Origin: a virus
DNA length: 64,000 nucleotides
Reading direction: 5' to 3' (one strand)
Virus record (IMG/VR): IMGVR_UViG_3300031236_000004
Coordinates: 1-64,000 of that record
The translations under genes were made by a program, and so were the position numbers. The notes under the pieces were generated by a model that was not told where the DNA came from, made no database searches, and saw nothing but the letters and a program-made list of their open reading frames with translations. This document shows, piece after piece, positions 1 through 64,000 of this stretch (the stretch's first letter is position 1; the number at the start of each line of letters is the position of its first letter).

Positions 1-515
1 CGCGCCGCGCACGCCACGCGCCACGCGGCGCGGTGCGGCGCGACCCACTCGCGCCCGCGGTACCACGTCAGCGACAGGGTCCCGTCGGGCGCCAGGCGCT
101 CGACTGCCAGCCGCGTCGACTCCATCGCGACGTGGTCGAACCCCATGTGGTCGAGGTTCGCGAAGCCGACGAGGGGGAGGCGCCGGAGCACGTCGCAGAC
201 GTCGGCGCGCTCGGCGCGCGCCCCGGGCCACGCGCGCCGGATCGCCTCCAGGTTCGCCAGCACGGCCAGGCGCTGCGCCACGGTCCGGGCCCAGTCGACG
301 AACCACGCGCGCTCGGGCCGCCAGCCGAGGTAGTCGCGCGCCAGCGCCACCTCGCTCAGCTCGGTGCCCGCGAGGGTCACCAGGTGCCCGAGGCGGCTCC
401 CGGATAGCGCGTGCTTGTACGCGAACAGGCGGGCGGCTCGCTTGTCGTCGGTCTCGCCGGGGTACAGGCGCGACCGGTAGCGCTCGCCGGTGACCGCGCT
501 GTGCGTGCCGCTCAC
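1..515 (-). CDS. hypothetical protein, 3' end beyond window
   Basis: The GTG start at 515 shares four bases (GTGA) with the stop codon of the gene upstream, the commonest junction in this operon. The frame stays open to base 1, so at least 171 residues are present and the C-terminus is missing. Third codon positions are almost all G or C, which supports coding. A central stretch (GFANLDHMGFDHVAMES) is the most distinctive part. It recalls the tail of a Rossmann-type enzyme such as a methyltransferase, but no catalytic motif can be confirmed, so no function is assigned. Confidence 0.75.
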   Translation of the reverse strand, partial: MSGTHSAVTGERYRSRLYPGETDDKRAARLFAYKHALSGSRLGHLVTLAGTELSEVALARDYLGWRPERAWFVDWARTVAQRLAVLANLEAIRRAWPGARAERADVCDVLRRLPLVGFANLDHMGFDHVAMESTRLAVERLAPDGTLSLTWYRGREWVAPHRAAWRVACAA

Positions 516-1504
516 GTGGTCTCCCAGTACAACTGCATGCGCTCGAAGTTCTTCGGCTGCTTGTGCGCCGGGTTGTGCTTCTTCCACGCCACCTTGACGC
601 GCCCGGCCTTCTTCATCGCGCTGAGGACGCGGTTGAGCGGTCCCGGTGACAGCTTGAGGTGGTTTTTGAGGAACTGCTTGCTGGCCCAGCCGCCGGCGGC
701 TTTGATCGCGGCGTCGACGGTCGAGAAGTACGCGGACGGATCCTTCACCGGTGACCGCGGCACGTGCACGTTGGTGACGTCGATCTTCGCGTTCGGATCT
801 GCCGCCCAATACTCGTACGACTTGCTCGACGACTGCCCGGTGTGCGCCGGGTTGCCGGACCGCGTCACCTTCCAGATCATGCCCGCGTCCGCGAGGAGCT
901 TGCAGATCGGCGGCCCAGCGGCGAAGTCCCCGAACAGCTCCTTGCCGACGCGCGACGTGTTGTACCACGGGTCGGCCTGGATGGCCTCGAGCGCGCGCCT
1001 GCAGCGCGGCGCCAGGACGCCGAAGCCGCCCGCCGCGGGGGCGACGCGCGTCGCCGCGTCGCCGCGCTTCGCGCTCGCGGCGATCTTGCGGGTCCGCTCG
1101 GAGTTGCCGCCTACCGCGCGCACGACCTGCTCGGTACCCATCTCCGGGTCCCGCGCGAGCAGGCGCTCGACGTCGCGGCGGATCTCGTCGACGGTGCGCC
1201 GGCTGCGGTTGGTCTTCGGGCGCAGCGCCGCGTGTGCCGCGATCGTCTTCTTCGCCGGCGCCTTCTTCGCCGGCGCCTTCGGCGTCCTGGCGACCAGGCT
1301 CGACTCGTCGACCCGGCGACCGCCGGCCGTCGCATGCTTGCCGCGTTCGCCGGACTTGCCGTCGAGGTGGGCCATCTCGGCGTGGCCCTCGTCCACGAGC
1401 CGAGTCCCCTCGGCGATCTTGAGGGCGGCCTCGAGGTAGCCGCGGCCCTTGACGCTCAGTCCGTCCATGATCTCAGCGGTGAAGATGCTCCTGTCGTCGT
1501 TCAC
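512..1504 (-). CDS. hypothetical basic protein, possible DNA-binding
   Basis: 330 residues, GTG start with AAAGGAG six bases upstream. The N-terminal third is followed by a Lys/Ala/Pro linker (APAKKAPAKK, about residues 72-81) like those in histone-like and DNA-binding proteins. Residues about 100-150 are rich in Arg and form helix-like turns (VDEIRRDVERLL). The C-terminal part looks like a winged-helix fold (TVDAAIKAAGGWASKQFLKNH followed by a basic strand) but I cannot confirm it. No enzyme motif seen. It is the first gene after a short untranslated gap with an ATAAAG element, so it may start a transcript. DNA or nucleoid binding is an inference. Confidence 0.7.
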   Translation of the reverse strand: MNDDRSIFTAEIMDGLSVKGRGYLEAALKIAEGTRLVDEGHAEMAHLDGKSGERGKHATAGGRRVDESSLVARTPKAPAKKAPAKKTIAAHAALRPKTNRSRRTVDEIRRDVERLLARDPEMGTEQVVRAVGGNSERTRKIAASAKRGDAATRVAPAAGGFGVLAPRCRRALEAIQADPWYNTSRVGKELFGDFAAGPPICKLLADAGMIWKVTRSGNPAHTGQSSSKSYEYWAADPNAKIDVTNVHVPRSPVKDPSAYFSTVDAAIKAAGGWASKQFLKNHLKLSPGPLNRVLSAMKKAGRVKVAWKKHNPAHKQPKNFERMQLYWETT

Positions 1505-1542
1505 GTGTGCTCCTTTGGCAGTGCGTGCTTGCGCTGCTCAGT

Positions 1543-1548
1543 CTTTAT
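1543..1548 (-). promoter_or_regulatory. ATAAAG element upstream of leftward gene
   Basis: Weak match (ATAAAG instead of ATAAAC) to the element recurring at transcription-unit starts in this window. It lies 38 bases before the GTG at 1504, in the only untranslated gap nearby. Confidence 0.35.
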
Positions 1549-1560
1549 GCCGAATTTCGA

Positions 1561-1749
1561 CTAGCGATTCAGGTTCGCCCTGACCGCCGCGATCGTCCCG
1601 ACCGTGACGTCGCCGTGGGCGCGGACGATGTCCCAGTTGCTCGCGCCGGCCCCGATCATCTTGAGGATGTTCGCGCGGTCGCCGATGTCGAGCGTGTCCC
1701 AGTGCTTGTGCTTGCCGTCCGGCCACAGGTGCGGCGGGATCTTGGCCAC
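1561..1749 (-). CDS. small helix-turn-helix-like protein
   Basis: 62 residues, GTG start with GAGGAGG seven bases upstream. The sequence runs from a charged N-terminus (IPPHLWPDGKHKHWDTL) into three predicted helices, with DRANILKMIGAGASNWDIV resembling the helix-turn-helix of small homeodomain-like DNA-binding proteins. There is no ligand or dimer domain. A role as a small transcription factor or recombination accessory protein is an inference from size and fold only. It ends in TAG 56 bases before the next gene. Confidence 0.65.
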   Translation of the reverse strand: MAKIPPHLWPDGKHKHWDTLDIGDRANILKMIGAGASNWDIVRAHGDVTVGTIAAVRANLNR

Positions 1750-1759
1750 GGTGTCCTCC

Positions 1760-2326
1760 TCAGTGCTGGTTGACGATGCACTCGATGCAGGTGATCACAC
1801 TACCCTCGTAGGCCGCGCGGACCTTGACGTAGTGCGTTAGGTAGTGCGGGACCCCGACGAACGGCTCGAGCGTCGCGCCCGATTCTCCGAACCGGCACTG
1901 CGGCCACTGACTGAGCGGCGCTCGATCGTGGAAGACGCCCGCCGCATCAGGCAGCGGGACGACGGCCTCGGTGAAGTCGAGGGCGAGCGCGGCGCCGCGC
2001 GGGGTCAGGACGTGCTGGCCGCCGGTCAGCAGGTCCCGCTCGACCAGCTCGAGCAGGCCCCGCATGTTCGAGCGCAGGCGCCCCGACGTCCACTCGCCCG
2101 TGGCGAACTCCTCCAGCGCCGCGCGGGCCGCCTGCGAGAGGCCGAACACGTCGTCGAGCGCGAGGCAGTATCGGCACGTGGGCGCGCCGCCCCTCTTGCG
2201 AGTCCCCGGCCCGAACGCCTGCGTGCCCCGCTTCCGGCAGCACAGGGTCCAGGTCAGGTTTGACGCCCCCGTCGCCGTCTCGTGCACGACGTGCCACACG
2301 GTCCCGCGATCCGACTTGAAGATCAT
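1760..2326 (-). CDS. two-unit CIxC-family protein
   Basis: 188 residues. The ATG at 2326 follows GAGGAGG and overlaps the upstream stop (ATGA), so the longer upstream extension is rejected. It appears to hold two copies of the small family described here. Residues about 1-55 have VWHVVHE, a lone CC and then TCRYC. The C-terminal 55 residues have GVFHD, a lone Cys (QCRFG) and the terminal ITCIECI. Between them lies a helical segment (about 60-130, ARAALEEFATGEW) not found in the single-unit members. Each unit supplies one Cys pair plus a single Cys and a His, enough for one zinc site, but metal binding is inferred. Function unknown. Confidence 0.75.
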   Translation of the reverse strand: MIFKSDRGTVWHVVHETATGASNLTWTLCCRKRGTQAFGPGTRKRGGAPTCRYCLALDDVFGLSQAARAALEEFATGEWTSGRLRSNMRGLLELVERDLLTGGQHVLTPRGAALALDFTEAVVPLPDAAGVFHDRAPLSQWPQCRFGESGATLEPFVGVPHYLTHYVKVRAAYEGSVITCIECIVNQH

Positions 2327-2532
2327 GGCGCCCTCCTCGGCCTGCCGGAGTTCGCCACGCACGCGATGCAGTCGACCGGCGCGTCGACGGGCCTCGCGCG
2401 GGTGATGCCGCGCCACGCGCCACTTTCGTCCGTGACGACGACGCCGCACGTCGTCTCTCCGAATTGCTCGCTGGTCTCCGGGCGGTGCACCTCGTGCGTC
2501 ACGCCGTCCTGCGTCTGCGCCTGGCCGCTCAC
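2323..2532 (-). CDS. small CIxC-family protein
   Basis: 69 residues starting at a GTG that overlaps the upstream stop (GTGA) and ending in an ATGA overlap with the next gene. It has the family plan: DGVTHEV near the N-terminus, a single Cys in the middle (TTCG), and VDCIACV near the C-terminus, followed by a short basic tail. One of seven consecutive or near-consecutive copies between 1760 and 4033. Probably binds one zinc ion through the Cys pair plus the central Cys and the His. The biological role is unknown. Confidence 0.7.
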   Translation of the reverse strand: MSGQAQTQDGVTHEVHRPETSEQFGETTCGVVVTDESGAWRGITRARPVDAPVDCIACVANSGRPRRAP

Positions 2533-2744
2533 GGGTCCGCGTCCGGCGCCACCGCGCACAGGATGCACGTGGTGGGCAGGTCCGTTGGCGTCCAGCCCCA
2601 GGGCTGGTGCACGTTGTAGAACACGTAGACGACGTGGTTGTTGCAGAGCGCTATCGCGTACGGCACGTATTTCCGGCGGACGACGAAGCGGTGAACGATC
2701 CCGTTCTCGTTGTGGATCGCCCTGATGGTGTCCGCCTTCGTCAC
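2529..2744 (-). CDS. small CIxC-family protein
   Basis: 71 residues, GTG start overlapping the upstream stop region. Family landmarks are NGIVHRFV (about residues 14-21), a lone Cys (ALCNN) and TTCILCAVA at the C-terminus. The middle is aromatic-rich (VVYVFYNVHQPWGW), so the region between the metal ligands probably forms a small beta sheet. Stop overlaps the next gene by GTGA. No known domain recognised. Confidence 0.7.
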   Translation of the reverse strand: MTKADTIRAIHNENGIVHRFVVRRKYVPYAIALCNNHVVYVFYNVHQPWGWTPTDLPTTCILCAVAPDADP

Positions 2745-2974
2745 GTCACGTCTCCGTTGACGCGCTGCTCCGCGTTGTGCATCATGATCGCGTACCTCCC
2801 GTGCAGTTCCTGCGAGACATAGCCGTGACGCCCCGCCAGTACTCCATGTTCTCGTCCGAGCAGTGCCCCCGGGCGCTGGCCCTCATGGCCGGCCTCGCGG
2901 ACGCGGCGGGTCGGCGCGCGGACGCCGGGCAGTGGCTCGTGGAGCTGATCGGCGCGATCGTGCTGGCTCAGCAC
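2741..2974 (-). CDS. questionable ORF in duplicated segment (copy 2)
   Basis: 77-residue frame opening at a GTG that overlaps the end of the upstream gene and closing in a GTGA overlap with the next one, so the operon geometry supports it. However, third-position G+C is lower than in real neighbours, and the opposite strand is also open (2777-3046, GTG start) with slightly better codon statistics. The DNA is homologous, without gaps over about 70 bases, to 3500-3590. Either strand could be coding; see the finding on the duplicated segment. Confidence 0.35.
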   Translation of the reverse strand: MLSQHDRADQLHEPLPGVRAPTRRVREAGHEGQRPGALLGREHGVLAGRHGYVSQELHGRYAIMMHNAEQRVNGDVT

Positions 2975-3186
2975 CGCGCCAGTGCGGTCAGGCAGAGCAC
3001 GCAGGCGAGCGGCAGCTCGGTCGCCCTCAAGACGCCCTTGGCGTAGATCACGCGCGTCCTGCTCGTGACGTAGCCTTCGTCAACCTCGCAGCACGTGAAC
3101 CACGACGACTCGCTATCGGCGCGCGCCGAGGCGATGCCCTCGTGCACGACCCCGTGTGGGTCGATGAGGCGGAGCCGGTCACCCAC
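2968..3186 (-). CDS. small CIxC-family protein
   Basis: 72 residues; GTG start inside the end of the upstream gene (8-base overlap). Landmarks are LIDPHGVVHEGI at residues about 7-18, a central FTCCEVDEG and a C-terminal ACVLCLTALARC. The N-terminal LIDPxGVVHxGI string is shared with the next copy upstream (3179-3379), showing a recent tandem duplication. Ends with an extra Cys as last residue. Predicted zinc-binding mini-protein of unknown role. Confidence 0.7.
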   Translation of the reverse strand: MGDRLRLIDPHGVVHEGIASARADSESSWFTCCEVDEGYVTSRTRVIYAKGVLRATELPLACVLCLTALARC

Positions 3187-3379
3187 GGCGCCTCCCCGCG
3201 ATGCACTGGACGCACGTCGTCGCGCTCCCCGGCGGCGCCTCGCGCAGCTGCTCGTGCAGCCACAGCGTGACGACGCGGGTGCCCTCCTTCTCGCAGCGGG
3301 TGGTGCGGGTGGCGCCCAGCACGACGATGCCGTCGTGGACGACTCCCGTCGGGTCGATAAGCTGTCGGTGCCTGCTCAT
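3179..3379 (-). CDS. small CIxC-family protein
   Basis: 66 residues, ATG start overlapping the preceding frame by ATGA. LIDPTGVVHDGI near the N-terminus, a single Cys (TTRCEKEG), then TTCVQCIAG and a short Arg/Gly tail. Closest relative in the window is the downstream neighbour at 2968. A 15-base palindrome with two RTAAAC half sites lies 50 bases upstream, so transcription of this and the following genes may start there. Confidence 0.7.
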   Translation of the reverse strand: MSRHRQLIDPTGVVHDGIVVLGATRTTRCEKEGTRVVTLWLHEQLREAPPGSATTCVQCIAGRRRG

Positions 3380-3591
3380 TCGCCTCCTTCGCCCGTCGCG
3401 TTCCGCTCGGTGTGGCGCCCGCGCTCGGTGTTTATCGGATAAACGCCAGATCGTCCTAGCACGGGCGCGCGGTACGATACCCGCATCGCGTCCCGATTCC
3501 CATGGACGTCGCGCACCTCGATCCAGTCCCCAGGAGCGCCGCCCTCATGGCAGCCCTCCACCTCGCCGTCGGCAACAACCTGCACGCCCAC
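3376..3591 (-). CDS. questionable ORF in duplicated segment (copy 1)
   Basis: 71-residue frame (GTG at 3591, three bases after the upstream stop) ending in an ATGA overlap. It resembles the frame at 2741-2974 (shared QLHE just upstream, then GV and CHEG/GHEG). Against it: its C-terminal third runs through the palindrome at 3430-3444 and has weak codon bias, and the plus strand holds an equally open 63-residue frame (3502-3693, ATG). It may be an untranslated regulatory segment. Confidence 0.3.
   Translation of the reverse strand: MGVQVVADGEVEGCHEGGAPGDWIEVRDVHGNRDAMRVSYRAPVLGRSGVYPINTERGRHTERNATGEGGE
3430..3444. promoter_or_regulatory. 15-bp perfect palindrome with two RTAAAC half sites
   Basis: GTTTATCGGATAAAC reads the same on both strands around the central base. 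Each half carries the ATAAAC element found upstream of many transcription units here. It is AT-rich in a GC-rich region and lies 50 bases upstream of the ATG at 3379. Candidate operator or divergent promoter. Confidence 0.5.
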
Positions 3592-3593
3592 CT

Positions 3594-3782
3594 CTACCTC
3601 GTGGAGCTGATGGCGTGGGCGTCGTTCAGCGCCAGCAGGCACAGGATGCAGTTGACGACCGCGTCCGCGGAGGTTGCAACCCCGAGCACGTGATCGGCGC
3701 AGCACGCGCCGCACGCCAGGTGCTCGTGGTCCGCGACGTGGATGACGCCCGCGTGCCGCCGGCGCAGCGGCCACCGGCTCAC
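3594..3782 (-). CDS. small CIxC-family protein
   Basis: 62 residues; GTG start overlaps the upstream stop (GTGA). All codons end in G or C apart from a few, so the strand is certain. Landmarks: HAGVIHVADHEH, a central ACGACC and the C-terminal VNCILCLLALN. The last 30 bases, beyond the Cys pair, belong to the segment that is duplicated at 2960. Ends with TAG. Confidence 0.7.
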   Translation of the reverse strand: MSRWPLRRRHAGVIHVADHEHLACGACCADHVLGVATSADAVVNCILCLLALNDAHAISSTR

Positions 3783-4033
3783 CGGGTCAGGCACCGGATG
3801 CACGTCGCGACCGGCGCGACCTCGAGGTGCCGGACTTCTCGAGTCTCGCTGCCCAGCAGCTCGCACAGGCACATGAAGTCGACGTCGCACGCGAGAAACA
3901 GGTGGGCGCTGCCCCGGTGCTGGACGCCGGTGACGACCAGAATGTGCGCGACCCCGTGCTTGTCGAGGACGATCTCGTGGCTGCCGATCTCGGGCGGCTC
4001 CTTGAGGGAGGCGAGGACCTCGCCGAGCGTCAC
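3779..4033 (-). CDS. small CIxC-family protein
   Basis: 84 residues, GTG start in a GTGA overlap with the upstream gene. It has a longer N-terminus (LGEVLASLKEPPEIG) before DKHGVAHILVV, a central LACDVDFMCLC with three Cys, and a C-terminal ATCIRCLTR. The extra central Cys pair could allow a second metal site. First copy of the 1760-4033 cluster in transcription order. Confidence 0.7.
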   Translation of the reverse strand: MTLGEVLASLKEPPEIGSHEIVLDKHGVAHILVVTGVQHRGSAHLFLACDVDFMCLCELLGSETREVRHLEVAPVATCIRCLTR

Positions 4034-5094
4034 GGGGTCGTGGCGTCAGCCACGTAGACCATGTTCGGCATCTCGTCGGGGTCGTCGCAGACGTTGCGGC
4101 GGGTGTTGTCCAACACCCGCTGCTGCGCCTCTGCGGTGAGCAGCCGGAGCTTGTAGCTCCACAGGTCCCGCGCCGCCTCGACCTGCCGGGGCGTCAACCC
4201 GCACTCCGCGTTGGTGCTGACGTGGGCGCTGCCCGTCCAGGCGACGGACTCGGTCTGCTGCGCCCGCTCGAAGCGCGTCAGGCACTCGCCGCCCCGGATG
4301 CCGTCGATCGTCGCGACCTCGCGGACGAAGATCGCGTCGCGCAGGCTCTTGAGCGGGTCGACGCACGGCAGGACGACGGGGGCGGCGGGCGCGGCGGGCC
4401 CGGCGGCGCGCCGCGGCAGCTCGGCGATCCTCACGCGGGCATACGCGTTCGGGATTCCGCACACGCCCCGGCGCCTGCCGATGCGGCCGATATAGAAGCC
4501 GTCGTTCAGCCTGTCGATGGCCCCCACGAGCGCGTCGTACGCGTCGCTGCGCTCCTGGTCAGGGCCCACGTCGGCGACCCGGACGATCCCGGTGCCGTCG
4601 CCGAGGTCGTGGAGCACGCGCGGGTCGACGACCACGGGCGTCAGCGTCGGCTTCGCGTCGTCCCACCGCGGGATCCGCCGTACGGGGTCGTCCATCCGGG
4701 TTTCGGACGAGCGCGCGCTGCTCACGGACCACCCCGCGGGCGTGCCGCTGAGGCGGACGTCGAGGCCGTCGATGATCAATGAGTGGCTCGGGCCCTCCGC
4801 CTCGATGTACTGGAAGCAGTCCCCGGGCCTGAGGTCGCGGCGACGCAGGTTGAGCGGCGTCGCCTCGGGGTGCGTCGAGCAGTGCTCGAGCAGCTCGATC
4901 GGCCTATCGCCGTGGGTCTTCATGTATTCGCTCTTGTCGCTCTTCTCCCAGCCCCACGTGTCCCAGCCCTCGGGTTTCGGCGGGCTGGCTTCCTCGTATT
5001 TGAACGTCAGCGTCGGCTTGTGGTCGGGGGCGCTCATATCGTCGAGCGCGAAGCGCCAGCAGTCCCCGGGCTGGATGTCCCTGAGTCGCAGCAT
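4030..5094 (-). CDS. hypothetical protein with repeated RPGDC element
   Basis: 354 residues, ATG start. The N-terminal half carries the same short element twice: LRLRDIQPGDCWRF (residues 2-15) and LRRRDLRPGDCFQYI (about 83-97), each followed by a strand-rich stretch, suggesting two copies of a small beta domain. Residues about 190-230 (YIGRIGRRRGVCGIPNAY) and the C-terminal helical region after an Ala/Pro linker (about 235-245) are not recognised. It is the first large gene upstream of the CIxC cluster and is translationally coupled to it by a GTGA overlap. Confidence 0.75.
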   Translation of the reverse strand: MLRLRDIQPGDCWRFALDDMSAPDHKPTLTFKYEEASPPKPEGWDTWGWEKSDKSEYMKTHGDRPIELLEHCSTHPEATPLNLRRRDLRPGDCFQYIEAEGPSHSLIIDGLDVRLSGTPAGWSVSSARSSETRMDDPVRRIPRWDDAKPTLTPVVVDPRVLHDLGDGTGIVRVADVGPDQERSDAYDALVGAIDRLNDGFYIGRIGRRRGVCGIPNAYARVRIAELPRRAAGPAAPAAPVVLPCVDPLKSLRDAIFVREVATIDGIRGGECLTRFERAQQTESVAWTGSAHVSTNAECGLTPRQVEAARDLWSYKLRLLTAEAQQRVLDNTRRNVCDDPDEMPNMVYVADATTP

Positions 5095-5095
5095 G

Positions 5096-5365
5096 TCAGC
5101 CTCCTTCCGGCGACGCGTCGAGCGCCGCCTCGTAGTTGTCGTCGTCGAAGTTCGAGACCGACCTGCAGCGCGGGCAGGTCCAGCGGTCGTCCGGCCGGCA
5201 CAGCTGCCGGCCGTACTCGTCGTCGGTCAGGAACTGCCGGCCGTGCCCGCGACAGAGCACCGCGTACGGCGTTGGGGTCTCGGAGAGCGCGGGCGTTCCC
5301 TCGGCGGGGCGCAGCCTCTCCAGCTCGGCGCGGGCGTGCGCCTGGAGCTTCGCCAGGTCGGTCAC
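5096..5365 (-). CDS. small zinc-ribbon-like protein
   Basis: 89 residues; GTG start in a GTGA overlap with the upstream cupin-like gene. The N-terminus is helical (LAKLQAHARAELERL). The C-terminal half has VLCRGHGRQF and later LCRPDDRWTCPRCRS, giving four or five Cys plus a His for a zinc ribbon. Ends with an acidic tail. No enzymatic motif. Confidence 0.7.
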   Translation of the reverse strand: MTDLAKLQAHARAELERLRPAEGTPALSETPTPYAVLCRGHGRQFLTDDEYGRQLCRPDDRWTCPRCRSVSNFDDDNYEAALDASPEGG

Positions 5366-5889
5366 GAGGTCACCGTGTTGTCGCCGCCCAGGTACTCGCG
5401 CCACGGCACGTGACGACCCTTCTCCTCGTCGAGGAAGCCCCAGCCGCCAACGTTGCGTCCCGCGATGAAGAGGCTCCACGAGCCCCGGTCCGGGTAGAGC
5501 AAGTCCACGCGGTGGTACGTGTCGCTCGTGATCGTGTTGACGCTGCCCGCGCGGAACGTCTGGTGCTCGCGCACGACGTGCCTCGCGCCGTCGTCGTCGG
5601 CGTACACGCCGACGACGCGCTCCTCGACGTAGCCGCCCTTGAGGATCAGCGCCCAGCTCTTCGCCCACGGGTGTGAGTGAGTGTCGCGGTCTTCGTCCGA
5701 TCGGTGGAAGAAGTGGATGAAGACCGCGAACCGCGCGTCGGGCGTCACCCCGTCGTCACCCGTGTTGTTCTTCGTCCGGGGCCCGCGCGGATACAAGTAC
5801 CAGCGCGTCAAGTACTTGTCCCCGCGCGCGTTGGTGATCGTTCGATGCGGCAGTCGCATGACGATCTTCTTCAGGAGCCACTCCAGCAT
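5362..5889 (-). CDS. cupin-like protein
   Basis: 175 residues, ATG start. The segment THSHPWAKSWALILKGGYVE (about 69-88) followed by RAGSVNTITSDTYHRVDLL (about 114-132) and WSLFIAGRNVGGWGF matches the two conserved motifs of small cupins (H-x-H-x-W near a beta strand, then a second His). The RWYLYPRGPR stretch near the N-terminus is also typical of this phage-borne group. Three His are positioned to bind a metal, but substrate and reaction are unknown. Next upstream gene is 54 bases away across an 8-bp triplet repeat. Confidence 0.7.
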   Translation of the reverse strand: MLEWLLKKIVMRLPHRTITNARGDKYLTRWYLYPRGPRTKNNTGDDGVTPDARFAVFIHFFHRSDEDRDTHSHPWAKSWALILKGGYVEERVVGVYADDDGARHVVREHQTFRAGSVNTITSDTYHRVDLLYPDRGSWSLFIAGRNVGGWGFLDEEKGRHVPWREYLGGDNTVTS

Positions 5890-5925
5890 CAGGACCTCCG
5901 TTCTAGTTGGCCGCGAGCATACGAC

Positions 5926-5949
5926 GTCACCGCGTCACCGCGTCACCGC
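5926..5949. repeat. 8-bp tandem repeat, three copies
   Basis: GTCACCGC occurs three times in a row. On the minus strand each unit contains TGA, and the 8-base period puts stops in all three frames just where the gene at 5943-6386 ends. Confidence 0.7.
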
Positions 5950-6386
5950 GTCCCGCGCTTCTTGGGTTCCTTGAACGGCTCCCCCGCCGCCGTCGCGGCC
6001 CGCGCGAACACGTGCGCCAGCCACTTCGCCTCGTCGCTCTGGTCGCGGTCGTCCCACGACTGGGTCATCGCCTCGCGGTGGTGGCTCACGAACTCCATCG
6101 AGTTGGCGAACACCGCCTTCTTGTCGGGCTTCGCGCGCGGGTGGTCGCGGTCGCGCGGCGCCTTCCCCATGTTCGCCGCCAGGATCAGCGCGCCCCGGCA
6201 CGCCTCGCCCGAGCCGCCGGCGAGCCAGTTCGCCTTCCAGTCCGGGTCGTCGTAGTCGATCGTGGGGTGGCAGGGCAGCAGCTCGTCCCGGTTGATGCAG
6301 TCGATGAAGCTCTCGGGCGAGCCCGAGCCCAGCCAGCCCGCCATGGACCTGCGCCTGAACGGGCACTGGTTGCAGGTCGGCGTCAC
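5943..6386 (-). CDS. Cys-rich protein, DUF6283-like
   Basis: 147 residues, GTG start in a GTGA overlap. N-terminal TCNQCPFRRR, then LPCHPTIDYDD at about residue 39 and EACRGALILAAN near 62. The order CxxCPxR, CHPT, CxGAL is shared with the gene at 8023-8523 and recalls the DUF6283 proteins of actinobacteria and their phages (a memory-based match). The C-terminal third is helical and basic (FKEPKKRGTR). The five Cys and His may bind a metal. Function unknown. Confidence 0.7.
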   Translation of the reverse strand: MTPTCNQCPFRRRSMAGWLGSGSPESFIDCINRDELLPCHPTIDYDDPDWKANWLAGGSGEACRGALILAANMGKAPRDRDHPRAKPDKKAVFANSMEFVSHHREAMTQSWDDRDQSDEAKWLAHVFARAATAAGEPFKEPKKRGTR

Positions 6387-6949
6387 AGCCGCCCGCTCAT
6401 CACCTCGTCCAGGAGCGCCAGGTCCGGGTCGGCGTACTTCGGAGGCGGCGGGGGCGGCAGCGCTCCCCCGCGGGGCCTCCCCAGCCTTCGCCGCAGCGCG
6501 GCCTCGAGGCTTCTTCTTGTTCTCGGTATGGGCCACAGCTTCTTCCTCCTCATCGCGGCCCTCGCCGCGGCGAAATGGCGCGGCTCGAGCAGGTCGTAGT
6601 CGACGGTGTTCTTGATCTCGCGCTCGATCAGGTCGGGGCGCCCGCACGCGCGCAGCAGCGCCGCCGAGACCGTCATCGCGGCGACCTCGGCGACGTTGCA
6701 GTGCTCGCGCTCGCACTCGCAGTAGGCCAGCGCGCAGCTGTCGTACTTCGGCGAGCTTCGGCGGTCGCGCGGCTCGAACAGCGCGTGCCCGATCTCGTGC
6801 GCGGGCCCCCAGCCCTCGACGTCCGCGAGGAACCGCGGCTCGCGCGCGGCGAGCGGGCACCAGTCTACGGCGAGCCGGTGGACCTCACCGAGCGTCAGGC
6901 GGGACGCGCTTGACGCGCCGCCCGCACGCCGTACATTCGAATCCCTCAT
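6383..6949 (-). CDS. putative zinc metallopeptidase (HEIGH)
   Basis: 188 residues. GPAHEIGHALFEP (about residues 49-61) is a gluzincin-type HExxH helix. Downstream CALAYCECEREHCNVAEVAA has a glutamate/aspartate-rich stretch that could give the third ligand, and three Cys that may form a second site. Domain order resembles small phage and ImmA-like peptidases, but the family is not certain. The C-terminal half has a polyproline run (LPPPPPPK). The ATG at 6949 makes its first 21 codons overlap another gene (6885-7055) in a different frame, so a later start cannot be excluded. Confidence 0.6.
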   Translation of the reverse strand: MRDSNVRRAGGASSASRLTLGEVHRLAVDWCPLAAREPRFLADVEGWGPAHEIGHALFEPRDRRSSPKYDSCALAYCECEREHCNVAEVAAMTVSAALLRACGRPDLIEREIKNTVDYDLLEPRHFAAARAAMRRKKLWPIPRTRRSLEAALRRRLGRPRGGALPPPPPPKYADPDLALLDEVMSGRL

Positions 6950-7055
6950 GTCCGAGTCCTTCCTCCAGGCGCGAGAGCGTCACGCGGGCCATGACGCCCC
7001 GGCACTTGCCGCAGCTGATCCCGACGGGCCTACGCGTGATCAGCGACTGCGGCAC
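6885..7055 (-). CDS. small zinc-ribbon protein
   Basis: 56 residues, GTG start preceded by GAGAGGCGG. Two Cys pairs, SCGKCRG (about 14-20) and FECTACGRR (about 39-47), are spaced as in a classical zinc ribbon, followed by a basic tail (RRVKRVPPDAR). Third positions favour G/C. It overlaps the start of the metallopeptidase gene by 65 bases in another frame and begins 24 bases before the upstream gene ends. Too short for most gene callers. Confidence 0.65.
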   Translation of the reverse strand: MPQSLITRRPVGISCGKCRGVMARVTLSRLEEGLGHEGFECTACGRRVKRVPPDAR

Positions 7056-7311
7056 ACCGCCGCCTCTCCCACAGCACCGCGCCGCGCACGCGGCTCCCGG
7101 GGGCTCCCAGCTTCGCGAGGCCCTGGTGGATGTAGTACTTCGCCGTGTGCTCGCTGATCCCGAGCTTGGCGGCGATCAGCTTGTTCGACAGGCCCTCCAG
7201 GAGCAGGTCCAGGCACTCCACCTCGCGCGGCGACACCGGGTCGCCGGGTCGCGGCTCTCGCGGCCGGATCTTCGCGTAGTGGCGCGGAGGCTGGCGGTTC
7301 ATCACTTCCAT
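7030..7311 (-). CDS. LuxR/GerE-type helix-turn-helix protein
   Basis: 93 residues from the ATG at 7311 (a GTG at 7305 and an ATG at 7302 in the TGATG overlap are alternatives). Residues about 27-65 are a LuxR-type domain: SPREVECLDLLLEGLSNKLI then AKLGISEHTAKYYIHQGLAK, with the usual Pro-Arg-Glu start and the recognition helix after GISEHT. There is no receiver or ligand domain, as in stand-alone regulators. Likely a DNA-binding transcription regulator of the phage or of host genes. Confidence 0.75.
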   Translation of the reverse strand: MEVMNRQPPRHYAKIRPREPRPGDPVSPREVECLDLLLEGLSNKLIAAKLGISEHTAKYYIHQGLAKLGAPGSRVRGAVLWERRRCAAVADHA

Positions 7312-7496
7312 TGCATCAGACCCTCCCATGGTTCGTCCACACCATCCCCCTCCCGCCTTACCCACTTGCAGTCGCGATGCGAGCACGCGTGGCGGCACGG
7401 GAACACGTCGCCGCAGTTCGCGCAGCGCTCGAACCTGCCGCCGCGGATCGGGCGCCAGACGTGCTCGTCGTTACGGCAGCGCTTACGCCGCGGCAC
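7302..7496 (-). CDS. small Cys/His zinc-finger-like protein
   Basis: 64 residues, GTG start inside the end of the upstream gene. Cys/His pattern RCANCGDVFPCRHACSHRDC (about residues 24-43) holds six Cys and two His within 20 residues, consistent with two interleaved zinc sites. The N-terminus is strongly basic (PRRKRCR). Unknown role; nucleic-acid binding is plausible. Confidence 0.65.
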   Translation of the reverse strand: MPRRKRCRNDEHVWRPIRGGRFERCANCGDVFPCRHACSHRDCKWVRREGDGVDEPWEGLMQWK

Positions 7497-7812
7497 CGCG
7501 GCGCATCCGCGGTGGCACCGTCCTCCCCGTCGCGTGCTCCGCCAGCCACGCCACCGCGACGGCCTCGGCCGCCTCGGCCACGTCCCCGGAGAGGTCGTCC
7601 GGGTTCGCGCGCACGCGCGCGGTCACCCTGACGTCGTCCATGCGGACCGCGACCAGCGTGGCCGGGGTCCGGTTGCTCAGGATCGAGACGCCGACGTCGG
7701 CCCGGGTCGGGAACTCCCAGCCCTGGACGCGCAGGCTGTCCAGCACCGACCGGATGCGGTGCGCGAAGACCTCGGTGTAGATGTCACGCAATTCCTGCTC
7801 GCTATCGCTCAT
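7483..7812 (-). CDS. hypothetical protein
   Basis: 109 residues, ATG start overlapping the previous gene by 11 bases. Helical N-terminus (EQELRDIYTEVFAHRIRSVL), a central beta-rich part (TLVAVRMDDVRVTARV), and an Ala-rich helix near the end. No motif recognised. Confidence 0.65.
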   Translation of the reverse strand: MSDSEQELRDIYTEVFAHRIRSVLDSLRVQGWEFPTRADVGVSILSNRTPATLVAVRMDDVRVTARVRANPDDLSGDVAEAAEAVAVAWLAEHATGRTVPPRMRRGAAA

Positions 7813-8023
7813 GCCTCAGCTCCTCGGTGATGCACAGGATGCAGTTGACGGGTTCATTCGTCAGCACGTTGCGGTTGCCCGCGTTCACTTTCATGCGCAG
7901 CCCGCACCAGGCAACTTTCGGGCCCGCGCGGCTCGTGGGCGGCTCGCGATCGTTACCCCACGTGTTCACGTCGCACCTGATGGAGTGCACGACGCGGTCG
8001 TGCCGGCGGACGGCGACGCGCAC
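7802..8023 (-). CDS. small CIxC-family protein
   Basis: 73 residues. The GTG start overlaps the upstream TAG (TAGTG). Landmarks: HDRVVHSIRCDV, a central AWCGLRMKV and the C-terminal VNCILCITEELRHER. This copy is 3.8 kb away from the main cluster but has the same VNCILC string as the copy at 3594, so it was probably dispersed by duplication. Confidence 0.7.
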   Translation of the reverse strand: MRVAVRRHDRVVHSIRCDVNTWGNDREPPTSRAGPKVAWCGLRMKVNAGNRNVLTNEPVNCILCITEELRHER

Positions 8024-8523
8024 TAGCGCGGCTGCCTGTTGACCGCCGCGTAGCCGACCTCGGCGTCGCCGAGGTCTGGTCTCGCCATCGCCACGGGGTT
8101 GAGGGCGGTGCCGCCGAACATCGCGCGCTCCATGAGCGCGATGAGCCCCTCGCGCAGGAGGCCGTTGGGCCGCGCCCGCCGGTACTGCTGCAGGGTCTTC
8201 TTGCCCCCAGGGTCGGCCTCGCACATGCCCTGGAAGACCATCCACTCGCGCTGCACGATCACGAGCGCGCCCGCGCACTCGTTGGTGACCGCGCGATCGG
8301 CGAGTGCCTCGTAGCCCTCGAACTCCGCCATGCGCGGGTCCGTCGGGTGGCAGGACATCCTCGCGCCGGCGCGCAGGCCCTTCCACAGGCGCGCGAGGTT
8401 GCCGGGCGTGTAGAACTTGTGCGGGTCGGGCCTGGAGCCCTGGTTCGCGAGGCGCCACGGGCAGTGGACGCAGGGTCGCGGGCAGGCGGGCTCGACGCGG
8501 TAAAGCTCAGGTTCTTCGCTCAC
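8023..8523 (-). CDS. Cys-rich protein, DUF6283-like
   Basis: 166 residues; GTG start in a GTGA overlap. CPRPCVHCPWRLANQG at about 14-29, MSCHPTDPR near 56 and ECAGALVIVQREW near 84 repeat the CxxCPxR, CHPT, CxGAL order of the gene at 5943. The C-terminal part (about 95-166) differs from that paralogue. The two are likely diverged copies with an unknown metal-dependent role. Confidence 0.7.
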   Translation of the reverse strand: MSEEPELYRVEPACPRPCVHCPWRLANQGSRPDPHKFYTPGNLARLWKGLRAGARMSCHPTDPRMAEFEGYEALADRAVTNECAGALVIVQREWMVFQGMCEADPGGKKTLQQYRRARPNGLLREGLIALMERAMFGGTALNPVAMARPDLGDAEVGYAAVNRQPR

Positions 8524-9203
8524 ATGTCCTCCGATGCCTCGTCGACCCGGTGCGCCAGCCGCACGAACGCGTCGATCGCGTGGACGCCCTTCTTCACGAC
8601 GACAGGGTCCTCGTAGGCGTCCACCATCTCGACGTGCGTCACGCCCATCCGGCGCAGCCACCTCGCGACCTCTTCGCACCCCGGGGCGTACTGGCCGTTG
8701 CCCGGGATGCTCTTGAGGCGCTTCCACCGCCCGCGCTTGTCCCGCAGCTCGTACTTCTCGACCCATTGCTCGCCGGGTACGTCGGAGACGTTCGTGATGC
8801 GCGCGAGCTTCTGCGGCGCGATAACCGGCCCGAGCACCTGCCGCACGTGGGCGCGGTACCTCGCCGACTTGCGGATCTTTCCGCGCGCCGCGGGGTGCAC
8901 GAGCGCGACGTGGTCCAGGCCCTGCCGCGCCATCTCGCGCGACACGCGCTGACCCCGCGCGACGACGGTGCGCCCGCGCGCCCGCTGCTGGTGGATGTAG
9001 ACGACCGTCTTGGGCGAGATCTTGCGGTCGTCGGTCCACAGGTTCATGAACTCGTGCTTCGCCGGATCGACGCGCATGGAGCGCAGCGCCTCGAACAGCG
9101 GCTTGGCGGCGAGGCGGCCGTCCTCCCAGGTCCAGCCCCGGCGCTGCGCGGTGAGCGAGCGGCACTCGCCGACGAAGAGCAGCCTAGCAACGAGCTTGCT
9201 CAC
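8520..9203 (-). CDS. hypothetical protein, possible DNA-processing role
   Basis: 227 residues from the GTG at 9203, chosen because it overlaps the upstream stop (GTGA). The N-terminus LLFVGECRSLTAQRRGWTWE and a later FMNLWTDDRK resemble the start of uracil-DNA-glycosylase-like folds seen in phages, but no catalytic motif can be verified. The C-terminal region (HVEMVDAYEDPVVVKKGVHA) is mixed alpha/beta. Annotate as unknown. Confidence 0.65.
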   Translation of the reverse strand: MSKLVARLLFVGECRSLTAQRRGWTWEDGRLAAKPLFEALRSMRVDPAKHEFMNLWTDDRKISPKTVVYIHQQRARGRTVVARGQRVSREMARQGLDHVALVHPAARGKIRKSARYRAHVRQVLGPVIAPQKLARITNVSDVPGEQWVEKYELRDKRGRWKRLKSIPGNGQYAPGCEEVARWLRRMGVTHVEMVDAYEDPVVVKKGVHAIDAFVRLAHRVDEASEDM

Positions 9204-9364
9204 GTGAGCCTCGCCATCGCGAGCAGGTTGCACGCCTGCTCGAAGTGACGCAGCCGCTCGAGGTCCCTGCCCCGGCGCAGCTTCGCCTTGTAGAGGGCGG
9301 TCAGGCGGTTCAGCGCCACCTCGGCGACGTCGAGTCGCTCCCGCTCGATCGGGCTCAGCGGCAT
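9200..9364 (-). CDS. small helical hypothetical protein
   Basis: 54 residues, ATG start overlapping the end of the previous gene by ten bases and ending in a GTGA overlap. The whole product is predicted helical and charged (SPIERERLDVAEVALNRLTA). Codon third positions are almost all G/C. No motif. Confidence 0.65.
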   Translation of the reverse strand: MPLSPIERERLDVAEVALNRLTALYKAKLRRGRDLERLRHFEQACNLLAMARLT

Positions 9365-9600
9365 CGCAAAAACGCCTCGAGCTGCGCCCGGCCCTCCGGC
9401 GTCGCCATCTTCGCGCTGAGCTTCGACTTCAGCACAAAGTCGCGCCCGGCCGTCAGGCCCTCCTCGCAGACCTCGCGAGCCCGCTGCAGCGCGAGGAGCG
9501 GACTGTCGCCTTCCTCCACGCTGACGGTGACCGTCGCGGTGTCGTTCTCGTACTGCGCGGTGACTCGCTTCATCTCGTATGTGACTTCGGTGACCTTCAT
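9355..9600 (-). CDS. hypothetical protein
   Basis: 81 residues; ATG start with AGGAG seven bases upstream. The first half is beta-rich (KVTEVTYEMKRVTAQYENDT), the second helical (LLALQRAREVCEEGLTAG). The layout resembles small sporulation- or stress-type DUFs but nothing specific is recognised. Confidence 0.65.
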   Translation of the reverse strand: MKVTEVTYEMKRVTAQYENDTATVTVSVEEGDSPLLALQRAREVCEEGLTAGRDFVLKSKLSAKMATPEGRAQLEAFLRCR

Positions 9601-9620
9601 GTTGCTCCTGTTGGTTGTGA

Positions 9621-9899
9621 CTACAGCCTCCCGCAGTCGACGCAGCGGGGACCGTCGGCCGTCATGACGGTCGGCCGCAGGACCGTTCGACCGAAGGCCC
9701 ACGGCGTGCGCCCCTCCTCGCCGAGGCGGATCGCTTCGAACCGCGGACCGTACTTGCAGATGTAGGCGCGGACGACGCGCACGTGCCACCAGTACCTCGC
9801 CAGGCTGCCGGTGTGGACGTGGACGACGTCGCCGACTACCGGCAGCCCACGACCATCGTGAAACCAATCGTCACGGGGTGGCTCCCCGAACCCCCGCAC
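9621..9899 (-). CDS. probable divergent CIxC-family protein
   Basis: 92 residues from the GTG at 9899; an ATG at 9941 is possible but would overlap the lipoprotein gene further. GDVVHVHTG, a single Cys (YICKYG) and the C-terminal PRCVDCGRL follow the family order (VxH, lone Cys, Cys pair), with Asp/Gly replacing the usual Ile. The middle contains WWHVRVVRAY. Assignment to the family is tentative. Confidence 0.55.
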   Translation of the reverse strand: MRGFGEPPRDDWFHDGRGLPVVGDVVHVHTGSLARYWWHVRVVRAYICKYGPRFEAIRLGEEGRTPWAFGRTVLRPTVMTADGPRCVDCGRL

Positions 9900-10012
9900 G
9901 CGTCCGTCGGGCGGTGCGGCCTGTCCTCGCCGCCTAGGCATTGGCCCAGGGCCGCCGCGGCGAGTAGCGCCGCGATGATGATGCTCGCATTCGACCTCCG
10001 CTCAGTCGTCAC
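9836..10012 (-). CDS. small predicted lipoprotein
   Basis: 58 residues, GTG start overlapping the end of the upstream gene. A charged N-terminus (TTERRSN) is followed by the hydrophobic stretch ASIIIAALLAAAALGQC, a signal peptide ending in a lipobox (L-G-Q-C). The mature part is short, with two more Cys. It is nested against the start of the gene at 9621. Membrane-anchored phage lipoproteins of this size often act in superinfection exclusion, but that is only a possibility here. Confidence 0.55.
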   Translation of the reverse strand: MTTERRSNASIIIAALLAAAALGQCLGGEDRPHRPTDACGGSGSHPVTIGFTMVVGCR

Positions 10013-10298
10013 TGTCGACGTACTCCTGCGCGACGTGGATGCTCTTGCAGTGCTCGGCGTGGTCGGAGTGGCCGTAGGCGTAGTCGCACGTGCAGCGCGC
10101 GGTCTGCCGCGCGGCCACCCGCTTGAGCGCGGTCAGCAGCGCGGCCGCGGACGGCCGGTCGACGGTCGGCTCCTCCCAGAGGATGTCGACCTGCTTCTTC
10201 CGGTCCCGCCCGATGACGCGCGTCACGGTGACGGCGTCTCCCGCGAGCTTGACGACGAGCGGCTCGCCGTCGACCTCGATCTTCATGACCCGGGTCAC
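10002..10298 (-). CDS. hypothetical protein with C-terminal Cys/His cluster
   Basis: 98 residues, GTG at 10298 in a GTGA overlap (an ATG four codons later is an alternative). N-terminal half is a beta-rich basic segment (VTVTRVIGRDRKKQVDIL). The C-terminal CTCDYAYGHSDHAEHC holds three Cys and three His, likely a metal site. Unknown role. Confidence 0.65.
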   Translation of the reverse strand: MTRVMKIEVDGEPLVVKLAGDAVTVTRVIGRDRKKQVDILWEEPTVDRPSAAALLTALKRVAARQTARCTCDYAYGHSDHAEHCKSIHVAQEYVDSDD

Positions 10299-10606
10299 GG
10301 CTCGCGGTTCCGGTACATGTAGTCGATCTCCGCGGGGTCGGTGTTGGGCCACCGCGCCATCCACTCCTCGCGCGTCATCGGCCACTCGCCCTTGAGCGCG
10401 CAGCGCAGGTCGCGCGACCAGCGCTGCATCTGATGAGCTGCGCTGGGCGGCATGCTGGCGAAGTCGCCGTGGTAGGGCACGTGCTGGCCGCCCTTGCCCC
10501 TCGACTCGAAGTTGGCGACGGCGCCCTCGAACAGGTCGATGACGGCCCAGAGGGCGGCTCGCAGGCTCCGATTCTCGCGCTCGAGGTCACTTTCCTTCGA
10601 GGACAC
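10295..10606 (-). CDS. hypothetical protein
   Basis: 103 residues, GTG start inside the end of the upstream gene. N-terminal coiled-coil-like helix (SDLERENRSLRAALWAVIDL) and a Trp-rich C-terminus (KGEWPMTREEWMARW). No recognised domain. Confidence 0.65.
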   Translation of the reverse strand: MSSKESDLERENRSLRAALWAVIDLFEGAVANFESRGKGGQHVPYHGDFASMPPSAAHQMQRWSRDLRCALKGEWPMTREEWMARWPNTDPAEIDYMYRNREP

Positions 10607-11189
10607 GGCGCTCCTTGTCGAGGTCGCGGTTCACCGCCGCGTGCTGGGTGAACTTGTCGCCGTAGCGGGCCTTGAGCTTCGCGATGTTCTTCTCCATGCA
10701 GTCCTCCAGCGTGTGCTTCGTGGCGCGCAGCGCGAGCGCCTCGTACCACAGGCAGTCTGAGACTTCCTCCATGAGGTTCACCTCGTCGAGGGCCTTGCCG
10801 TACATGATGTGCTTCTTCAGCGCGTCTGCGAACTCGCCGGCCTCCGACATCATGCCCAGCGCGGCGTGGAGGAGCTGCGCGATCTTGCGATCGTGCTCGG
10901 GGCCCTGCCCGAGGCGGACGAAGTCGGGCGTGTGCTCGGTGACGGCTGCTAGGGCCTGATACTCATTTGCGTGCATGCGATGTTTATCGCACAAGCAGAT
11001 GTTCGCGCGGTACTGCCACGACTCCTGGAACTCGCGGAGCTGCAGGTGCGCCAGGCCCGTGAGGTTAACCATGATGCCGTCGCGCGCGCGGCGCGACATC
11101 GTGACGAACGCGTCGTGGTCGGTTTGGCTCGGCCACGTGACGGCGCGGGCCTCGGCCTGGACCTCCTCGAGCATCTTCTCCTTCTTCAC
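10587..11189 (-). CDS. MazG-like nucleotide pyrophosphohydrolase with N-terminal extension
   Basis: 200 residues from the GTG at 11189 (GTGA overlap). From about residue 72 the sequence (MHANEYQALA, then LGMMSEAGEFADALKKH and EEVSDCLWYEALAL) has the EExxE/ExxD helices of all-alpha MazG-type NTP pyrophosphatases, which hydrolyse nucleoside triphosphates to monophosphates. The N-terminal 71 residues are an unrelated helical segment with CLCDKHR at its end. The same frame has an ATG at 10976, just after an ATAAAC element, so a MazG-only product may also be made. Confidence 0.75.
   Translation of the reverse strand: MKKEKMLEEVQAEARAVTWPSQTDHDAFVTMSRRARDGIMVNLTGLAHLQLREFQESWQYRANICLCDKHRMHANEYQALAAVTEHTPDFVRLGQGPEHDRKIAQLLHAALGMMSEAGEFADALKKHIMYGKALDEVNLMEEVSDCLWYEALALRATKHTLEDCMEKNIAKLKARYGDKFTQHAAVNRDLDKERRVLEGK
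10982..10987 (-). promoter_or_regulatory. ATAAAC element before internal MazG start
   Basis: GTGCGATAAACATCGC on the minus strand, five bases before the ATG at 10976. It lies inside the longer reading frame, which suggests a second transcript for the MazG domain. Confidence 0.4.
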
Positions 11190-11968
11190 GGCGTTCCCTC
11201 CCTCCGCTTCACCGAGAAGCAGAACCGGCAGCGGGCGCAGGCGCCCTCGAGGGGCTGGCTGCCCTCGTGGTCCTTGTGGATCGTCGCCGGGCACGCCCGC
11301 CGGTGCGGCGGCCTGTTCGCCCTGCCGTGCCCGTGCCGGTGCAGCTCGAACACGACGTCGACCCACGCCGGGACGCGCTCGCCGCGCTCCTGCCGGACCC
11401 ACGCCGCGAAGAACTGCGGCCGGCGCTCGGCGAGCAGCGCCAGCCCCGCCGCGCGCCACTTCGCCGGCGTGCTCGAGTCGAAGCTGAGCATGACGTGCAG
11501 GTTCGCGTTGTCGGTCAGGTTGGCGGCCAGGTCGAACTTGCGCGTCGACACCCAGATCCGGAACTTCGGCTTGGCGTGCTTGGCGTACAGCGACAGCTGG
11601 TTGATGAAGTAGACGCTGCCGGGCTGCAGGTCGCCGACGCCGAACATGCGCAGGAAGTCCTGCTGCCTCGCGACGACGTGGCAGACGTCCGTGGCCTCGT
11701 CGGCCAGCGTCCCCCAGTCGCCCTCGTCCAAGCTGAACACCGCGGAGTTCTCGGCCTGGCGCCGGAGCGCCGCGGGCATCGCGATGCGGCCGTCGAGGCC
11801 GTAGCAGTAGACGCTGCACGCGGGCGTCGGCCGGCACGAGCGGGCGATGCTCGCGTTGATCGATAGGCCCGTCTTGTCGTTCTTCGACAGGAACAGGACG
11901 TCCGGCGCCTCGTCGGGCTCGACGACCGGCGTCGCGTCGCGGATGACCTGCAGCTTGGTGCGCGTCAC
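11186..11968 (-). CDS. GP88-like phage protein
   Basis: 260 residues; GTG start in a GTGA overlap. LSKNDKTGLSINASIARSCR followed by PTPACSVYCYG (about residues 27-57) matches the start of the phage gene product 88 family, with a closely spaced Cys trio. The middle FRIWVSTRKFDLAANL and LHVMLSFDSSTPAKW is also typical of it. The C-terminal CARCRFCFS adds a zinc knuckle after a His/Arg-rich linker (HRHGHGRANRPPHRR). Biochemical role of the family is unknown. Confidence 0.7.
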   Translation of the reverse strand: MTRTKLQVIRDATPVVEPDEAPDVLFLSKNDKTGLSINASIARSCRPTPACSVYCYGLDGRIAMPAALRRQAENSAVFSLDEGDWGTLADEATDVCHVVARQQDFLRMFGVGDLQPGSVYFINQLSLYAKHAKPKFRIWVSTRKFDLAANLTDNANLHVMLSFDSSTPAKWRAAGLALLAERRPQFFAAWVRQERGERVPAWVDVVFELHRHGHGRANRPPHRRACPATIHKDHEGSQPLEGACARCRFCFSVKRREGTP

Positions 11969-12216
11969 GGCGCCTCCCGCACGTCCCGCACCGCGATGAC
12001 GATGCGCAGCCCGTCGATCTCGTCCGCCAGCTCAATGCCGCGGTGACCGTTCGCGTCGAAGATCTCGACGGCGCTGTCCAGGCGGTTCCGCAGGTCTTCG
12101 GTTCGCTCGCCCGCGTAGGTCTCGAGGCGCGCCTCGACGTCCTCCGCGGTCAGACCCCAACCTACGGCTTCTTCTGCCGCCTCGCGCTCTTGGTCCATGA
12201 CCTTATTGCTCGACAT
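11965..12216 (-). CDS. hypothetical helical protein
   Basis: 83 residues, ATG start 13 bases inside the end of the upstream gene. Acidic, helical throughout (EREAAEEAVGWGLTAEDVEA). No motif; ends in a GTGA overlap. Confidence 0.65.
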   Translation of the reverse strand: MSSNKVMDQEREAAEEAVGWGLTAEDVEARLETYAGERTEDLRNRLDSAVEIFDANGHRGIELADEIDGLRIVIAVRDVREAP

Positions 12217-12706
12217 GCTTGCCCTCCCAGATGGCCCTGCCGCACCCGCTGCACGTCAGCCGCACCAGGGCGTACTCAGCCTTCGCGTCGCCGACGACCC
12301 CGCGCCGGCCGCCGTCGCGGTCGTGCTCGAGCGTGCGCCCGTCGTGCGCCAGGTGCACCGCCCACGTGCCCTCGGTCAGGAACGTCTCGACGAGCGCGCG
12401 AGCGCGCGACAGGTCCCGCTTGCACTTCGGGCAGCGCGACGGGATGTGAACCCTCCGCTTCGCGACGCGCACGATCGTCACTTCGACCTCGTGTCCCTTG
12501 CCCCGGATGGGCGTGATGTCGTCCAGACCGTCCAGGCTGACGGGCTTGTGCTTGCCCTCGAACACCTGGATCCCGATGATGATGGTGTCGGCCTGCCGCT
12601 TCGCGCGCGCCAGGGCCTCCGTCTTGTCGCTCGCCTCGACCACGGCGTAGAACGGCTCGCCGTCCTCGTCGTAGGCCGCGACGACCGTCCACGGTCGCTT
12701 CGCCAT
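12203..12706 (-). CDS. hypothetical protein with split zinc ribbon
   Basis: 167 residues, ATG start. N-terminal alpha/beta part (WTVVAAYDEDGEPFYAVVEA). RCPKCKRDL (about 91-99) and LTCSGCGRAIW (about 150-160) are two knuckles of a zinc ribbon separated by a 50-residue helical insertion (SRARALVETFLTEGTWAVH). The role is unknown. Confidence 0.7.
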   Translation of the reverse strand: MAKRPWTVVAAYDEDGEPFYAVVEASDKTEALARAKRQADTIIIGIQVFEGKHKPVSLDGLDDITPIRGKGHEVEVTIVRVAKRRVHIPSRCPKCKRDLSRARALVETFLTEGTWAVHLAHDGRTLEHDRDGGRRGVVGDAKAEYALVRLTCSGCGRAIWEGKHVEQ

Positions 12707-12713
12707 GCTCCTC

Positions 12714-13469
12714 CTAGATTAACGCGTACTGCCGCACCAGCTCGAACCCGTGCCACTCCATCGTCAGCCGCACCTCGAGGCGCGCGATGGGTACGCACTT
12801 GCAGCTTGGGCACGCGGCCCTGTGCTCGTGCACCGTCACCTTCGCGCCCTCGGGCGCCTCCTCGCGCGCGGTCCGCAGGCGCGAGTACTGCCGCGCGTCG
12901 AGGTTCTGCGGCGCGCACTCGGTGAACTTCACGTCGCCCGCGCACGCGCAGTCGCACGCGTGGCCGCGGTGGAGCATGTCGTACGGGCCGTAGCCCGGCA
13001 GCTCCAGCATCTCGGCGCAGATGTCCTCGAGGATCTCCTCGTCGCGGAGATAGCCCTCGGACATGCGGGCCCGCATCTCCTCGTCGCCGTTCTTCTCCAC
13101 CCACGCGCGCAGCGCCCGCGACCGCGCGTTGCCCCTCTCGGTGACCGCGCGCGCGACCGCGGCCTCGGCCTCCGCGCGGTCCGCGGCGGCAGCCCGGGCG
13201 GCCTCCTCGCGCCTCGCTCGCCGCGCCGCGCGCAGCTCGAGGGCGGGCAGGATCGCGGCCAGCGTCGGCTCGCCGACGGGCGGCTCGCTCGCGTCCAGGC
13301 CCAGGACCTCGCCCGACTCGTAGAGCAGCGCCAGCTCGAGGCGCAGGCTCGCCGTCAGCGCGCCGAGGTCCGCCTCCGTCACGTCGAGGGACTGCGGGCC
13401 CACGCGGGTCTTCCCGGCCAGGATGGCCGCGCGCGGCGAGACGTGGATCTTGACCTGGAGCCCCGGCAC
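12714..13469 (-). CDS. hypothetical coiled-coil, Cys-rich protein
   Basis: 251 residues, GTG start. Residues about 80-120 are an Ala/Arg/Glu coiled coil (RRARREEAARAAAADRAEAE). The C-terminal third has HACDCACAG and later AACPSCKC, two Cys clusters likely to bind zinc. The N-terminus (LQVKIHVSPRAAILAGKTRV) is beta-rich. No family recognised. Confidence 0.65.
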   Translation of the reverse strand: MPGLQVKIHVSPRAAILAGKTRVGPQSLDVTEADLGALTASLRLELALLYESGEVLGLDASEPPVGEPTLAAILPALELRAARRARREEAARAAAADRAEAEAAVARAVTERGNARSRALRAWVEKNGDEEMRARMSEGYLRDEEILEDICAEMLELPGYGPYDMLHRGHACDCACAGDVKFTECAPQNLDARQYSRLRTAREEAPEGAKVTVHEHRAACPSCKCVPIARLEVRLTMEWHGFELVRQYALI

Positions 13470-13470
13470 G

Positions 13471-13632
13471 TCAGGGCACCAGCACGCACACGGCGAGCGC
13501 GGCCAGAACGAAGGCGGCCCCGAAGAGGGCGAGCGCCAGGACGCCGTGCATGACGGTGTACCGGCGCGGCGGCGGGTCGCGCGGCATCAGCTGAAGGGAG
13601 GGGAACGGCAGGACGTTGTTCTTGGTCTTCAC
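13471..13632 (-). CDS. small single-span membrane protein
   Basis: 53 residues, GTG start in a GTGA overlap. A basic, Pro-rich N-terminus (MPRDPPPRRYTV) precedes one hydrophobic helix (HGVLALALFGAAFVLAALAV) that runs to the C-terminus. Topology suggests a cytoplasmic N-terminus. Size fits a holin-like or accessory membrane peptide, but it sits among non-lysis genes, so no function is assigned. Confidence 0.65.
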   Translation of the reverse strand: MKTKNNVLPFPSLQLMPRDPPPRRYTVMHGVLALALFGAAFVLAALAVCVLVP

Positions 13633-13922
13633 GCGGGGTCTCGGTTGATCGCCTGCGTCATGCACTTCGGGCACAGGACCTCCTGGTCCAGCTGGGGTGT
13701 CGGGTCGGGGATCGAGAAGTCGGAACCGCACTGACTGCAGTCGCTGATCAGGCCGATGAAGCCGTGCTCGGGTGACGCGTGCCTGCGGATGCGCAGGAAC
13801 CACGCGAGCCCGTCGACGGTCGGCCTGTTGATCTCGTTCACGAGGCGGTCGACGTCGGCCTCCGCGCCGCCCAGCTCCAGCTGGGCGTAGAGGCCCTCTA
13901 GGTACCACTCGGCGTAGGTCAT
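13629..13922 (-). CDS. small zinc-ribbon protein
   Basis: 97 residues, ATG in an ATGA overlap. Helical N-terminal half (AEWYLEGLYAQLELGGAEAD), then DCSQCGSDFS and VLCPKCMTQ spaced by about 20 residues, a regular zinc ribbon at the C-terminus. Role unknown. Confidence 0.7.
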   Translation of the reverse strand: MTYAEWYLEGLYAQLELGGAEADVDRLVNEINRPTVDGLAWFLRIRRHASPEHGFIGLISDCSQCGSDFSIPDPTPQLDQEVLCPKCMTQAINRDPA

Positions 13923-14380
13923 GGCTTCACCATCCCACGTTCCCTGATCCGGGCGTCGAGCGCAATGCGGGCGCGGATGTCGGGGAGGGCGTCGCGCCAC
14001 GCGGCGAGCCTGGCGCCGAGCGGGCGCGCGGCGTGGACCGTCGGCAGCCACCGGGCCTCGGGTGTCCAGCCGCGCAGCTCGGTCTCGAGGGCGCCCCCCG
14101 AGCACAGCGAGCACGACAAGGTTTCGCACTCGCGGTGGCTCTCGAATCGGTTCCTCGCGCAGTCCACGATCAGCATGATCGGGGCGTCGCTCGGGGCGTC
14201 GCGCAGGTCCGCGACCGGAACCGTCGTCGTGCCGCAGCACTTGAATTTCCAGCCGTCGACGCCGCTCGCGCACAGGCACCCGATGTTCACCGGGCAGGTG
14301 CCGCAGTCGACGACCGCCTGCTGGACCGCGTCGGCCGACATCCTGAGGGCCTCCAGGATGGGCAAGCCCGGCGGCCTCAC
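13919..14380 (-). CDS. hypothetical Cys-rich protein
   Basis: 153 residues, GTG at 14380 in a GTGA overlap. CGTCPVNIGCLCASG (about 26-40), KFKCCG and CETLSCSLCSGG (about 88-99) give ten Cys in the first two-thirds. The C-terminus is helical (PLGARLAAWRDALPDIRARI). The spacing might fit an iron-sulfur cluster or multiple zinc sites; nothing in the sequence decides which. Confidence 0.65.
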   Translation of the reverse strand: MRPPGLPILEALRMSADAVQQAVVDCGTCPVNIGCLCASGVDGWKFKCCGTTTVPVADLRDAPSDAPIMLIVDCARNRFESHRECETLSCSLCSGGALETELRGWTPEARWLPTVHAARPLGARLAAWRDALPDIRARIALDARIRERGMVKP

Positions 14381-14946
14381 GGGGCCAGGTCCCCGACGTC
14401 GAGCACGTACCTGCCCGAGGGGTGGGCGCACTCGACGGCGACCGCGTCGCCGCGGATCTGGATCGGGCTGACGGAGACCTTCGCGTTCGCGACGCGCATC
14501 AGTTGACGGCCGCCCGGCCCTCCGAGGTCATCGCGGATGCTCACGACGGGCCCGTGCTTGAAGCACTCGTCGGGGAGCGCCAGCCGCTCGGCGACGCACC
14601 GGATGGAGTGCGGGCACCCGCGGCAGACCTGCTCTGGGGTCTTCACCAACTTCTTCACGGGAGCGTACATGTTCTCGCCGTCTCGGATGGCGCGCCGCGT
14701 CCTCATCCGCATGACGCCCCGGCGCAGGGCGGACGAGTACGCGACCCGCAGCTCCTCCGGCAGCTCCTGGGCGCAGGCCGGGTTCAGCACCAGGCGCGCG
14801 TCCTCGATCAGCTCGAACGCGGCCTTCACGCGGACGATCAGCTCGCGCGGTACTTCGAGCACCCGCGCCACGACCTCCTCGACGTCATCTTCTGCGGACG
14901 AGTACCTCGACTCGAAGATCGCCCGCTCTACATCATCCCCTGGCAT
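14377..14946 (-). CDS. hypothetical Cys-containing protein
   Basis: 189 residues, ATG start, first gene of the long leftward operon and divergent from ThyX (34 bases between starts). The N-terminal 80 residues are helical and acidic. VCRGCPHSIRC with a later ECFKHG (about 107-132) gives four Cys; spacing recalls but does not match WhiB-type iron-sulfur proteins. The C-terminal half is beta-rich. Confidence 0.7.
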   Translation of the reverse strand: MPGDDVERAIFESRYSSAEDDVEEVVARVLEVPRELIVRVKAAFELIEDARLVLNPACAQELPEELRVAYSSALRRGVMRMRTRRAIRDGENMYAPVKKLVKTPEQVCRGCPHSIRCVAERLALPDECFKHGPVVSIRDDLGGPGGRQLMRVANAKVSVSPIQIRGDAVAVECAHPSGRYVLDVGDLAP

Positions 14947-14974
14947 TGTGTTCCCTTCGCTGGAGGCTTATACC

Positions 14975-14980
14975 GTAAAC
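14975..14980 (+). promoter_or_regulatory. GTAAAC element directly before ThyX start
   Basis: CTTATACCGTAAAC ends immediately before the ATG at 14981, between a GGAGG ribosome site and the start codon. It lies in the 34-base divergent gap. Confidence 0.45.
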
Positions 14981-16414
14981 ATGACCAAGTCGCCTGAGAT
15001 CGCGGTAGAGGAGAGGACCACGGCCACGGGGGCGAAGCTGTTCGCGGTGGACGGCATGCACCCGGAGGACGCGGCCATGCTGCAGGCCCTGTACTCCCGC
15101 AGCGGCGACAGCGTCGTCGCGCACCTGGAGAAGGTGAGGGCCCAGGGCAGCGGCAAGTTCATGGCCGGACACTACGTCGGCTACGGTCACAAGAGCATCG
15201 GGGACTGCGGGTCCACCACGATGTTCGTGGAGGACGTCAGCCTGCTCACCGCGAAGGCGGTCCAGGACAATCCGCTCTACTGCGGGCAGGAGACCTCCAC
15301 GCGCTACCTCGACATGTCGAAGCGGCGCGTGATCGACCCCATCGGAAGCGCGCAGTCCCGCGCGCTCGTCGAGTCGCTGATGGACTTCTACGGCTCCAGC
15401 CAGGCGCACGTACGCGCGCTCGTGGCGGAGCGGCACCCGAGGCGCGAGGGTGAGAACGAGGCGACGTACCAGAAGGCGGTCGCCGCTCGCGCGTTCGACG
15501 TCATGCGCGGCTTCCTGCCGGCGGGCGTCTCGACGCAGCTGAGCTGGCACACCAACCTGCGCCAGGCGGGAGACCACCTGCAGCGGCTCGCGCGGCACCC
15601 GTCGGGCGAGGTCGCCGGCGTCGCCGTCGCGCTGGAGAGCGCGCTCGCCCAGTGCTACGCGTCGAGCGGGTTCGGCAAGAGCAGCGCCGGCGTGAGCGGC
15701 GTCGCGGCGGGCGACGGGGCCGCCGAGCGCGCCGCGTGGGAGGCCTCGACGGCGGAGGCCTTCGCGTACCCGCGCGAGCTGGAACGGCCCCCCACGTACC
15801 TCGACCTCCACGCCTCGGGGACGCTGTCGCTCGACGTGGCCGCGTGGGGGCGCGTGCTCGCGACCCGCCCGCGCGGGTGCGTGCTGCCGCACTGGATGAC
15901 CGACTTCGGGCAGCTCAAGTTCGCCTTCATGCTCGACTTCGGCTCGTTCAGGGACATCCAGCGCCAGCGCAACGGCGTGTGCCGGATGCCGCTGCTGACG
16001 ACGGATCACGGGTTCGAGTCGTGGTACCTGGAGCAGCTCGACGACGGTCTCCGCGCGGCGGCGACGGAGCTGGTCTACGGCCTGAAGTCGCAGCTCGAGG
16101 CCGTCACGGACAACCAGGTGCTCCGGCAGTACTACGTGCCGATCGGGTTCCGCGTGCAGTGCCAGCTGACGTACGCCCTGCCGGCCCTGCTCTACGTGCT
16201 CGAGCTTCGGACGAGCAAGACAGTTCACCCGACCCTCCGCAAGAAGATGCTCAAGATGGCCGAGTGGTTCCGCGGGCGGTTCCCGGACATCGCCCTCCAC
16301 GCGGACACGGACGAGGACGACTGGACCGTGCGCCGCGGCCTCCACACGATCACCGCCCGGGGCGCCCAGGACGTTCAAGACGCCCGAGGCGGTGATGCGG
16401 CGGCGCCGCGGTGA
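14981..16414 (+). CDS. thyX: FAD-dependent thymidylate synthase, long ThyX form
   Basis: 477 residues, about twice a usual ThyX, with GGAGG 11 bases before the ATG. ThyX makes dTMP from dUMP using FAD and methylene-tetrahydrofolate. The first half has GHKSIGDCGSTTMFVED and QETSTRYLDMS (about 104-114), the second half SFRDIQRQRNGVCRMPLL (about 322-339) and a later VQCQLTYALPALLYVLELR. Motifs that sit together in single-domain ThyX (RxR and NExSxRY-like) are thus divided between two tandem halves, as in other long phage ThyX-like proteins. It is monocistronic and its 3' end overlaps the convergent gene by 65 bases. Confidence 0.8.
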   Translation: MTKSPEIAVEERTTATGAKLFAVDGMHPEDAAMLQALYSRSGDSVVAHLEKVRAQGSGKFMAGHYVGYGHKSIGDCGSTTMFVEDVSLLTAKAVQDNPLYCGQETSTRYLDMSKRRVIDPIGSAQSRALVESLMDFYGSSQAHVRALVAERHPRREGENEATYQKAVAARAFDVMRGFLPAGVSTQLSWHTNLRQAGDHLQRLARHPSGEVAGVAVALESALAQCYASSGFGKSSAGVSGVAAGDGAAERAAWEASTAEAFAYPRELERPPTYLDLHASGTLSLDVAAWGRVLATRPRGCVLPHWMTDFGQLKFAFMLDFGSFRDIQRQRNGVCRMPLLTTDHGFESWYLEQLDDGLRAAATELVYGLKSQLEAVTDNQVLRQYYVPIGFRVQCQLTYALPALLYVLELRTSKTVHPTLRKKMLKMAEWFRGRFPDIALHADTDEDDWTVRRGLHTITARGAQDVQDARGGDAAAPR

Positions 16415-16745
16415 CCTCGAGCGGAGGTCCGGTCGACACCATCACGGCGAGCTGGTGCAGCTGCTCCTCCTCGTCGAAGGTCCACACGCGCAGGGTGTGC
16501 GGATAGGCGCCGTACTCGTCGCGCGCGCAGATCGCGTAGACCTCGACGTCGCGAATGCGCGGGCCGTCGGCCGTCACCACCGTGTGGAGCCGCCGCAGGC
16601 AGGTCAGGCAGACGAAGTCCGTCCCGCCGCTGCCGTGCGGGCACGCCAGGCACGCCGCGCAGTAGGTGCGGCCGTCGCGGTAGATCCAGAGGTCGGCCTC
16701 GTTCCCGCACCGCGAGCACGACGGCTCAGGGCGCCGGCGGGACAT
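16350..16745 (-). CDS. zinc-ribbon protein
   Basis: 131 residues. ATG start overlaps the GHKL gene end by 20 bases. SCSRCGNEADLWI, YCAACLACPHGSGG and FVCLTCLRRLH in the first 55 residues supply eight Cys, enough for two zinc sites. Then a beta-rich part (RDVEVYAICARDEYGAYPHT) and a basic tail that overlaps the 3' end of ThyX on the other strand. Unknown role. Confidence 0.65.
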   Translation of the reverse strand: MSRRRPEPSCSRCGNEADLWIYRDGRTYCAACLACPHGSGGTDFVCLTCLRRLHTVVTADGPRIRDVEVYAICARDEYGAYPHTLRVWTFDEEEQLHQLAVMVSTGPPLEVTAAPPHHRLGRLERPGRPGR

Positions 16746-18027
16746 CTCGCGATGGTACCTCGCCGGACAGGTGCGCGAGCAGGACGTCGACCGGCTCGAC
16801 CTTGCGCCGGCGAGCCTCCGCGGCGACGGCCTGCCTAAGGAGGTCCCCGTAGGCGCCCCCCAGCATGCGGCGGTCGACGCCGACGATCGCGTCGCCGTCG
16901 ACGAGGCGGCACGCGAGCTTGTCGCCCCTGAACGTGACCACGACGAAGTCGGGAACGACGCCCATCAGCCGGTCGGCGACGGCGCGCTCCGCCTCCGTCA
17001 GGTCGCCCGGCGCGTGCCGGGCGTCGACCTGCCCCTCGAGCCGCTTCTTGGCGGACTCGGCGGACAGGCCGCCCTTCTCGAGCAGCTCCCTCAGGACCTC
17101 GCTGACCACCGTCGGCTTGCCGCCGACGCCCTCGACGTCCCTAGCCTCCCGCATCGTTGAGACCGGGACCGCGTCGGCGCCGTGCTCGGCCTCGTACCGC
17201 TCTCGCACGTCCTTGAGCAGCCTCTCGTCGCTGTGCCACTTGAACGCCTTGGCCTCGGGCGCGTTGGCCTTGGCCATGTCGTAGACCCGCGGCGCGGCGA
17301 GGTCCGGCGCGCGGCGGCAGGCGTCCTGCCACATCGCGGCGAGCTTCCAGTGCAGGCTGAACTCGTCCACGAAGCGGCGGTCGCGGTCGAGCGGCAGGTC
17401 CTCGAGGTCGTAGCCGCACGCCAGCTCCTCGAACTCGCGCACGAAGACGCCGCGCGAGAACACCTGGCCGCGCCGGTCTCCGGCGAGCAGGAGCCGCCCC
17501 GTGTCGAGCTTGAGGGTATCGACGGCGCGCGGCTCGTCGATGAACAGGAACTTCGTCCGCAGGACGTCCCAGGCCTCGGTCGGGAGGTTCTCGACCGTGA
17601 CCATGAAGTCGGCCTCCCGCGCCGCGAGCTTGCGGGAGCGGAAGGTCATGAGCTGGTTCCCGGCGAGCGGGTGATCGCCGTCGGGCTCCTCGAATGATAC
17701 GCTCCAGGACAGGTCGCCGTTGCGGAAGCTGACGTCGAGGCCCGCGCGCACGAGGGCCAGGACCCCGATGCAAAATCCCTCGCCGAAGCGGCCCCGGTGG
17801 CCGCCCGCGGCCTTGTCCGTCTTGCCCAGGATGAGCAGCTTGGCGGGGTCGACGTAGATGCCCGCGGTGGTGACCTCGAGCCGCGCGGTCTTCGGGAAGT
17901 GCTCGACGGTCATCGCGTGGCCGTCGTCGTCCGCGTCCTTGGCGTTGGACAGCAGCTCGCGGACCCCGGCGTATACGCCCCAGTCGGAGGCGTAGTTCTT
18001 GTCGATGTTGAGGGAGATCTTGGCCAT
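16726..18027 (-). CDS. GHKL-type ATPase
   Basis: 433 residues, ATG start. GVRELLSNAKDADDDG (about 21-36) is the N-box Glu/Asn/Asp helix and GGHRGRFGEGFCIGVLAL (about 75-92) the G-box lid of GHKL ATPases (Hsp90, MutL, histidine kinase fold), preceded by LILGKTDKAAGG. The rest is not a kinase or MutL domain. C-terminal 100 residues are helical. Many phages encode such stand-alone GHKL proteins with unknown targets; chaperone-like or anti-host roles are possible. It faces the divergent 18068 gene across 40 bases. Confidence 0.8.
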   Translation of the reverse strand: MAKISLNIDKNYASDWGVYAGVRELLSNAKDADDDGHAMTVEHFPKTARLEVTTAGIYVDPAKLLILGKTDKAAGGHRGRFGEGFCIGVLALVRAGLDVSFRNGDLSWSVSFEEPDGDHPLAGNQLMTFRSRKLAAREADFMVTVENLPTEAWDVLRTKFLFIDEPRAVDTLKLDTGRLLLAGDRRGQVFSRGVFVREFEELACGYDLEDLPLDRDRRFVDEFSLHWKLAAMWQDACRRAPDLAAPRVYDMAKANAPEAKAFKWHSDERLLKDVRERYEAEHGADAVPVSTMREARDVEGVGGKPTVVSEVLRELLEKGGLSAESAKKRLEGQVDARHAPGDLTEAERAVADRLMGVVPDFVVVTFRGDKLACRLVDGDAIVGVDRRMLGGAYGDLLRQAVAAEARRRKVEPVDVLLAHLSGEVPSRDVPPAP

Positions 18028-18054
18028 GGTTGCCTTCTCTGTGATGCTCGTGGG

Positions 18055-18060
18055 ATAAAC
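18055..18060 (+). promoter_or_regulatory. ATAAAC element in divergent gap
   Basis: GGGATAAAC ends eight bases before the GTG at 18068, in the 40-base gap between divergent genes. Confidence 0.4.
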
Positions 18061-18067
18061 GTGCGGA

Positions 18068-18478
18068 GTGTGGAAGCCCGTATCGAAGGTCGACTACGCG
18101 ACCCTCGCCCCCCGCGGTCAGATCTTGGTGGTGTCGTGCCCGCTCCGCGAGCGCGCGCTGGACCGGGTCCAGCGCTGGCGCGACAGGGCCTGCGCGATCG
18201 CGCCCGACTCGAGCAAGATCCTGCGCGACGTCGTGCGCGACCTGCTCGCGAACCCGCAGGTCCGCGCGATCGTGTTCGACGGCCCCGCCTGCGGTCGCGC
18301 GGCGTACGACGCCTTCTGGGCCGGCGCGGCGCAGCCGACCTGGCGCATCGACGAGGAGCACCTGGCCCTCGTGAGGGGTCACGTGGACCTCTACGACGAC
18401 GACTTCTCGATGAAGGTTCCCGCCCAGCCGTACTGGCCCGCGCGGATCGCGTACACCGACGATATGGAGATGCCGTGA
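18068..18478 (+). CDS. stand-alone domain like the N-terminus of phage/archaeal ThyA
   Basis: 136 residues, GTG start. ILVVSCPLRERALDRVQRW, DSSKILRDVVRDLLANPQVR and AIVFDGPACGRAAYDAFW match the pattern of the alpha/beta domain that precedes the catalytic domain in some phage and archaeal thymidylate synthase-like proteins (LLRNLLANPxIR followed by a glycine-rich strand). No catalytic Cys domain follows. Proximity to ThyX and the dNMP kinase supports a link to thymidylate metabolism. Match is from memory of the family, so moderate confidence. Confidence 0.5.
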   Translation: MWKPVSKVDYATLAPRGQILVVSCPLRERALDRVQRWRDRACAIAPDSSKILRDVVRDLLANPQVRAIVFDGPACGRAAYDAFWAGAAQPTWRIDEEHLALVRGHVDLYDDDFSMKVPAQPYWPARIAYTDDMEMP

Positions 18479-19119
18479 TAGGGCGCCCGATCGTTGATGT
18501 GCCTATAGGTAGTGTGTTTGATAAATGGACCGTTATTGGACGCGGTCCCGTCGTTAATAACGAACAACGGTGGATTGTTCGTTGCGCTTGTGGCGAAGAG
18601 AAAACGCTTCCCGGTACAGTCTTGCGCCGAGGCAAGAGTAGGTGTTGTCGCAGTTGCGCAGCCAGGCAAAGTAGTCGAAAGCACGGAGAGGCGGCTGGAG
18701 GTGCATACTCGCCTGAGTACAAGGCACATGAAGCCTTGCTTCAACGGTGTCACAACCCGAGCTGCAAAATGTACAAGGACTATGGAGGTCGAGGCATCAC
18801 GGTTTGCGCGCGTTGGACGGGACCTGACGGATTTCTTCGGTTCTTGGAAGATGTAGGGCGTCGTCCTAGTGTCGACCATTCAATTGGTCGAGTCGATAAC
18901 GACGGTGACTACGAACCAGGTAACGTCGAATGGCAGACCTGTCGAGAACAGCAACGAAATCGACGTTGCAATGTTTTAGTTGCCGTCAACGGACAAATTA
19001 AAACTGCAACAGAGTGGTCATTGTCGTTGGGCTCCAATACCGAACTTGTTGGCCAGCGTTTAAGACAAGGTTGGGACCCTGTACAGGCAGCTACGACCCC
19101 AAAGCGGAGGTACAAATGA
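18475..19119 (+). CDS. HNH homing endonuclease
   Basis: 214 residues, GTG in a GTGA overlap with the gene before, stop in an ATGA overlap with the kinase after. N-terminal zinc knuckles CACGEEKTLPGTVLRRG and RCCRSCAARQ; catalytic HNH-like core around SVDHSIGRVDNDGDYEPGN (about 144-162) and VEWQTCREQQRNR; C-terminal helix-turn-helix (ATEWSLSLGSNTELVGQRL) like NUMOD domains. Much lower G+C and different codon use from its neighbours mark it as a recent insertion. Free-standing homing endonucleases cut uninvaded alleles. Confidence 0.85.
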   Translation: MIGRPIVDVPIGSVFDKWTVIGRGPVVNNEQRWIVRCACGEEKTLPGTVLRRGKSRCCRSCAARQSSRKHGEAAGGAYSPEYKAHEALLQRCHNPSCKMYKDYGGRGITVCARWTGPDGFLRFLEDVGRRPSVDHSIGRVDNDGDYEPGNVEWQTCREQQRNRRCNVLVAVNGQIKTATEWSLSLGSNTELVGQRLRQGWDPVQAATTPKRRYK

Positions 19120-19811
19120 ACGTCATAGGATTGTGTGGAAGAATGCGTAGCGGGAAGAACACGATCGGCTCGATGCTCGTCGAGCACGACCCGCGCGGCG
19201 CGACGCTCGCCTTTGCCGACAAGCTGAAGGAAGTCGTGATCGACTTGTACGGCGCGACGCGCGACGACGTCTACACCGACGAGGGCAAGCGCCGGAAGTC
19301 GCCGTTCCCGCTCCTGAAGTGCCCGGCCTGCCAGTCCATCCAGTGCGAGCGCGTCGCGGATACGCAGGTGCTCTGCCGCAAGTGCACGGCCCTCGGCGAG
19401 CCCAAGTCGTTCCAGACGCACTGGGAGTGGCGGGAGATCTGCCAGTTCGTCGGCACCGAGGGCGGGCGCTTCGTCGACGAGAACGTGTGGGTGCGGCACG
19501 CGCTCAAGCGCGCCGCCGCGGCGCTGGAGGCGAAGACGTCGCCCAGGCGCTTCGTCGCCATCACCGACTGCCGCTTCAAGTCGGAGAAGGCCGCCATCGA
19601 GAAGCACGGCGGCGTGGTTTGGCGGATTCGGCGCCCCGAGACCGATCACCAGTCGACGGGCCTCGCGGGCCACGCTTCGGAGACCGAGATGGAGACGATC
19701 CCGGACACCGAGTTCGACGCCGTGATCCGCAACGACGCCTCGCTGGAGGTGCTGCGGGCCAGGGCCGCCGAGCAGCTCGAGCGCTACCTGCGTCGCGGCG
19801 AGTCGAGGTAG
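19116..19811 (+). CDS. deoxynucleoside monophosphate kinase with inserted zinc ribbon
   Basis: 231 residues, ATG with GCGGAGG seven bases upstream, overlapping the HNH stop. P-loop GLCGRMRSGKNTIG (about 5-18), then a lid region carrying KCPACQSIQCERV and VLCRKC (about 68-92), a zinc ribbon not found in T4 gp1. The later AITDCRFKSEKAAIEKHGG is the phage dNMP-kinase signature (DxRFxxE), followed by VVWRIRRP. Phosphorylates dNMPs to dNDPs for phage DNA synthesis; fits with ThyX and ribonucleotide reductase. Confidence 0.8.
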   Translation: MNVIGLCGRMRSGKNTIGSMLVEHDPRGATLAFADKLKEVVIDLYGATRDDVYTDEGKRRKSPFPLLKCPACQSIQCERVADTQVLCRKCTALGEPKSFQTHWEWREICQFVGTEGGRFVDENVWVRHALKRAAAALEAKTSPRRFVAITDCRFKSEKAAIEKHGGVVWRIRRPETDHQSTGLAGHASETEMETIPDTEFDAVIRNDASLEVLRARAAEQLERYLRRGESR

Positions 19812-19814
19812 CGC

Positions 19815-20081
19815 TCAGTCGCCGTCGCCCTGCGCCTCGTCGATCATCGTCATGTCCTCGGTCACGCCGCGGAGGATGTCGTCCACGCCTCCGAGCGCGT
19901 AGCGCGTGATGCACTGGATGCAAGTGACCGGGAGGGTCTCGTCCTCGTTGACTCGCGCGTCGAAGTAGCGACCGCAGGTCGTGTACGTTTTCGACCGGAG
20001 AGCGTACTTACGCTGGGCGCTCGTCAAGCCCACGGCCTCGTGTCGCACGCCGTACCCGTCGAGCACCGTGCCCCGGGCCAC
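19815..20081 (-). CDS. small CIxC-family protein
   Basis: 88 residues from the GTG at 20081, five bases after the upstream stop; an ATG at 20153 is less likely because it would overlap that gene by 66 bases. Landmarks: DGYGVRHEAVG, a lone Cys in YTTCGRYF and VTCIQCITRYA. Unlike other copies it has a 28-residue acidic tail after the Cys pair. It lies 16 kb from the main cluster and converges on the dNMP kinase gene. Confidence 0.7.
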   Translation of the reverse strand: MARGTVLDGYGVRHEAVGLTSAQRKYALRSKTYTTCGRYFDARVNEDETLPVTCIQCITRYALGGVDDILRGVTEDMTMIDEAQGDGD

Positions 20082-20085
20082 GCCG

Positions 20086-20382
20086 CTACTTGTTGGCGTC
20101 GTAGTACTTGCGGGCCGCGTGCGCGACCTGGTCGAACGCTTCTTTGCCGCCATTGTCCTCCGGTGCGGTCTCGCGGAAGTTGATCGTCACCAGCGCCAGC
20201 ACGAACACGCGCTGCTCGAACGTCAGGTCGCGGGCCTCCCAGCGCTCGGCCAGGAGGCGGACCAGGTCCTCGGCCTCCTGCGCGGCCTCGGTCTGGCGGA
20301 GCGCGGCCGCCGAGGCCTCCGCCCTCGCCCTCTGCTCGGGGGACATCGCGACGTTCTCGGCGAACTTCTCTCGCTTCGCCAT
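20086..20382 (-). CDS. hypothetical helical protein
   Basis: 98 residues; ATG in a TGATG overlap. Long Ala/Glu helix (SPEQRARAEASAAALRQTEA) followed by an amphipathic helix (TFEQRVFVLALVTINFRET). No recognised domain. Confidence 0.65.
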   Translation of the reverse strand: MAKREKFAENVAMSPEQRARAEASAAALRQTEAAQEAEDLVRLLAERWEARDLTFEQRVFVLALVTINFRETAPEDNGGKEAFDQVAHAARKYYDANK

Positions 20383-20684
20383 CAGCGCCTCCGCCGGATC
20401 GACGGCGCCGCGGCCGGCTTCGGGACGGGCTTCGCCGCGATCCTGGGCGCCGGCTTGATCTTGAACAGGTGGCACGAGGTCTGGACCTCGGCGCCCTTCA
20501 CGATGAAGGGCCGCGCGAGCGCGCCGGGGGCCTCCCGCTTGACGCCCGCGGGGAACACCTGCCCCCGCTGCTCGGTGGCGGGGTACGTCGAGCGGACGGC
20601 GCACCGGCCGTGCTGCCCCTGCTTGCCCTTTCCCTTCAGGATCGGGTCGTAGTTCGAGCACTCGCTGCAAGGCTTGTCTGCCAT
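20382..20684 (-). CDS. small Cys4 protein
   Basis: 100 residues, ATG start. N-terminal CSECSNYDPILKGKGKQGQH then GRCAVRS and a later TSCHLFK give four Cys spaced as in a zinc-binding unit. The C-terminus is basic and Pro/Ala-rich (KPAPRIAAKPVPKPAAAPS). Unknown role. Confidence 0.65.
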   Translation of the reverse strand: MADKPCSECSNYDPILKGKGKQGQHGRCAVRSTYPATEQRGQVFPAGVKREAPGALARPFIVKGAEVQTSCHLFKIKPAPRIAAKPVPKPAAAPSIRRRR

Positions 20685-20694
20685 GGGTCTCCCT

Positions 20695-21207
20695 TCAGAC
20701 GGCGATCATCACGGTCACGCCGTGCTTGTGCAACACGTGAGCGGCCGCGGGCTCGCGCAGGATGCGCGCGAGCACCAGCATGCCCTCGGCCAGGGGCTTC
20801 TCCGAGAACCACAGCCGCGCGGCGCCGCCCGCCAGCTGGGACGCCGGCTGGCCGTCTTCGTCGTCATCAGCGGGCACGTTCCAGGCGTAGTCCCCGTGGC
20901 GGACGCCGATGCCGGCACCCGCGAGCGCCCGCGCGACTGGCGCCACCGCGCTCAGCTCGATCAGGCAGGCCGCGAGCACGCCCACGGCGTCGCCCGGGTT
21001 GACGACGCGGTGCGACGTGACGTCGAAGCACGCGTGCCGCGAGCGGATGACGTACCGCCCGGGGATGCGCAGGTCCGCGTCCTTGTCGACGTCTTGGATG
21101 TCGATCTTGTCGCTGGGCGGCTGCGGGCGCGGCGGCGCCTGGCGCAGCGGCTCGACCTTGCGCCACGGGTCGAGGATGCCGGGCTTCTTGGGGCCGCCGT
21201 CGGTCAC
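20695..21207 (-). CDS. hypothetical protein
   Basis: 170 residues, GTG at 21207 in a GTGA overlap. Pro-rich N-terminus, a central IPGRYVIRSRHACFDVTSHR, and a helical C-terminal half (FSEKPLAEGMLVLARILREP). Nothing recognised. Confidence 0.65.
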   Translation of the reverse strand: MTDGGPKKPGILDPWRKVEPLRQAPPRPQPPSDKIDIQDVDKDADLRIPGRYVIRSRHACFDVTSHRVVNPGDAVGVLAACLIELSAVAPVARALAGAGIGVRHGDYAWNVPADDDEDGQPASQLAGGAARLWFSEKPLAEGMLVLARILREPAAAHVLHKHGVTVMIAV

Positions 21208-21431
21208 GGCGCGATCACGATCCCGCCCTCGAGCGCCGGGTCGGCGCACGAGGCGTGGACGAACTCGAACTCGGCGGCAAGCTCGGCCGAGAGCTGCTTG
21301 GTCGCCGGGTCGCGCGTGTTCGGGTTCTTGACGATGTACGCCGGCGTCATGCGGTCGCCGGCCCTGAACGGCTTGCGGCAGCGGGCGCAGGTCGTGTGGG
21401 GGACGCGCTGCCTGAGGACGTCAAGAGTCAT
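21204..21431 (-). CDS. small zinc-binding protein
   Basis: 75 residues; ATG in a TGATG overlap. TTCARCRKPFRAGDRM near residue 13 and HASCADP near 59 form a treble-clef-like pattern (CxxC then HxxC). Probably structural zinc; function unknown. Confidence 0.65.
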   Translation of the reverse strand: MTLDVLRQRVPHTTCARCRKPFRAGDRMTPAYIVKNPNTRDPATKQLSAELAAEFEFVHASCADPALEGGIVIAP

Positions 21432-21682
21432 CAGCGGCTGCGCTCTCCGACGAACTTCAAGCCGGCGAGTGCCGCGGCCACGGATTGCACGGCGTAGGGG
21501 CTCGCGAGTCGCAGCTCCCCGCGCGCGATGAACCTGTCGAGCAGCGCTTGCAGGTGGTGCTCGAGTTCTTCGAATACGAACTTCCGCTGGGCGGCGTCCC
21601 CGTCCTCTCGCGGCGGGATGGCATCCCAGAAGGCGTCCACGAACGCGCTGCGCATCGCCTCGAGTTGCTCACTTCTCGACAT
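21431..21682 (-). CDS. hypothetical helical protein
   Basis: 83 residues, ATG with GAGGAG eight bases upstream, overlapping nothing. Helical, with EQLEAMRSAFVDAFWDAIPP and an Ala-rich C-terminus. No motif. Confidence 0.65.
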   Translation of the reverse strand: MSRSEQLEAMRSAFVDAFWDAIPPREDGDAAQRKFVFEELEHHLQALLDRFIARGELRLASPYAVQSVAAALAGLKFVGERSR

Positions 21683-21683
21683 G

Positions 21684-22346
21684 CTACTCCTCGATCCCGA
21701 TCGCGCGCGGCATGACGGCCCTGACCGGTGCGAACGTCTTGCGGTGGATGGGCAGCGGCCCGCGCTCGGCCAGCAGCGCCTTGTGCTCGCGCGTCGGGTA
21801 GCCCCGGCTGCGGTCGAAGCCCCAGCGCGGGTACTCCGCGTGGAGCGCGTCGATGCGCTGGTCGTAGGTGACCTTGGCCACGATCGAGGCCGAGCCGATC
21901 CGCCAGTCCGCCTTGTCGCCGTCGGGAACGCACCGGACGTGACACGGCAGCTGGGGGCGCGGGACGTCGCCGTCGACCAGGACCTGGACGTCATCCGCGA
22001 CGACCGAGGGGTCCGCCGTCTTGAGGCGCTCCAGGCACCGCAGCGCCGCGAGCTGGATGGCCTCCGGGAAGACGCCGCCCAGGAGCCGCTGGTCGATCTC
22101 CGCCGACGTGCGCTCGATCGTGATGACGACGGAGCAGGCCGCCCGGATGGCGTCGGCGAGGGCCTCGCGGTGCGCGGGATTCCTGACCCCCTTGGAGTCG
22201 CCCGCCCGGAGCACCTTCTCCCCGCCGATGCTCTTCCACGTCGCGGTGACGCGCGGGGTCCCCTCGGGGAACGCCACCGCGCACACCACGAGCGGACCCA
22301 CGAGCGCTCCGCACCCGGACTCGTCGACGCCGATGACGTACCTCAT
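21684..22346 (-). CDS. rnhB: ribonuclease HII
   Basis: 220 residues, ATG in an ATGA overlap with the small zinc gene. RNase HII cleaves RNA in RNA/DNA hybrids and single ribonucleotides in DNA. GVDESGCGALVGP (about 5-17) is the first active-site block with Asp-Glu, DVQVLVDGDVP holds another Asp, GSASIVAKVTYDQRIDAL gives the conserved ASIxAKVTxD, and RGYPTREHKALL the GYxTxxH block. Length is normal. The cysteine and alanine at the first block replace the usual GRGPLAGP. Confidence 0.85.
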   Translation of the reverse strand: MRYVIGVDESGCGALVGPLVVCAVAFPEGTPRVTATWKSIGGEKVLRAGDSKGVRNPAHREALADAIRAACSVVITIERTSAEIDQRLLGGVFPEAIQLAALRCLERLKTADPSVVADDVQVLVDGDVPRPQLPCHVRCVPDGDKADWRIGSASIVAKVTYDQRIDALHAEYPRWGFDRSRGYPTREHKALLAERGPLPIHRKTFAPVRAVMPRAIGIEE

Positions 22347-22501
22347 GGCTTCTTCGCCTTCTTCTTGGGCCGCGGGCGCTGCCTGGGGAAGCGGACCTTC
22401 GCGCCGCACGACGCGCACGTCCCGCCCTGACCGCGTCCCGTCACGCGCCAGCCGCAGTCGCACACGACCACGCGCATCCCCTTGGGGCGGCCCGCGCTCA
22501 C
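22343..22501 (-). CDS. tiny zinc-ribbon protein
   Basis: 52 residues, GTG in a GTGA overlap with the regulator upstream, stop overlapping the RNase HII start. VVCDCGWRV and TCASCGAKV form a zinc ribbon, followed by a strongly basic tail (RQRPRPKKKAKKP) suited to nucleic-acid binding. Missed by size cut-offs. Confidence 0.65.
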   Translation of the reverse strand: MSAGRPKGMRVVVCDCGWRVTGRGQGGTCASCGAKVRFPRQRPRPKKKAKKP

Positions 22502-22704
22502 GCCCGGATCACCCAGCTGCGCTTGAGGAAGCGGGCGAGTCGCCGGAGGTGGCCCCAGTTCAGCATGGAGCGTCCCTTCTCGATCGCCGTGTACTGCGCG
22601 CGGGACAGCTTGATGCCGCGGGCGACCTGCGCCTGCGTCAGCTTCTTGCGGCGGCGCGTCTCGCGCAGCTCCCTGAGGAGGTTCTCGTATGCGGGGTCGG
22701 GCAT
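22498..22704 (-). CDS. XRE-family helix-turn-helix regulator
   Basis: 68 residues from the ATG at 22704. KKLTQAQVARGIKLSRAQYT then AIEKGRSMLNWGHLRRLARF is a complete XRE/Cro-type five-helix DNA-binding domain, with the Gln and Ser of the recognition helix. No extra domain. It leads a leftward operon and may be a Cro/repressor-like control of the 19.8-22.7 kb genes. An apparent promoter lies directly upstream. Confidence 0.8.
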   Translation of the reverse strand: MPDPAYENLLRELRETRRRKKLTQAQVARGIKLSRAQYTAIEKGRSMLNWGHLRRLARFLKRSWVIRA

Positions 22705-22714
22705 TGCGGACACA

Positions 22715-22743
22715 ATTCTAGTCGCTTGAGGTTTATGGCACAA
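22715..22743 (-). promoter_or_regulatory. sigma70-like promoter of XRE regulator
   Basis: TTGTGC at 22738-22743, 17-base spacer, TAGAAT at 22715-22720 on the minus strand. Transcription would begin only a few bases before the ATG at 22704, giving an almost leaderless message. The spacer contains the 12-base GTGCCATAAACC string. Confidence 0.45.
22730..22741 (-). promoter_or_regulatory. GTGCCATAAACC element
   Basis: Identical over 12 bases to 62357-62368 upstream of the exonuclease gene. Both contain the ATAAAC core and are oriented with the gene they precede. Confidence 0.5.
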
Positions 22744-24877
22744 ACGCCGGTCCGGCCGCCAGCTTCGCGACCTTCCTGAAGTGCGCCGTGAACCGCGGGA
22801 GGTACTGCTCGCACACCTTGAAGTTCGACGTGATCAGGTCGTTGGACCACGGCAGCGCGCGTCGGACCTGCGAGCCGTAGCTCTTGTCCCAGACCCTGGA
22901 GTCCAGGATGGCGACGCAGCCGCGGTCGTCCCGCGTGCGGATGAGCCGGCCCACGCCCTGGCGCAGGTCGATGAGCATGTCGACGAGCTGGACGTCGCGG
23001 AACGCGTCTGCCTTGCCGGCGAGCCGCTCGCGGGCCTTGACGATCGGGTCGTTGAACTGCGGGAACGGCAGCTTCGCCATGATGACCAGGCGCAGGTCGC
23101 CGCCCGGCACGTCGACGCCCTCCCAGAACGACTTGGAGCCGACGAGGATCGCGTCGCGCGTCGCCTTGAACTTGCCGAGCGCCGCGTTCGGGTCGCCGTC
23201 GTGCGGGTTGTTGCGGTGGCCCTGCGCGAACGTGCGGCGCGGGAAGCGCTCCTTGAGCGCGGCCGCGAACATGTCCAGCTCGTCGTTCGCGGTCGTCAGG
23301 ATGAACGCGCCGCCGTCGGACAGCTCGACGAGGCGGACGGCCAGCGCGACCCGCCGGCGCATCGAGTCGGCGTAGGCCTCGGCGTCGTAGCGGCTGACCG
23401 CGGGCATCTCGCGGGGCACGAAGACGAAGCCCTGCGCGTCGTAGTTGAACGACGTCGGCAGGACCTCGGCCTTGACCGGCGCGATCCCGGTCATGCTGGT
23501 GACGTGGTCGAAGCCGCCCTCGACGGCGAGGGTCGCGCTGCACACCACCACCGTCTTGACCGTGGAGAGGTAGCGGCCCGCGATGCCGCCGACGCCGACC
23601 GGCGCGCACTGGATCGCGAAGCGGCCGCGGTCGTCGCTGGTCGAGTAGATGACCGTGTTGGCCAGGATGCGCGCGCGGCGCATCGCCTCCCTGTCCGGAT
23701 CGCCCTCCGTCTCGATCGGGTCCGGGTCCACGATCCCCTGCGCGGTCTGCAGGCCGCGGAGCAGGGAGTCGACGCGCCGCTGCGCCTGCGTGAGCAGGGC
23801 CTGCTCGCGGGCCGAGTCGTCGGCCAGCGCCTCCCGGTCGAGCCCGCCCTCGATCCCCTCGACGGGCTCGTCGCCGACGTAGATGTCGTCGCTGACCTCG
23901 TCGGGCTCGTCGGGCTCGTCGGCGACCAGGTAGCTCGCGAGGGTCTTGGCGATCTCGAGCAGCGACGCCCGGAGGAGCCCGATGACCTCGTCGGCGGGGC
24001 CGCCGGGGAACACGGGCGCATCGCGCGCCTTGGACTCGTAGCCGCGGTCGGTGACGCCCTCGAACATCCCCTCCCACGGCCGGAGGAGCTTCTTCGTCGC
24101 GGGGAAGTCCCGGCCCGTCCGCTTGAGCACGTCCCACAGCTGGCTGATCGAGTCGTCGCCGACCTTGTGGGAGAACGCGGACCGGATGCCGGCCGCGAGC
24201 GTGTGGGCCTCGTCGATGACGAGCACGTCGTACGGTCCGCCGACCATCTTGCCGTGGCCGAAGAACATCTCGGCGCCGAGCACGTGGTGGTTGGTCACGA
24301 CGAGGCGAGAGTCGGCAACCGCGCGCTTGAGGCGGATGTAGCCGCAGTTGTTGTAGTTGCCGCAGCGCTTGCCGACGCAGTCCTCGGCCGTGGCCTGCGA
24401 CCACCAGCGCGGCGGCGCGCCGGGGTACTCCGCTCGGTCGCCGTACATCGAGTGACCGATGAACGTCTCAAACCTGGCGTCGTTCTCGCCGCTCTTCTCG
24501 AGGAGCGAGAAAGCTGCTGCAGCGCATGCGTAATTGGAACGGCCCTTCAAGGGCGTCGCAATGGTCGGTCCGGTTACGTTTTTGATCACGACATGTACTG
24601 CTGGGAAGTCCTTGTTGATGATCTGATCTTGGAGTGCACGCTTCGCGGTCGCGACGACGACTCGACGGCCCTTCGCCAAGAGCGTAGGCACGAGGTACGC
24701 AAGGCTCTTGCCCAAGCCGACCGGTCCTTCACAGAAATAAGCGCCGCCTTCTCGGAGGACTTGTTCGATCGATGCGGCCATTTGCAATTGCGATGGCCTC
24801 ACCTCACGGATCAATCCGAGCGCCGGGTCGGACAGGAGCATTTGGCTGGTAAGCATGGATGTTGGTTCCATAAACAT
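22733..24877 (-). CDS. dinG: DinG/XPD-type helicase
   Basis: 714 residues, ATG at 24877 (ATGs at codons 3 and 8 are alternatives; no clear ribosome site). Superfamily 2 iron-sulfur helicase unwinding DNA 5' to 3'. Walker A CEGPVGLGKS at 49-58; four Cys (NYACAAA, EDCVGKRCGNYNNCGYI) in the position of the Fe-S cluster; VLVIDEAHTLAAG is the DEAH box near 221. The C-terminal half has the helicase motifs SKSFWEGVDVPGG and VGRLIRTRDDRG. About the first 130 codons have lower G+C and different codon choice from the rest, suggesting a recombined 5' end. Confidence 0.85.
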   Translation of the reverse strand: MFMEPTSMLTSQMLLSDPALGLIREVRPSQLQMAASIEQVLREGGAYFCEGPVGLGKSLAYLVPTLLAKGRRVVVATAKRALQDQIINKDFPAVHVVIKNVTGPTIATPLKGRSNYACAAAAFSLLEKSGENDARFETFIGHSMYGDRAEYPGAPPRWWSQATAEDCVGKRCGNYNNCGYIRLKRAVADSRLVVTNHHVLGAEMFFGHGKMVGGPYDVLVIDEAHTLAAGIRSAFSHKVGDDSISQLWDVLKRTGRDFPATKKLLRPWEGMFEGVTDRGYESKARDAPVFPGGPADEVIGLLRASLLEIAKTLASYLVADEPDEPDEVSDDIYVGDEPVEGIEGGLDREALADDSAREQALLTQAQRRVDSLLRGLQTAQGIVDPDPIETEGDPDREAMRRARILANTVIYSTSDDRGRFAIQCAPVGVGGIAGRYLSTVKTVVVCSATLAVEGGFDHVTSMTGIAPVKAEVLPTSFNYDAQGFVFVPREMPAVSRYDAEAYADSMRRRVALAVRLVELSDGGAFILTTANDELDMFAAALKERFPRRTFAQGHRNNPHDGDPNAALGKFKATRDAILVGSKSFWEGVDVPGGDLRLVIMAKLPFPQFNDPIVKARERLAGKADAFRDVQLVDMLIDLRQGVGRLIRTRDDRGCVAILDSRVWDKSYGSQVRRALPWSNDLITSNFKVCEQYLPRFTAHFRKVAKLAAGPAFVP
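24870..24875 (+). promoter_or_regulatory. ATAAAC element within the DinG start region
   Basis: CCATAAACATG on the plus strand, overlapping the first codons of the DinG gene and pointing toward the tail module. Confidence 0.3.
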
Positions 24878-24922
24878 GATAAGACATTGAACGCGGACCG
24901 GGAAGCGTACCTCGCCAAGAAA

Positions 24923-24948
24923 CGCGATAAGGAGCGCGCGTTATCGCG
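24923..24948. repeat. inverted repeat in divergent gap
   Basis: CGCGATAA and TTATCGCG separated by ten bases, in the 139-base gap between DinG and the tail-chaperone gene. Possible operator or hairpin. Confidence 0.5.
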
Positions 24949-24974
24949 CAGACCCCCGGAGGGGCGTCGGAACA

Positions 24975-24980
24975 GTAAAC
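24975..24980 (+). promoter_or_regulatory. GTAAAC element before tail module
   Basis: GTAAAC 36 bases upstream of the first tail gene (ATG at 25017), same orientation. Confidence 0.4.
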
Positions 24981-25016
24981 ATTGTTCTCGGCAGCGAATC
25001 CTTGTACCAAATAGCG

Positions 25017-25649
25017 ATGCCAGGTTCAGACGAGGTCAGCATCGGAGACTTCTCGAAGCCCGTCGCGCCGCGACCGAAGGCCGCAGCGCCGGCCGGCGCG
25101 CCTGGCGCGACCGGCGCCACGCGGGACGCGCTGGTCGCCGCGGAGACGCAGCTGGACGCGGAGGTCTCCAGGGACGAGGCCGCCATCAAGCCGATGGTCT
25201 CCTACGAGGAGAAGCTCGCCGCCGTCAAGCTGACGCGCGAGCAGGCCGCGCAGATCGTCGACGCCGTGCTGCTGCGGGGCTACTGGGCCGAGGACGTCCC
25301 GGTCACCAAGACGATCAGGGCTCGGTTCCGCACCCGCAGCGCCCGCGACGCCCGGCGCGCCTACGAGATGCTCGAGGCGCAGCGCTGGACGGTGGACGCC
25401 CACTACTCCGACGCGATGAGCCGGATCGTGCTGGCCGCGTCGCTCGAGCAGTTCGGCGGCACGAAGCTCCCGCACGTCGCGGACCTGCGCAAGGCCTCCG
25501 CGAAGGAGGTCGAGGACGCCTTCGTCGAGCGCCTCGCCTACGTCGACGGGCTCGGGGAGCCGGCGATGCGCCTGCTCTTCGCCAAGCTCTGGAGGTTCGA
25601 CAACCGGGTCTCGGTCGCCCTCGAGGAGGGCTCCGTCGAAAATTTCTAG
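25017..25649 (+). CDS. tail assembly chaperone, short form (gpG-like)
   Basis: 210 residues, ATG start without a clear ribosome site (a TTG at 25002 is possible). First gene of the tail module, two genes ahead of the tape measure, the standard place of gpG. After an Ala/Gly/Pro-rich N-terminus, LAAVKLTREQAAQIVDAVLL and IRARFRTRSARDARRAYEML are typical of chaperones with an RTR element. The last codons GAA AAT TTC TAG form a slippery heptamer followed by stop, so most ribosomes end here and some shift into the next frame. Confidence 0.75.
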   Translation: MPGSDEVSIGDFSKPVAPRPKAAAPAGAPGATGATRDALVAAETQLDAEVSRDEAAIKPMVSYEEKLAAVKLTREQAAQIVDAVLLRGYWAEDVPVTKTIRARFRTRSARDARRAYEMLEAQRWTVDAHYSDAMSRIVLAASLEQFGGTKLPHVADLRKASAKEVEDAFVERLAYVDGLGEPAMRLLFAKLWRFDNRVSVALEEGSVENF

Positions 25650-26095
25650 GTTCCCCGGGGGGCAACGCGCGCGCGGTCGTCTTCTCGCGCGGCGTGCAGC
25701 TGGCGCCCCACGGGTCCGTCGAGGACCGCGTGATGCGCGAGATGGTCTTCCGGGAGCGCCAGGAGCGCGTGGCCCACCTCGACGCGATCGGCAAGATGAT
25801 CGCGCGGGTGTTCACCGTCGACGCCGAGAAGGCGTTCGGCGCGATCGTGGGCGAGTACGCGGCCGAGGTGTTCCAGGAGACCTATGACGTCGACCTCCTG
25901 AGGCGGAAGATCGCCTTCCGGCGGGCCGAACAGGCGCGCGTCCGCGCCCGGCGGCGGCAGGACGAGGACGCGATCAAGAAGCTCGAGCGGATGGGGCAGT
26001 ACGCGGACCGGAAGATCGCGGCGGCGAAGGCCGCAGAGGCGGCCGCCTCAAAGGTCCCCGGCCACGCGCCGCAAAAGCCCAAACCTAACAAGTAA
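25017..26095 (+). CDS. tail assembly chaperone, frameshifted long form (gpGT-like)
   Basis: Product of a -1 shift at 25640-25646. The T part, read from 25646 to 26095, starts KFLGSPGGNARAVVFSRGVQ and continues with a helical, charged region (RERQERVAHLDAIGKMIARV) and a Lys/Pro-rich end, about 150 residues added to the 209 of the short form. The T frame has no good start of its own after the shift site and its codon bias matches phage genes. In lambda-like systems the G:GT ratio controls tape measure loading; the tape measure gene begins 30 bases after this stop. Confidence 0.7.
25640..25646 (+). promoter_or_regulatory. -1 ribosomal frameshift site A AAT TTC
   Basis: Heptamer of the X XXY YYZ type in the zero frame (GAA AAT TTC), followed directly by the zero-frame TAG and, five bases after the heptamer, by a CCCCGGGG self-complementary block that could stall the ribosome. 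Confidence 0.75.
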
Positions 26096-26109
26096 CTCGG
26101 CGGATCTAC

Positions 26110-26115
26110 TACAAT
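26110..26115 (+). promoter_or_regulatory. possible -10 box before tape measure
   Basis: TACAAT ten bases before the GTG at 26126, with TAACAA 18 bases upstream. No ribosome site is present, so a leaderless transcript is conceivable. Speculative. Confidence 0.25.
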
Positions 26116-26125
26116 ACGAGTCTCC

Positions 26126-29100
26126 GTGGCCGATCAGCAGTCCAACGAGACGATCCGCCAGATGATGGACGGATTCAGCTCCATGCAGTTCAACCTCGGG
26201 CTGCTGCCGATGCGACAGGCCCAGGCGATGGCCGGCGCGGCCGCGCCGTTCCAGGCGCCCCCGCCGCCCCCGCAGGTCCCGCACCCGTCGGAGGCTGCGG
26301 CCGCCGCCATGCAACACCAGCAGGCGATGATGTCGCAGTCGCTGCAGATGGCGCAGGCGACGCGCTACGCGCCGCCGCCGTCGGCGCCGACGCCCGCGCT
26401 CAGCGCGATGGGGGCGTACGCGCCCGCATCTCCCGTCGGAGGCGGCGGATTCATGGGCGGCGGAATGGGCGGGTATGGCGGCATGGGCGGCGGCGTCGCC
26501 GGCTTCAGCGGCGGGGGCTTCGCGCCGGCCGCCCGGGCGATGCCGTCGATCTTCAACCCGCTCGCGCCGGCGCTGCCGGGCGCGCACTTCATGTCGCCCG
26601 CGCTGCAGCACCTGCAGGTCCAGCAGCACCACCAGTCACAGTTCATGGGGGCGGCGGTCGGGATCGGCAGCGCCGGAGTCGGCTTCGGCGGCTCCATGCT
26701 CGGCGGCGCGCTCGGGTCGGCCTTCGGCCCACTCGGCACGATGGCGGGCAGCTGGCTCGGCGGCCAGATCGGCAACGCCGTCTCGAGCATGATCTTCAAC
26801 CCGGTCACGGCCGACTTCGCGCGCGGGCGCCAGATCCAGCAGATGACCTCGCCGTTCATGGTGTCGGGGCCGAGCATGAACATGGCCACGGGCCAGGGCC
26901 TCTCCGCGCAGGCCGGGCGCGACGTCGCGACGGGCATCCGGCACCTGTCCCGCGACTACGACTTCGAGCGCACCGGGTTCAACACCCAGGACGCGATGAA
27001 GATCATGCAGTCGTCGGCGAGCGCGGGCCTGCTCACCGGCGCCCAGTCGTCCGACCAGATCGTCCAGAAGGTCAAGGACATCTCCAAGACGGTCAAGATG
27101 CTCGCGCAGCTGACGGGCGACCCCGACGTCCAGCACGCCGTCCAGGCGCTCGGCCAGATGAGGTCGCTCGGCTTCCAGGGCCTCGCCGCGCAGGCCGGCG
27201 CGGTCAACAACCGCGCGGTGTACGCGCGCATGGCCGGGCAGTCGCAGGCCCAGATGACCGCGACGATGATGGGCGGCGCGGACATGGCCGGGCAGTTCGG
27301 CCTCGTCGGCGCGACGGGCGCCACCGCCGCGATGTACGGTGCGGGCTCCGCCAACGTCGCGGCGTCGTCGGGCGCGCTGAACGACCTGCAGCTCGCCCGC
27401 GCGGGCGGCGTGCAGGGCCTGGGGCGCCTGAACACGGCGGGCGCGCTTTCCGCGGTGAACAACGAACAGTACCTGCTGGCGGCGATGGGTCGCGACAAGC
27501 AGGGCAAGTTCACGGTCGACATGGACGAATACCGGAGGCTGAAGGACCTGTCGTTCGGAGAGGTCCAGAGGCGCGCCGCCGACGCCATCCAGGGCATGGG
27601 CGCGAAGGGCATCTTCGAGTGGAACTCCCAGAAGCAGGAGCTGAAGGACCGCATCTCGCAGCAGATGCGACCCGGCGAGGCCCAGATGATGATGCGCTCG
27701 CAGGCGCTCCAGACCATGCGCGCGGTGCCGGGCATGGACATGGCAACCGCGATCTCAAAGAACACGGGCATGAGCGCGAGCGACGCGCAGAGCGTCTCGG
27801 AGGAACTCTCGAGCCGCAAGTACTGGGACGGGATGATCCAGCAGGCCGAAGTCCAGAAGCGCGAGACCATCGATCGACAGCGCGCGCAGAACGCGCAGTA
27901 CCGAACCCCCGGTCTGATGGGGCAGCTGGGACGCAGCGCTCGCGGCTTCGTCGGGGGAGTCAGCGACGCGATCTCGTCGCCGTTTCGAAGCCTGTCCGAA
28001 CGCATCGAGCGCGCGGGCGAAGACGAGGACGCCGCGAGCCACGGGCAGCACATCCGGCGCGTCTCGGGTCTCGCGATCGCCAGGGACGACGCGGAGCGGT
28101 CGATGTCGCACATCGATCGTGAATTTCTCCAGGCCTACTCTCAGAACGTGGGCGCCTCGGTGTTCTCGCCCAAGCCAGTAACGGCACAGTCGATGTACGC
28201 CTCCATGTTTCGCGGGGAAGCGTCGAGGTCTGAATACGGAGGTGGAAGTAACCGGATGGACAACCGGATCGGGTCGCTCCTCGGGCTCACCGCGGAGAGC
28301 GACGAGAACCGCGTCGTCAGCCTCGCGAGCCGCGCCGAAGGTTCGATGTACGGCTGGCACCCGTTCGCGTCGTTCGGCGACGTCGGGGACGCGGTGGAGA
28401 AGGTTCGAAACGTCGAGCGCGCCGCGTACTCGATCCAGCAGGCGGGGTCGATCTCGACGCAGGACACGCGGGACGTCATCGGGCGCCTGGGGCGCGGCGG
28501 CGGCGGTGGCGGGTCCGAGAAGTTCGACAAGTTCGCGGCCGCGCTCGCGGCGCACGTTCACTCGCTGGAGGCCGGCGCCGCTCCCGCCGCGCCTGACGGA
28601 GTCGATCCCGACAGCTATGCAGGTCGACAGGGCCGAGCCATGTTGGGCATGTTCACGCGCGCGCGGAGCGCGAGCGCCCTCACCGCAGATAAGATGCGGC
28701 AGATCTACATCGACCAACAACCCGGTAACGAGAAGGCCGCGGCCGCCGAGTACGACGCCGACCCCAAGCTCGCGCAGGCCGCGCTCAAGCGCGTGATGCA
28801 GACCGGCGGCACTAAGACGCAGGAGGTGCTGGGCCTGACCTCGGACATCGGGATCGACGCGGGCGGCATCAAGGGGGGTCGCAGCCGCAAGGGAGCCGAC
28901 GCGCTGATCGGCTCGGAGATCGTCGACGCCGGGATGGTCGGCGTCGCCGGCCTGGGTCAGATGGGCGAGCTGAAGTCGTTCTTCGCTCACCACGACGACA
29001 ACGACGAGGTCGCGATCGCGGCCGCCATGGCCGCGTCGCAGAGCGACGACGCAGACGTCGCCAAGCAGGGCAGCGAGCAGCTGGCCGCGATTCGCAAGCG

Positions 29101-29746
29101 CCTCGGCGAGGCCAAGTACACGGAGAAGTCCACGAGCGTCGCCGGAGACCTCACGCCGTCGTCCGCGCGCGCGCTCACCACGTTCGCGATGGGCGGGAAG
29201 GACATCACCTCCCGCATCGGCACGGGGCGCAAGGCCTTCGGAAACATCCAGGGCAAGGCCGACATGGGCGCGGTGATGGAGAAGGTTCGAGCCCTGGGCG
29301 GCGAGGAGGGCGACGACGTGGTCACCTCGCTCAAGAGCGTCACCGGATCGCGGCTCGACGCCGAGGATGATCCGACTCTCGCGAAGCTCTTTCGGGCCGC
29401 TCAAACCGGCGACGCGGACGCGATCGACGCGCTCGCCAAGCACCTCGCGCCCACCTCGACGGAGGCCCGCTACGGGGGAGCCGCCAGCGGCACTAAGCAG
29501 CTGGACGCGGACATCGCCAAAATGAAGGAGGCGCGCGACCAGCTGAGCGATGACAGCTCGGCCGGAGGTTCGCAGGCCAAGGGGATGCTGGACGCCACGG
29601 CCGCTTTCACCGACGCGGTGAAGTTGTTCGCCAAGGCGGCTGGCGTCGTCGCCGACCGCGGCGATCAAGCCGAACTCGACAAGGCAAATCCGGCCGAATG
29701 GGCCAGCAGGGTCTGGGGCTACCAGCTGCCGAAGGATAAGAGCTGA
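26126..29746 (+). CDS. tape measure protein
   Basis: 1206 residues, GTG start. Sets tail length and is threaded through the tube. Long and helical, with a Gln/Pro/Ala-rich N-terminus (about 30-90), a Gly/Met-rich segment (GGGGFMGGGMGGYGGMGGG, about 110), and a hydrophobic glycine-zipper stretch (GGSMLGGALGSAFGPLGTMA, about 190-210) that could insert in the membrane. At roughly 1.5 angstrom per residue the tail would be near 180 nm. Its place after the G/GT chaperones and before the hub genes supports the call. The message continues into the next gene by a TGATG overlap. Confidence 0.8.
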   Translation: MADQQSNETIRQMMDGFSSMQFNLGLLPMRQAQAMAGAAAPFQAPPPPPQVPHPSEAAAAAMQHQQAMMSQSLQMAQATRYAPPPSAPTPALSAMGAYAPASPVGGGGFMGGGMGGYGGMGGGVAGFSGGGFAPAARAMPSIFNPLAPALPGAHFMSPALQHLQVQQHHQSQFMGAAVGIGSAGVGFGGSMLGGALGSAFGPLGTMAGSWLGGQIGNAVSSMIFNPVTADFARGRQIQQMTSPFMVSGPSMNMATGQGLSAQAGRDVATGIRHLSRDYDFERTGFNTQDAMKIMQSSASAGLLTGAQSSDQIVQKVKDISKTVKMLAQLTGDPDVQHAVQALGQMRSLGFQGLAAQAGAVNNRAVYARMAGQSQAQMTATMMGGADMAGQFGLVGATGATAAMYGAGSANVAASSGALNDLQLARAGGVQGLGRLNTAGALSAVNNEQYLLAAMGRDKQGKFTVDMDEYRRLKDLSFGEVQRRAADAIQGMGAKGIFEWNSQKQELKDRISQQMRPGEAQMMMRSQALQTMRAVPGMDMATAISKNTGMSASDAQSVSEELSSRKYWDGMIQQAEVQKRETIDRQRAQNAQYRTPGLMGQLGRSARGFVGGVSDAISSPFRSLSERIERAGEDEDAASHGQHIRRVSGLAIARDDAERSMSHIDREFLQAYSQNVGASVFSPKPVTAQSMYASMFRGEASRSEYGGGSNRMDNRIGSLLGLTAESDENRVVSLASRAEGSMYGWHPFASFGDVGDAVEKVRNVERAAYSIQQAGSISTQDTRDVIGRLGRGGGGGGSEKFDKFAAALAAHVHSLEAGAAPAAPDGVDPDSYAGRQGRAMLGMFTRARSASALTADKMRQIYIDQQPGNEKAAAAEYDADPKLAQAALKRVMQTGGTKTQEVLGLTSDIGIDAGGIKGGRSRKGADALIGSEIVDAGMVGVAGLGQMGELKSFFAHHDDNDEVAIAAAMAASQSDDADVAKQGSEQLAAIRKRLGEAKYTEKSTSVAGDLTPSSARALTTFAMGGKDITSRIGTGRKAFGNIQGKADMGAVMEKVRALGGEEGDDVVTSLKSVTGSRLDAEDDPTLAKLFRAAQTGDADAIDALAKHLAPTSTEARYGGAASGTKQLDADIAKMKEARDQLSDDSSAGGSQAKGMLDATAAFTDAVKLFAKAAGVVADRGDQAELDKANPAEWASRVWGYQLPKDKS

Positions 29747-30777
29747 TGGCGACGCCCGGCCTCTTCACCGAGGTGACGCAGGGCCCGTTCGCGCCCGGGT
29801 CGGTGGCCGTCCCGTTCCTGACGGCTAACGCCGGTGGCACCAGCCCGGGACAGGCCGGCGTCTTCGGGCTCAACCCGCTGATGACGCCGAAGTACTCGAA
29901 GTGGCGCCAGCGCGACGCCGAGTACAAGGACACGCTCGCGCGGCTCTACATCTCGCTGCCGACGACCGGCGACGGTTCCGTGGACCCGAAGGTCCGCCAG
30001 GCCTTCCTCGACAGCCTGCCGGGTGACCCCGCCACGCAGGCCCTCGCGCAGGTGCTCATCGCCGGCCCGGGCGGCGGGACCGGCTTCGTCGACTTCTTCC
30101 TCGGCCAGGCCAGCGAGCGAGTCCAGGAGGTCGTGCAGCTCGACAAGGTCCTCGCCGACGACTACGTCGCGTTCTTCTTCGGGCAGGAGCCGCCGCGGTT
30201 CGAGTACTCGGGCATGCTGCTCAACTCGCTCCAGGACGACCAGCGGTCGGGCTTCGCGCGGGCCTACGGCGCGCTCCTGCGCGGCACCCAGCTGGCGCGC
30301 CGCGGCGCGCTCGCGCGGCTCAAGTACGACTCGGTGATCGTCTCCGGCGTGATGCTGGCGCACCAGCAGACGCTGAACGCCGACAACGAGCTGGCCGTGC
30401 CGTTCTCGTTCTCCTTCCTGGTGAAGGAGTACGTGATCCAGGCGGACCTGCCGTTCGCCAAGATCGACCAGGCTCAGTACGTCCAGCTGTCCGCCGACCT
30501 CGCCGTCGCCAACCTGTCGACGACGGGCGACACGCAGTCCAGCGGGGTCAGCGCGACCGCGACAGCGCCGCCCGTCCCGGCCTCGACGTCGACCGCCGGC
30601 GCCGCGCAGAATACCGCCGTGGTCGATCCCAGCCAGAACGCGGCGCAGCAGACGGTGACCGCGGCGAACGCCTCGAACCAGCCTCCGTCCCCGACGAGCA
30701 ATCTCTACGGGACGCCTGTCGACGACCCGGAGAATATCGAGATAGACCCACCCCCGCCTCCGAGCGGTTCGCCGTGA
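29746..30777 (+). CDS. tail/baseplate structural protein
   Basis: 343 residues, ATG in a TGATG overlap with the tape measure. The segment LAVPFSFSFLVKEYVI (about 216-231) resembles phage proteins bound to the tube end just below the tape measure. The last 90 residues are low-complexity Thr/Ala/Pro/Ser, ending in a polyproline run. Likely a tail-tip or LysM-position protein; no LysM motif seen. Confidence 0.65.
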   Translation: MATPGLFTEVTQGPFAPGSVAVPFLTANAGGTSPGQAGVFGLNPLMTPKYSKWRQRDAEYKDTLARLYISLPTTGDGSVDPKVRQAFLDSLPGDPATQALAQVLIAGPGGGTGFVDFFLGQASERVQEVVQLDKVLADDYVAFFFGQEPPRFEYSGMLLNSLQDDQRSGFARAYGALLRGTQLARRGALARLKYDSVIVSGVMLAHQQTLNADNELAVPFSFSFLVKEYVIQADLPFAKIDQAQYVQLSADLAVANLSTTGDTQSSGVSATATAPPVPASTSTAGAAQNTAVVDPSQNAAQQTVTAANASNQPPSPTSNLYGTPVDDPENIEIDPPPPPSGSP

Positions 30778-31214
30778 GCGTCGCGTGCTGGTACGGCCCG
30801 TCGTCGGCCCTCGAGCTTCAGACCCTGCAGCCCATTCCGACGTACGCCCTCGAGCAGCTGCGGCAGCGCCTGCTGTTCGCGCTCACCACGTCGAGGTCGC
30901 CGACCACGTCCGCGCGCGTGCTCCTGCAGATGGTCACGGAGACCGAGATCGGCGTCGCGCTCCAGAAGATCGTCGCGTTCCCGCCCGACGTCGCGAGCGT
31001 CGTCGTGTGCGAGCGCCGTCGCTACGTCGACGTCGACTTCGACATGCGGCTGCAGGGCTACCTGGTGAATCCGGCGCTCGCCGCGCTCGCCGGCTACGTC
31101 AGCATCCCGGCCCCGTACGTCGATCTGGTGGCCCTCTACGCCAACTCAGACTACCCGCGGTACCGCGTGAGCGCGCTCGCCGCCGCCGTCTGCATGGGAG
31201 CCGCCCTCCAGTGA
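30774..31214 (+). CDS. tail/baseplate protein
   Basis: 146 residues, GTG in a GTGA overlap. Alpha/beta sequence with SARVLLQMVTETEIGVALQK and RRRYVDVDFDMRLQGYLVN. Sits between the tape measure partner and the hub, so it probably belongs to the baseplate hub complex. Not recognised by motif. Confidence 0.65.
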   Translation: MSVACWYGPSSALELQTLQPIPTYALEQLRQRLLFALTTSRSPTTSARVLLQMVTETEIGVALQKIVAFPPDVASVVVCERRRYVDVDFDMRLQGYLVNPALAALAGYVSIPAPYVDLVALYANSDYPRYRVSALAAAVCMGAALQ

Positions 31215-34200
31215 CCGCGTCGCCGAGCCGCAGCACGTTCGCCTCGAGCGCGCCCCACCAGGCCGCGTTCATCGTCTACATCAACGGCCTGGAGGTGCCC
31301 GCCAAGTCGGTCTCGATGCGCTTCGGCGTGTGGGTCACGCCGGAGATGCAGGTCGAGATGGTCGCGGACCCGGTGCTGATCCGCCTCGGCAACGAGGATC
31401 GGGTCCAGGTCGCCGTGTTCTACCTCGACGACTGCGCCGTCGACCCGAGCGTCCAGCCCGAGTTCAGGCTCTTCGGCGAGGGCGAGATCACGGGGTGGGG
31501 CTACCGCAACACGTCGGGCGGTCGCTCGATCGTGTTCACCGTCGTCAACCAGATCGCGATCTTCACGCAGCTGTTCGTCCAGTTCATGACGACGCTCGAC
31601 GACATGGTCGGCCACAGCGCAGCCATCGACTCGACGACGAAGATCTCGGTCCCATCGAGCGAGCTGGTGTTCCCGTTCGCGCTGTTCCAGCAGGGGCTGC
31701 TGCCGACGCAGGGACAAAAGAACTCGCTCATCACGCGCCCCTTCGACTTCCTCTACAACGCCGTCCGCTGGATGATGGACTCGGTCGTGCCGGCGGACCA
31801 GCGCACCGTCCCGGCCGCGAACTTCTTCACGCGCTGGGCCCGCCTGACCAACTTCCACAACCGGTTCGCCGGGTGCCCGTCGTTCGACGCGACTAGCAAC
31901 GCGAGCGTGTTTCCTGTATTGCAGGCTCTTCAGAGCACGTCGGCGATCGACGCCGTGATCAAGAACCTCATCCCGAACGTCCAGAACACGGGGTCCATCT
32001 GGGACATGCTGCAGCTCGTCTTCCAGACCATGCTGATGGAGATCGCGATGATCCCGGGGATGCCCCTGGTGAGCGTCAGCCTCGCCACCGGCATGGTGCT
32101 GCAGACGGACTTCAGCTCGCACCAGCTGGTCCTGTCCGACGTCTTCACCTCGGGTCCTGGCATCCCTCCGCCCGTCAACACGCCCGCGTACACGGCCCTC
32201 GGCGCGGGCGCGCGCGGCCAGTGGGTCCCGACGGTCTCGGACGCCGCCCGCGCGACGCAGCCGCTGCGGATGCAGAACTATTTCCCCAAGCCGCAGATGC
32301 TGTTCAGCATCCCGCCCTCGTGCAACGTCATCTTCCCGTCGCAGCTCAAGACGATCGCGTACGAGGAGAACTACGCCACGCAGCCGACCCGGCTGTACCT
32401 CAACGACGAAGTGCTCACGCAAATCGTGAAGGCACCGCAGAGCGGTCTGACGCAGTCGATTGAGAACGCGCTCACTATTGCATACCCTCCGCTGGCCGAT
32501 CAGATCCTGCAGAGTGCACTGAAGCAGCCCATCTACCACGCCAAGAACTTCCTCCTGTACCCCGAGGAGTTCTTCAAGGGCCCGGTCATGGATCGGAGAA
32601 CGGCGCCTCCGTGGTTGTTCTTCCTGAAGCAGAACGAGGTCACGCAGGTCACGGCACCTGCGGACAACGCGGCGCCGCCGAATCCGGCGACGCCGGCGCA
32701 GACCGGCAACCAGGCACCGCCGAGGCCTGGCTCCGTCGCGCCCGGCGTTATGGTTACACAGTCGAACGCGGGCGTCGCGGGCGCGGGTCCTGGCGGGCGT
32801 CGCCAGTACGACCCGGCCACGGAGGCCCTGCGTCCCAAGATCCAGGCGCTCATCGGTACGGGCTACAACGCCATCCCACTCGATTTTGCGCTCTGCTGGG
32901 TCAACATGGAGTCCGGCGGGAGCATCAAGTCGACGGACCCCAGCGACGGTTCGATTGGCTACTTCCAGCTCAACAACGCGGAGCGCCCCAGCCTGCGCTC
33001 CGCCGCGTTTCCGGAGGGGGTCACGTCCGCGCAGGTCCTCGCACTGAATTCCAACTTGTCCGACTTCAACCCGGCCACCAACACGGCGATCACGTCGGGT
33101 CTGGCGTTCATCGCGCAGCTGCGCCCGCGCGCGAACGCGCTCGCCAAGCAGTTCGGGCTCAACTGGTCAGAGGGCGACATGTGGCGCCTGACTAAGGCGT
33201 TCCACGCGGGCATCGGCTTCTGGGGAGGCACCACGTCCGGGTACCCCGGCTTCTTCGCGATCGCGAAGCAGGCGCTGGGCGGTCCCGCGCCGGACTGGTC
33301 CTCTCTGTTCAACGCGGTCCTGCCTACCCTCACGCCCGGCGGCCAGCTCCACCGAGCCCTGATGAACGCGACCGCGTGCGGGGGCGTGATCGCTACGGCC
33401 AGCGGCACGATGATCACGAAAGAGGATCCGCGGCCGTTCACGGCGCCGAGCGCGACGCCCTCGCCGCCGGCTCCGTCTGTCGCCACGTCAGCGCCGCCCG
33501 CGCCGCCCGCACCCGCGGACGCCGCTCCCGTCGTCGACGCGACCACGCAGGCCGCCGTCGCGACCTTCACCGAGGACGTCTACCACCTCTACGCGAAGTA
33601 CGAGTACTTCCGCGAGCGCTACGCCCGCCGAAGCGGCTCGGCCACCGTCGCGTGGAACCCCTACGTCGTGCCCGGTTTCCCGGGCGCGATCTTCGACCAG
33701 CGCGCCTCCCGCGTCGACCTGATGGTCTACATCACGGGGGTCCAGCTGAGCATGTCGCACGCCGGACAGCGGTCAACGACGCTGTCGTTCCTCTACGGCC
33801 GCCAGTTCCAGGAGATGTTCGAGCAGCTCGCGACCGAGTTCGCGCAGAACGACGCCACGGCGCGCGGGTCGGGCCCGCAGGAGCCCATCCGGGCGATCAG
33901 CAACATCGTCCAGTCGTTCCCGCAGGCGGAGACGTTCTACCAGCAGCTCTTCTACGGCGGTCAGTCGCTGTTCGGCAAGGCCGCGTCGTTCGACTTCCGA
34001 GCCGTCGTCGGGCTGGAGTCCACCGTGCCGGGCGGTTCCCCGGAGCCCATCTTCGTCGACGGGCCAGACTCGGCGACGCAGGACGGCAACATCGCGGCCG
34101 CGCAGACCATCTCGACCCTGCTGACGAAGCAGGTGGCGGCGACGTCGCTCGTCGCGTCGCTGCAGTCCCAGCTGGAGGCGGCGCAGGGCACCGCGGACAC

Positions 34201-34783
34201 GTACGCGAGCCAGGGTTCGACGGTCGCGCGGGCCGCGTACCTCGCGGCCACCCAGGACGCGGCCGACCTGCGGACCCAGATCCTGGGCGCGCAGGCGCAG
34301 CTGACGTCCATCAACGTGCAGATCGCGGCCGCGACCACGACGCTCCAGGCGCAGACGGGAACCCCCGGCGTGCCGCGGGTGCTGCACAACCTCGACGACG
34401 CGGCCGCGCGCCCGCTCGTCCCGCTTCCAGCCACGCAGACGCTGTTCGACAGCTACGACGCCGCGACGGCCTACAACTGGCGGCCGATCTGCACGCTCGA
34501 CGAGTACGTCATCTTCTACGACGTCGCGGGCGTCGGCGCGATCCCCGCGTACGGCCACCCGCGCAGCGTCGGCGCGCGCTACTTCGACCGCATCCGCACG
34601 CTCACGCCGCCGCCGGCTCCGGTGAACGGCGTGCCCTTCGCGCCGCCGCCCGGGTCCGACGGCACGACGACGACCGCGGTACCGGGCCTCAACCAGGCAT
34701 TTCCCCAGGTCGCCGCGGATTGGGACGCGCAGCTGCTCGCGTACAAGAACAACGTGCTCAACGTGAAGGCCCCCCGCACGTGA
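31211..34783 (+). CDS. baseplate hub protein with lytic transglycosylase domain
   Basis: 1190 residues, GTG in a GTGA overlap. The N-terminal 450 residues are beta-rich structural sequence. A Pro/Ala linker (about 485-520) leads to an SLT domain near 540-700: IPLDFALCWVNMESGGSIKS with the catalytic Glu near 566, then GSIGYFQLNNAERPS. This would cleave peptidoglycan during injection. After a second Pro/Ala linker comes a structural part and a coiled coil (about 960-1050, LVASLQSQLEAAQGTADTYA). Combines hub and tail-lysin functions in one chain. Confidence 0.75.
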   Translation: MTASPSRSTFASSAPHQAAFIVYINGLEVPAKSVSMRFGVWVTPEMQVEMVADPVLIRLGNEDRVQVAVFYLDDCAVDPSVQPEFRLFGEGEITGWGYRNTSGGRSIVFTVVNQIAIFTQLFVQFMTTLDDMVGHSAAIDSTTKISVPSSELVFPFALFQQGLLPTQGQKNSLITRPFDFLYNAVRWMMDSVVPADQRTVPAANFFTRWARLTNFHNRFAGCPSFDATSNASVFPVLQALQSTSAIDAVIKNLIPNVQNTGSIWDMLQLVFQTMLMEIAMIPGMPLVSVSLATGMVLQTDFSSHQLVLSDVFTSGPGIPPPVNTPAYTALGAGARGQWVPTVSDAARATQPLRMQNYFPKPQMLFSIPPSCNVIFPSQLKTIAYEENYATQPTRLYLNDEVLTQIVKAPQSGLTQSIENALTIAYPPLADQILQSALKQPIYHAKNFLLYPEEFFKGPVMDRRTAPPWLFFLKQNEVTQVTAPADNAAPPNPATPAQTGNQAPPRPGSVAPGVMVTQSNAGVAGAGPGGRRQYDPATEALRPKIQALIGTGYNAIPLDFALCWVNMESGGSIKSTDPSDGSIGYFQLNNAERPSLRSAAFPEGVTSAQVLALNSNLSDFNPATNTAITSGLAFIAQLRPRANALAKQFGLNWSEGDMWRLTKAFHAGIGFWGGTTSGYPGFFAIAKQALGGPAPDWSSLFNAVLPTLTPGGQLHRALMNATACGGVIATASGTMITKEDPRPFTAPSATPSPPAPSVATSAPPAPPAPADAAPVVDATTQAAVATFTEDVYHLYAKYEYFRERYARRSGSATVAWNPYVVPGFPGAIFDQRASRVDLMVYITGVQLSMSHAGQRSTTLSFLYGRQFQEMFEQLATEFAQNDATARGSGPQEPIRAISNIVQSFPQAETFYQQLFYGGQSLFGKAASFDFRAVVGLESTVPGGSPEPIFVDGPDSATQDGNIAAAQTISTLLTKQVAATSLVASLQSQLEAAQGTADTYASQGSTVARAAYLAATQDAADLRTQILGAQAQLTSINVQIAAATTTLQAQTGTPGVPRVLHNLDDAAARPLVPLPATQTLFDSYDAATAYNWRPICTLDEYVIFYDVAGVGAIPAYGHPRSVGARYFDRIRTLTPPPAPVNGVPFAPPPGSDGTTTTAVPGLNQAFPQVAADWDAQLLAYKNNVLNVKAPRT

Positions 34784-35538
34784 CGAGCCTGGCTGCCATC
34801 GCGAAGCTCGCAGCGACGAGCCGGCAGACGTCGGACCTCGAGGCGTGGCACGCCTGGAAGGCGAAGCCGACGGACGCCAACGCGAGCGCGCTGCTCGCGC
34901 AGGTCTCCCCGCTCATCCACCGCGAGGCCAACAAGTGGGCGGGCTCGCTCGCGAGGCCCCTGCTCGAGACGGAGGGCAAGCGCCTGGCGATGCAGGCGTT
35001 CCACAGCTACGACCCCGGCAAGGGCGCCGCCCTGGGGACGCACGTCGTCAACTCGCTGCAGCGGATGTCCCGGCTGTCGTACGCGAACCAGAACGTCGCC
35101 CGGCTGCCCGAGAACAAGATGCTGCTGTACCACGGCTTCAACGTGGCCCACTCGGAACTGTCCGACGCGCTGGGCCGCGCTCCGACGGCCGACGAACTGG
35201 CCGATCGGCTCGCGTGGCCCGTCGACAAGGTCGCGGAGTACCGCAAGTCGATCGGTCGGCGCGAGATGCTCGAGTCCGGCGGCCTGTTCGAGGGCAGCGA
35301 CGCCGGGCTCTACGACGCGGACAAGTCGGACCACGTCGTCGACTTCATCCACCACGACCTGCCGCCGCCGCAGAAGGCGATCTTCGAGCATTTGACAGGC
35401 TACGGAGGGGCTGACGTCCTGTCGAACCAGGAGATCCAGAAGAAGCTCGGCCTGACGCAGGGGCAGTACTCGCACCTCAAGGGCAAGCTCGTCGCGCGCG
35501 TCGAGGCGCTGACCGCCGGGGGCAGCCGTGGCGGGTAG
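34780..35538 (+). CDS. sigma-factor-like protein in tail operon
   Basis: 252 residues, GTG in a GTGA overlap. HREANKWAGS and FHSYDPGKGAALGTHVVNSL resemble the region-2 helices of sigma70 proteins (cf. FDPxxG...F.TYA). LSDALGRAPTADELADRLAW followed by PVDKVAEYRKSI is a sigma region-3 pattern, and LSNQEIQKKLGLTQGQYSHL a C-terminal helix-turn-helix like region 4. It lies between two baseplate genes, so it may be made late and travel in the virion or drive late promoters. Similar genes are known in structural clusters of some large phages. Confidence 0.65.
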   Translation: MTSLAAIAKLAATSRQTSDLEAWHAWKAKPTDANASALLAQVSPLIHREANKWAGSLARPLLETEGKRLAMQAFHSYDPGKGAALGTHVVNSLQRMSRLSYANQNVARLPENKMLLYHGFNVAHSELSDALGRAPTADELADRLAWPVDKVAEYRKSIGRREMLESGGLFEGSDAGLYDADKSDHVVDFIHHDLPPPQKAIFEHLTGYGGADVLSNQEIQKKLGLTQGQYSHLKGKLVARVEALTAGGSRGG

Positions 35539-36616
35539 CGCGCCACCGCCGCCGGGTCCGCCGGGGACCCCGGCGGACGTCGTGCTGCGCCTCGCGCGCG
35601 CCGGCGCCGGCCAGCGCGCCCGCGTCGGCTCTGATCTGAACCAGGCGCAGGTCGTCCCCGAGTACGACGCCGCGACCAAGAGCTACCTCTACGAGACCGC
35701 GCCGACCGCGCTCAAGCAGCTCTTCGGTTCGCCGCTCGCGCAGAAGGGCAGCTTCGCGCGCGGCCGCGACGGCGAGAGGCTGGTCACGAGCGGCTGGGGC
35801 GACCCGCCGCCCCCGGGAGCCGGGTCCACGTCCTACAACCAGGCGATCGAGTTCGCCGCCGCGCTCGGCGAGACGGTCTTCGCGGCCGCCGACGGAATCG
35901 TCCAGTTCGTCGGCGTGCAGGCGTCGGCCGGCGGCGTGCCGGTGCCCGGGGTCCACGCGGACGAGTCCGCGCAGACGATCTTGGGCAGCAGCAACGTCGT
36001 CGTCGCGTCGTCAGCTCAGGGCAACGTCGGCTTCGGCGGCATCTACGTCGCCGTCCAGCACGACGGGGACTTCCAGGGCTACCAGACCGAGTACCACCGC
36101 CTCTCGACGGTCTCGGTCGCGAGCGGCCAGGCCGTCACCATGGGCCAGGCGATCGGCACCGTCGGCGGTGCGGGCGGCGCCTCCGGGTGGGCGAGGCAGA
36201 ACTTCGTCCTGCGCTTCCAGATCGCGCTCGCCTCCGGCGGCATCCGCGCGCTGGTCAACCCGACCGCGCTCGTGCCGAACGTCTGGCCCGGGCACGCGGA
36301 CTCGACCAACACCAGCGAGGCCTCGTCGGTCCTCGTCCCGATCATCGGCCCGGTGGGGAGCCAGATGGCGATCGCGCGCGCCGCCAACCTCGTCATCGCG
36401 CTCAACCGCAACACCGCGCTGGAGAACAAGGGCGTCGCCGAGACCAAGGCCGACATGTCCGCTCACGCGGCGAAGACCGCCCAGAACATCGCCGTGGAGA
36501 GCTGCGCGGCCCAGGCGGCCTTCAATGGGTTCCAGGACCCGGGCTCGGTGGTGCAGAACCCCATGGCATTCAACTTCACGACGGGACTCTGGACGCCGGA
36601 CGGGAGGCCCGTCTGA
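35528..36616 (+). CDS. M23-peptidase-like baseplate protein, probably inactive
   Basis: 362 residues, GTG start overlapping the sigma-like gene by 11 bases. YNQAIEFAAALGETVFAAAD followed by GIVQFVG (about 104-130), then GGIYVAVQHDG, TEYHRLSTVSVASGQAVTMG and QAIGTVGGAGG reproduce the core of LytM/M23 endopeptidases. The first zinc ligand (His in HxGxD) is replaced by Tyr-Asn here, so the fold is probably structural or binds without cutting. C-terminal part is helical. Position suggests a hub or spike-adjacent baseplate component. Confidence 0.7.
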   Translation: MAGSAPPPPGPPGTPADVVLRLARAGAGQRARVGSDLNQAQVVPEYDAATKSYLYETAPTALKQLFGSPLAQKGSFARGRDGERLVTSGWGDPPPPGAGSTSYNQAIEFAAALGETVFAAADGIVQFVGVQASAGGVPVPGVHADESAQTILGSSNVVVASSAQGNVGFGGIYVAVQHDGDFQGYQTEYHRLSTVSVASGQAVTMGQAIGTVGGAGGASGWARQNFVLRFQIALASGGIRALVNPTALVPNVWPGHADSTNTSEASSVLVPIIGPVGSQMAIARAANLVIALNRNTALENKGVAETKADMSAHAAKTAQNIAVESCAAQAAFNGFQDPGSVVQNPMAFNFTTGLWTPDGRPV

Positions 36617-37062
36617 TGCCCGCCTACGACGTCAACATCCAGATCATCTCCGCCGCCGACTACACCGGCATGGCGTTCTACTCGTTCGGGCAGACGCGCT
36701 CGCTCGGCGTGCGCGGCATCCAGAAGCTCGTCAACATGGTCGCCAAGTTCCTGCTCACGCCGATCGGGACGGACCCGCTCGACCCGACCTACGGGACCAA
36801 CTTCACCTACCTGATCGGCTCGAACGTCGACATCAGCGACGCGCGCGAGGTGCTGGACGCGGCCGTCGACCAGACCGCCGCCGCGATCATCGGCTGGCAG
36901 ACGGGCGCCCCCGTGCCGGACGACGAGCGGCTCGCGACCCTCGCCGTGAGCGCCTACATCCAGATCCCAGACGGCCCAGGCTTTGCCGCGCAGATCCTGA
37001 TCACCAACGTCAGCGGTCAGCAGCTTCAGATTCTCCTACCGACGCTGGAGGTCCGGCAGTGA
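36616..37062 (+). CDS. gp25-like baseplate wedge protein
   Basis: 148 residues, ATG in a TGATG overlap. GIQKLVNMVAKFLLTPIGTD followed by PLDPTYGTNF (about 35-64) is the gp25/W signature of contractile-tail baseplate wedges. Immediately followed by the J-like gene, as in P2- and T4-like phages. Initiates wedge and sheath attachment. Confidence 0.8.
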   Translation: MPAYDVNIQIISAADYTGMAFYSFGQTRSLGVRGIQKLVNMVAKFLLTPIGTDPLDPTYGTNFTYLIGSNVDISDAREVLDAAVDQTAAAIIGWQTGAPVPDDERLATLAVSAYIQIPDGPGFAAQILITNVSGQQLQILLPTLEVRQ

Positions 37063-39059
37063 GCACGACCATCACGATCGACGCGTCCGACGTCACCGCG
37101 GCCACAAACTTCCTCCAGCAGTTCTTAACTGACCAAGTTCCTCTCGGCGACTTCACCGCCGGGACCGCGCTGCGCGACATCGCCATCAAGGCGATCGCGG
37201 CGGTCGTCGCGTTCCTGCGCGGCGACGCGGCCCAGATCCGCCAGATGCAGTCGCTGGTCACCGTGCAGGCCGCGACGGGCGGCGACCCCGAGGCCCTCGC
37301 CGACGCGGTCACCGGCATCCTGTCCAACTTCTTCGTCACCGCCGGGGCGGGGACGTACGCGCGCGGCTTCGCGATCGGCCACGCGTCGTCGCCCTCCGAC
37401 GTGTTCATCCCGTCGACGATCAGCTTCACGTACAACGCGGGGCTCGTCTTCGTCGTCGACAACGGCGGCAACACGCTGTTCATCCCGCAGGCGCAGCTCG
37501 TGCCGATCATCGACACGACCGGCGACGTGCTCGACTACGAGTTCCGCATCCCGCTCGTGGCCGTCGCGACGGGTACCCAGTACAACATCCAGCCGGGCTT
37601 GTTCGTGGGGTTCGACCGCTTCAACCCCTACGTCACCAGCGTCGAGTGCACGACCACCTTCGAGGGCGGAGACGGGCCGGAGTCGACGACCGCGCTCATC
37701 GCGCGCGCGCCTACCGCGATCTCGACCCGGTGCCTCATCAACACCCGGTCCATCCCCGCGACGCTTGACGCCAACTTCGACGGCATCGACGCCGTGCTGG
37801 TCGTCGGCATGGGCGACCCCGAGATGATGCGCGACATCGTCCCCACGATCGCGCCGCACCTGCTGGTCCACGTCGGCGGCTGCGCCGACGTCTACCTGCG
37901 CACCGCGCTGGTCGAGACCTCGGTCACCGCCGCCGTCGGCGGCCTGTTCGCGCGCCCCGACGGCGTCGCCAACGCGTTCCGCGACGGGCTGACGAGCTTC
38001 TCGGGGGTCCATCCCGGCGACGTCATCACCATCACGGCGGGGCTCCCCACCGTCCCGCTGCAGTTCCTCGTGACCGAGAACCTGGGGACCACGCTCCTGG
38101 TGAGCGAGTCGGCCCCGTTCCCGATCGCGACCGACCAGGCCGACCCGCCGACCACGGTCAGCTACACGATCGGCCGCGTCGCGCCGCTCTACAACGACGT
38201 CGTCTCGGGCGTGGGCGGCGTGCCGCTGACCACGGGGTCTACGTCGGGGTCGATCGGGATGTCCGGGCGCATCACCATGCCGGGCGGCCCGGTGATGAAC
38301 ATCCTCGATGTCGCCGTCGTCAACCCGCCGGTCGGGGAGTCGGCCTACGTCTCCACGCTGGACGGGTTCGAGCACTTCCCCAACCAGGTCAACCAGGTCC
38401 CGTCCCAGCTGCAGACCCCGGCGCAGGGACTCCAGTTCCAGACGGTCATCCACAACCCCCAGAGCGCCCAGAGTGCCCAGCAGTGGATGGAGGTCGTCGT
38501 CGGCACGGACCTGAACCAGGGCAGGTTCGACGGCCTAAACCTGCGCGTCACCTACCAGACGCTCGACCAGTTCGGCGCGATCGACGAGTTCGTACGGAGC
38601 ACGGACGAGCGGATCGTCGCCGCTTACCTGCTGCCGCGGGCCCACAACCCGATCGTCATCAGCATGGCGATCTCGTACGTACTCAGCGCGTCCGCTACCG
38701 TGCTGGTCGACGACGGGGCGATCGCCCAGACGGTCGCGAGCTACGTCAACGCGTTCGACGCGACCGACGCGCAGATCAGCGTGTCGGCGATCATCCAGCT
38801 CATCTTGAACACCTACCCGTCGATCGCCTACCTGGTCCCGCCGCTGGCGGGCCAGCCCATCCTGACGATCTTCTACAGCCTGCTCGCGCCCACGGGCGAC
38901 GTGTTCTCGTACGCGTCGTCGGACATCGTCACGGTCGACCCCTCGCGCATGATCGCGGGCCCGACGTCGTACACGCTGGCGTCGCTCGGCGTCACCGACC
39001 GGGTGATGCGGTACGTGGCCGCCGCGTCGGACGTCGTCGTCAAGCAGCAGGGGACCTAG
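37059..39059 (+). CDS. baseplate J-like wedge protein
   Basis: 666 residues, GTG in a GTGA overlap with the gp25-like gene. GDFTAGTALRDIAIKAIAAV, GILSNFFVTAGAGTYARGFA and later HNPIVISMAISYVLSASATV, with VASYVNAFDATDAQISVSAI, are the usual order of gpJ/gp6-like proteins (N-terminal domain with a GTALRD element, C-terminal alpha/beta region). Joins the wedge dimers of the contractile baseplate. Confidence 0.75.
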   Translation: MSTTITIDASDVTAATNFLQQFLTDQVPLGDFTAGTALRDIAIKAIAAVVAFLRGDAAQIRQMQSLVTVQAATGGDPEALADAVTGILSNFFVTAGAGTYARGFAIGHASSPSDVFIPSTISFTYNAGLVFVVDNGGNTLFIPQAQLVPIIDTTGDVLDYEFRIPLVAVATGTQYNIQPGLFVGFDRFNPYVTSVECTTTFEGGDGPESTTALIARAPTAISTRCLINTRSIPATLDANFDGIDAVLVVGMGDPEMMRDIVPTIAPHLLVHVGGCADVYLRTALVETSVTAAVGGLFARPDGVANAFRDGLTSFSGVHPGDVITITAGLPTVPLQFLVTENLGTTLLVSESAPFPIATDQADPPTTVSYTIGRVAPLYNDVVSGVGGVPLTTGSTSGSIGMSGRITMPGGPVMNILDVAVVNPPVGESAYVSTLDGFEHFPNQVNQVPSQLQTPAQGLQFQTVIHNPQSAQSAQQWMEVVVGTDLNQGRFDGLNLRVTYQTLDQFGAIDEFVRSTDERIVAAYLLPRAHNPIVISMAISYVLSASATVLVDDGAIAQTVASYVNAFDATDAQISVSAIIQLILNTYPSIAYLVPPLAGQPILTIFYSLLAPTGDVFSYASSDIVTVDPSRMIAGPTSYTLASLGVTDRVMRYVAAASDVVVKQQGT

Positions 39060-39065
39060 GCGCCC

Positions 39066-41495
39066 ATGCCGGCCATCGGGTACGGATACAACCTCCTGAG
39101 CGGACTTTCCGACTTCTGGACTCGCTTCTTCGCCGACGCGGATCAGCTCTCGGCCCTGTACGAGGGCTCGGCCCTCCTCATCGGCCAGGCCTACCTCGAC
39201 TACCTCTCGACGGTCCTCGGCGTGTCGCTGCAGGACTGCGTCGCGCTCGATCGCGAGCTGTTCCAGCTCATCACGATCCGCGAGGATCAGGTCTCGTTCG
39301 TCGAGGGCGACGTCACGGCGGACGACCGCTGGTCGTTCGCGCTGCCCAGCGTCACCGCCGGCGGCGCGCCGCAGCAGGTGGTGTCGTTCGTCTCGCTCGA
39401 CAACCAGGTCGTCGAGCCGACCGCGTCGCTCGAGCCCAACCTCGACTTCGAGTTCGGCGGCAGCGCGGTCCTGTTCCACGCGGACCCGACCAACCCGACC
39501 GGCAGCGGCGTCCCGCTCGACGGGTTCGCGCGCCGCACCGTCGACGTCGCCGTCGGCGGCCAGTTCACCGACTCCGCGGTCGCGGACTGGACCGCGACGA
39601 GCGTCGCCAAGGGCGACGCGATCCGGCTGCTCGACGTCGGCACGAACGGGCTGCAGCGGCGCAGGGCGGACTACCCCGTCGTCCTGGTGCGCGCGCCTGG
39701 CCTCTTCGTCTCCAGCTCGACCCCGATGCCGCCGCCGGCCTCGTCGGTCGACTACGTCGTCCTGCGCGTCCCGTTCAACGCCCAGGTGGTGTCCGAGTCG
39801 GACTCCGTCGTCGGTGGCGTCGGGGGCACGCTGACGCTGGGGCACACGCGCGTCGACCAGGGCTCGCTGTCGATCTACGCGCCCAACCCGATCGGCGCCA
39901 ACGTCGTCGAGGGCACGGACTACACCGTCAACTACGAGACCGGCGTCGTCACCGTGCTGACCGCGTGGCTGCGCCTGCCCGGCCCCTACGGCGTGAGCTA
40001 CACGTGGCGCGAGGAGGTCTTCCCGGCCTCCGGCGCGTCGCCGCGCCTGGCCACCACCGGCGTCATCGCGGCGCAGTCGACGGCGACCGTCCCGCTGACG
40101 ACCACCGCGCTCGAGATCGCGGCCTGGGCGCCGGACGCCCGCGTCGATCGCCTGACGCTGGCCAACAACTTCGGCGCGCTCATCGGGTACTCGCAGCCCA
40201 GCTCGGAGGCGTACCGCGCGTTCCTGCGGGGCATCTTCCAGCTCTACGTCCTGGGCCCGGTGCTCGACCGCATCGAGAGCGCGCTCAACGTCGTCATGAA
40301 CCTCCCCGTCGTCCACCAGGACGGCGAGATCTACCAGTCGGCCGACACGAGCAACCCGACGGTCTGGCAGATCTTCACGACCTCGCCGACGTCCGGGCAG
40401 ACGGTCGCGTACTCGTTCCCGCCGAACACGCCGCTGCGGGCGGACTTGACCGCCGGGTCCGTCCTGTCGGCCTTCGAGGTGCTCACGACGGCGGTCACGG
40501 TCACCGACTACGTGCAGACGCCGAGCTGGTGGTACGGACAGGTCGTCCCGAAGGCGCTGTTCGGGGGAATGGTTCCCCCGATCGACCGGCGCACCGCGAG
40601 CCCCGTCTACGTCGAGCACGTCTGCAACCCGTCGGACGGCGCGCTGTGCGGCGACCCGGGCCTGATCTGCGGTGCCGACGAGGACGGGTTCGTCCCCTCG
40701 AACGGCAAGACCCCGCTGCGCCACCGCATGGCCTTCGTCCTGATGAACCGCTACCTCAAGTTCCACACGTTCTCCGTGTCGTTCAACGCGATCGCGCTGT
40801 CGGCAATCGCCAGCTCCGCGGCCGCGTTCGCCCAGAGCCTGGACAACCTCAACAACCTCGTCCTGTCCGCCAAGCCGTCCTACACCTACGTGTTCACGAC
40901 GCCCGGCACGTTCCTCGCCGACGCCGTCGAGGTGGACGAGGACGACATCTCGTTCGACCGGCTGGTGGGCTCGCGCGTGTACGGTCCCGACGAGGTGATC
41001 TTCACGGACGGGTACCCGATCTCGGGCACCAACGGCTGGCTGTCGGGCGACTACTTCCACTACGAGGTGTTCACGGCGTCGACGGCGTTCCCGACGCCCA
41101 GCACGCCCGTCGCGCTGCCCGACGCACCGGCGTCGCCGCGCCGGCGGCGTCTGGTCAAGGTCGACATGTCCGCGGGCGCCATCGGCGGCCTCAAGCTGAT
41201 CGAGAACGTCGACTACTCGGTCGACTACGTGAACTGCACGGTCACGCGCCTCACGACGTGGACGTCCACCACGATCAACGTGACGTTCAGGCAGCTCAAC
41301 ATCGGCAACCTGTCGAACGCGGCCCCGACGCCGAGCCTGGGCGACATGTACCTCCAGACCGGCGGGATCGACCCCGCGCTCACCACGGCCGCGTTCAACC
41401 CCGCAGCCGCCGGGTGGGATGGTACGGTCGAGGGCCTCACTGCCCCGCGAGACATCGGGATGGTGGAGAGCCCCCTCATCATCACCGTGACCTAG
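39066..41495 (+). CDS. large baseplate/tail structural protein
   Basis: 809 residues, ATG start. The N-terminal 60 residues (LLSGLSDFWTRFFADADQLS) are helical, as in wedge proteins that bind gpJ. Then beta-rich modules repeat strands of the type GTDYTVNYETGVVTVLTAWL, also near the C-terminus (NVDYSVDYVNCTVTRLTTWT), suggesting two copies of the same small beta domain. Occupies the position of gpI but is much longer. Probably connects the baseplate to fibres. Confidence 0.7.
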   Translation: MPAIGYGYNLLSGLSDFWTRFFADADQLSALYEGSALLIGQAYLDYLSTVLGVSLQDCVALDRELFQLITIREDQVSFVEGDVTADDRWSFALPSVTAGGAPQQVVSFVSLDNQVVEPTASLEPNLDFEFGGSAVLFHADPTNPTGSGVPLDGFARRTVDVAVGGQFTDSAVADWTATSVAKGDAIRLLDVGTNGLQRRRADYPVVLVRAPGLFVSSSTPMPPPASSVDYVVLRVPFNAQVVSESDSVVGGVGGTLTLGHTRVDQGSLSIYAPNPIGANVVEGTDYTVNYETGVVTVLTAWLRLPGPYGVSYTWREEVFPASGASPRLATTGVIAAQSTATVPLTTTALEIAAWAPDARVDRLTLANNFGALIGYSQPSSEAYRAFLRGIFQLYVLGPVLDRIESALNVVMNLPVVHQDGEIYQSADTSNPTVWQIFTTSPTSGQTVAYSFPPNTPLRADLTAGSVLSAFEVLTTAVTVTDYVQTPSWWYGQVVPKALFGGMVPPIDRRTASPVYVEHVCNPSDGALCGDPGLICGADEDGFVPSNGKTPLRHRMAFVLMNRYLKFHTFSVSFNAIALSAIASSAAAFAQSLDNLNNLVLSAKPSYTYVFTTPGTFLADAVEVDEDDISFDRLVGSRVYGPDEVIFTDGYPISGTNGWLSGDYFHYEVFTASTAFPTPSTPVALPDAPASPRRRRLVKVDMSAGAIGGLKLIENVDYSVDYVNCTVTRLTTWTSTTINVTFRQLNIGNLSNAAPTPSLGDMYLQTGGIDPALTTAAFNPAAAGWDGTVEGLTAPRDIGMVESPLIITVT

Positions 41496-41513
41496 AATTC
41501 GGAGGCCCTCCAC

Positions 41514-42056
41514 ATGCGCAAGCGACTACTGCAACGCGGACTGAATACCCTCCCGATGCGGGGGACCATCGAGATGGTCGTGCGCGACGCAAGGACGCGC
41601 AAGCCGCTGCGGAGGATCGCCATCCGCAACAAGATCATGTACCTCGCGGCGGACGTGCTCGTCGAACTCCTGGCGCAGCGGGCGACGGACCCGGCGCCGC
41701 TCGGCGACGCCATCTACTCGATGCGGATGGGGACCTCGACGACGCAGCCGACGCGCGCGGACACGAACCTCGGAGCCTTCGCGTTCGGCGTCGCGCTCGG
41801 CGACGTCGGCAAGGTCACGATCGCGCAGGGCGCGATCAGCTTCGTGGCGACGCTCGAGTCGGGCGACGCGAACGGCAACACGCTCACGGAGGCGGGGCTG
41901 TTCACCGGCGGCACGGCGTTCTCGGTGAGCGACACGCCGGGAACGACGCCGGGGACGACTCGGATGTTCGCGCACCAGGTCTACGCTGGCATTGCTAAAA
42001 GCTCTGCAATTGTCATAGATTATAGTTGGACAATCAGTTTTACTTCGAGTCCATAG
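41514..42056 (+). CDS. tail fibre-associated protein
   Basis: 180 residues, ATG with GGAGG twelve bases upstream. GTIEMVVRDARTRKPLRRIA and IYSMRMGTSTTQPTRADTNL are typical of short phage fibre or fibre-attachment proteins (conserved TNL and MxxGTG-like elements), and LTEAGLFTGG follows. The last 20 codons switch to an AT-rich style (AIVIDYSWTISFTSSP) just before the HNH gene, probably a recombination scar. Confidence 0.65.
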   Translation: MRKRLLQRGLNTLPMRGTIEMVVRDARTRKPLRRIAIRNKIMYLAADVLVELLAQRATDPAPLGDAIYSMRMGTSTTQPTRADTNLGAFAFGVALGDVGKVTIAQGAISFVATLESGDANGNTLTEAGLFTGGTAFSVSDTPGTTPGTTRMFAHQVYAGIAKSSAIVIDYSWTISFTSSP

Positions 42057-42057
42057 C

Positions 42058-42621
42058 GTGGGCCGAATCGTCAAAATGGAAATCGGTAACACGTATGGAC
42101 GCCTCACGGTCCTTGCGCAGGAAGGCACCTTGCCTGACGGGACGCTTAAGTACCGCTGCGGATGTTCATGCGGAAATGAACACATTACTGCCGGGACAAA
42201 CCTTCGCCGAGGTGTTACGCGCAGCTGTGGCTGTCTTGTGCGAGAAAACAAAGGTTCCTTGCGTTTCTTTGATCGCGAGGTTCCAGCGTTCAATCAAGTC
42301 GTTGTTGCTTATCGTACGCAAGCCGCGCGTAGGAGTCTGGCCTGGGAACTTAGCGATGACGATTGTCGTCGTCTCTTTAAGTCCGCATGTTTCTATTGCG
42401 GCGATGTCGAGACCAACACGGTCACCAAGCAACGCAAACATCACCCTCCGTGTGTATTCAAGTACAACGGCATCGACCGGTGCGACTCTAGCCTCGGCTA
42501 CGTGTTGTCCAACGTCGTGTCCTGCTGCTTTATCGACAACCGCGCGAAGCGCGACATGTCGATGTCCGACTACTTGGCGTGGTTGGCGCGCCTCATCGAT
42601 CACCGCAACCGCATTTCGTAA
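42058..42621 (+). CDS. HNH homing endonuclease
   Basis: 187 residues, GTG start. IGNTYGRLTVLAQEGTLPDG then YRCGCSCGNEHITAGTNLRR and TRSCGCL form the N-terminal zinc region seen in phage HNH enzymes. Catalytic part: ACFYCGDVETN, FKYNGIDRCDSSLGYVLSN and VVSCCFIDNRAKRDMSMSDY, the common C-x2-C...GIDR...N...CC...N.AK pattern. G+C is much lower than the tail genes on either side, so it is an inserted mobile gene. Confidence 0.85.
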   Translation: MGRIVKMEIGNTYGRLTVLAQEGTLPDGTLKYRCGCSCGNEHITAGTNLRRGVTRSCGCLVRENKGSLRFFDREVPAFNQVVVAYRTQAARRSLAWELSDDDCRRLFKSACFYCGDVETNTVTKQRKHHPPCVFKYNGIDRCDSSLGYVLSNVVSCCFIDNRAKRDMSMSDYLAWLARLIDHRNRIS

Positions 42622-42633
42622 CGGAGAACGCAC

Positions 42634-45129
42634 ATGCCCGGCACCGTAGACCAGTTCATCGACTACTCCGCAGGGTCCAACGGCGACTCGGGCGAGAACA
42701 CCGTCCTGTCCGTCCTGCCGCTCCTCGACGGCCAGGCGCTGAACAACGCCAACATCATGCGCTCCGTCGAGAGCCTGCGGCAGCGCTTCGAGGCCGTCCG
42801 CAGCGTCTTCAAGGACTCGCTCTACCTCCGCGACGCGGACCGCCACCTGGTGATCGCGGGGCCGGGGCTGATCACCTGGCCCGGCAGCACGACGGCGTCG
42901 GCGAGCGGCATTCCCGTCATCAGCGACAACCTCTACGTCCTGCCGATGCTCACGCCGGGCTTCGCGCAAACGCCGCCGATCCCGCCCGTCGGCTCCGCGT
43001 TCGGCACCATCGTCCTGCAGAAGACAGGTCCCGCCGCGGGCATCGTCGTCACGTCGCTCCGCCGGAGCTACGCCAGCGGCGACCAGATCAGCATCGACGT
43101 CGTGTCGGGCGCGTCGTTCTCGTGCACGCTCGACGTCGAGCTGGCCACGACGTTCCAGCGCACGATCCACATCGTGGCCACCGGCTCGACCGCGCTGGCC
43201 ACCGTGATCACCGCGCTCGCGGCGCTCACGCCGAACGCGCCCTCGGGTGACCTGACCCCCATCGTGTCCGCGGCGCTGGCGGTCGGCGCCTCCGGCTCCG
43301 ACCTGATCCTGGCGACGCAGGCCAAGCAGTTCATGTCGGGGAACTACGACGGCGAGGGCCACACCATCACGCCGGCGAACCTCGCGGCGTTCTTCACCGC
43401 GAACCCATCCTCGGCGCTCGCCGAGGGTGACACGCTGGGCATCTCCTTCGCGGAGGTCGCCGACACCTCCACGATGGGTGGGCGCCGTCAGGCGATCCCT
43501 GAGAATTCGAACACCGCTGTGGGCGTCGGCTCGTTCTTCAACAGCCGCGTCAGCCCCAACCTGCTCGTCAACGCCATCCCGATCTGCAAGGTCGTCAACG
43601 GCTACCTGGTATTCGGCACCGGCGCGACCGTGCCAGCGGGCGCCGTGACTGTGAACCTCGGCACCGTCACCGCCGCGAGCGTGAACTACGCCGGGGGTCC
43701 TAACTGGGCCGACGGTACGACGAACCCCGCGACGACGGTCCAGGCGCAGCTGTCGAAAGTCATCTCGGACCTCGCCGGCGCCGCGGGCACGGCCAAGGTC
43801 CAGGGTGCGACCGTGTCATCGTGGCTCACGGCCGCGACGCTCGCGGCCCAGCTCGTCAAGCTCGAGCAGCTCGCGCGCAACCCGCGCTCGCTCGCCAACA
43901 GCGACGTCGTCCCGCTGGTGACCTACCGGGATTTCGGCACCAACCCGCGTTCGCTCGTCGATCACAACGGCTATCGGATGGGCCAAGTCACCGAGATCAG
44001 CGACGACTGGTCCGAGTTGCGCGCGCGGACCCTCAGGGTCTCGCCCTCGGCGGCGGCGTTCGCCGTCGGCTCGGGTACCGCGGGCGGCTGGATCACCGGG
44101 CCCGCCGCGCTCGACTTCAACTCCAGCGCTGTCGGCACGTACGACCTGGCGCTCTCCGGTGTTCCCGACGGCGCGTTCATCACCGGCGTGACCGTCTACG
44201 GAGTCGCCGGTGATGGCACGAGCACCTTCACGGCCACCCTGCAAAGCGTGGACGAGAGTGGCAGCCAGACGACGATCGTCGCTAACCACCGTACCGGCAA
44301 TAGCGCGTTCTCGCTGTCACTGGGCACCTCGCCTTCTGCGGGCGCGTTGCCGTTCTACTACGACGCCGGGTTGATCATTCCCTTGTCGCTGAACCTGCAG
44401 ATGGCGGTGAGCGGGTCCGTCGGCGCCTCGACCTCGGTCTTCCAGATCGAGATCGACTACGTCACGATGCCGGCGAGCTGGCAGCTCCTGGTCAGCACCG
44501 CAGGTGGCGGCAGCAACGGCTTCGTCACGGTCAGCACATCGACCGACTCGAACCTGCGGCAGCGCTCGCTCGCCCTGTCGTCGGGCACGGGCGTCAATCG
44601 ATACATCTTCGCGCGTCCCCTCAACTACAACGAGACGTTCGACGACAACTCGACCTACGTCGTCGAGTACATGCTGCGCACGGCGACCATCGACGACGGC
44701 GCGCACGGTTGCGTGCTCCGCGCGAACCTCGTCGACGACGGCCTCGGCGCGAGTCAGGCGTTCGGCATCTACTGGGATCACTCACTGACGAACTGGCGTT
44801 TTCAGGTCGAAGCCAACATCAACACCGGCATCGCAGACAGCGTCACGAGCAGCGCGGACACCGGCGTGGCCGTGGCGAGCAACACGACCTACCGCGTGCG
44901 GCTCGAGTTCCAGGGCGCCAACGTCGTGGGCCTGTCGTCGGGCCAGGCTGAGCTGCGCTGCTACATCAACGGCGCACTTGTGGCGTCATTCGCGAGCATC
45001 ACCTGGAGCAATCCCGACCTTCGTCCTCACTTCGAGGTCTACTCCAACTCGACGGGCGGACCCTACCAGATGAACGTCGGACGGGTTCGCCGCGTGTGGA
45101 ACCACCTGCTTTCGAACGACGCGCTCTAG
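42634..45129 (+). CDS. tail fibre / receptor-binding protein
   Basis: 831 residues, ATG with GGAGA nine bases upstream. The N-terminus (LDGQALNNANIMRSVESLRQ) is the attachment part; the middle is Ala/Thr/Gly-rich and beta-stranded; residues about 610-831 (NRYIFARPLNYNETFDDNST, VEYMLRTATIDDGAHGCVLR, GIYWDHSLTNWRFQVEANIN) look like a lectin/LamG-type jelly roll that would bind host glycans. Last gene of the tail module; its TAG shares bases with the stop of the converging gene. Confidence 0.65.
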   Translation: MPGTVDQFIDYSAGSNGDSGENTVLSVLPLLDGQALNNANIMRSVESLRQRFEAVRSVFKDSLYLRDADRHLVIAGPGLITWPGSTTASASGIPVISDNLYVLPMLTPGFAQTPPIPPVGSAFGTIVLQKTGPAAGIVVTSLRRSYASGDQISIDVVSGASFSCTLDVELATTFQRTIHIVATGSTALATVITALAALTPNAPSGDLTPIVSAALAVGASGSDLILATQAKQFMSGNYDGEGHTITPANLAAFFTANPSSALAEGDTLGISFAEVADTSTMGGRRQAIPENSNTAVGVGSFFNSRVSPNLLVNAIPICKVVNGYLVFGTGATVPAGAVTVNLGTVTAASVNYAGGPNWADGTTNPATTVQAQLSKVISDLAGAAGTAKVQGATVSSWLTAATLAAQLVKLEQLARNPRSLANSDVVPLVTYRDFGTNPRSLVDHNGYRMGQVTEISDDWSELRARTLRVSPSAAAFAVGSGTAGGWITGPAALDFNSSAVGTYDLALSGVPDGAFITGVTVYGVAGDGTSTFTATLQSVDESGSQTTIVANHRTGNSAFSLSLGTSPSAGALPFYYDAGLIIPLSLNLQMAVSGSVGASTSVFQIEIDYVTMPASWQLLVSTAGGGSNGFVTVSTSTDSNLRQRSLALSSGTGVNRYIFARPLNYNETFDDNSTYVVEYMLRTATIDDGAHGCVLRANLVDDGLGASQAFGIYWDHSLTNWRFQVEANINTGIADSVTSSADTGVAVASNTTYRVRLEFQGANVVGLSSGQAELRCYINGALVASFASITWSNPDLRPHFEVYSNSTGGPYQMNVGRVRRVWNHLLSNDAL

Positions 45130-45416
45130 TCGTCGACGTCGCGAACGATCGGCTCTCCGCCGCCCCCGATCACGCGGCACCCGAACTCGCACCACCGGAT
45201 GCGCCTCCCCGCCCGGTGGAACTCCACGACGAGTCCGCCCTGGCTCGGCAGCTCAGGGTCGCTCGAGGTCTTCCAGTCGTACAGCGACCTGACGACGACG
45301 GAGTCGTAGGCCGGGTGCTCGCTGGGGTAGGTGCCGACCCCGCGCTGCAGGTACGAGAACGCCAGCCTCTTCAGCATGGGGGTCAGGCCGAGCCGGTGGT
45401 CGACCTTCGCGCTCAC
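45126..45416 (-). CDS. hypothetical protein
   Basis: 96 residues, GTG in a GTGA overlap. N-terminal helix (VDHRLGLTPMLKRLAFSYLQ), then a beta-rich half with WCEFGCRVIGGGGE near the end. Not recognised. Ends within the CTAG shared with the fibre gene stop. Confidence 0.65.
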   Translation of the reverse strand: MSAKVDHRLGLTPMLKRLAFSYLQRGVGTYPSEHPAYDSVVVRSLYDWKTSSDPELPSQGGLVVEFHRAGRRIRWCEFGCRVIGGGGEPIVRDVDD

Positions 45417-45628
45417 CCCGCGGCCTTGGCGGGCTTCCTAACCTCGAGCGGCTGGAACTGCTCGTACGCGAACCCGCCGGGCTGGCCGCGCCGGAGCACG
45501 AGCTTGACGAGCGTGGCGTCCTTCAGGCAGGAGCCGCAGATCTCGGCGGAGGAGCGCCCGCGCTCCGTGGCGACCAGGCCCTCCTCGTCGGGGTTGAACG
45601 CGGCCTGGCAGTTGTCGCAGTTGGTCAT
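45413..45628 (-). CDS. small zinc-ribbon protein
   Basis: 71 residues, ATG start seven bases after an ATAAAC element. NCDNCQAAF and EICGSCLKDA form a zinc ribbon separated by a 25-residue loop. A basic C-terminus follows. Close behind the ribonucleotide reductase gene but with its own likely promoter. Confidence 0.7.
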   Translation of the reverse strand: MTNCDNCQAAFNPDEEGLVATERGRSSAEICGSCLKDATLVKLVLRRGQPGGFAYEQFQPLEVRKPAKAAG

Positions 45629-45634
45629 GCGACA

Positions 45635-45644
45635 GGTTTATCAC
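45635..45644 (-). promoter_or_regulatory. GTGATAAACC element
   Basis: Minus-strand GTGATAAACC six bases before the ATG at 45628, in the gap after the ribonucleotide reductase gene. A one-gap relative of the GTGCCATAAACC element. Confidence 0.45.
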
Positions 45645-45651
45645 GCCGACG

Positions 45652-47511
45652 TCAGGCGATGCTACACGCGCCGCCCGCGCACGCGGGCTCCGCGGTCACG
45701 CTCGTCCCGTCCTCGGCCTCCACCATCGAGTAGTAGTCGACCGGCCGGTAGTCCGCGATCAGCTCGTTCCAGCGGCGCTCCTGGGCCTCGGTGCGCACAG
45801 CCTCGAACGGCGCGAAGGCGTAGATCGTGTCCGTGTCGTCGGGCACGAGCGACACGCCCGTGAAGTCGCCGCGGTTCCGCCAGAGGTAGTCCGCGACCGT
45901 CTTCCACTCGTCGGACCTCACCGTAATCGTGTTCGACACGTTGTGGCTCGCGTCGCCGCGCGCGGTGCCCGGCACGACCCAGCTCTGCTGCGTCGAGCGG
46001 ACCACCTCCATGAACTGCTCGGCGGTCAGGTCCTCCTTGAGCGTCGCCCCCTCGGGAGCCTCGACGGGGAACTCGACGGTCCACTTCCCGTTCGGCATGC
46101 GCTGGCACATGTGCGGGTTGACCTGCCTGAACGCCTGGAACACGGCCTCGTACTCGTCCGCGGTGACGCGGCGGATGTAGCGCCGGGCGTGGTGCGGGTG
46201 GATGCCGGACCCGACGTTGCCCAGCTCGAGAGACGTCGTGTTGTGGCTCTTAACAGCTCCGTCGTAGAACCAGTGCGTTCCCTCAACCTCGACGTCAAAT
46301 GTCGGCATCACGCCGAGCGAGCGAACCTCGCGCACCTTGCCTGCGATTTGACGACCCCGCTTTGTCTCTTTATCCATCTGCCATTCGACAAAACGAGAAT
46401 CCGTCATGTGCATCGAACATTTCACGCTGCATGCGACCAAGTGCGCGAAGGCATCCCGATCTGTGGGGCCCGCCGCCAGCACGAGGTGATACAAGTGCCG
46501 TTCGGATTGGAAACTCTCTCCTTGGGATTGCAGCGACCGACCGAAACCAAGGCCCACCGACCACATGACCTGCTGAAAATGTCGCGCGAATGCCTCGGTC
46601 GCAGAAGACACTTGGACTCGACTGCCCGTCGACGTCGGGGAAACGCAGCCATCCGAGTCGACCAGCCCCGATGCGAACGCCACGACGTGTCGCCACGACG
46701 AGCTGCGAACGCAGCGCGGAATGATGTCGAGCGTCTTTGCTTCGGCGTATTTTTCTAGTCCATTGCGTACACACCACAGCCACAGGTGCTTCGAAGCGAC
46801 CTCTAGGCTAGCCGCGTTGCGGTCTGTCAATTCGACCACCTCCCCGCGCAAGCCGAACTTCTCTTCGATGATCTGAGCAGCCTTCGCGATCGTCTGACGA
46901 TTTCCGTCGACAAACCGCAGCCGGTATTTGCTGACAGACATCGCGCCGTCTCCCCATAGATAGCCGGCGAGCCACGCCAGGTCATCATCCATGACCATAG
47001 GCATCGTGATCGGTCGAGCGTTTGAGCGCATCGTTAACGCTCGGGGATTAACAGCCTTCAACGAGGCTGCGTGTTCGTTCCGATAAGGCGCGATGGCCAC
47101 GTCGAGCACATCTCCGGGGCGCAGCTCGCCCGCCGGAATCCAAGCATCCACGGGCGTCCAATGAGACGTACTATTGTGGTCGTGATGGGCGTGCACACGC
47201 CACGGATGGTTCCTCGTAGAACGGACCACCAGACCGAAATTCATTTCGACTTCGAGGACTTCAGCGAGGCCGTTGTCGAACGTTTTGGTGAGGCGAGACT
47301 GGGTCCCGTCTTGGACGGCAGACAAACCTTCAACGGGGGCCCACGTTTCCCCCGTTGGATGGTCCGCAAATAACTCTTCCAGCGTTAGGACGCCGCAGTT
47401 GGTCACCGTCAAGGAGTCCCACGGGCGACACCCGCTGGGCTTGACGCAGGTCGTCCTCGCCGCGGGGTTGATGTCGAGCACCTCCGCCCACTCCGCGTTC
47501 CACGCGATCAC
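45652..47511 (-). CDS. nrdJ: class II ribonucleotide reductase, C-terminal part with intein
   Basis: 619 residues from a GTG at 47511 without ribosome site, in the same frame as the N-terminal part and separated from it by a TAG and six codons. Extein parts: NPAARTTCVKPSG before and TTSLELGNVGSGIHPHHARR after the intein, the conserved KPSG-T/TS region of adenosylcobalamin-dependent reductase, and the C-terminal redox pair ACAGGACSIA. May be made by reinitiation (as a split enzyme like Pseudomonas NrdJb), by amber readthrough, or not at all if the TAG is a fault. Confidence 0.7.
   Translation of the reverse strand: MIAWNAEWAEVLDINPAARTTCVKPSGCRPWDSLTVTNCGVLTLEELFADHPTGETWAPVEGLSAVQDGTQSRLTKTFDNGLAEVLEVEMNFGLVVRSTRNHPWRVHAHHDHNSTSHWTPVDAWIPAGELRPGDVLDVAIAPYRNEHAASLKAVNPRALTMRSNARPITMPMVMDDDLAWLAGYLWGDGAMSVSKYRLRFVDGNRQTIAKAAQIIEEKFGLRGEVVELTDRNAASLEVASKHLWLWCVRNGLEKYAEAKTLDIIPRCVRSSSWRHVVAFASGLVDSDGCVSPTSTGSRVQVSSATEAFARHFQQVMWSVGLGFGRSLQSQGESFQSERHLYHLVLAAGPTDRDAFAHLVACSVKCSMHMTDSRFVEWQMDKETKRGRQIAGKVREVRSLGVMPTFDVEVEGTHWFYDGAVKSHNTTSLELGNVGSGIHPHHARRYIRRVTADEYEAVFQAFRQVNPHMCQRMPNGKWTVEFPVEAPEGATLKEDLTAEQFMEVVRSTQQSWVVPGTARGDASHNVSNTITVRSDEWKTVADYLWRNRGDFTGVSLVPDDTDTIYAFAPFEAVRTEAQERRWNELIADYRPVDYYSMVEAEDGTSVTAEPACAGGACSIA
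46240..47430 (-). mobile_element. intein 3 of ribonucleotide reductase (397 aa, LAGLIDADG)
   Basis: Begins with Cys (GCRPWDSLTVTN) after KPSG and ends KSHN before Thr, so the next extein residue is a Thr. Block B is VRSTRNHPWRVH. LAWLAGYLWGDGAMSV and VAFASGLVDSDGCVSP are the two LAGLIDADG helices of a homing endonuclease. The DNA is distinctly lower in G+C than the exteins. Junctions are exact at TGT 47430 and AAC 46240. Confidence 0.9.
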
Positions 47512-47529
47512 GCGCGCGGCGATCGCGCG

Positions 47530-47532
47530 CTA
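47530..47532 (-). other. in-frame TAG interrupting ribonucleotide reductase
   Basis: TAG lies between NPAF and RAIAARVIAWNAEWAE with no missing sequence. The expected residue is probably Gln, one transition (CAG to TAG) away. Confidence 0.9.
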
Positions 47533-50500
47533 GAAGGCCGGGTTGCAGGCGACGTGCGGCGCGTCCTGCATGCCGGTCATGCCGACGCCGAGCAGGGCGT
47601 CGCGGCGCACGATGGCCTCCGTCACCTTGCCGAGGTAGGGCATGTCCGTGTACGTGGCCTGCAGCGTCCCGATGACGGTCGCGGCCCAGGCCGCCTCGCG
47701 GAAGTCCTCGAACGAGGTGAGCCTCGCCGCGTTGATCTCGGTGAGGTTGCACATCGCCCAGCCCGTCGATCTCGTCTCGTTCGCGTGTTCGAGAACCGGT
47801 TGGAGGTTGATCTCACCGCAGTTCGACACGAGCAGCCCACCCGTCCAGTACGTGTGCTCCTCAGCCTCGACGGTGATGTCGTAGACGGAATGGTCGCCCA
47901 TGGTCGTCCGACACTCGATCTCGTGCGTGGACCGGCCGTCTTGGTTCGGATACAGGGCTCTGTCGATCGAGCGGGCCTCACGGACCTCCACGCGCTTTCC
48001 GTGAACCATCACGCGGTGGTTCTCCGTTCCGAAGAAAACCCCGGCTTGCGTGTGGTAACCGAAGACCGGCTTGACCCCGGTCAATACCTTGTGCGTGATC
48101 TTCGTCCACCTGACCCCGGACCAGATCGTACTCCCGACGCCGACGTCATCGAAGGTGCGGATGCCGTCGGGCGTGAGCACCGTCGCCCACCCAGGCTGAC
48201 AAGGGTTCGTGACGTGGTCGTAGTCGTTCACGAACAACACGCCGGGCTCCCCGTAGTGCCGCGTCATCCCGAAGATCCGCTTGAACTGCTTCTCCTTCGC
48301 CTCGTCGCGCTTGAGCACGACCGAGTTGTTCGCGTTGGCCAGCCAGGGTTCCTTGTTGAACCAGCTGCGGTCTGCCTTGACGTTCATTAGCTCGCTGTCC
48401 TCAAGCGAGAACAGGCAGATCATCGCGCTGTTATGAACGAGTAAGCCTTCGGCCACAAATTCGTGGTCACGTTCGATCGTAAGATCAAACGTCGCACTCG
48501 TTCCTACGCCTTGCTTGACTTCGATTACGGCGATCGGCATGAGCCCACGCCGATCTACGCCGCAGCGCTCTGCCGTGCCCGCTGTCATCTGGGCACTGAC
48601 GGGTGACCATTTGGTGTTGTAGTTGACGTCTTCGCCGAGGATGAATTCGCGCGGGTACCCGTAATCGAACTGCGTTCCAGTACGGGCGGGCGCGCGCTTG
48701 ACGGCGTGTGGAGCAACGCGCGCGTCAAAGGCTCTACGCGGGAGTTCTCCGACGAGAGTCAGGTGCCACAGCGCTTGCCAGGTTCCCTGCTCCGGCCGGT
48801 TGAGCTTCATTCGCGTGACGATTCCCAAGCTGGCGTATACGGCTCGAACTTGCCGCACGAAGTCAGGGTAGACCGAGGATAAGAGGAGGAGCGGCCGATT
48901 GTCAGCCCCACCATCAGAATCCAACAGACCAGCCAAGTAGGCTCCACGAATAACCGGGAGTCCCTCCAGTACACACGCTGGCACGTGCAACGGGACCTTC
49001 GGCTGCTTGAAGTTCTCGCAGTAGAGCGCCAACTGTTTTCCAGCCGCTGAAACGCGGCGCGTCTCCTCGCCCTCGAGCTTCACGTCAGAACAAGACACGC
49101 CCATGCGCGCTAAAACCGCACGGAGCCTCCTCACACGCTCAGGCGTTTCTTCGTCTTGTTCGTTCATGCTGAACGATACGCAGTTGGACCCTCCCTCTGT
49201 GGAGGTTCGATTCACGTGCACGTAACCGTTTCCGTGGAGATACCCGAGAAACCACGCGATCTCCTCGTCGAGGTCTGGGACGTGGATGTCAACGCTCGTG
49301 TGGTCGTGAGGCGATCGCTCGTAGGACCACGGAGGCAACGATGTCGTGTGGCCCTCAACGACATGATCAACAAACACCATTCGGTCACCGGGCTTGAGCG
49401 AGCCCGCCGTCTTCCATTCGTACGCCGCTGTGCTCGTCAGCACGGCCACGCGATGGTTGGCCGTGCAGCGAAACGGCCCCATCTGCGTAGTCACTTCAAC
49501 AAGCTGTTGCGTGCCCTGTTCGATGACGTCAGTGACGCGCGACCATCCCGCAGCAGTGCGGGCCGCGTCTCCAGCGCGGACCGCTTCGATGGGGACGAGG
49601 CCCCGGGTCAAGTGGACAAGCGTTCCAGCGGGCAAGCAGCGCCGGATGCCGCCGGAGAGCACCGCGTCGGCCGCGTGACACATGACGCGGTGGGCCTCGA
49701 TCGGTCGTAGCTGACGCCCCTGGGCGCCCGCGAGCACCTCGCGGACGCGCTCGAGCGCGAGCTTCAGCTTGAGGTGGCCCGGGGCGCGGCCGCCCGACGT
49801 CTTGAGCGGCGAACCCGCCCGGCGGATCAGGTGGTACGCGAACTCGACGTGGTAGCCGCCGATGAATCCGCTCACGAGCGCGTCGAGCGCGTTGGCCCAG
49901 CCCTCGATCGTGTCCTCGATGACGTGGTGGACGACCTTCTTGGAGTCGACGTCGGCGATCGGAGGGAGCTTCTCGACGTGCTCGTATTGGACGGAGTACC
50001 CCACGCCGCAGCCGCACAGGAGCAGGTACATCGCCTCGGCGAACGCGCGCGGGCGGTCGACGAGCGTCGCGGAGCAGTTGTACTGCCGGCAGTGGACCGC
50101 CTCGACGGCGGGACCTCCGAACTGCATGGACCGCATCGACGGCAGGACGCGCTTGTCGCGGACGAGGTCGAACGCCCGCCGGATCTCGGCGAGGCGCGCC
50201 TCCGGCAGGTGCGCGAAGCGGCGCAGGTGCATCGCCTCGACGCGCGCGACGGTTTCGTCGTAGACCTCGCGGCGCTGCTCGTCGGGGAGGTAGCGCGCGT
50301 ACTTGCTGGCGTGGATGTAGTCCGACACGGCGAGCGAGTTCGGGCGCAGGCGCTCGCGGCGGGCCTCGGACCGCATCTGGCGGTAGATGATGTACGCCTT
50401 CGCGACGGCGAACTTCTTGGCGCGCATGAGCGCGACCTCGACCAGGTCCTGGATCTGCTCGACGTCCGCGACGTCCGCGGGGAGCGTCGCCGCGACGAAC

Positions 50501-50667
50501 GAGACCACCCGGTGGACCTCCTCGGCGTCGGCCGCGCCCTCCACCTCGAGCCACGCCTTGCGCACCGCGCTCTCGATCTTCCCGACGTCGAACGGTTGTG
50601 TGGTCCTGCCGTCCCGCTTGCGAACCGTGGTGGGCTGAACGACGGGAATATCGAACGACGATTGCAT
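47530..50667 (-). CDS. nrdJ: class II ribonucleotide reductase, N-terminal part with two inteins
   Basis: 1045 residues, ATG with AGGAG eight bases upstream. Reduces ribonucleotides to deoxyribonucleotides. ATP-cone VRKRDGRTTQPFDVGKIESA at the N-terminus; SMQFGGPAVEA and CRQYNCSA include a first redox Cys; EDTIEGWANALDALV and LSGGIRR-SAMICLFSLED are typical of adenosylcobalamin-dependent enzymes; NP-CGEINLQP carries the thiyl-radical Cys. Inteins interrupt the gene after GGIRR and NP. The frame ends at TAG 47530-47532 after NPAF, where family members normally continue. Cofactor B12 would have to come from the host. Confidence 0.85.
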   Translation of the reverse strand: MQSSFDIPVVQPTTVRKRDGRTTQPFDVGKIESAVRKAWLEVEGAADAEEVHRVVSFVAATLPADVADVEQIQDLVEVALMRAKKFAVAKAYIIYRQMRSEARRERLRPNSLAVSDYIHASKYARYLPDEQRREVYDETVARVEAMHLRRFAHLPEARLAEIRRAFDLVRDKRVLPSMRSMQFGGPAVEAVHCRQYNCSATLVDRPRAFAEAMYLLLCGCGVGYSVQYEHVEKLPPIADVDSKKVVHHVIEDTIEGWANALDALVSGFIGGYHVEFAYHLIRRAGSPLKTSGGRAPGHLKLKLALERVREVLAGAQGRQLRPIEAHRVMCHAADAVLSGGIRRCLPAGTLVHLTRGLVPIEAVRAGDAARTAAGWSRVTDVIEQGTQQLVEVTTQMGPFRCTANHRVAVLTSTAAYEWKTAGSLKPGDRMVFVDHVVEGHTTSLPPWSYERSPHDHTSVDIHVPDLDEEIAWFLGYLHGNGYVHVNRTSTEGGSNCVSFSMNEQDEETPERVRRLRAVLARMGVSCSDVKLEGEETRRVSAAGKQLALYCENFKQPKVPLHVPACVLEGLPVIRGAYLAGLLDSDGGADNRPLLLLSSVYPDFVRQVRAVYASLGIVTRMKLNRPEQGTWQALWHLTLVGELPRRAFDARVAPHAVKRAPARTGTQFDYGYPREFILGEDVNYNTKWSPVSAQMTAGTAERCGVDRRGLMPIAVIEVKQGVGTSATFDLTIERDHEFVAEGLLVHNSAMICLFSLEDSELMNVKADRSWFNKEPWLANANNSVVLKRDEAKEKQFKRIFGMTRHYGEPGVLFVNDYDHVTNPCQPGWATVLTPDGIRTFDDVGVGSTIWSGVRWTKITHKVLTGVKPVFGYHTQAGVFFGTENHRVMVHGKRVEVREARSIDRALYPNQDGRSTHEIECRTTMGDHSVYDITVEAEEHTYWTGGLLVSNCGEINLQPVLEHANETRSTGWAMCNLTEINAARLTSFEDFREAAWAATVIGTLQATYTDMPYLGKVTEAIVRRDALLGVGMTGMQDAPHVACNPAF
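47821..48201 (-). mobile_element. intein 2 of ribonucleotide reductase (127 aa mini-intein)
   Basis: Begins CQPGWATVLTPDG after NP and ends GGLLVSN before CGEI. Block B is FGTENHRVMVHG (TxxH). No endonuclease domain, so only the splicing fold remains. The penultimate residue is Ser instead of the usual His. Inserted directly before the catalytic Cys of NPCGEI. Confidence 0.9.
48430..49638 (-). mobile_element. intein 1 of ribonucleotide reductase (403 aa, LAGLIDADG)
   Basis: Begins CLPAGTLVHLTRG after GGIRR and ends EGLLVHN before Ser (SAMICLF). Block B is FRCTANHRVAVL. IAWFLGYLHGNGYVHV and YLAGLLDSDGGADN are the LAGLIDADG helices. DNA is lower in G+C than the exteins. Confidence 0.9.
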
Positions 50668-50688
50668 CGGCGGGCTCCTGTTCGGTTG

Positions 50689-51243
50689 TCAGACTGCTGC
50701 TTTGACGAGCTGTCGCGCGCGGCGCGGGCGACGGGGCTTCTTGTCGGCGGGGGGCGTCCGGAGGGTGCGGATGACCTCCGCCTCGCGGCGCACCGTCGCG
50801 TTCCCGACGTGCCAGGCCCGCGCGATGCGGGCCAAAAAAAACGCGTCGGCCTCGTTGTCGTTGGAGACGGACGCGCCGCAGGTCGCAGCCGCGCGCAGCA
50901 TCGCCTCCTTGGTAGCGAAGGCGAGCCCGGTGGCGAACTTCTTCACGAGGACGGGCGGGACGGTGACGTAGGGGACGCGGCGCTCGGCGAGCAGGGCCTT
51001 GATCACGCCGCCGACTTCTCCCAGCTCGAACACCCGGCCCACGGAGGCGTAGGAGTAGCCCTCGACTGCCGCCGCCGTCACCAGGAGCAGCATGCCGTCG
51101 ACGACGCTGCGGATGTGGGCGAGGCGCTCGCCGTCGCGGCGGTCGCCGGGATCCGCGGTGGTCACCGTTCGGACGTCTCCGCCTTCTCCGATGAGGCAGA
51201 GCCCGGTGGCGTTCAGGGACTGGTCTATGCCTAGGAACGCCAT
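50689..51243 (-). CDS. RuvC-like nuclease (RNase H fold)
   Basis: 184 residues from the ATG at 51243. MAFLGIDQSLNATGLCLIGE carries the first catalytic Asp on strand 1, AAAVEGYSYAS the Glu on strand 4, and SNDNEADAFFLARIARAW the terminal Asp helix, as in phage Holliday-junction resolvases. C-terminal tail is basic (KKPRRPRRARQ). Likely resolves branched DNA before packaging. Faces the plus-strand genes at 51321 across a TATAAT-containing gap. Confidence 0.75.
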   Translation of the reverse strand: MAFLGIDQSLNATGLCLIGEGGDVRTVTTADPGDRRDGERLAHIRSVVDGMLLLVTAAAVEGYSYASVGRVFELGEVGGVIKALLAERRVPYVTVPPVLVKKFATGLAFATKEAMLRAAATCGASVSNDNEADAFFLARIARAWHVGNATVRREAEVIRTLRTPPADKKPRRPRRARQLVKAAV

Positions 51244-51263
51244 GGCCGGACAGGAGGGAGCCA

Positions 51264-51279
51264 CCCTATAATTTTAGGG
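51264..51279. promoter_or_regulatory. bidirectional promoter/operator region with TATAAT
   Basis: CCCTATAATTTTAGGG: a consensus TATAAT (51267-51272) inside a five-base inverted repeat, midway between divergent genes starting at 51243 and 51321. No good -35 box is seen in either direction. Confidence 0.5.
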
Positions 51280-51320
51280 CGCCGCGTTGCAAGTCTGACC
51301 CGCCTCTTTGAGGAGAACCC

Positions 51321-51689
51321 GTGGCTAGCTTCACGCTTCAACAAACCACGGCCATCGTCGAGGTCAACAAGTACCAGGTCGTGAACACGGTCATCCTCGC
51401 CGTCGGCGCGGACCCGAACATCTACGTCTTCAAGACCTCGACGCGGCGCTTCAGCCACTACGCGTCGGCCGCCGACGTGGCGCAGTGGCCCGTCGACTGC
51501 GACGTCGCCTCCCTCACCGGCGCGGCCTACTACCGCCAGCCCACCGTCACCCGGATCTGGGATACCGTCAGGATGATGAAGGCGGACCTCGCGGCCTCGC
51601 TGTTCCGGGCCCGGTCGCTCGCGAGCGAGCTGACCGAGCAGCAGGCCTCGCTCGTCGGCACGACGACCACCACGGTGACGGGGAGCTGA
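51321..51689 (+). CDS. virion structural protein candidate
   Basis: 122 residues, GTG with GAGGAG eight bases upstream. Begins ASFTLQQTTAIVEVNKYQVV, a beta-rich start, then helical with a Thr-rich end (TTTTTVTGS). With the next gene it forms a two-gene operon of structural style; no known domain. Confidence 0.6.
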   Translation: MASFTLQQTTAIVEVNKYQVVNTVILAVGADPNIYVFKTSTRRFSHYASAADVAQWPVDCDVASLTGAAYYRQPTVTRIWDTVRMMKADLAASLFRARSLASELTEQQASLVGTTTTTVTGS

Positions 51690-51690
51690 C

Positions 51691-52671
51691 GTGGCCTTCC
51701 TCCAGCAGACGCGCTCCGTGCAGCTGGTGCCCGGCGCCGCAGAGGCGTTCGTCATCCAGAACTTCATGCTGTCGGCGCTCATCCCGACGGAGCTGCCGCA
51801 CCTCAACGTCTTCGTCATCTCGGTCGCGGACCCGACCGACCCCACGCAGGACGCGCTCGCTCGCGTCGCTGGCATCGCCGACCTGTCCCTCATTCCGATC
51901 GGTCGGGACGCCGGGATCGCGGCGCCGGGCCCCAACGGGATCGAGTACCTGTCGCAGGCGGCCACGGTCAGCTACTCCGACATCCAGACGGCGAACACCG
52001 CCGCGACCACGTTCGTCGACCGCGTCAGCGCGCTGGTCTCCGCCTGGATCCTCTTCGACTCCGAGTTCTACGCGCCGACGGCGACGCCCGCGACGTACCA
52101 GCTGCCCATCGTCGACGCGTCCCAGTCGCAGGCCCTCATCAACGCGTACGCGGCGGCCAAGCAGGCGGGCTACGTCCAGCTGCAGACCTCGACGGCCGCC
52201 AACGCGGCCCTCACCGCCGCGCAGGCCGACTACGCGTACAAGTCGAGCCTCCTGACCGGCATCGCGACCGTCGTCACCAGCGCGACCAAGGTCCAGACCG
52301 AGTTCGGCACCACGGTCACGCAGTTCGGCGTCCTGTACGCCACGGGCCAGACGTTCTACGCGGCCAACACCGGCGGTACCGGCGCGGCGACGTTCCTCGC
52401 GGCGCTGAACGCGGCCGTCGCGCAGCAGGGCGCGATGCCGGGCTACCTGACCGACGCGATCGCGGCCGTGACGGCGGCGACCGCCTACCAGACCGCGCGC
52501 ACGAACGACGTGACCGCGTCGGCGACCGCGCTGGCCGGTGCGCAGAACACCCAGATCACGCAGGCGCAGGCGCTGACGGCCGCGAACGCGCTGACGGCCG
52601 CGGCGCTCGCAGCCGTGCTCGCCGTGTGCCCCGACTTCGACCCGACGACCGTCCCGTACGTGCACGGGTAG
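51691..52671 (+). CDS. virion structural protein candidate, helical
   Basis: 326 residues, GTG one base after the previous stop. N-terminal beta part (VQLVPGAAEAFVIQNFML), then from about residue 140 Ala/Thr-rich helices (ANAALTAAQADYAYKSSLLT) likely to form a coiled coil up to residue 310. Resembles fibre or neck accessory proteins in composition. Not recognised by family. Confidence 0.6.
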   Translation: MAFLQQTRSVQLVPGAAEAFVIQNFMLSALIPTELPHLNVFVISVADPTDPTQDALARVAGIADLSLIPIGRDAGIAAPGPNGIEYLSQAATVSYSDIQTANTAATTFVDRVSALVSAWILFDSEFYAPTATPATYQLPIVDASQSQALINAYAAAKQAGYVQLQTSTAANAALTAAQADYAYKSSLLTGIATVVTSATKVQTEFGTTVTQFGVLYATGQTFYAANTGGTGAATFLAALNAAVAQQGAMPGYLTDAIAAVTAATAYQTARTNDVTASATALAGAQNTQITQAQALTAANALTAAALAAVLAVCPDFDPTTVPYVHG

Positions 52672-52889
52672 GCCAAAAAAGGGGTCGACCGCGCGGGCGG
52701 GCGTCGAGAAGGAGCGGAGGACTCTAGCCCCTGACCAGGGAACCACCACCGGCCTTCCGCGCGATCGACCGAACAAGAGCTAGCACGCGCGACCCACGAG
52801 CGAGTGGTTTGCGCACCCCGCGCTCGCATCGGCCGTTGCGTGCTAGCCGACGCGATTCTACCTCGCGCGCCTCAGTGAGGCGACACGTA
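52672..52889. other. 218-base convergent intergenic region
   Basis: No gene seen. It lies between the ends of converging operons. An A-run at 52674-52679 would give a T-tract for leftward transcripts, and the long hairpin at 52779-52847 lies inside. The rest is unstructured GC-rich sequence. Probably a two-way transcription end or a small RNA. Confidence 0.5.
52779..52847. repeat. 10-bp perfect inverted repeat with structured loop
   Basis: GCTAGCACGC (52779-52788) pairs with GCGTGCTAGC (52838-52847). The 49-base loop contains a second complementary pair (GAGCG and CGCTC). Could be a terminator stem, a small RNA or a protein binding site. Confidence 0.6.
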
Positions 52890-53024
52890 CTACGATCGCA
52901 GCTGCGGCGGCACGTCGGGCACGTCGTCGACGGGCATGTCGTCGTTCTCGTCGCTGCTGCAGTCCCAGTAGGTGACGCTGTTCCACGCCCAGGCCCACAG
53001 GACGCACGCGACGAAGAACGTCAC
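52890..53024 (-). CDS. small membrane peptide
   Basis: 44 residues, GTG in a GTGA overlap. N-terminal hydrophobic helix TFFVACVLWAWAWNSVTYWD followed by an acidic tail (DENDDMPVDDVPD). Last gene of its leftward operon. Confidence 0.55.
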   Translation of the reverse strand: MTFFVACVLWAWAWNSVTYWDCSSDENDDMPVDDVPDVPPQLRS

Positions 53025-53218
53025 CGGACCCGCTTGAGCTGGTCGATGCGTTCTCCCAGTTCGCGGATGATCCCGCGCAGCTCGCGCGCGGCGCACCGGA
53101 TGCAGTAGTTGCCCATGCACCCGCCCTGGACGGGGTCGGGACAACCCTTGGTGTCGTTGCGCAGGACGGTCTCGACCATCTCGTTAGCGCGCCTGAGAGC
53201 CGCCGCGTCATCCCTCAC
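53021..53218 (-). CDS. small Cys-containing protein
   Basis: 65 residues, GTG in a GTGA overlap. Helical N-terminus, then GCPDPVQGGCMGNYCIRCAA and another helix (LRGIIRELGERIDQLKRV). The NYCIRC string resembles the CIxC family but there is no GVxH element, so it is probably unrelated. Likely zinc-binding. Confidence 0.65.
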   Translation of the reverse strand: MRDDAAALRRANEMVETVLRNDTKGCPDPVQGGCMGNYCIRCAARELRGIIRELGERIDQLKRVR

Positions 53219-54369
53219 GCAGCCGCCTTCTCCCTCACCGGCGGCAACATGATCTGCCCGGCGACCTCCTCCAGCTCGAGGCGCCGCTCCGGCACCGTCA
53301 GGCTCTTGGCGAACCAGCTGATCGCGTTGGCCAGCCGGGCCTTCGTCGCCCCGCTCGGCAGCATCTCGACGTCCCCGTCGACGAACAGCTCCTTGACCTT
53401 GTCGATCTCGCCCTTGAGCAGGCCCAGCCCGGGCAGCTCCTTCCACGCCTCGGCCGGGACGATCCGGGCCTCGAGCGCCTCGCCGATGCGGCCCACGAGG
53501 GCGTTGACCTTGTCCGGCGCGAGCACCTGGTGGACCATGTCCTTCACGGCCGAGACCATGAGGTCGGTGTCGAGGCGGTAGGTCTCCTTGGAGAACACCA
53601 TGTCGTCCGAGAGTCGCTTGCCGATGTGGATCTTCCGCATGACCTGCTCGAGGGTCGCCGTGTTCGTGCAGACCAGGCGCGTGCAGAACGCGTTGAGCCC
53701 GAGCGGGCCCTTGCCGAAGTCCGAGTTGGAGAGCTGGAGCCCGAAGGCCACCACCTCCTCCATGCCGCGCTTCGCGGAGGGCTGGAACACGTGCGGCAGC
53801 ATCGCCTTGATGGCCCAGCGCAGGTCCCCGCCGATGCCCTCGACGGGAACCGCTCCGATCTTCCCGCACGCTTCGACGAATGCCTTGATGATCGGCTCGG
53901 AGTCCATGCGCTTGAACGAGTCGGACAGGACCCCGCGAACCTCGCCGTCGACGGAGCGGACGAGGAGCTTCTTGTTCTCCTCCTCTCGGTAGATCCGCGA
54001 CAGGTTCTCGATGATCAGCTCGCGACCGTAGGGCTTGTCGAGCAGGCGGTTGACGTACGTGCTGGGGATGCCCGCGCGCTCCGCGATCTGGTCGAGGCCG
54101 TTCTTGTGGAGCCGGTTGCAGAAGTAGTGCTCGGCCTGGTGGTTGCGCGGGCCCATCAGGATGGCGTTGCTGTCCTCCTCGCCGTCGACCAGGAACTCGA
54201 GCTGGGTCGAGTCCGCGAGGCGGTCGTCCGGCGTCTCGCGGATGACCTTCTCGAAGACGGTCATCGCGCTGTGCTGCGTCCGGTGGATCATCTCCTCGAG
54301 CTTGGTCTTGAAGCCGGCGGCCGCCTCGCCGAGGGCAACGTCGTAGTCCTTGTCGCTGTGGTGGATCAT
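53215..54369 (-). CDS. DUF932-like phage protein
   Basis: 384 residues from the ATG at 54369 (ATGA overlap). RSVDGEVRGVLSDSFKRMDS near 155, YRLDTDLMVSAVKDMVHQVL in the middle and AGIPSTYVNRLLDKPYGREL near 104 fit the DUF932/plasmid-like group, widespread in phages and plasmids with suspected DNA or single-strand-binding roles. C-terminus helical (LANAISWFAKSLTVPERRLE). Cotranscribed with the VWA peptidase and a CIxC protein. Confidence 0.6.
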   Translation of the reverse strand: MIHHSDKDYDVALGEAAAGFKTKLEEMIHRTQHSAMTVFEKVIRETPDDRLADSTQLEFLVDGEEDSNAILMGPRNHQAEHYFCNRLHKNGLDQIAERAGIPSTYVNRLLDKPYGRELIIENLSRIYREEENKKLLVRSVDGEVRGVLSDSFKRMDSEPIIKAFVEACGKIGAVPVEGIGGDLRWAIKAMLPHVFQPSAKRGMEEVVAFGLQLSNSDFGKGPLGLNAFCTRLVCTNTATLEQVMRKIHIGKRLSDDMVFSKETYRLDTDLMVSAVKDMVHQVLAPDKVNALVGRIGEALEARIVPAEAWKELPGLGLLKGEIDKVKELFVDGDVEMLPSGATKARLANAISWFAKSLTVPERRLELEEVAGQIMLPPVREKAAA

Positions 54370-54563
54370 GGTTTCTTCGCGCTTTCGTGGATGCACCAGA
54401 TGCAAGTCACTGGTGCTCCGTAGATGGGTCGTGGCTGCAGCCACAAGACGGTTGGATGGTGGTGATCGCACAGGGAAAGTCGGTCCGTGTGCGTGAGCTT
54501 GAGGTGGAGGACGCCGTGGTTGTCGCTGTACGCGGCGTCCAGCGTGAAGCGGGGACGTGTCAC
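54366..54563 (-). CDS. small CIxC-family protein
   Basis: 65 residues, GTG in a GTGA overlap with the VWA gene. SDNHGVLHLKL, a lone Cys in LSLCDHHHP and VTCIWCIHES give the full family pattern. It is the farthest copy, 50 kb from the main cluster, placed between the VWA metallopeptidase and the DUF932-like gene, which may hint at a regulatory or adaptor role. Confidence 0.7.
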   Translation of the reverse strand: MTRPRFTLDAAYSDNHGVLHLKLTHTDRLSLCDHHHPTVLWLQPRPIYGAPVTCIWCIHESAKKP

Positions 54564-55984
54564 ACGTCCTTGTAGTGTTTGTTATGGGCGTCGTCGCACA
54601 CGATGATCTCCCCGTAGCCCTCCGCGATGTGCGAGCTGTGCTCCGGCGTCACCAGCCAGATGACGGGGATCTCCGCGGGCAACCTGTTGTCCTGCGTGAC
54701 CGGCGGAGCGTAGCCGTCCGTGTAGATCACGACGATGTCCGGCGCCTTGTCGTCCTCCTTGGCGTACTGCCACATGTACTTGAAGTACGCGTTGAAGTCG
54801 GTGCCGCCGCGCCCGAGCATCTGGCCGGGGATCGCGTCGCCCGTCTTGAGCACAACGTCGAGGTGGACCTCGCAGTCCCCCTGCATGTAGCGGATCTCCA
54901 TGTTCTCGTCCGCCGAGAGCATGTGGTGCAGCTCGCTCTGGACGATCTCGAGCGACCTCGTCGCCATCGAGCCCGACGTGTCCACGAACAAGAACACGCG
55001 CCACGAGCGGTCCCGCGCGCGGCCCGGCAGCGGGATGACGCGGTCGTCCTCCTCGGCGAGCCCGAGCAGGACCCGGTTCGGCGTCGCGACGGTGCGGCGC
55101 AGCTTCGAGGCGCGCGACATCTTCGCGCGGGTCGTGAAGACGTCCCACCACGGGACGACGGGGTCGGCGAGGTAGGCCTCGAGCCACTCCTCGATGCTCC
55201 CGGGCAGCGTCCCGCGCCCGAAGCCGCCGTTCGACCGGACCGCGCTGCGGAGGGTCTGCTTGAGGTGCTCGCGGGCCCGGGTAGCCTGCGCGAGCAGATC
55301 GTCTCGCGTCTCGAACTTGCGGTCCCGCGCGTCGCCGCCGTCGCCGCCCTGGCCGTCCTTGCTACCCCCTGAACCCTGCTCCTGCCCGTCGCCCTCCTGC
55401 TCGGCCCACCGGCCGTGATCGGAGCCGCCCTCGAGCAGCACCGCGATCTCGACGACCTGCACGCGCTGCATGAGGACCCACTGGTAGTCCTCGAACGAGC
55501 CGTTCGACGGCAGGTCCCACTTCTCCGGCATCACCATGCCGTCGAGGGGGTGGGGTGACGCGGTCTGGTCCCGCGCCTTCGTCTTCGCCTCGATGCGCGC
55601 GCGCAGGAACTCCTCGACTTCCGCGCGGCCCTCGTGCTCGCGGAGCAGGCAGTTGATGGCGGCATCCATGGAGATGTTGTAGACCGCGCCGGCCTTCTTC
55701 TTCTCGAGGTCCGTCGGGCACGCCGCGAGCAGCTCGAGGTCCCGCGGGATGTGGTCGAGGAGGATGTGCAGCATCTCGTGCTCCAGCACGAAGGCGGCCG
55801 CCTTGAAGGACAGCCCCTCGATGAACTCCGGATCGTAGAACAGCGTGATCCGCCCGTCCCGCATCCCGACGGCCATCGTCCCCATGCCCGCCACGGCCAC
55901 GCGCTGGATGCTCGAGGCGAGCCTGCCGTAGAAGCTCTTCTTCATCATCAGGTGGATGAAGAACTCGGAAAGTTTGGAAGTCAC
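54560..55984 (-). CDS. VWA-domain metallopeptidase-like protein
   Basis: 474 residues from the GTG at 55984, preceded by AGGAG (an ATG at 56002 is the alternative). Residues about 60-80 include LEHEMLHILLDH, a zinc HExxH helix. A Gly/Asp/Gln-rich linker (about 220-245) leads to a C-terminal VWA domain with the MIDAS motif VDTSGSM near 336 and a later YTDGYAPPV. The combination matches the DUF2201 type that works with MoxR AAA ATPases; the MoxR gene lies 1.7 kb upstream at 57673. Confidence 0.75.
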   Translation of the reverse strand: MTSKLSEFFIHLMMKKSFYGRLASSIQRVAVAGMGTMAVGMRDGRITLFYDPEFIEGLSFKAAAFVLEHEMLHILLDHIPRDLELLAACPTDLEKKKAGAVYNISMDAAINCLLREHEGRAEVEEFLRARIEAKTKARDQTASPHPLDGMVMPEKWDLPSNGSFEDYQWVLMQRVQVVEIAVLLEGGSDHGRWAEQEGDGQEQGSGGSKDGQGGDGGDARDRKFETRDDLLAQATRAREHLKQTLRSAVRSNGGFGRGTLPGSIEEWLEAYLADPVVPWWDVFTTRAKMSRASKLRRTVATPNRVLLGLAEEDDRVIPLPGRARDRSWRVFLFVDTSGSMATRSLEIVQSELHHMLSADENMEIRYMQGDCEVHLDVVLKTGDAIPGQMLGRGGTDFNAYFKYMWQYAKEDDKAPDIVVIYTDGYAPPVTQDNRLPAEIPVIWLVTPEHSSHIAEGYGEIIVCDDAHNKHYKDV

Positions 55985-56008
55985 AGCGGATTCTCCTATC
56001 ATTAGGTC

Positions 56009-56992
56009 ATGGTCGTGGATCAGTTCTCAGACCCCGTGCTGGCCAACCTGGCTCGGCGCGTGGTCGACCGGCCCAAGCTCGCGGCGGCGCTCAAGGACTT
56101 CGACGTCGACCCCGCGGAGGCCGAGTCTCTCCCCGACGGGGCCTTCGCCTGGCCCGAGAAGCGGGCCTTTCCCCTCCACGGCCGCGAGCACGCGATGATG
56201 TCGCGGGCCTACAGCGAAGACCTGCCGGGCCTGCCGGCGCACGTCGCGACCGCCATCAAGCAGGCCTGCGCCGTCTACCTCGTCGACGACGCGCTGTACG
56301 CGCGCACCAAGGTCGCCGCCGCGCCGCCGCCCGCGAGCGACTACCTCCTCCCCGACATCCGCAGGCTCCGCGTCACCGACGCCGCGCAGGTCAAGGTCGC
56401 CGAGGAGCGACTCCGCACCGAGGGGAGTCGGCTCTCGCTCGAGCACCGCGCGCTCGCGAGCGCCAACCTGGCGCGGAAGGCGGCCAACTACGGCGTCAGC
56501 CTGCGCCCGGAGACGCTGAAGATGGCGGGCGTGGCCGTCACCGATCGGCGGACGCTCGTCGACTGGCTCGAGGCCCGCTACGAGGCCGCGCCGGCCGAGC
56601 ACAAGGACGGCTACCGCAAGCTCGCGGGCGCGGCCTCCAGGCTCCCGACCGAGCTTCGCGACCGAGAGGTGCAGGTCAAGCTCGCCGAGGCCATCCAGGA
56701 GCTGGACGAGAGCGCGGGACTCGACCGGCACTGGGGCCGCCGCCTCCTCGACCCCGTCCTGACCGTGTTCAACACGAAGACCGCGGGCCCTGGCGTCACG
56801 CTCGCCGGGCGCCACATCCCGATGGCTCGCCTGGCGGCCTACCCGTCGAGCTTCTACTCCGACGTGCTCGGCCCCGACATCGTGCGCGAGGCCTCCGACG
56901 GCGCGGGCCAGTTCGACCCCTACAAGCTCGCCGCGGTGCTCGGCACCCTGCCCGTCGACATGCAGCGCGTGCTCTCCGCGCAGATGCGCTGA
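56009..56992 (+). CDS. hypothetical protein, divergent from VWA gene
   Basis: 327 residues, ATG start. DVDPAEAESLPDGAFAWPEK followed by RAFPLHGREHAMMSRAY (about 32-68) looks like a signature of phage virion or maturation-related proteins (FAW...FPL...H), but I cannot name the family. The rest is helical with a YPSSFYSDVLGPD region near 280. Together with the next gene it forms a two-gene operon between the VWA and MoxR genes. Confidence 0.65.
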   Translation: MVVDQFSDPVLANLARRVVDRPKLAAALKDFDVDPAEAESLPDGAFAWPEKRAFPLHGREHAMMSRAYSEDLPGLPAHVATAIKQACAVYLVDDALYARTKVAAAPPPASDYLLPDIRRLRVTDAAQVKVAEERLRTEGSRLSLEHRALASANLARKAANYGVSLRPETLKMAGVAVTDRRTLVDWLEARYEAAPAEHKDGYRKLAGAASRLPTELRDREVQVKLAEAIQELDESAGLDRHWGRRLLDPVLTVFNTKTAGPGVTLAGRHIPMARLAAYPSSFYSDVLGPDIVREASDGAGQFDPYKLAAVLGTLPVDMQRVLSAQMR

Positions 56993-56995
56993 GGC

Positions 56996-57649
56996 GTGTC
57001 GGCGCAGACCATCCTGCTCGACGAGGGCGCGTCCCCCGTCGGCCTCGTGCGCGCGGCTCGGGCGCGGCTCGGCGACTTCGTCGCACATGAGCCCGAGTCG
57101 ATCTGGATTGAGTTGCAGCACCAAGACGTCGACGTGCCAGTCGGCAACCGGTCGAAGCTCATGGCGTGCGTCGCGCTCCTGCTGGTGCCGTCGTTCTACT
57201 GGGACGCGATCGTCTTCGAGAAGACCGCGCTCGCCTTCGCCGGCGTCCCCGGCAACCCGGAGATCCTCGAGGAGGCGACGCCCGCGCAGCTCGCGTCGGC
57301 CGTCGCCGAGGCCGCCGCGGTCATCCGCGACGCCCGGAACACGTCGTGGGAGTTCGAGTCGGAGCCGCGCGCGTACGCGGGCGTCGTCCTGCACCGGGCG
57401 GGCTTCGTCCTGGCGCCGGCGGGGCTCGACTTCGCGCAGCGAGCCCTGTCGCGCGAGAACGGACCCGAGGCCGAGGACCTGCTGGGTCAGGTGAGGAAGC
57501 GCTGGGCCGGCGTCAGCACCGACCACCTCGAGCAGCTCTCCCTCGGGGAGACCGCCGTCGACGTCCAGATCGCGCGCCTCGCCGCCGTCGCGCTGCGCGT
57601 CCGAGAGCGCGCCGAGCGCGCGCGGCGCGACCTGGCCGACGTCGCATGA
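56996..57649 (+). CDS. hypothetical protein
   Basis: 217 residues, GTG start three bases after the previous stop. Helical, with SKLMACVALLLVPSFYWDAI near residue 55 as a hydrophobic segment, and an Arg/Ala-rich C-terminal helix (RVRERAERARRDLADV). Not recognised. Confidence 0.6.
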   Translation: MSAQTILLDEGASPVGLVRAARARLGDFVAHEPESIWIELQHQDVDVPVGNRSKLMACVALLLVPSFYWDAIVFEKTALAFAGVPGNPEILEEATPAQLASAVAEAAAVIRDARNTSWEFESEPRAYAGVVLHRAGFVLAPAGLDFAQRALSRENGPEAEDLLGQVRKRWAGVSTDHLEQLSLGETAVDVQIARLAAVALRVRERAERARRDLADVA

Positions 57650-57672
57650 GGCCGGCTGCGCCACCGCCGGGC

Positions 57673-58941
57673 CTACGCGTCCTTCTTCTGCGCGGCCGTG
57701 CGGGCCATGTGCAGCCGGGCCACCGCCGCGCCGTAGCTCTTGATCGGAGCGAACAGCTGGTTCAACTTCGTCAGGTAGCTCTTGGCGTCGACGCCCACGC
57801 GCTGCGACTCGTCGCCCATCTTGGTGAAGAAGGACATGAGGATCTCGGGGGGCAGGTCCGCGACGAAGGCCGCGAGCGGGTCGACGATCGTGGCGGGGTC
57901 GCGCTTGAGGTCCGCGAAGATCCGGACGACGATTCCCGTCGTCAGCTGCGAGACCTTGTCGTACCGGCCGCCGTCCTCGGTGAGGTAGGCCTTGAACCGG
58001 GCCTGGACCTCCGAGTTCGGCGCGTAGGTGGTCATCACGTCCTCGGCGGTGACCAGCAGCGTGTGGTCCCTGACGTACTCGAGGAACTCGGCCGCCGACG
58101 CGGACCCGATCGAGCCGGCGATGGACACGCGGGCGGTTACGCTGTCCAGCGGGATGCCAGCGTCCTCGAGCTTGTAGCAGTCGCGGGAGACGGACTCCCA
58201 GGTGGCCGGACAGGCGAAGGCCTTGCCCGCGCCGAGGGCCAGCTCGTCGTAGCCGGCGGAGGGCACCGCGCCGAGGTACGCCACGACGCGACCGTGGAAC
58301 TTGGCCTTCTGGGCGTAGGCCATGAAATCGCCGTAGCTGTACCCGATGCCGAAGCACTTCAGGCGCCGGCGCATAGCCGGGTCCTTCTCGAACTCGTTGA
58401 CCGAGAACCCGCTGCCCGACGGGTTCATCGTGGCGACGATCTGGACGCAGTCGGGGAGCGCGACGTCGCCGATCATGCGGTCGCCGATCAGGACGAACGC
58501 GGCCCGCGTGACGGACTTGTCCGAGGCCCGGTTCAGCTCCTCGATCGCGAGGATCGGGCACATGTCCTTGGGCACCTTGCCGCCGTACTTGTCCGTCATC
58601 GCGTCGCTCCACTCGAGCAGGCGCTGGAAGGTCCTCGGGATCCGCTGGTCGAAGTAGACCTTCGTGCCCTCGGCCGTCGTCGGGATGAAGAAGCCCTCCT
58701 GCGTGGCGGTCGGCATGAAGACGGGCACGTAGGGCACGCCCTTGCCGCCGTTGCGGCGCGCGGCCACCTGCTTGGGGATGGCGGTCTTGCCGATGCCGGA
58801 GGGCCCGATGGCGCACGCCACGTCGATGGACCCCGCGTGCAGGTCGATCTGCCTTTCGAACTCGCGGGGGCCCGTGTGCTCGATGCCGAGCTTGGAGGTG
58901 AAGGTGTCCTCGGCCACCTTGGGGACGTCGGTCTTGCTCAT
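57673..58941 (-). CDS. MoxR-type AAA ATPase
   Basis: 422 residues from the ATG at 58941 with AAGGA eight bases upstream. Walker A GPSGIGKT at 46-53, Walker B region PILAIEELNRASDKSV near 118, sensor 1 ATMNPSGSGF, then an arginine-rich RRRLKCFGI. Order and AxxNP are typical of MoxR AAA+ ATPases that act with VWA proteins to remodel or activate targets. Its likely partner is the VWA metallopeptidase at 54560. No known substrate. Confidence 0.8.
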   Translation of the reverse strand: MSKTDVPKVAEDTFTSKLGIEHTGPREFERQIDLHAGSIDVACAIGPSGIGKTAIPKQVAARRNGGKGVPYVPVFMPTATQEGFFIPTTAEGTKVYFDQRIPRTFQRLLEWSDAMTDKYGGKVPKDMCPILAIEELNRASDKSVTRAAFVLIGDRMIGDVALPDCVQIVATMNPSGSGFSVNEFEKDPAMRRRLKCFGIGYSYGDFMAYAQKAKFHGRVVAYLGAVPSAGYDELALGAGKAFACPATWESVSRDCYKLEDAGIPLDSVTARVSIAGSIGSASAAEFLEYVRDHTLLVTAEDVMTTYAPNSEVQARFKAYLTEDGGRYDKVSQLTTGIVVRIFADLKRDPATIVDPLAAFVADLPPEILMSFFTKMGDESQRVGVDAKSYLTKLNQLFAPIKSYGAAVARLHMARTAAQKKDA

Positions 58942-58980
58942 CGTCGTGGTTCCTTTGTTGTATCGTTTGGTTAGTAGCTC

Positions 58981-61731
58981 GTGGCGGAAGCAGTCTACAG
59001 GTCGACGATCGCGCAGGGGTTGTTCTACGTGGACGGCAAGCCCCTGTCGCTCGCGGACTACCCGATGTTCGAGGCCGTGTACGACGGCCAGTACTCGCGC
59101 ATCCTGCTCAAGACTGCACGTCAAGTTTCCAAAAGTACGACGCTCGCCGCCTTCATGATCGCGGAGGCCATCGCGGTCGTCCCGTTCAAGTCGTACTACG
59201 TCTCACCCACGCAGGAGCAGACCCGGAAGTTCTCGCACACGCGCGCTGCGAAGATCCTGGCGTACAGCCCAGACGTGCGGAAGAAGTACATCGGCCCGGA
59301 GTCCATCGACAACGTCTACCTGCGCATACTCAAGAACGGCTCGGAGATGGCGTTCACGTACGCCATGGACGACCCGGACAGGGCGCGCGGCTACTCGGCG
59401 GACCGAACGTGTTTCGACGCGACTGCCGAAGTCCTCACGCGCGTGGGTTGGAAGCTCGTGCGCGCCTTGACGCCGACCGACGAGGTCGGGGTGCTCGCAC
59501 CGGACGGCGCGCTCGAGTGGCACCGACCCACGCGACTCATTCAGTTCCGCCACAAAGGCTCGATGGTTTGCTTCACCCACCACGGCGTTTCACTTCGAGT
59601 GACCTCCAACCACAAGATGTGGGTGAACTTTAGAGTCAAGACCTCACCTACCTTCAAGACGCCAGATGTTTGGGAGTTCGTTGAAGCGGGGTCTCTGGCG
59701 AACACGACGCGCATGGGCTTCAAGTTCACGGGTCGCGCTGTCCTGCGCGGGAGTCAGGTGCCGCAGGTTAAGGTGCTCGAGGGCGGGGAAGGCTATGAAG
59801 TAAGTCGGCGTTCGCTCTCGATCCCATTTCTGGAATTCGCCGAGTTGGTGGGTTGGTACCTCTCCGAGGGCTCGATCGTCTGGAAGATGCTCAACGGTCG
59901 TCGCCAAGCGCGCGGCGGCGCAGGTGTGTTCTCGAACGGGTTCGCACCGCGCCGCGCGCCGAAGGGCGTCTCGATCGTGCAATGTCCGGGACCCCATGCA
60001 GACCGCATCAAGCGGTGCCTCCGTGCCTGCGGCCTCGTGTTTTCTGCACACCCAACTGAATACCAAACCAGCAGGGGCGCACGCCTCACGCACGCGTACG
60101 TCGTCACATCCGCACAGCTCGGCAGCTACTTCGAGGGGCAGGGGCTCTGCCGGGATAAGCACATTCCAGAAGAGTTCTTTGAACATCCAGCCGCACTGAC
60201 GCGGCTGTTGGAGAGCCTTCACTTCGGAGATGCGACCATGCGCGATGGGACACTGCGCACGCGTTCGAAGCGTCTGGCGGATGACGTCCACCGCGCGTGG
60301 ACCCTGCTCGGGCGGTCTTCTGCCATCCACACGCGAATGATGGCGCCGCGCCCCGGCGCTCCTTTGGAGCCTCTGTACGAGGTTCAGGCCTTCAAATACG
60401 ACTACCACGTGTTCTGGCGGCCCGAATTCGAGTCGAAGAAGCGCGTCGTCGTAGAACAGGTTGTAGACGAGGACGTCTTCTGCTTCACCGTCAAACACCA
60501 TCGTCCGATCGTGCGCGGCGGATTTGGACAGAGACCTATCGTTACGGGTCAGTGCTTCGACGAAGTGCAGGACATGGTCTTCGAGGCGGTCATCCCAGTC
60601 ATCGAGGAGTGCATGGCGGCGTCGAAGTATCAGTACTCCTCGTACTGCGGCACGCCCAAGACGATGGAGAACACCATCGAGGTCCTGTGGGGGCTCTCGT
60701 CGCAGACCGAGTGGTGCATGCGGTGCGACGCGTGCTCGAAGTGGACGTTCGTCGCGAGCACGAAGGCGATCGGGAAGAAGGGGCTCATCTGCCTCTCGTG
60801 CGGCGGCCTCCTGAATCCGCGCAACGGCAAGTGGATCGACATGGCGAGCGGCCAGGGCATCAAGGGCTTCCACATCAGCCAGGCGATCATGCCGACGAAC
60901 GTACCGGCCGCGTGGCAGCCGGGGACGGAGGGGTACGACGTCGCCGTCGACCGCTGGGAGAAGCTGCTCTACAAGATGGAGTCGCCGCTCTACGGCGAGT
61001 CCAAGTTCCTCAACGAGTGCATCGGCGTCAGCACGTCGACCGGCGTCCGCCTCCTCACCAAGGAGATCCTCGAGGCCCTCTGCGACGACAAGCTCGCCAT
61101 CACGCGGCTGCCGACCCCGACCTCGCTCCAGGGCATCGTCCGCGTCGTCGCCGGCGTCGACTGGTCCGGCGGCGGCGGCGAGGTCAAGGGCAGCGAGGGC
61201 CTCTACAAGTCCCGCACGGTGTTCCACGTCTGGGGTCAGCAGCCGGACGGCAGGCTCCGCACGCTCACCTCGAAGGTCTTCCCCAACGGGCATGCCACCG
61301 GCTGGATCGACGAGATCGTCGAGTTGTGCAACGCCTGGGGCGTTCAGATGGTCGGCTGCGACGCCGGTGAGGGCGCGCTCGCCAACTCGTTCCTGCGCCA
61401 GCGCCTCGGCGACCAGCGGGTCCTCGCGTTCAAGTACCAGATGATGTCGAAGCCGCTCGAGTGGAACCCCGCCGCGCTGACGTACAACGTCGACAAGACC
61501 ACGATGGTCGACACCTACGCGCGCATGCTGCTCCACAAGCAGGTCGTCTACCCGAACCTCCGGGACGCGAAGGTGGCCATCGACGACATCCTCAACGTCT
61601 ACGAGGAGATCACGCCGAGGGGCATGAGGGTCTGGAAGCACTCGCCGGTGATGCCTGACGACAGTCTTCACGCCCAAATTTTCGCGTGGTTAGCCTGGGG
61701 CGTGCTGTCGGGGAACCTGAAGTTCAACTAG
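58981..61731 (+). CDS. terL: terminase large subunit, intein-containing
   Basis: 916 residues before splicing, 535 after; GTG start. DNA-packaging motor and nuclease. ATPase: ARQVSKST near 46-53 (Walker-A-like, as in T4 gp17 SRQLGKTT), Walker B in CFDEVQDMVFEAVIP restored after splicing, TPKT coupling element after SSYCG. A zinc knuckle CMRCDACSKW with LICLSCGG follows. Nuclease: VAGVDWSGGGG, GCDAGEGALAN and PDDSLHAQIF carry the acidic residues. The intein sits between SADRT and CFDEVQ, next to the ATPase acidic pair. Small subunit is not visible in the window. Confidence 0.85.
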   Translation: MAEAVYRSTIAQGLFYVDGKPLSLADYPMFEAVYDGQYSRILLKTARQVSKSTTLAAFMIAEAIAVVPFKSYYVSPTQEQTRKFSHTRAAKILAYSPDVRKKYIGPESIDNVYLRILKNGSEMAFTYAMDDPDRARGYSADRTCFDATAEVLTRVGWKLVRALTPTDEVGVLAPDGALEWHRPTRLIQFRHKGSMVCFTHHGVSLRVTSNHKMWVNFRVKTSPTFKTPDVWEFVEAGSLANTTRMGFKFTGRAVLRGSQVPQVKVLEGGEGYEVSRRSLSIPFLEFAELVGWYLSEGSIVWKMLNGRRQARGGAGVFSNGFAPRRAPKGVSIVQCPGPHADRIKRCLRACGLVFSAHPTEYQTSRGARLTHAYVVTSAQLGSYFEGQGLCRDKHIPEEFFEHPAALTRLLESLHFGDATMRDGTLRTRSKRLADDVHRAWTLLGRSSAIHTRMMAPRPGAPLEPLYEVQAFKYDYHVFWRPEFESKKRVVVEQVVDEDVFCFTVKHHRPIVRGGFGQRPIVTGQCFDEVQDMVFEAVIPVIEECMAASKYQYSSYCGTPKTMENTIEVLWGLSSQTEWCMRCDACSKWTFVASTKAIGKKGLICLSCGGLLNPRNGKWIDMASGQGIKGFHISQAIMPTNVPAAWQPGTEGYDVAVDRWEKLLYKMESPLYGESKFLNECIGVSTSTGVRLLTKEILEALCDDKLAITRLPTPTSLQGIVRVVAGVDWSGGGGEVKGSEGLYKSRTVFHVWGQQPDGRLRTLTSKVFPNGHATGWIDEIVELCNAWGVQMVGCDAGEGALANSFLRQRLGDQRVLAFKYQMMSKPLEWNPAALTYNVDKTTMVDTYARMLLHKQVVYPNLRDAKVAIDDILNVYEEITPRGMRVWKHSPVMPDDSLHAQIFAWLAWGVLSGNLKFN
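59410..60552 (+). mobile_element. intein of terminase large subunit (381 aa)
   Basis: Begins CFDATAEVLTRVGWK and ends QRPIVTGQ, followed by Cys of the extein CFDEVQ. Block B is LRVTSNHKMWV. The C-terminal residue is Gln instead of Asn, an uncommon splicing variant. ELVGWYLSEGSI and ESLHFGDATMRDG are likely LAGLIDADG-type helices. DNA has lower G+C than the extein. Confidence 0.85.
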
Positions 61732-62306
61732 GCCGGCGCCTCGGCGTGCTTCTGGATCCCGGGGCCGTAGATCTCCATCAGGCGCAGGAAGACGCCGCGA
61801 CACGCGTGCGCGTCGGCGAGCGCCGAGTGCGCGTTCTCGTAGGGGATCTTGAAGTAGGCTGCCATCGTGACCAGCTTGACGTTGACCACCAGCCCGGCGC
61901 GCAGCAGGGGCATCGCGAGCGAGACGGTGTCGAGGGAGTGGTAGCTGCCGGGCCACCGCATCGAGTGGTCCGCCAGGGCCGCCTCCAAGAACGCCTTGTC
62001 GAACGGCGTGTTGTGGCACACCAGCATCGTGTCCTTGGCCATCAGCAGCACGTTGATCAGCGCGTCGTGCGCCGAGACGGCCTCGGCGGCCCACTTCTCG
62101 GCGTTGTAGCCGTTGATGGCCGCGGCCTCCGGGTCGACGGGCTTCTTGGGGAACGTCTTGGCCACGTACTCGCCGAGCACGGTCTTGCCGCTGGGGTCGG
62201 TGCGCACGCACGCAACCTCGACGAAGTCGTGCTTCGTCGCGGACAAGCCGCCCGTCTCGAAGTCCAGGAAGAGCAGGTTGTGGTCTTTCAGCGCGGGACG
62301 AGCCAT
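61728..62306 (-). CDS. DEDDh 3'-5' exonuclease (DnaQ-like)
   Basis: 192 residues, ATG start. LLFLDFETGGL carries the DxE of motif 1, LVCHNTPFDKAFLEAALADH motif 2, and NAHSALADAHACRGVF the His-x4-Asp of motif 3. Acts as a proof-reading or DNA-degrading exonuclease. Its stop overlaps the terminase stop (CTAG). A GTGCCATAAACC element lies 52 bases before the ATG. Confidence 0.85.
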   Translation of the reverse strand: MARPALKDHNLLFLDFETGGLSATKHDFVEVACVRTDPSGKTVLGEYVAKTFPKKPVDPEAAAINGYNAEKWAAEAVSAHDALINVLLMAKDTMLVCHNTPFDKAFLEAALADHSMRWPGSYHSLDTVSLAMPLLRAGLVVNVKLVTMAAYFKIPYENAHSALADAHACRGVFLRLMEIYGPGIQKHAEAPA

Positions 62307-62356
62307 CGATGGACCTCTGCGTCCACTTATACCAACGATGCTAGGACTTTTTCCAG

Positions 62357-62368
62357 GGTTTATGGCAC
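62357..62368 (-). promoter_or_regulatory. GTGCCATAAACC element
   Basis: Identical over 12 bases to 22730-22741. Upstream of the exonuclease gene, in its orientation. Confidence 0.5.
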
Positions 62369-62372
62369 CGAC

Positions 62373-62567
62373 CTAGCGAGACTGCAGGTGCCTGTCCCGC
62401 CTCGGCAGGTACTGCCCGTGCACGCCCGCGAACGACCCGTGCCCCTCGAACAGGCCGCCGCAGAAGCAGCAGACGTAGTCCCGGTATCGCGGGCGGGTGT
62501 GGATGCAGTGGTGCGGGTGCTCCTCGTTGTCCTCGGGCGACGAGGGGCAGGTGCCCTCGCCCCTCAC
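62373..62567 (-). CDS. small Cys/His zinc protein
   Basis: 64 residues, GTG in a GTGA overlap. GTCPSSPEDNEEHPHHCIHT then YVCCFCGGLFEG give four to five Cys and three His. Probably one zinc site. It does not have the GVxH order of the CIxC family. Confidence 0.65.
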   Translation of the reverse strand: MRGEGTCPSSPEDNEEHPHHCIHTRPRYRDYVCCFCGGLFEGHGSFAGVHGQYLPRRDRHLQSR

Positions 62568-63271
62568 GGCTTCCGCACCCACTGGAAGCGGGGGTCAGTG
62601 AGGTAGTCCTCGTCAGCGCACTGCCGACACAACGAGAAGATCGCAACCCGTCGCACGTCCCCGGGCTCGAACTGGTCGAACGTCATCTTCGCGATGCCGG
62701 TCGCATCGTGCGCGGGGCGCATCTCGTGCGGGTGCGTGCCCCACTGGGAGCACGTCATCACCGCCAGCCGCTCCAATTCGGCGATCACCTTGAGGTGATC
62801 TGGGTCCGTAGTACATGCGGACCATCCACGTGCGAGACGTCCAATCGCTTCGCGCAGGACCTGGACGTGCGGGACGCGCTTCTCTTTGTTGACCTGCTCG
62901 CCCGTATACGTGCCGGACGCGATCGCATCAAGCCCGGCCTGCGTGGGGCGCCACACCGCCGCAGGGGAGCCCGTCCGCGTGGGCCGCGTTTCCCCGGTAT
63001 CGCGAGCCAGGCCGTCTCTCGCGAGGACGCCGAATCGGGCACTGAACGACGACGAGAACCGCCCGTAGCGAACCTGGGTCGCGTCAGGAGTTGCGCCATC
63101 CGGCTCGACGGCGACCAGGTGCTGCATGATCTCGAGGCGCGCCTGATCCTGCGTCTTGGCGGCAATCTTCGCTGCCGCCTTCGACGTGGCCGTCCCGTTG
63201 TGCGGCAGGGAGCCCAGTCCGCCGTCTTCGTCGTCCGTGTCGTCCTCATCACTGCCGTCGTCGTTGCTCAT
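62564..63271 (-). CDS. hypothetical protein, possible winged-helix regulator
   Basis: 235 residues, ATG in an ATGA overlap with the polymerase gene. Acidic N-terminus (SDEDDTDDEDGG). Residues about 28-115 (TSKAAAKIAAKTQDQARLEI, then FGVLARDGLARDTGETR and VWRPTQAG) resemble a winged-helix domain with a beta wing. The C-terminal half has TCSQWGTHPHEMRP and SLCRQCADEDY, a Cys/His group likely to bind zinc. Confidence 0.65.
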   Translation of the reverse strand: MSNDDGSDEDDTDDEDGGLGSLPHNGTATSKAAAKIAAKTQDQARLEIMQHLVAVEPDGATPDATQVRYGRFSSSFSARFGVLARDGLARDTGETRPTRTGSPAAVWRPTQAGLDAIASGTYTGEQVNKEKRVPHVQVLREAIGRLARGWSACTTDPDHLKVIAELERLAVMTCSQWGTHPHEMRPAHDATGIAKMTFDQFEPGDVRRVAIFSLCRQCADEDYLTDPRFQWVRKP

Positions 63272-64000
63272 GATGCCTGTGCCTCCTCTTCCTCATCCTC
63301 TTTGGTGTCGAACATCGAATCCGCCTGCTTGCCGTCCTCGTCGACGACGAAGTCGTTGAGCGCGTCCTGGTCGAGCAGCTCCATCAGCTCCTGCTCCTGC
63401 GTCATGGCGAGCCCCGGGTTCTTCTTGAGGTAGTCGTCGAGCGCGATGGTCTCGCCGTAGCTCGGGCCGACCGCGATGTCGTACGCGAAGTCGACCGGCA
63501 GCCAGGCGTACTTCTCGCGGACGCGCTGGACGCAATAGTAGTCGAAGAACGCCTTCGCCTTGTGCAGGTGCTTCTTCTTGATCACGCCCACGATCGAGTC
63601 GTGGACCGTGATGCAGAGCCGGCCACCCAGCTCGTGGATGTGCTCGAAGATCTCGATGAGCTGCGCGATGACGATGTCCGACGACGTCGACTGGATCTTC
63701 ATGTTCTTGCCGCGGCGCTCGGCCTGACCGCGGAAGAAGCCGTTGACGCCCTGGAGCGGGAACCGGCGGCGGCGGCCGAACAGCGTCTCGACGAAGCCCT
63801 TCGCGTGGATCTGCGAGACGACCTCGTCCATGTAGTTCTTCAGCGACGGGAACCGCTCGAACAGCTTGTCGATGATCTGCTGCGCGCGTTCCTCGCTGAC
63901 GCCGGCGGTCTCGGCGATCTTCTTCGCCATCGCGCCGTAGAGGATGCCGAACACGACGCGCTTCACCGTCGTTCGCAGCGCGTTCATCGACAGGCCGAAC
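63268..64000 (-). CDS. polA: DNA polymerase I (family A), N-terminus beyond window
   Basis: Open from the right edge, so at least 243 C-terminal residues are seen. LRTTVKRVVFGILYGAMAKK is motif B (R-x3-K...F..YG) with the O-helix, ETLFGRRRRFPLQ the downstream finger, NMKIQSTSSDIVIAQLIEIF the conserved QxxxxD region and CITVHDSIVGV motif C (VHD plus Ser where Glu is common). Acidic C-terminal tail of about 20 residues (TKEDEEEEAQAS). Replicative or repair polymerase of the phage; the exonuclease domain would lie off the window. Confidence 0.85.
   Translation of the reverse strand, partial: FGLSMNALRTTVKRVVFGILYGAMAKKIAETAGVSEERAQQIIDKLFERFPSLKNYMDEVVSQIHAKGFVETLFGRRRRFPLQGVNGFFRGQAERRGKNMKIQSTSSDIVIAQLIEIFEHIHELGGRLCITVHDSIVGVIKKKHLHKAKAFFDYYCVQRVREKYAWLPVDFAYDIAVGPSYGETIALDDYLKKNPGLAMTQEQELMELLDQDALNDFVVDEDGKQADSMFDTKEDEEEEAQAS

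Follow-up and report, generated by a model that had tools for sequence, protein, structure and literature searches.

The closest described counterpart of the locus reported here is the zinc-ribbon expansion of Bacillus phage G, about 35 copies (for example YP_009015343.1) that its authors term unprecedented and suggest to act either as specific transcription factors or as structural proteins that bind DNA (PMC7824862). Two further points of comparison are small proteins that occur singly. DUF3039 (PF11238) places a His, a CG and a CxxC in that order within one small domain, as seen in the three proteins that we compared, and each of the three actinobacterial genomes searched holds one copy. 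Streptomyces phage AbbeyMikolon encodes a protein (CDS 21044-21406) with an H-x10-C-x16-CPTC plan, the probable counterpart of Nesbitt protein A0A2P1JT35, and we saw a single such gene in it.

We analysed a 64,000-nucleotide stretch (the window) of an 86,621-base uncultured virus record, P1, and found by six-frame reading 10 minus-strand genes that together hold 11 units of the plan H-x(~15)-C-x(~20)-CxxC. Each unit has a Gly-hydrophobic-x-His element, a single Cys about 15 residues further on and, about 20 residues later, a C-terminal T-C-hydrophobic-x-C. The His and the three Cys are the sole invariant positions across all 11 aligned window units, and they are invariant also in wider alignments of 50 and 72 sequences. 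In the profile search that had been named beforehand as a possible refutation of their kinship, the members proved to be related. A scan of 50 members against Pfam, PHROG and NCBIfam (E 0.1 or better) returned isolated matches of single members and no consistent family, and within the open-access literature we found no description of the family.

Like the present expansion, that of phage G is a lineage-specific set of small, partly clustered proteins in which a zinc site is presumed, and the phage that carries it is very large. In contrast, phage G infects Bacillus, whereas P1 and its relatives are uncultured and belong to a lineage that encodes RNA polymerase domains of its own, and phage G gp32 lacks the H-C-CxxC plan, showing instead CPIC and CPHGC elements together with a YWKENDRYL tail common to its paralogues. 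Scored against the family profile, gp32 reached -1.7 bits, and the first 50 kb of phage G gave nothing better than E 5.6. The two expansions are the same kind of phenomenon in different families.

DUF3039 membership was rejected, as the best scores (18.3 and 17.5 bits) fall short of the curated cut-off of 22.7 bits. The family could nevertheless have originated by capture and amplification of single-copy DUF3039-type actinobacterial or actinophage proteins, an account of origin compatible with any function; the ligand order is identical, the first unit of the two-unit protein described below matches DUF3039 weakly (E 0.0036 and 3.6e-4, below the cut-off), and single look-alikes exist in a Streptomyces phage and another viral contig. 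Since that one unit alone gives a DUF3039 signal, and since profile-profile comparison (hhalign) returned a probability of only 14%, we regard this origin as improbable. The AbbeyMikolon gene shares the plan of the units, although the family profile gave no significant match in that phage, and the model of the Nesbitt protein aligns at TM 0.68 over 51 columns with a nonsignificant E of 1.8. A 435-kb viral record without significant match to the family contains a unit-like ORF at 4297-4569 (H, CG and PTCLDCIAK; E 0.02). The original prediction had pointed to short actinobacterial and phage proteins ending in VTCxxCL; single genes of the same plan do exist elsewhere, in agreement with it, whereas one VTCxxCL-style actinophage probe, a sample of such proteins and no survey, returned no match. 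Searches of cultured phages and plasmids found no match to the family, profile searches of six bacterial genomes yielded no member, and none was present in the searched stretches of phages Jay2Jay (its first 50 kb) and D29 (49 kb). Bacterial matches to a TCLxCIA pattern were attributed to chance, since those among the matches listed lack the His. The novelty lies in the size of the expansion and its upkeep across a lineage.

That lineage was recovered in three ways. A DNA pattern for TCIxCI found P2, a 158-kb record with 23 matches to the window profile; a second DNA pattern found P3, a 175-kb record; and alignment of a protein that is 84% conserved, and portal-like by reading, found 23 contigs of the same lineage, P4-P8 among them. 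P1 is colinear with P2 and P3 across most of its length. A profile trained on all eight records, P1 and its seven uncultured relatives, gives a conservative count of 181 units: 62 in P4, 39 in P2, 33 in P3, 26 in P5, 8 in P1, 8 in P6, 3 in P8 and 2 in P7, with the numbers in fragmentary records being minima. The window's own profile finds 11 in P1, a circular figure, as that profile was built from those units, and eleven is also a minimum, because the main cluster sits at one end of the P1 record while the P2 and P3 arrays continue. The more distant phage P6 contains a variant unit ending in VDCMTCLV. P4 (187,862 bases, 187.9 kb) is the sole record showing an end repeat, an 89-base direct terminal repeat, and is therefore probably complete; unit genes occupy about 7% of it. 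The original proposal, an expanded family new to description whose units share one HCCC site, put at a dozen copies in one phage, is thus well supported and exceeded, with tens of paralogues of one small domain per genome in P2-P5 (26 to 62 each). Phage genomes are compact, which makes it remarkable that about 7% of one is given over to a 60-residue module in about sixty versions.

Most of the window's units lie in its first 4.1 kb. The two-unit member (1760-2326) comprises unit A (about 2326-2144), a linker and unit B (about 1969-1760), with the HCCC ligands in each; both units have reciprocal best hits to units in P2 35610-36203 and P3 9695-10351. The single-unit members follow: 2323-2532 starts with the GTG of a GTGA, the 4 bases in which it overlaps the upstream stop, and has orthologues at P2 35449 and P3 10467; 2529-2744, again with a GTG start within a 4-base overlap, is recognised by plan and profile; 2968-3186 carries the plan and is the reciprocal best hit of P2 34137; and 3179-3379 carries it behind an ATG start and pairs reciprocally with P3 11313. 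Lowest in profile support within the window is 3594-3782 (GTG start within a 4-base overlap), which is backed by both position and sequence, a similar unit lying at the same place in P4 (135493-135891). The last member of the cluster, 3779-4033, has an additional N-terminal segment, VTLGEVLA, and an orthologue at P2 33144 (reciprocal best hit, E 4e-12) as well as one at P3 12497-12892. This member and both units of 1760-2326 are, like 3594-3782, weak ones that gain their support from the other phages. Between these members, at 2741-2974, lies a small ORF that has no HCCC plan, is 52% conserved in P2 and shares a 4-base overlap with the next member.

Three copies stand away from the main cluster: 7802-8023, with syntenic reciprocal best hits at P2 29662 and P3 18827; 19815-20081, which has the plan, profile support and a C-terminal extension; and 54366-54563, with a GTG start in the 4 bases that it shares with the gene ending at 54560 and a unit at the matching place in P3 (63994-64158). 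For all ten genes the coordinates, the plan and the two units within 1760-2326 agree with the original prediction. Two of its other claims fell away. The ORF at 9621-9899, offered as a probable member, lacks the plan, has just CVDCGRL at its end and is unmatched in profile searches. The genes at 2968 and 3179, thought to be recent duplicates, are the closest pair in the window yet only 47% identical, and their best partners in other phages differ.

Could short cysteine-rich ORFs of this kind arise without common descent, as convergent small zinc knuckles or as spurious frames in a GC-rich genome, so that there is no single family? The sequences are short and of low identity, and shuffled records yield roughly 3-9 HCCC-like patterns each by chance. 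The observed numbers (13, 46 and 44 per record) are well over the 3, 9 and 9 expected, and the first 4.1 kb of the window holds seven plan-bearing ORFs, against 0 in 19 of 20 Markov shuffles and 2 in the remaining one; the cluster at 1760-4033 is not a chance product. In addition, a profile derived from the window picks up independent arrays in other phages, the codon-position pattern and a dN/dS of about 0.25 indicate coding selection, and gene order is conserved between phages. Counts, profile, coding selection and order together refute chance or convergence as a general explanation, which we hold to be extremely improbable, although single weak matches may be of this kind.

The arrangement of the genes is regular. 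Each record has all its units on a single strand, and 44 of the 89 close neighbouring unit pairs have an exact 4-base stop/start overlap, the usual mark of coupled translation; the tightly packed chains are probably co-transcribed. Unit order matches between phages, and 19 P2-P5 pairs give one circular order. Some units form part of larger proteins, which join two units through a linker that by reading resembles a winged helix, a zinc-ribbon-like segment to a unit, or an HNH-like segment to a unit. The last type, with an HNH-like NTCGLATCINPRHW segment and a C-terminal unit, occurs at P2 59066-59791 and P3 164850-165407, which are 72% identical to each other. In Pfam, the winged-helix-, zinc-ribbon- and HNH-like partner segments had no confirming match. 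A LuxR-type helix-turn-helix protein (GerE, E 6e-13) is encoded at 7030-7398, and its counterpart lies within the second P2 array.

Because orthologues can be read across a lineage-wide expansion, age, selection and gene order become measurable. Copies from one genome share a median of about 31% identity, with 58% as the upper limit for any pair, which indicates that the expansion is old. Between P2 and P3, the median identity is 50% for counterpart units and 69% for the other conserved ORFs. Approximate dN/dS, with dS near saturation, is about 0.25 for P2-P3 (23 pairs), P2-P5 (19 pairs) and P3-P5, and all site classes in these three closest phage pairs are under purifying selection (about 0.2-0.4). 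The dN/dS analysis by site class found no positive selection among orthologue pairs; a few site classes in distant pairs gave values near or above 1, from 25-53 codons with saturated dS, and were not trusted. The expectation that the variable middle evolves faster than the ligands held, with both under constraint: ligands are 90-100% identical between orthologues (98-100% in the three closest pairs, of which P2-P5 and P2-P3 give 98-99%), while loops are 42-54% identical in those pairs. The copies are thus individually maintained and diverge faster than the core genome, yet under constraint. Old syntenic copies argue for stable specialised roles over rapid arms-race turnover.

Structure prediction gives a beta hairpin, followed by a loop and by a helix at the C-terminus. 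AlphaFold2 reached a pLDDT of 75 from 50 sequences and of 82 from 72, and the latter model has strands at 2-4 and 10-13, further bridges, and a helix at 42-50 starting at the CxxC. The modelled His sits on the second strand, followed by the single Cys and by the CxxC that opens the C-terminal helix, a layout of beta hairpin and helix that could close a single zinc site. One zinc per unit would be consistent with the invariant ligands and the predicted fold. The model had no significant fold match in the PDB or among viral models.

The family represents an ancient expansion, specific to this lineage, of a single small module of about 55-70 residues that probably binds zinc, and each phage makes many diverged, stably inherited versions of it from probably co-transcribed chains. 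On indirect evidence we propose, tentatively and at somewhat below even likelihood, that most copies act as adaptors or inhibitors that bind particular host proteins, in takeover or counter-defence. The metal site would provide a rigid core and two loops a variable contact surface. The family itself, its copy number, the fixed ligands, the conserved order and purifying selection are what the data show directly; zinc binding, joint transcription, and protein-protein contact with its targets are all inferred. The units are not basic on average (mean net charge -0.6 per 60 residues), and since they are neutral to acidic we disfavour a general nucleic-acid binder; this charge, the variable loops on a fixed core, the chains of tiny coupled genes and the variable copy number favour protein-binding adaptors. 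The two-unit member and the fusions to other segments would suit a binding module. Weighing against such adaptors, this family turns over more slowly than many counter-defence genes do. The stronger form of the proposal, in which a genome carries one zinc scaffold in up to about sixty versions, each specialised for its own host partner and all kept as a fixed syntenic set, we consider rather doubtful; if true, a phage of less than 190 kb would possess a viral multigene family of binders. Single copies are short enough for parallel expression, and if they do bind different host proteins, the array would amount to a list of bacterial control points and a source of candidate counter-defence proteins.

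The main rival to adaptors is that the units are regulators of the phage RNA polymerase: transcription regulators or nucleic-acid binders that tune this enzyme or its sigma factor, each at its own promoters. Beyond the window, the source record encodes a 1456-codon ORF (80931-85301) with Rpb2_6, Rpb2_3, Rpb1_1 and Rpb1_2 domains (Rpb2_6 E 2e-39 for beta; Rpb1_2 E 1e-18 for beta') and a separate sigma-70 factor (72046-73155), so that RNA polymerase components are supplied by the phage itself. Regulation is also what the phage G authors proposed for their zinc ribbons (PMC7824862), and the HNH-like segment joined to a unit in P2 and P3, noted by eye, points the same way, as would the roughly 10-20% of P2-P5 copies with a net charge of +3 or more, which by sequence could bind nucleic acid. 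Conserved order and purifying selection suit regulators equally well. Since the units are on average neutral to acidic, and since they matched no known DNA-binding family or solved fold, we judge regulators less likely than adaptors. Less likely still would be a mixed family, in which a generic zinc scaffold serves unrelated jobs (inhibitors, regulators, structural parts) with no single function. Net charge spreads widely (SD about 3), copies within a genome differ by about 70%, and units are fused to different partners, but the compact motif that all copies share around the four ligands, like their tight clustering, suggests that they may have one role in common.

WhiB, a marker of an actinobacterial host, was absent from the six records searched for it. 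The lineage also encodes its own DNA polymerase, primase and helicases. Within the window, the ribonucleotide reductase and terminase frames (45652-50667 and 58981-61731) are apparently split by intein-like segments (CLPAGTLVHLTRG... and CFDATAEVLTRVG...), as read by eye.
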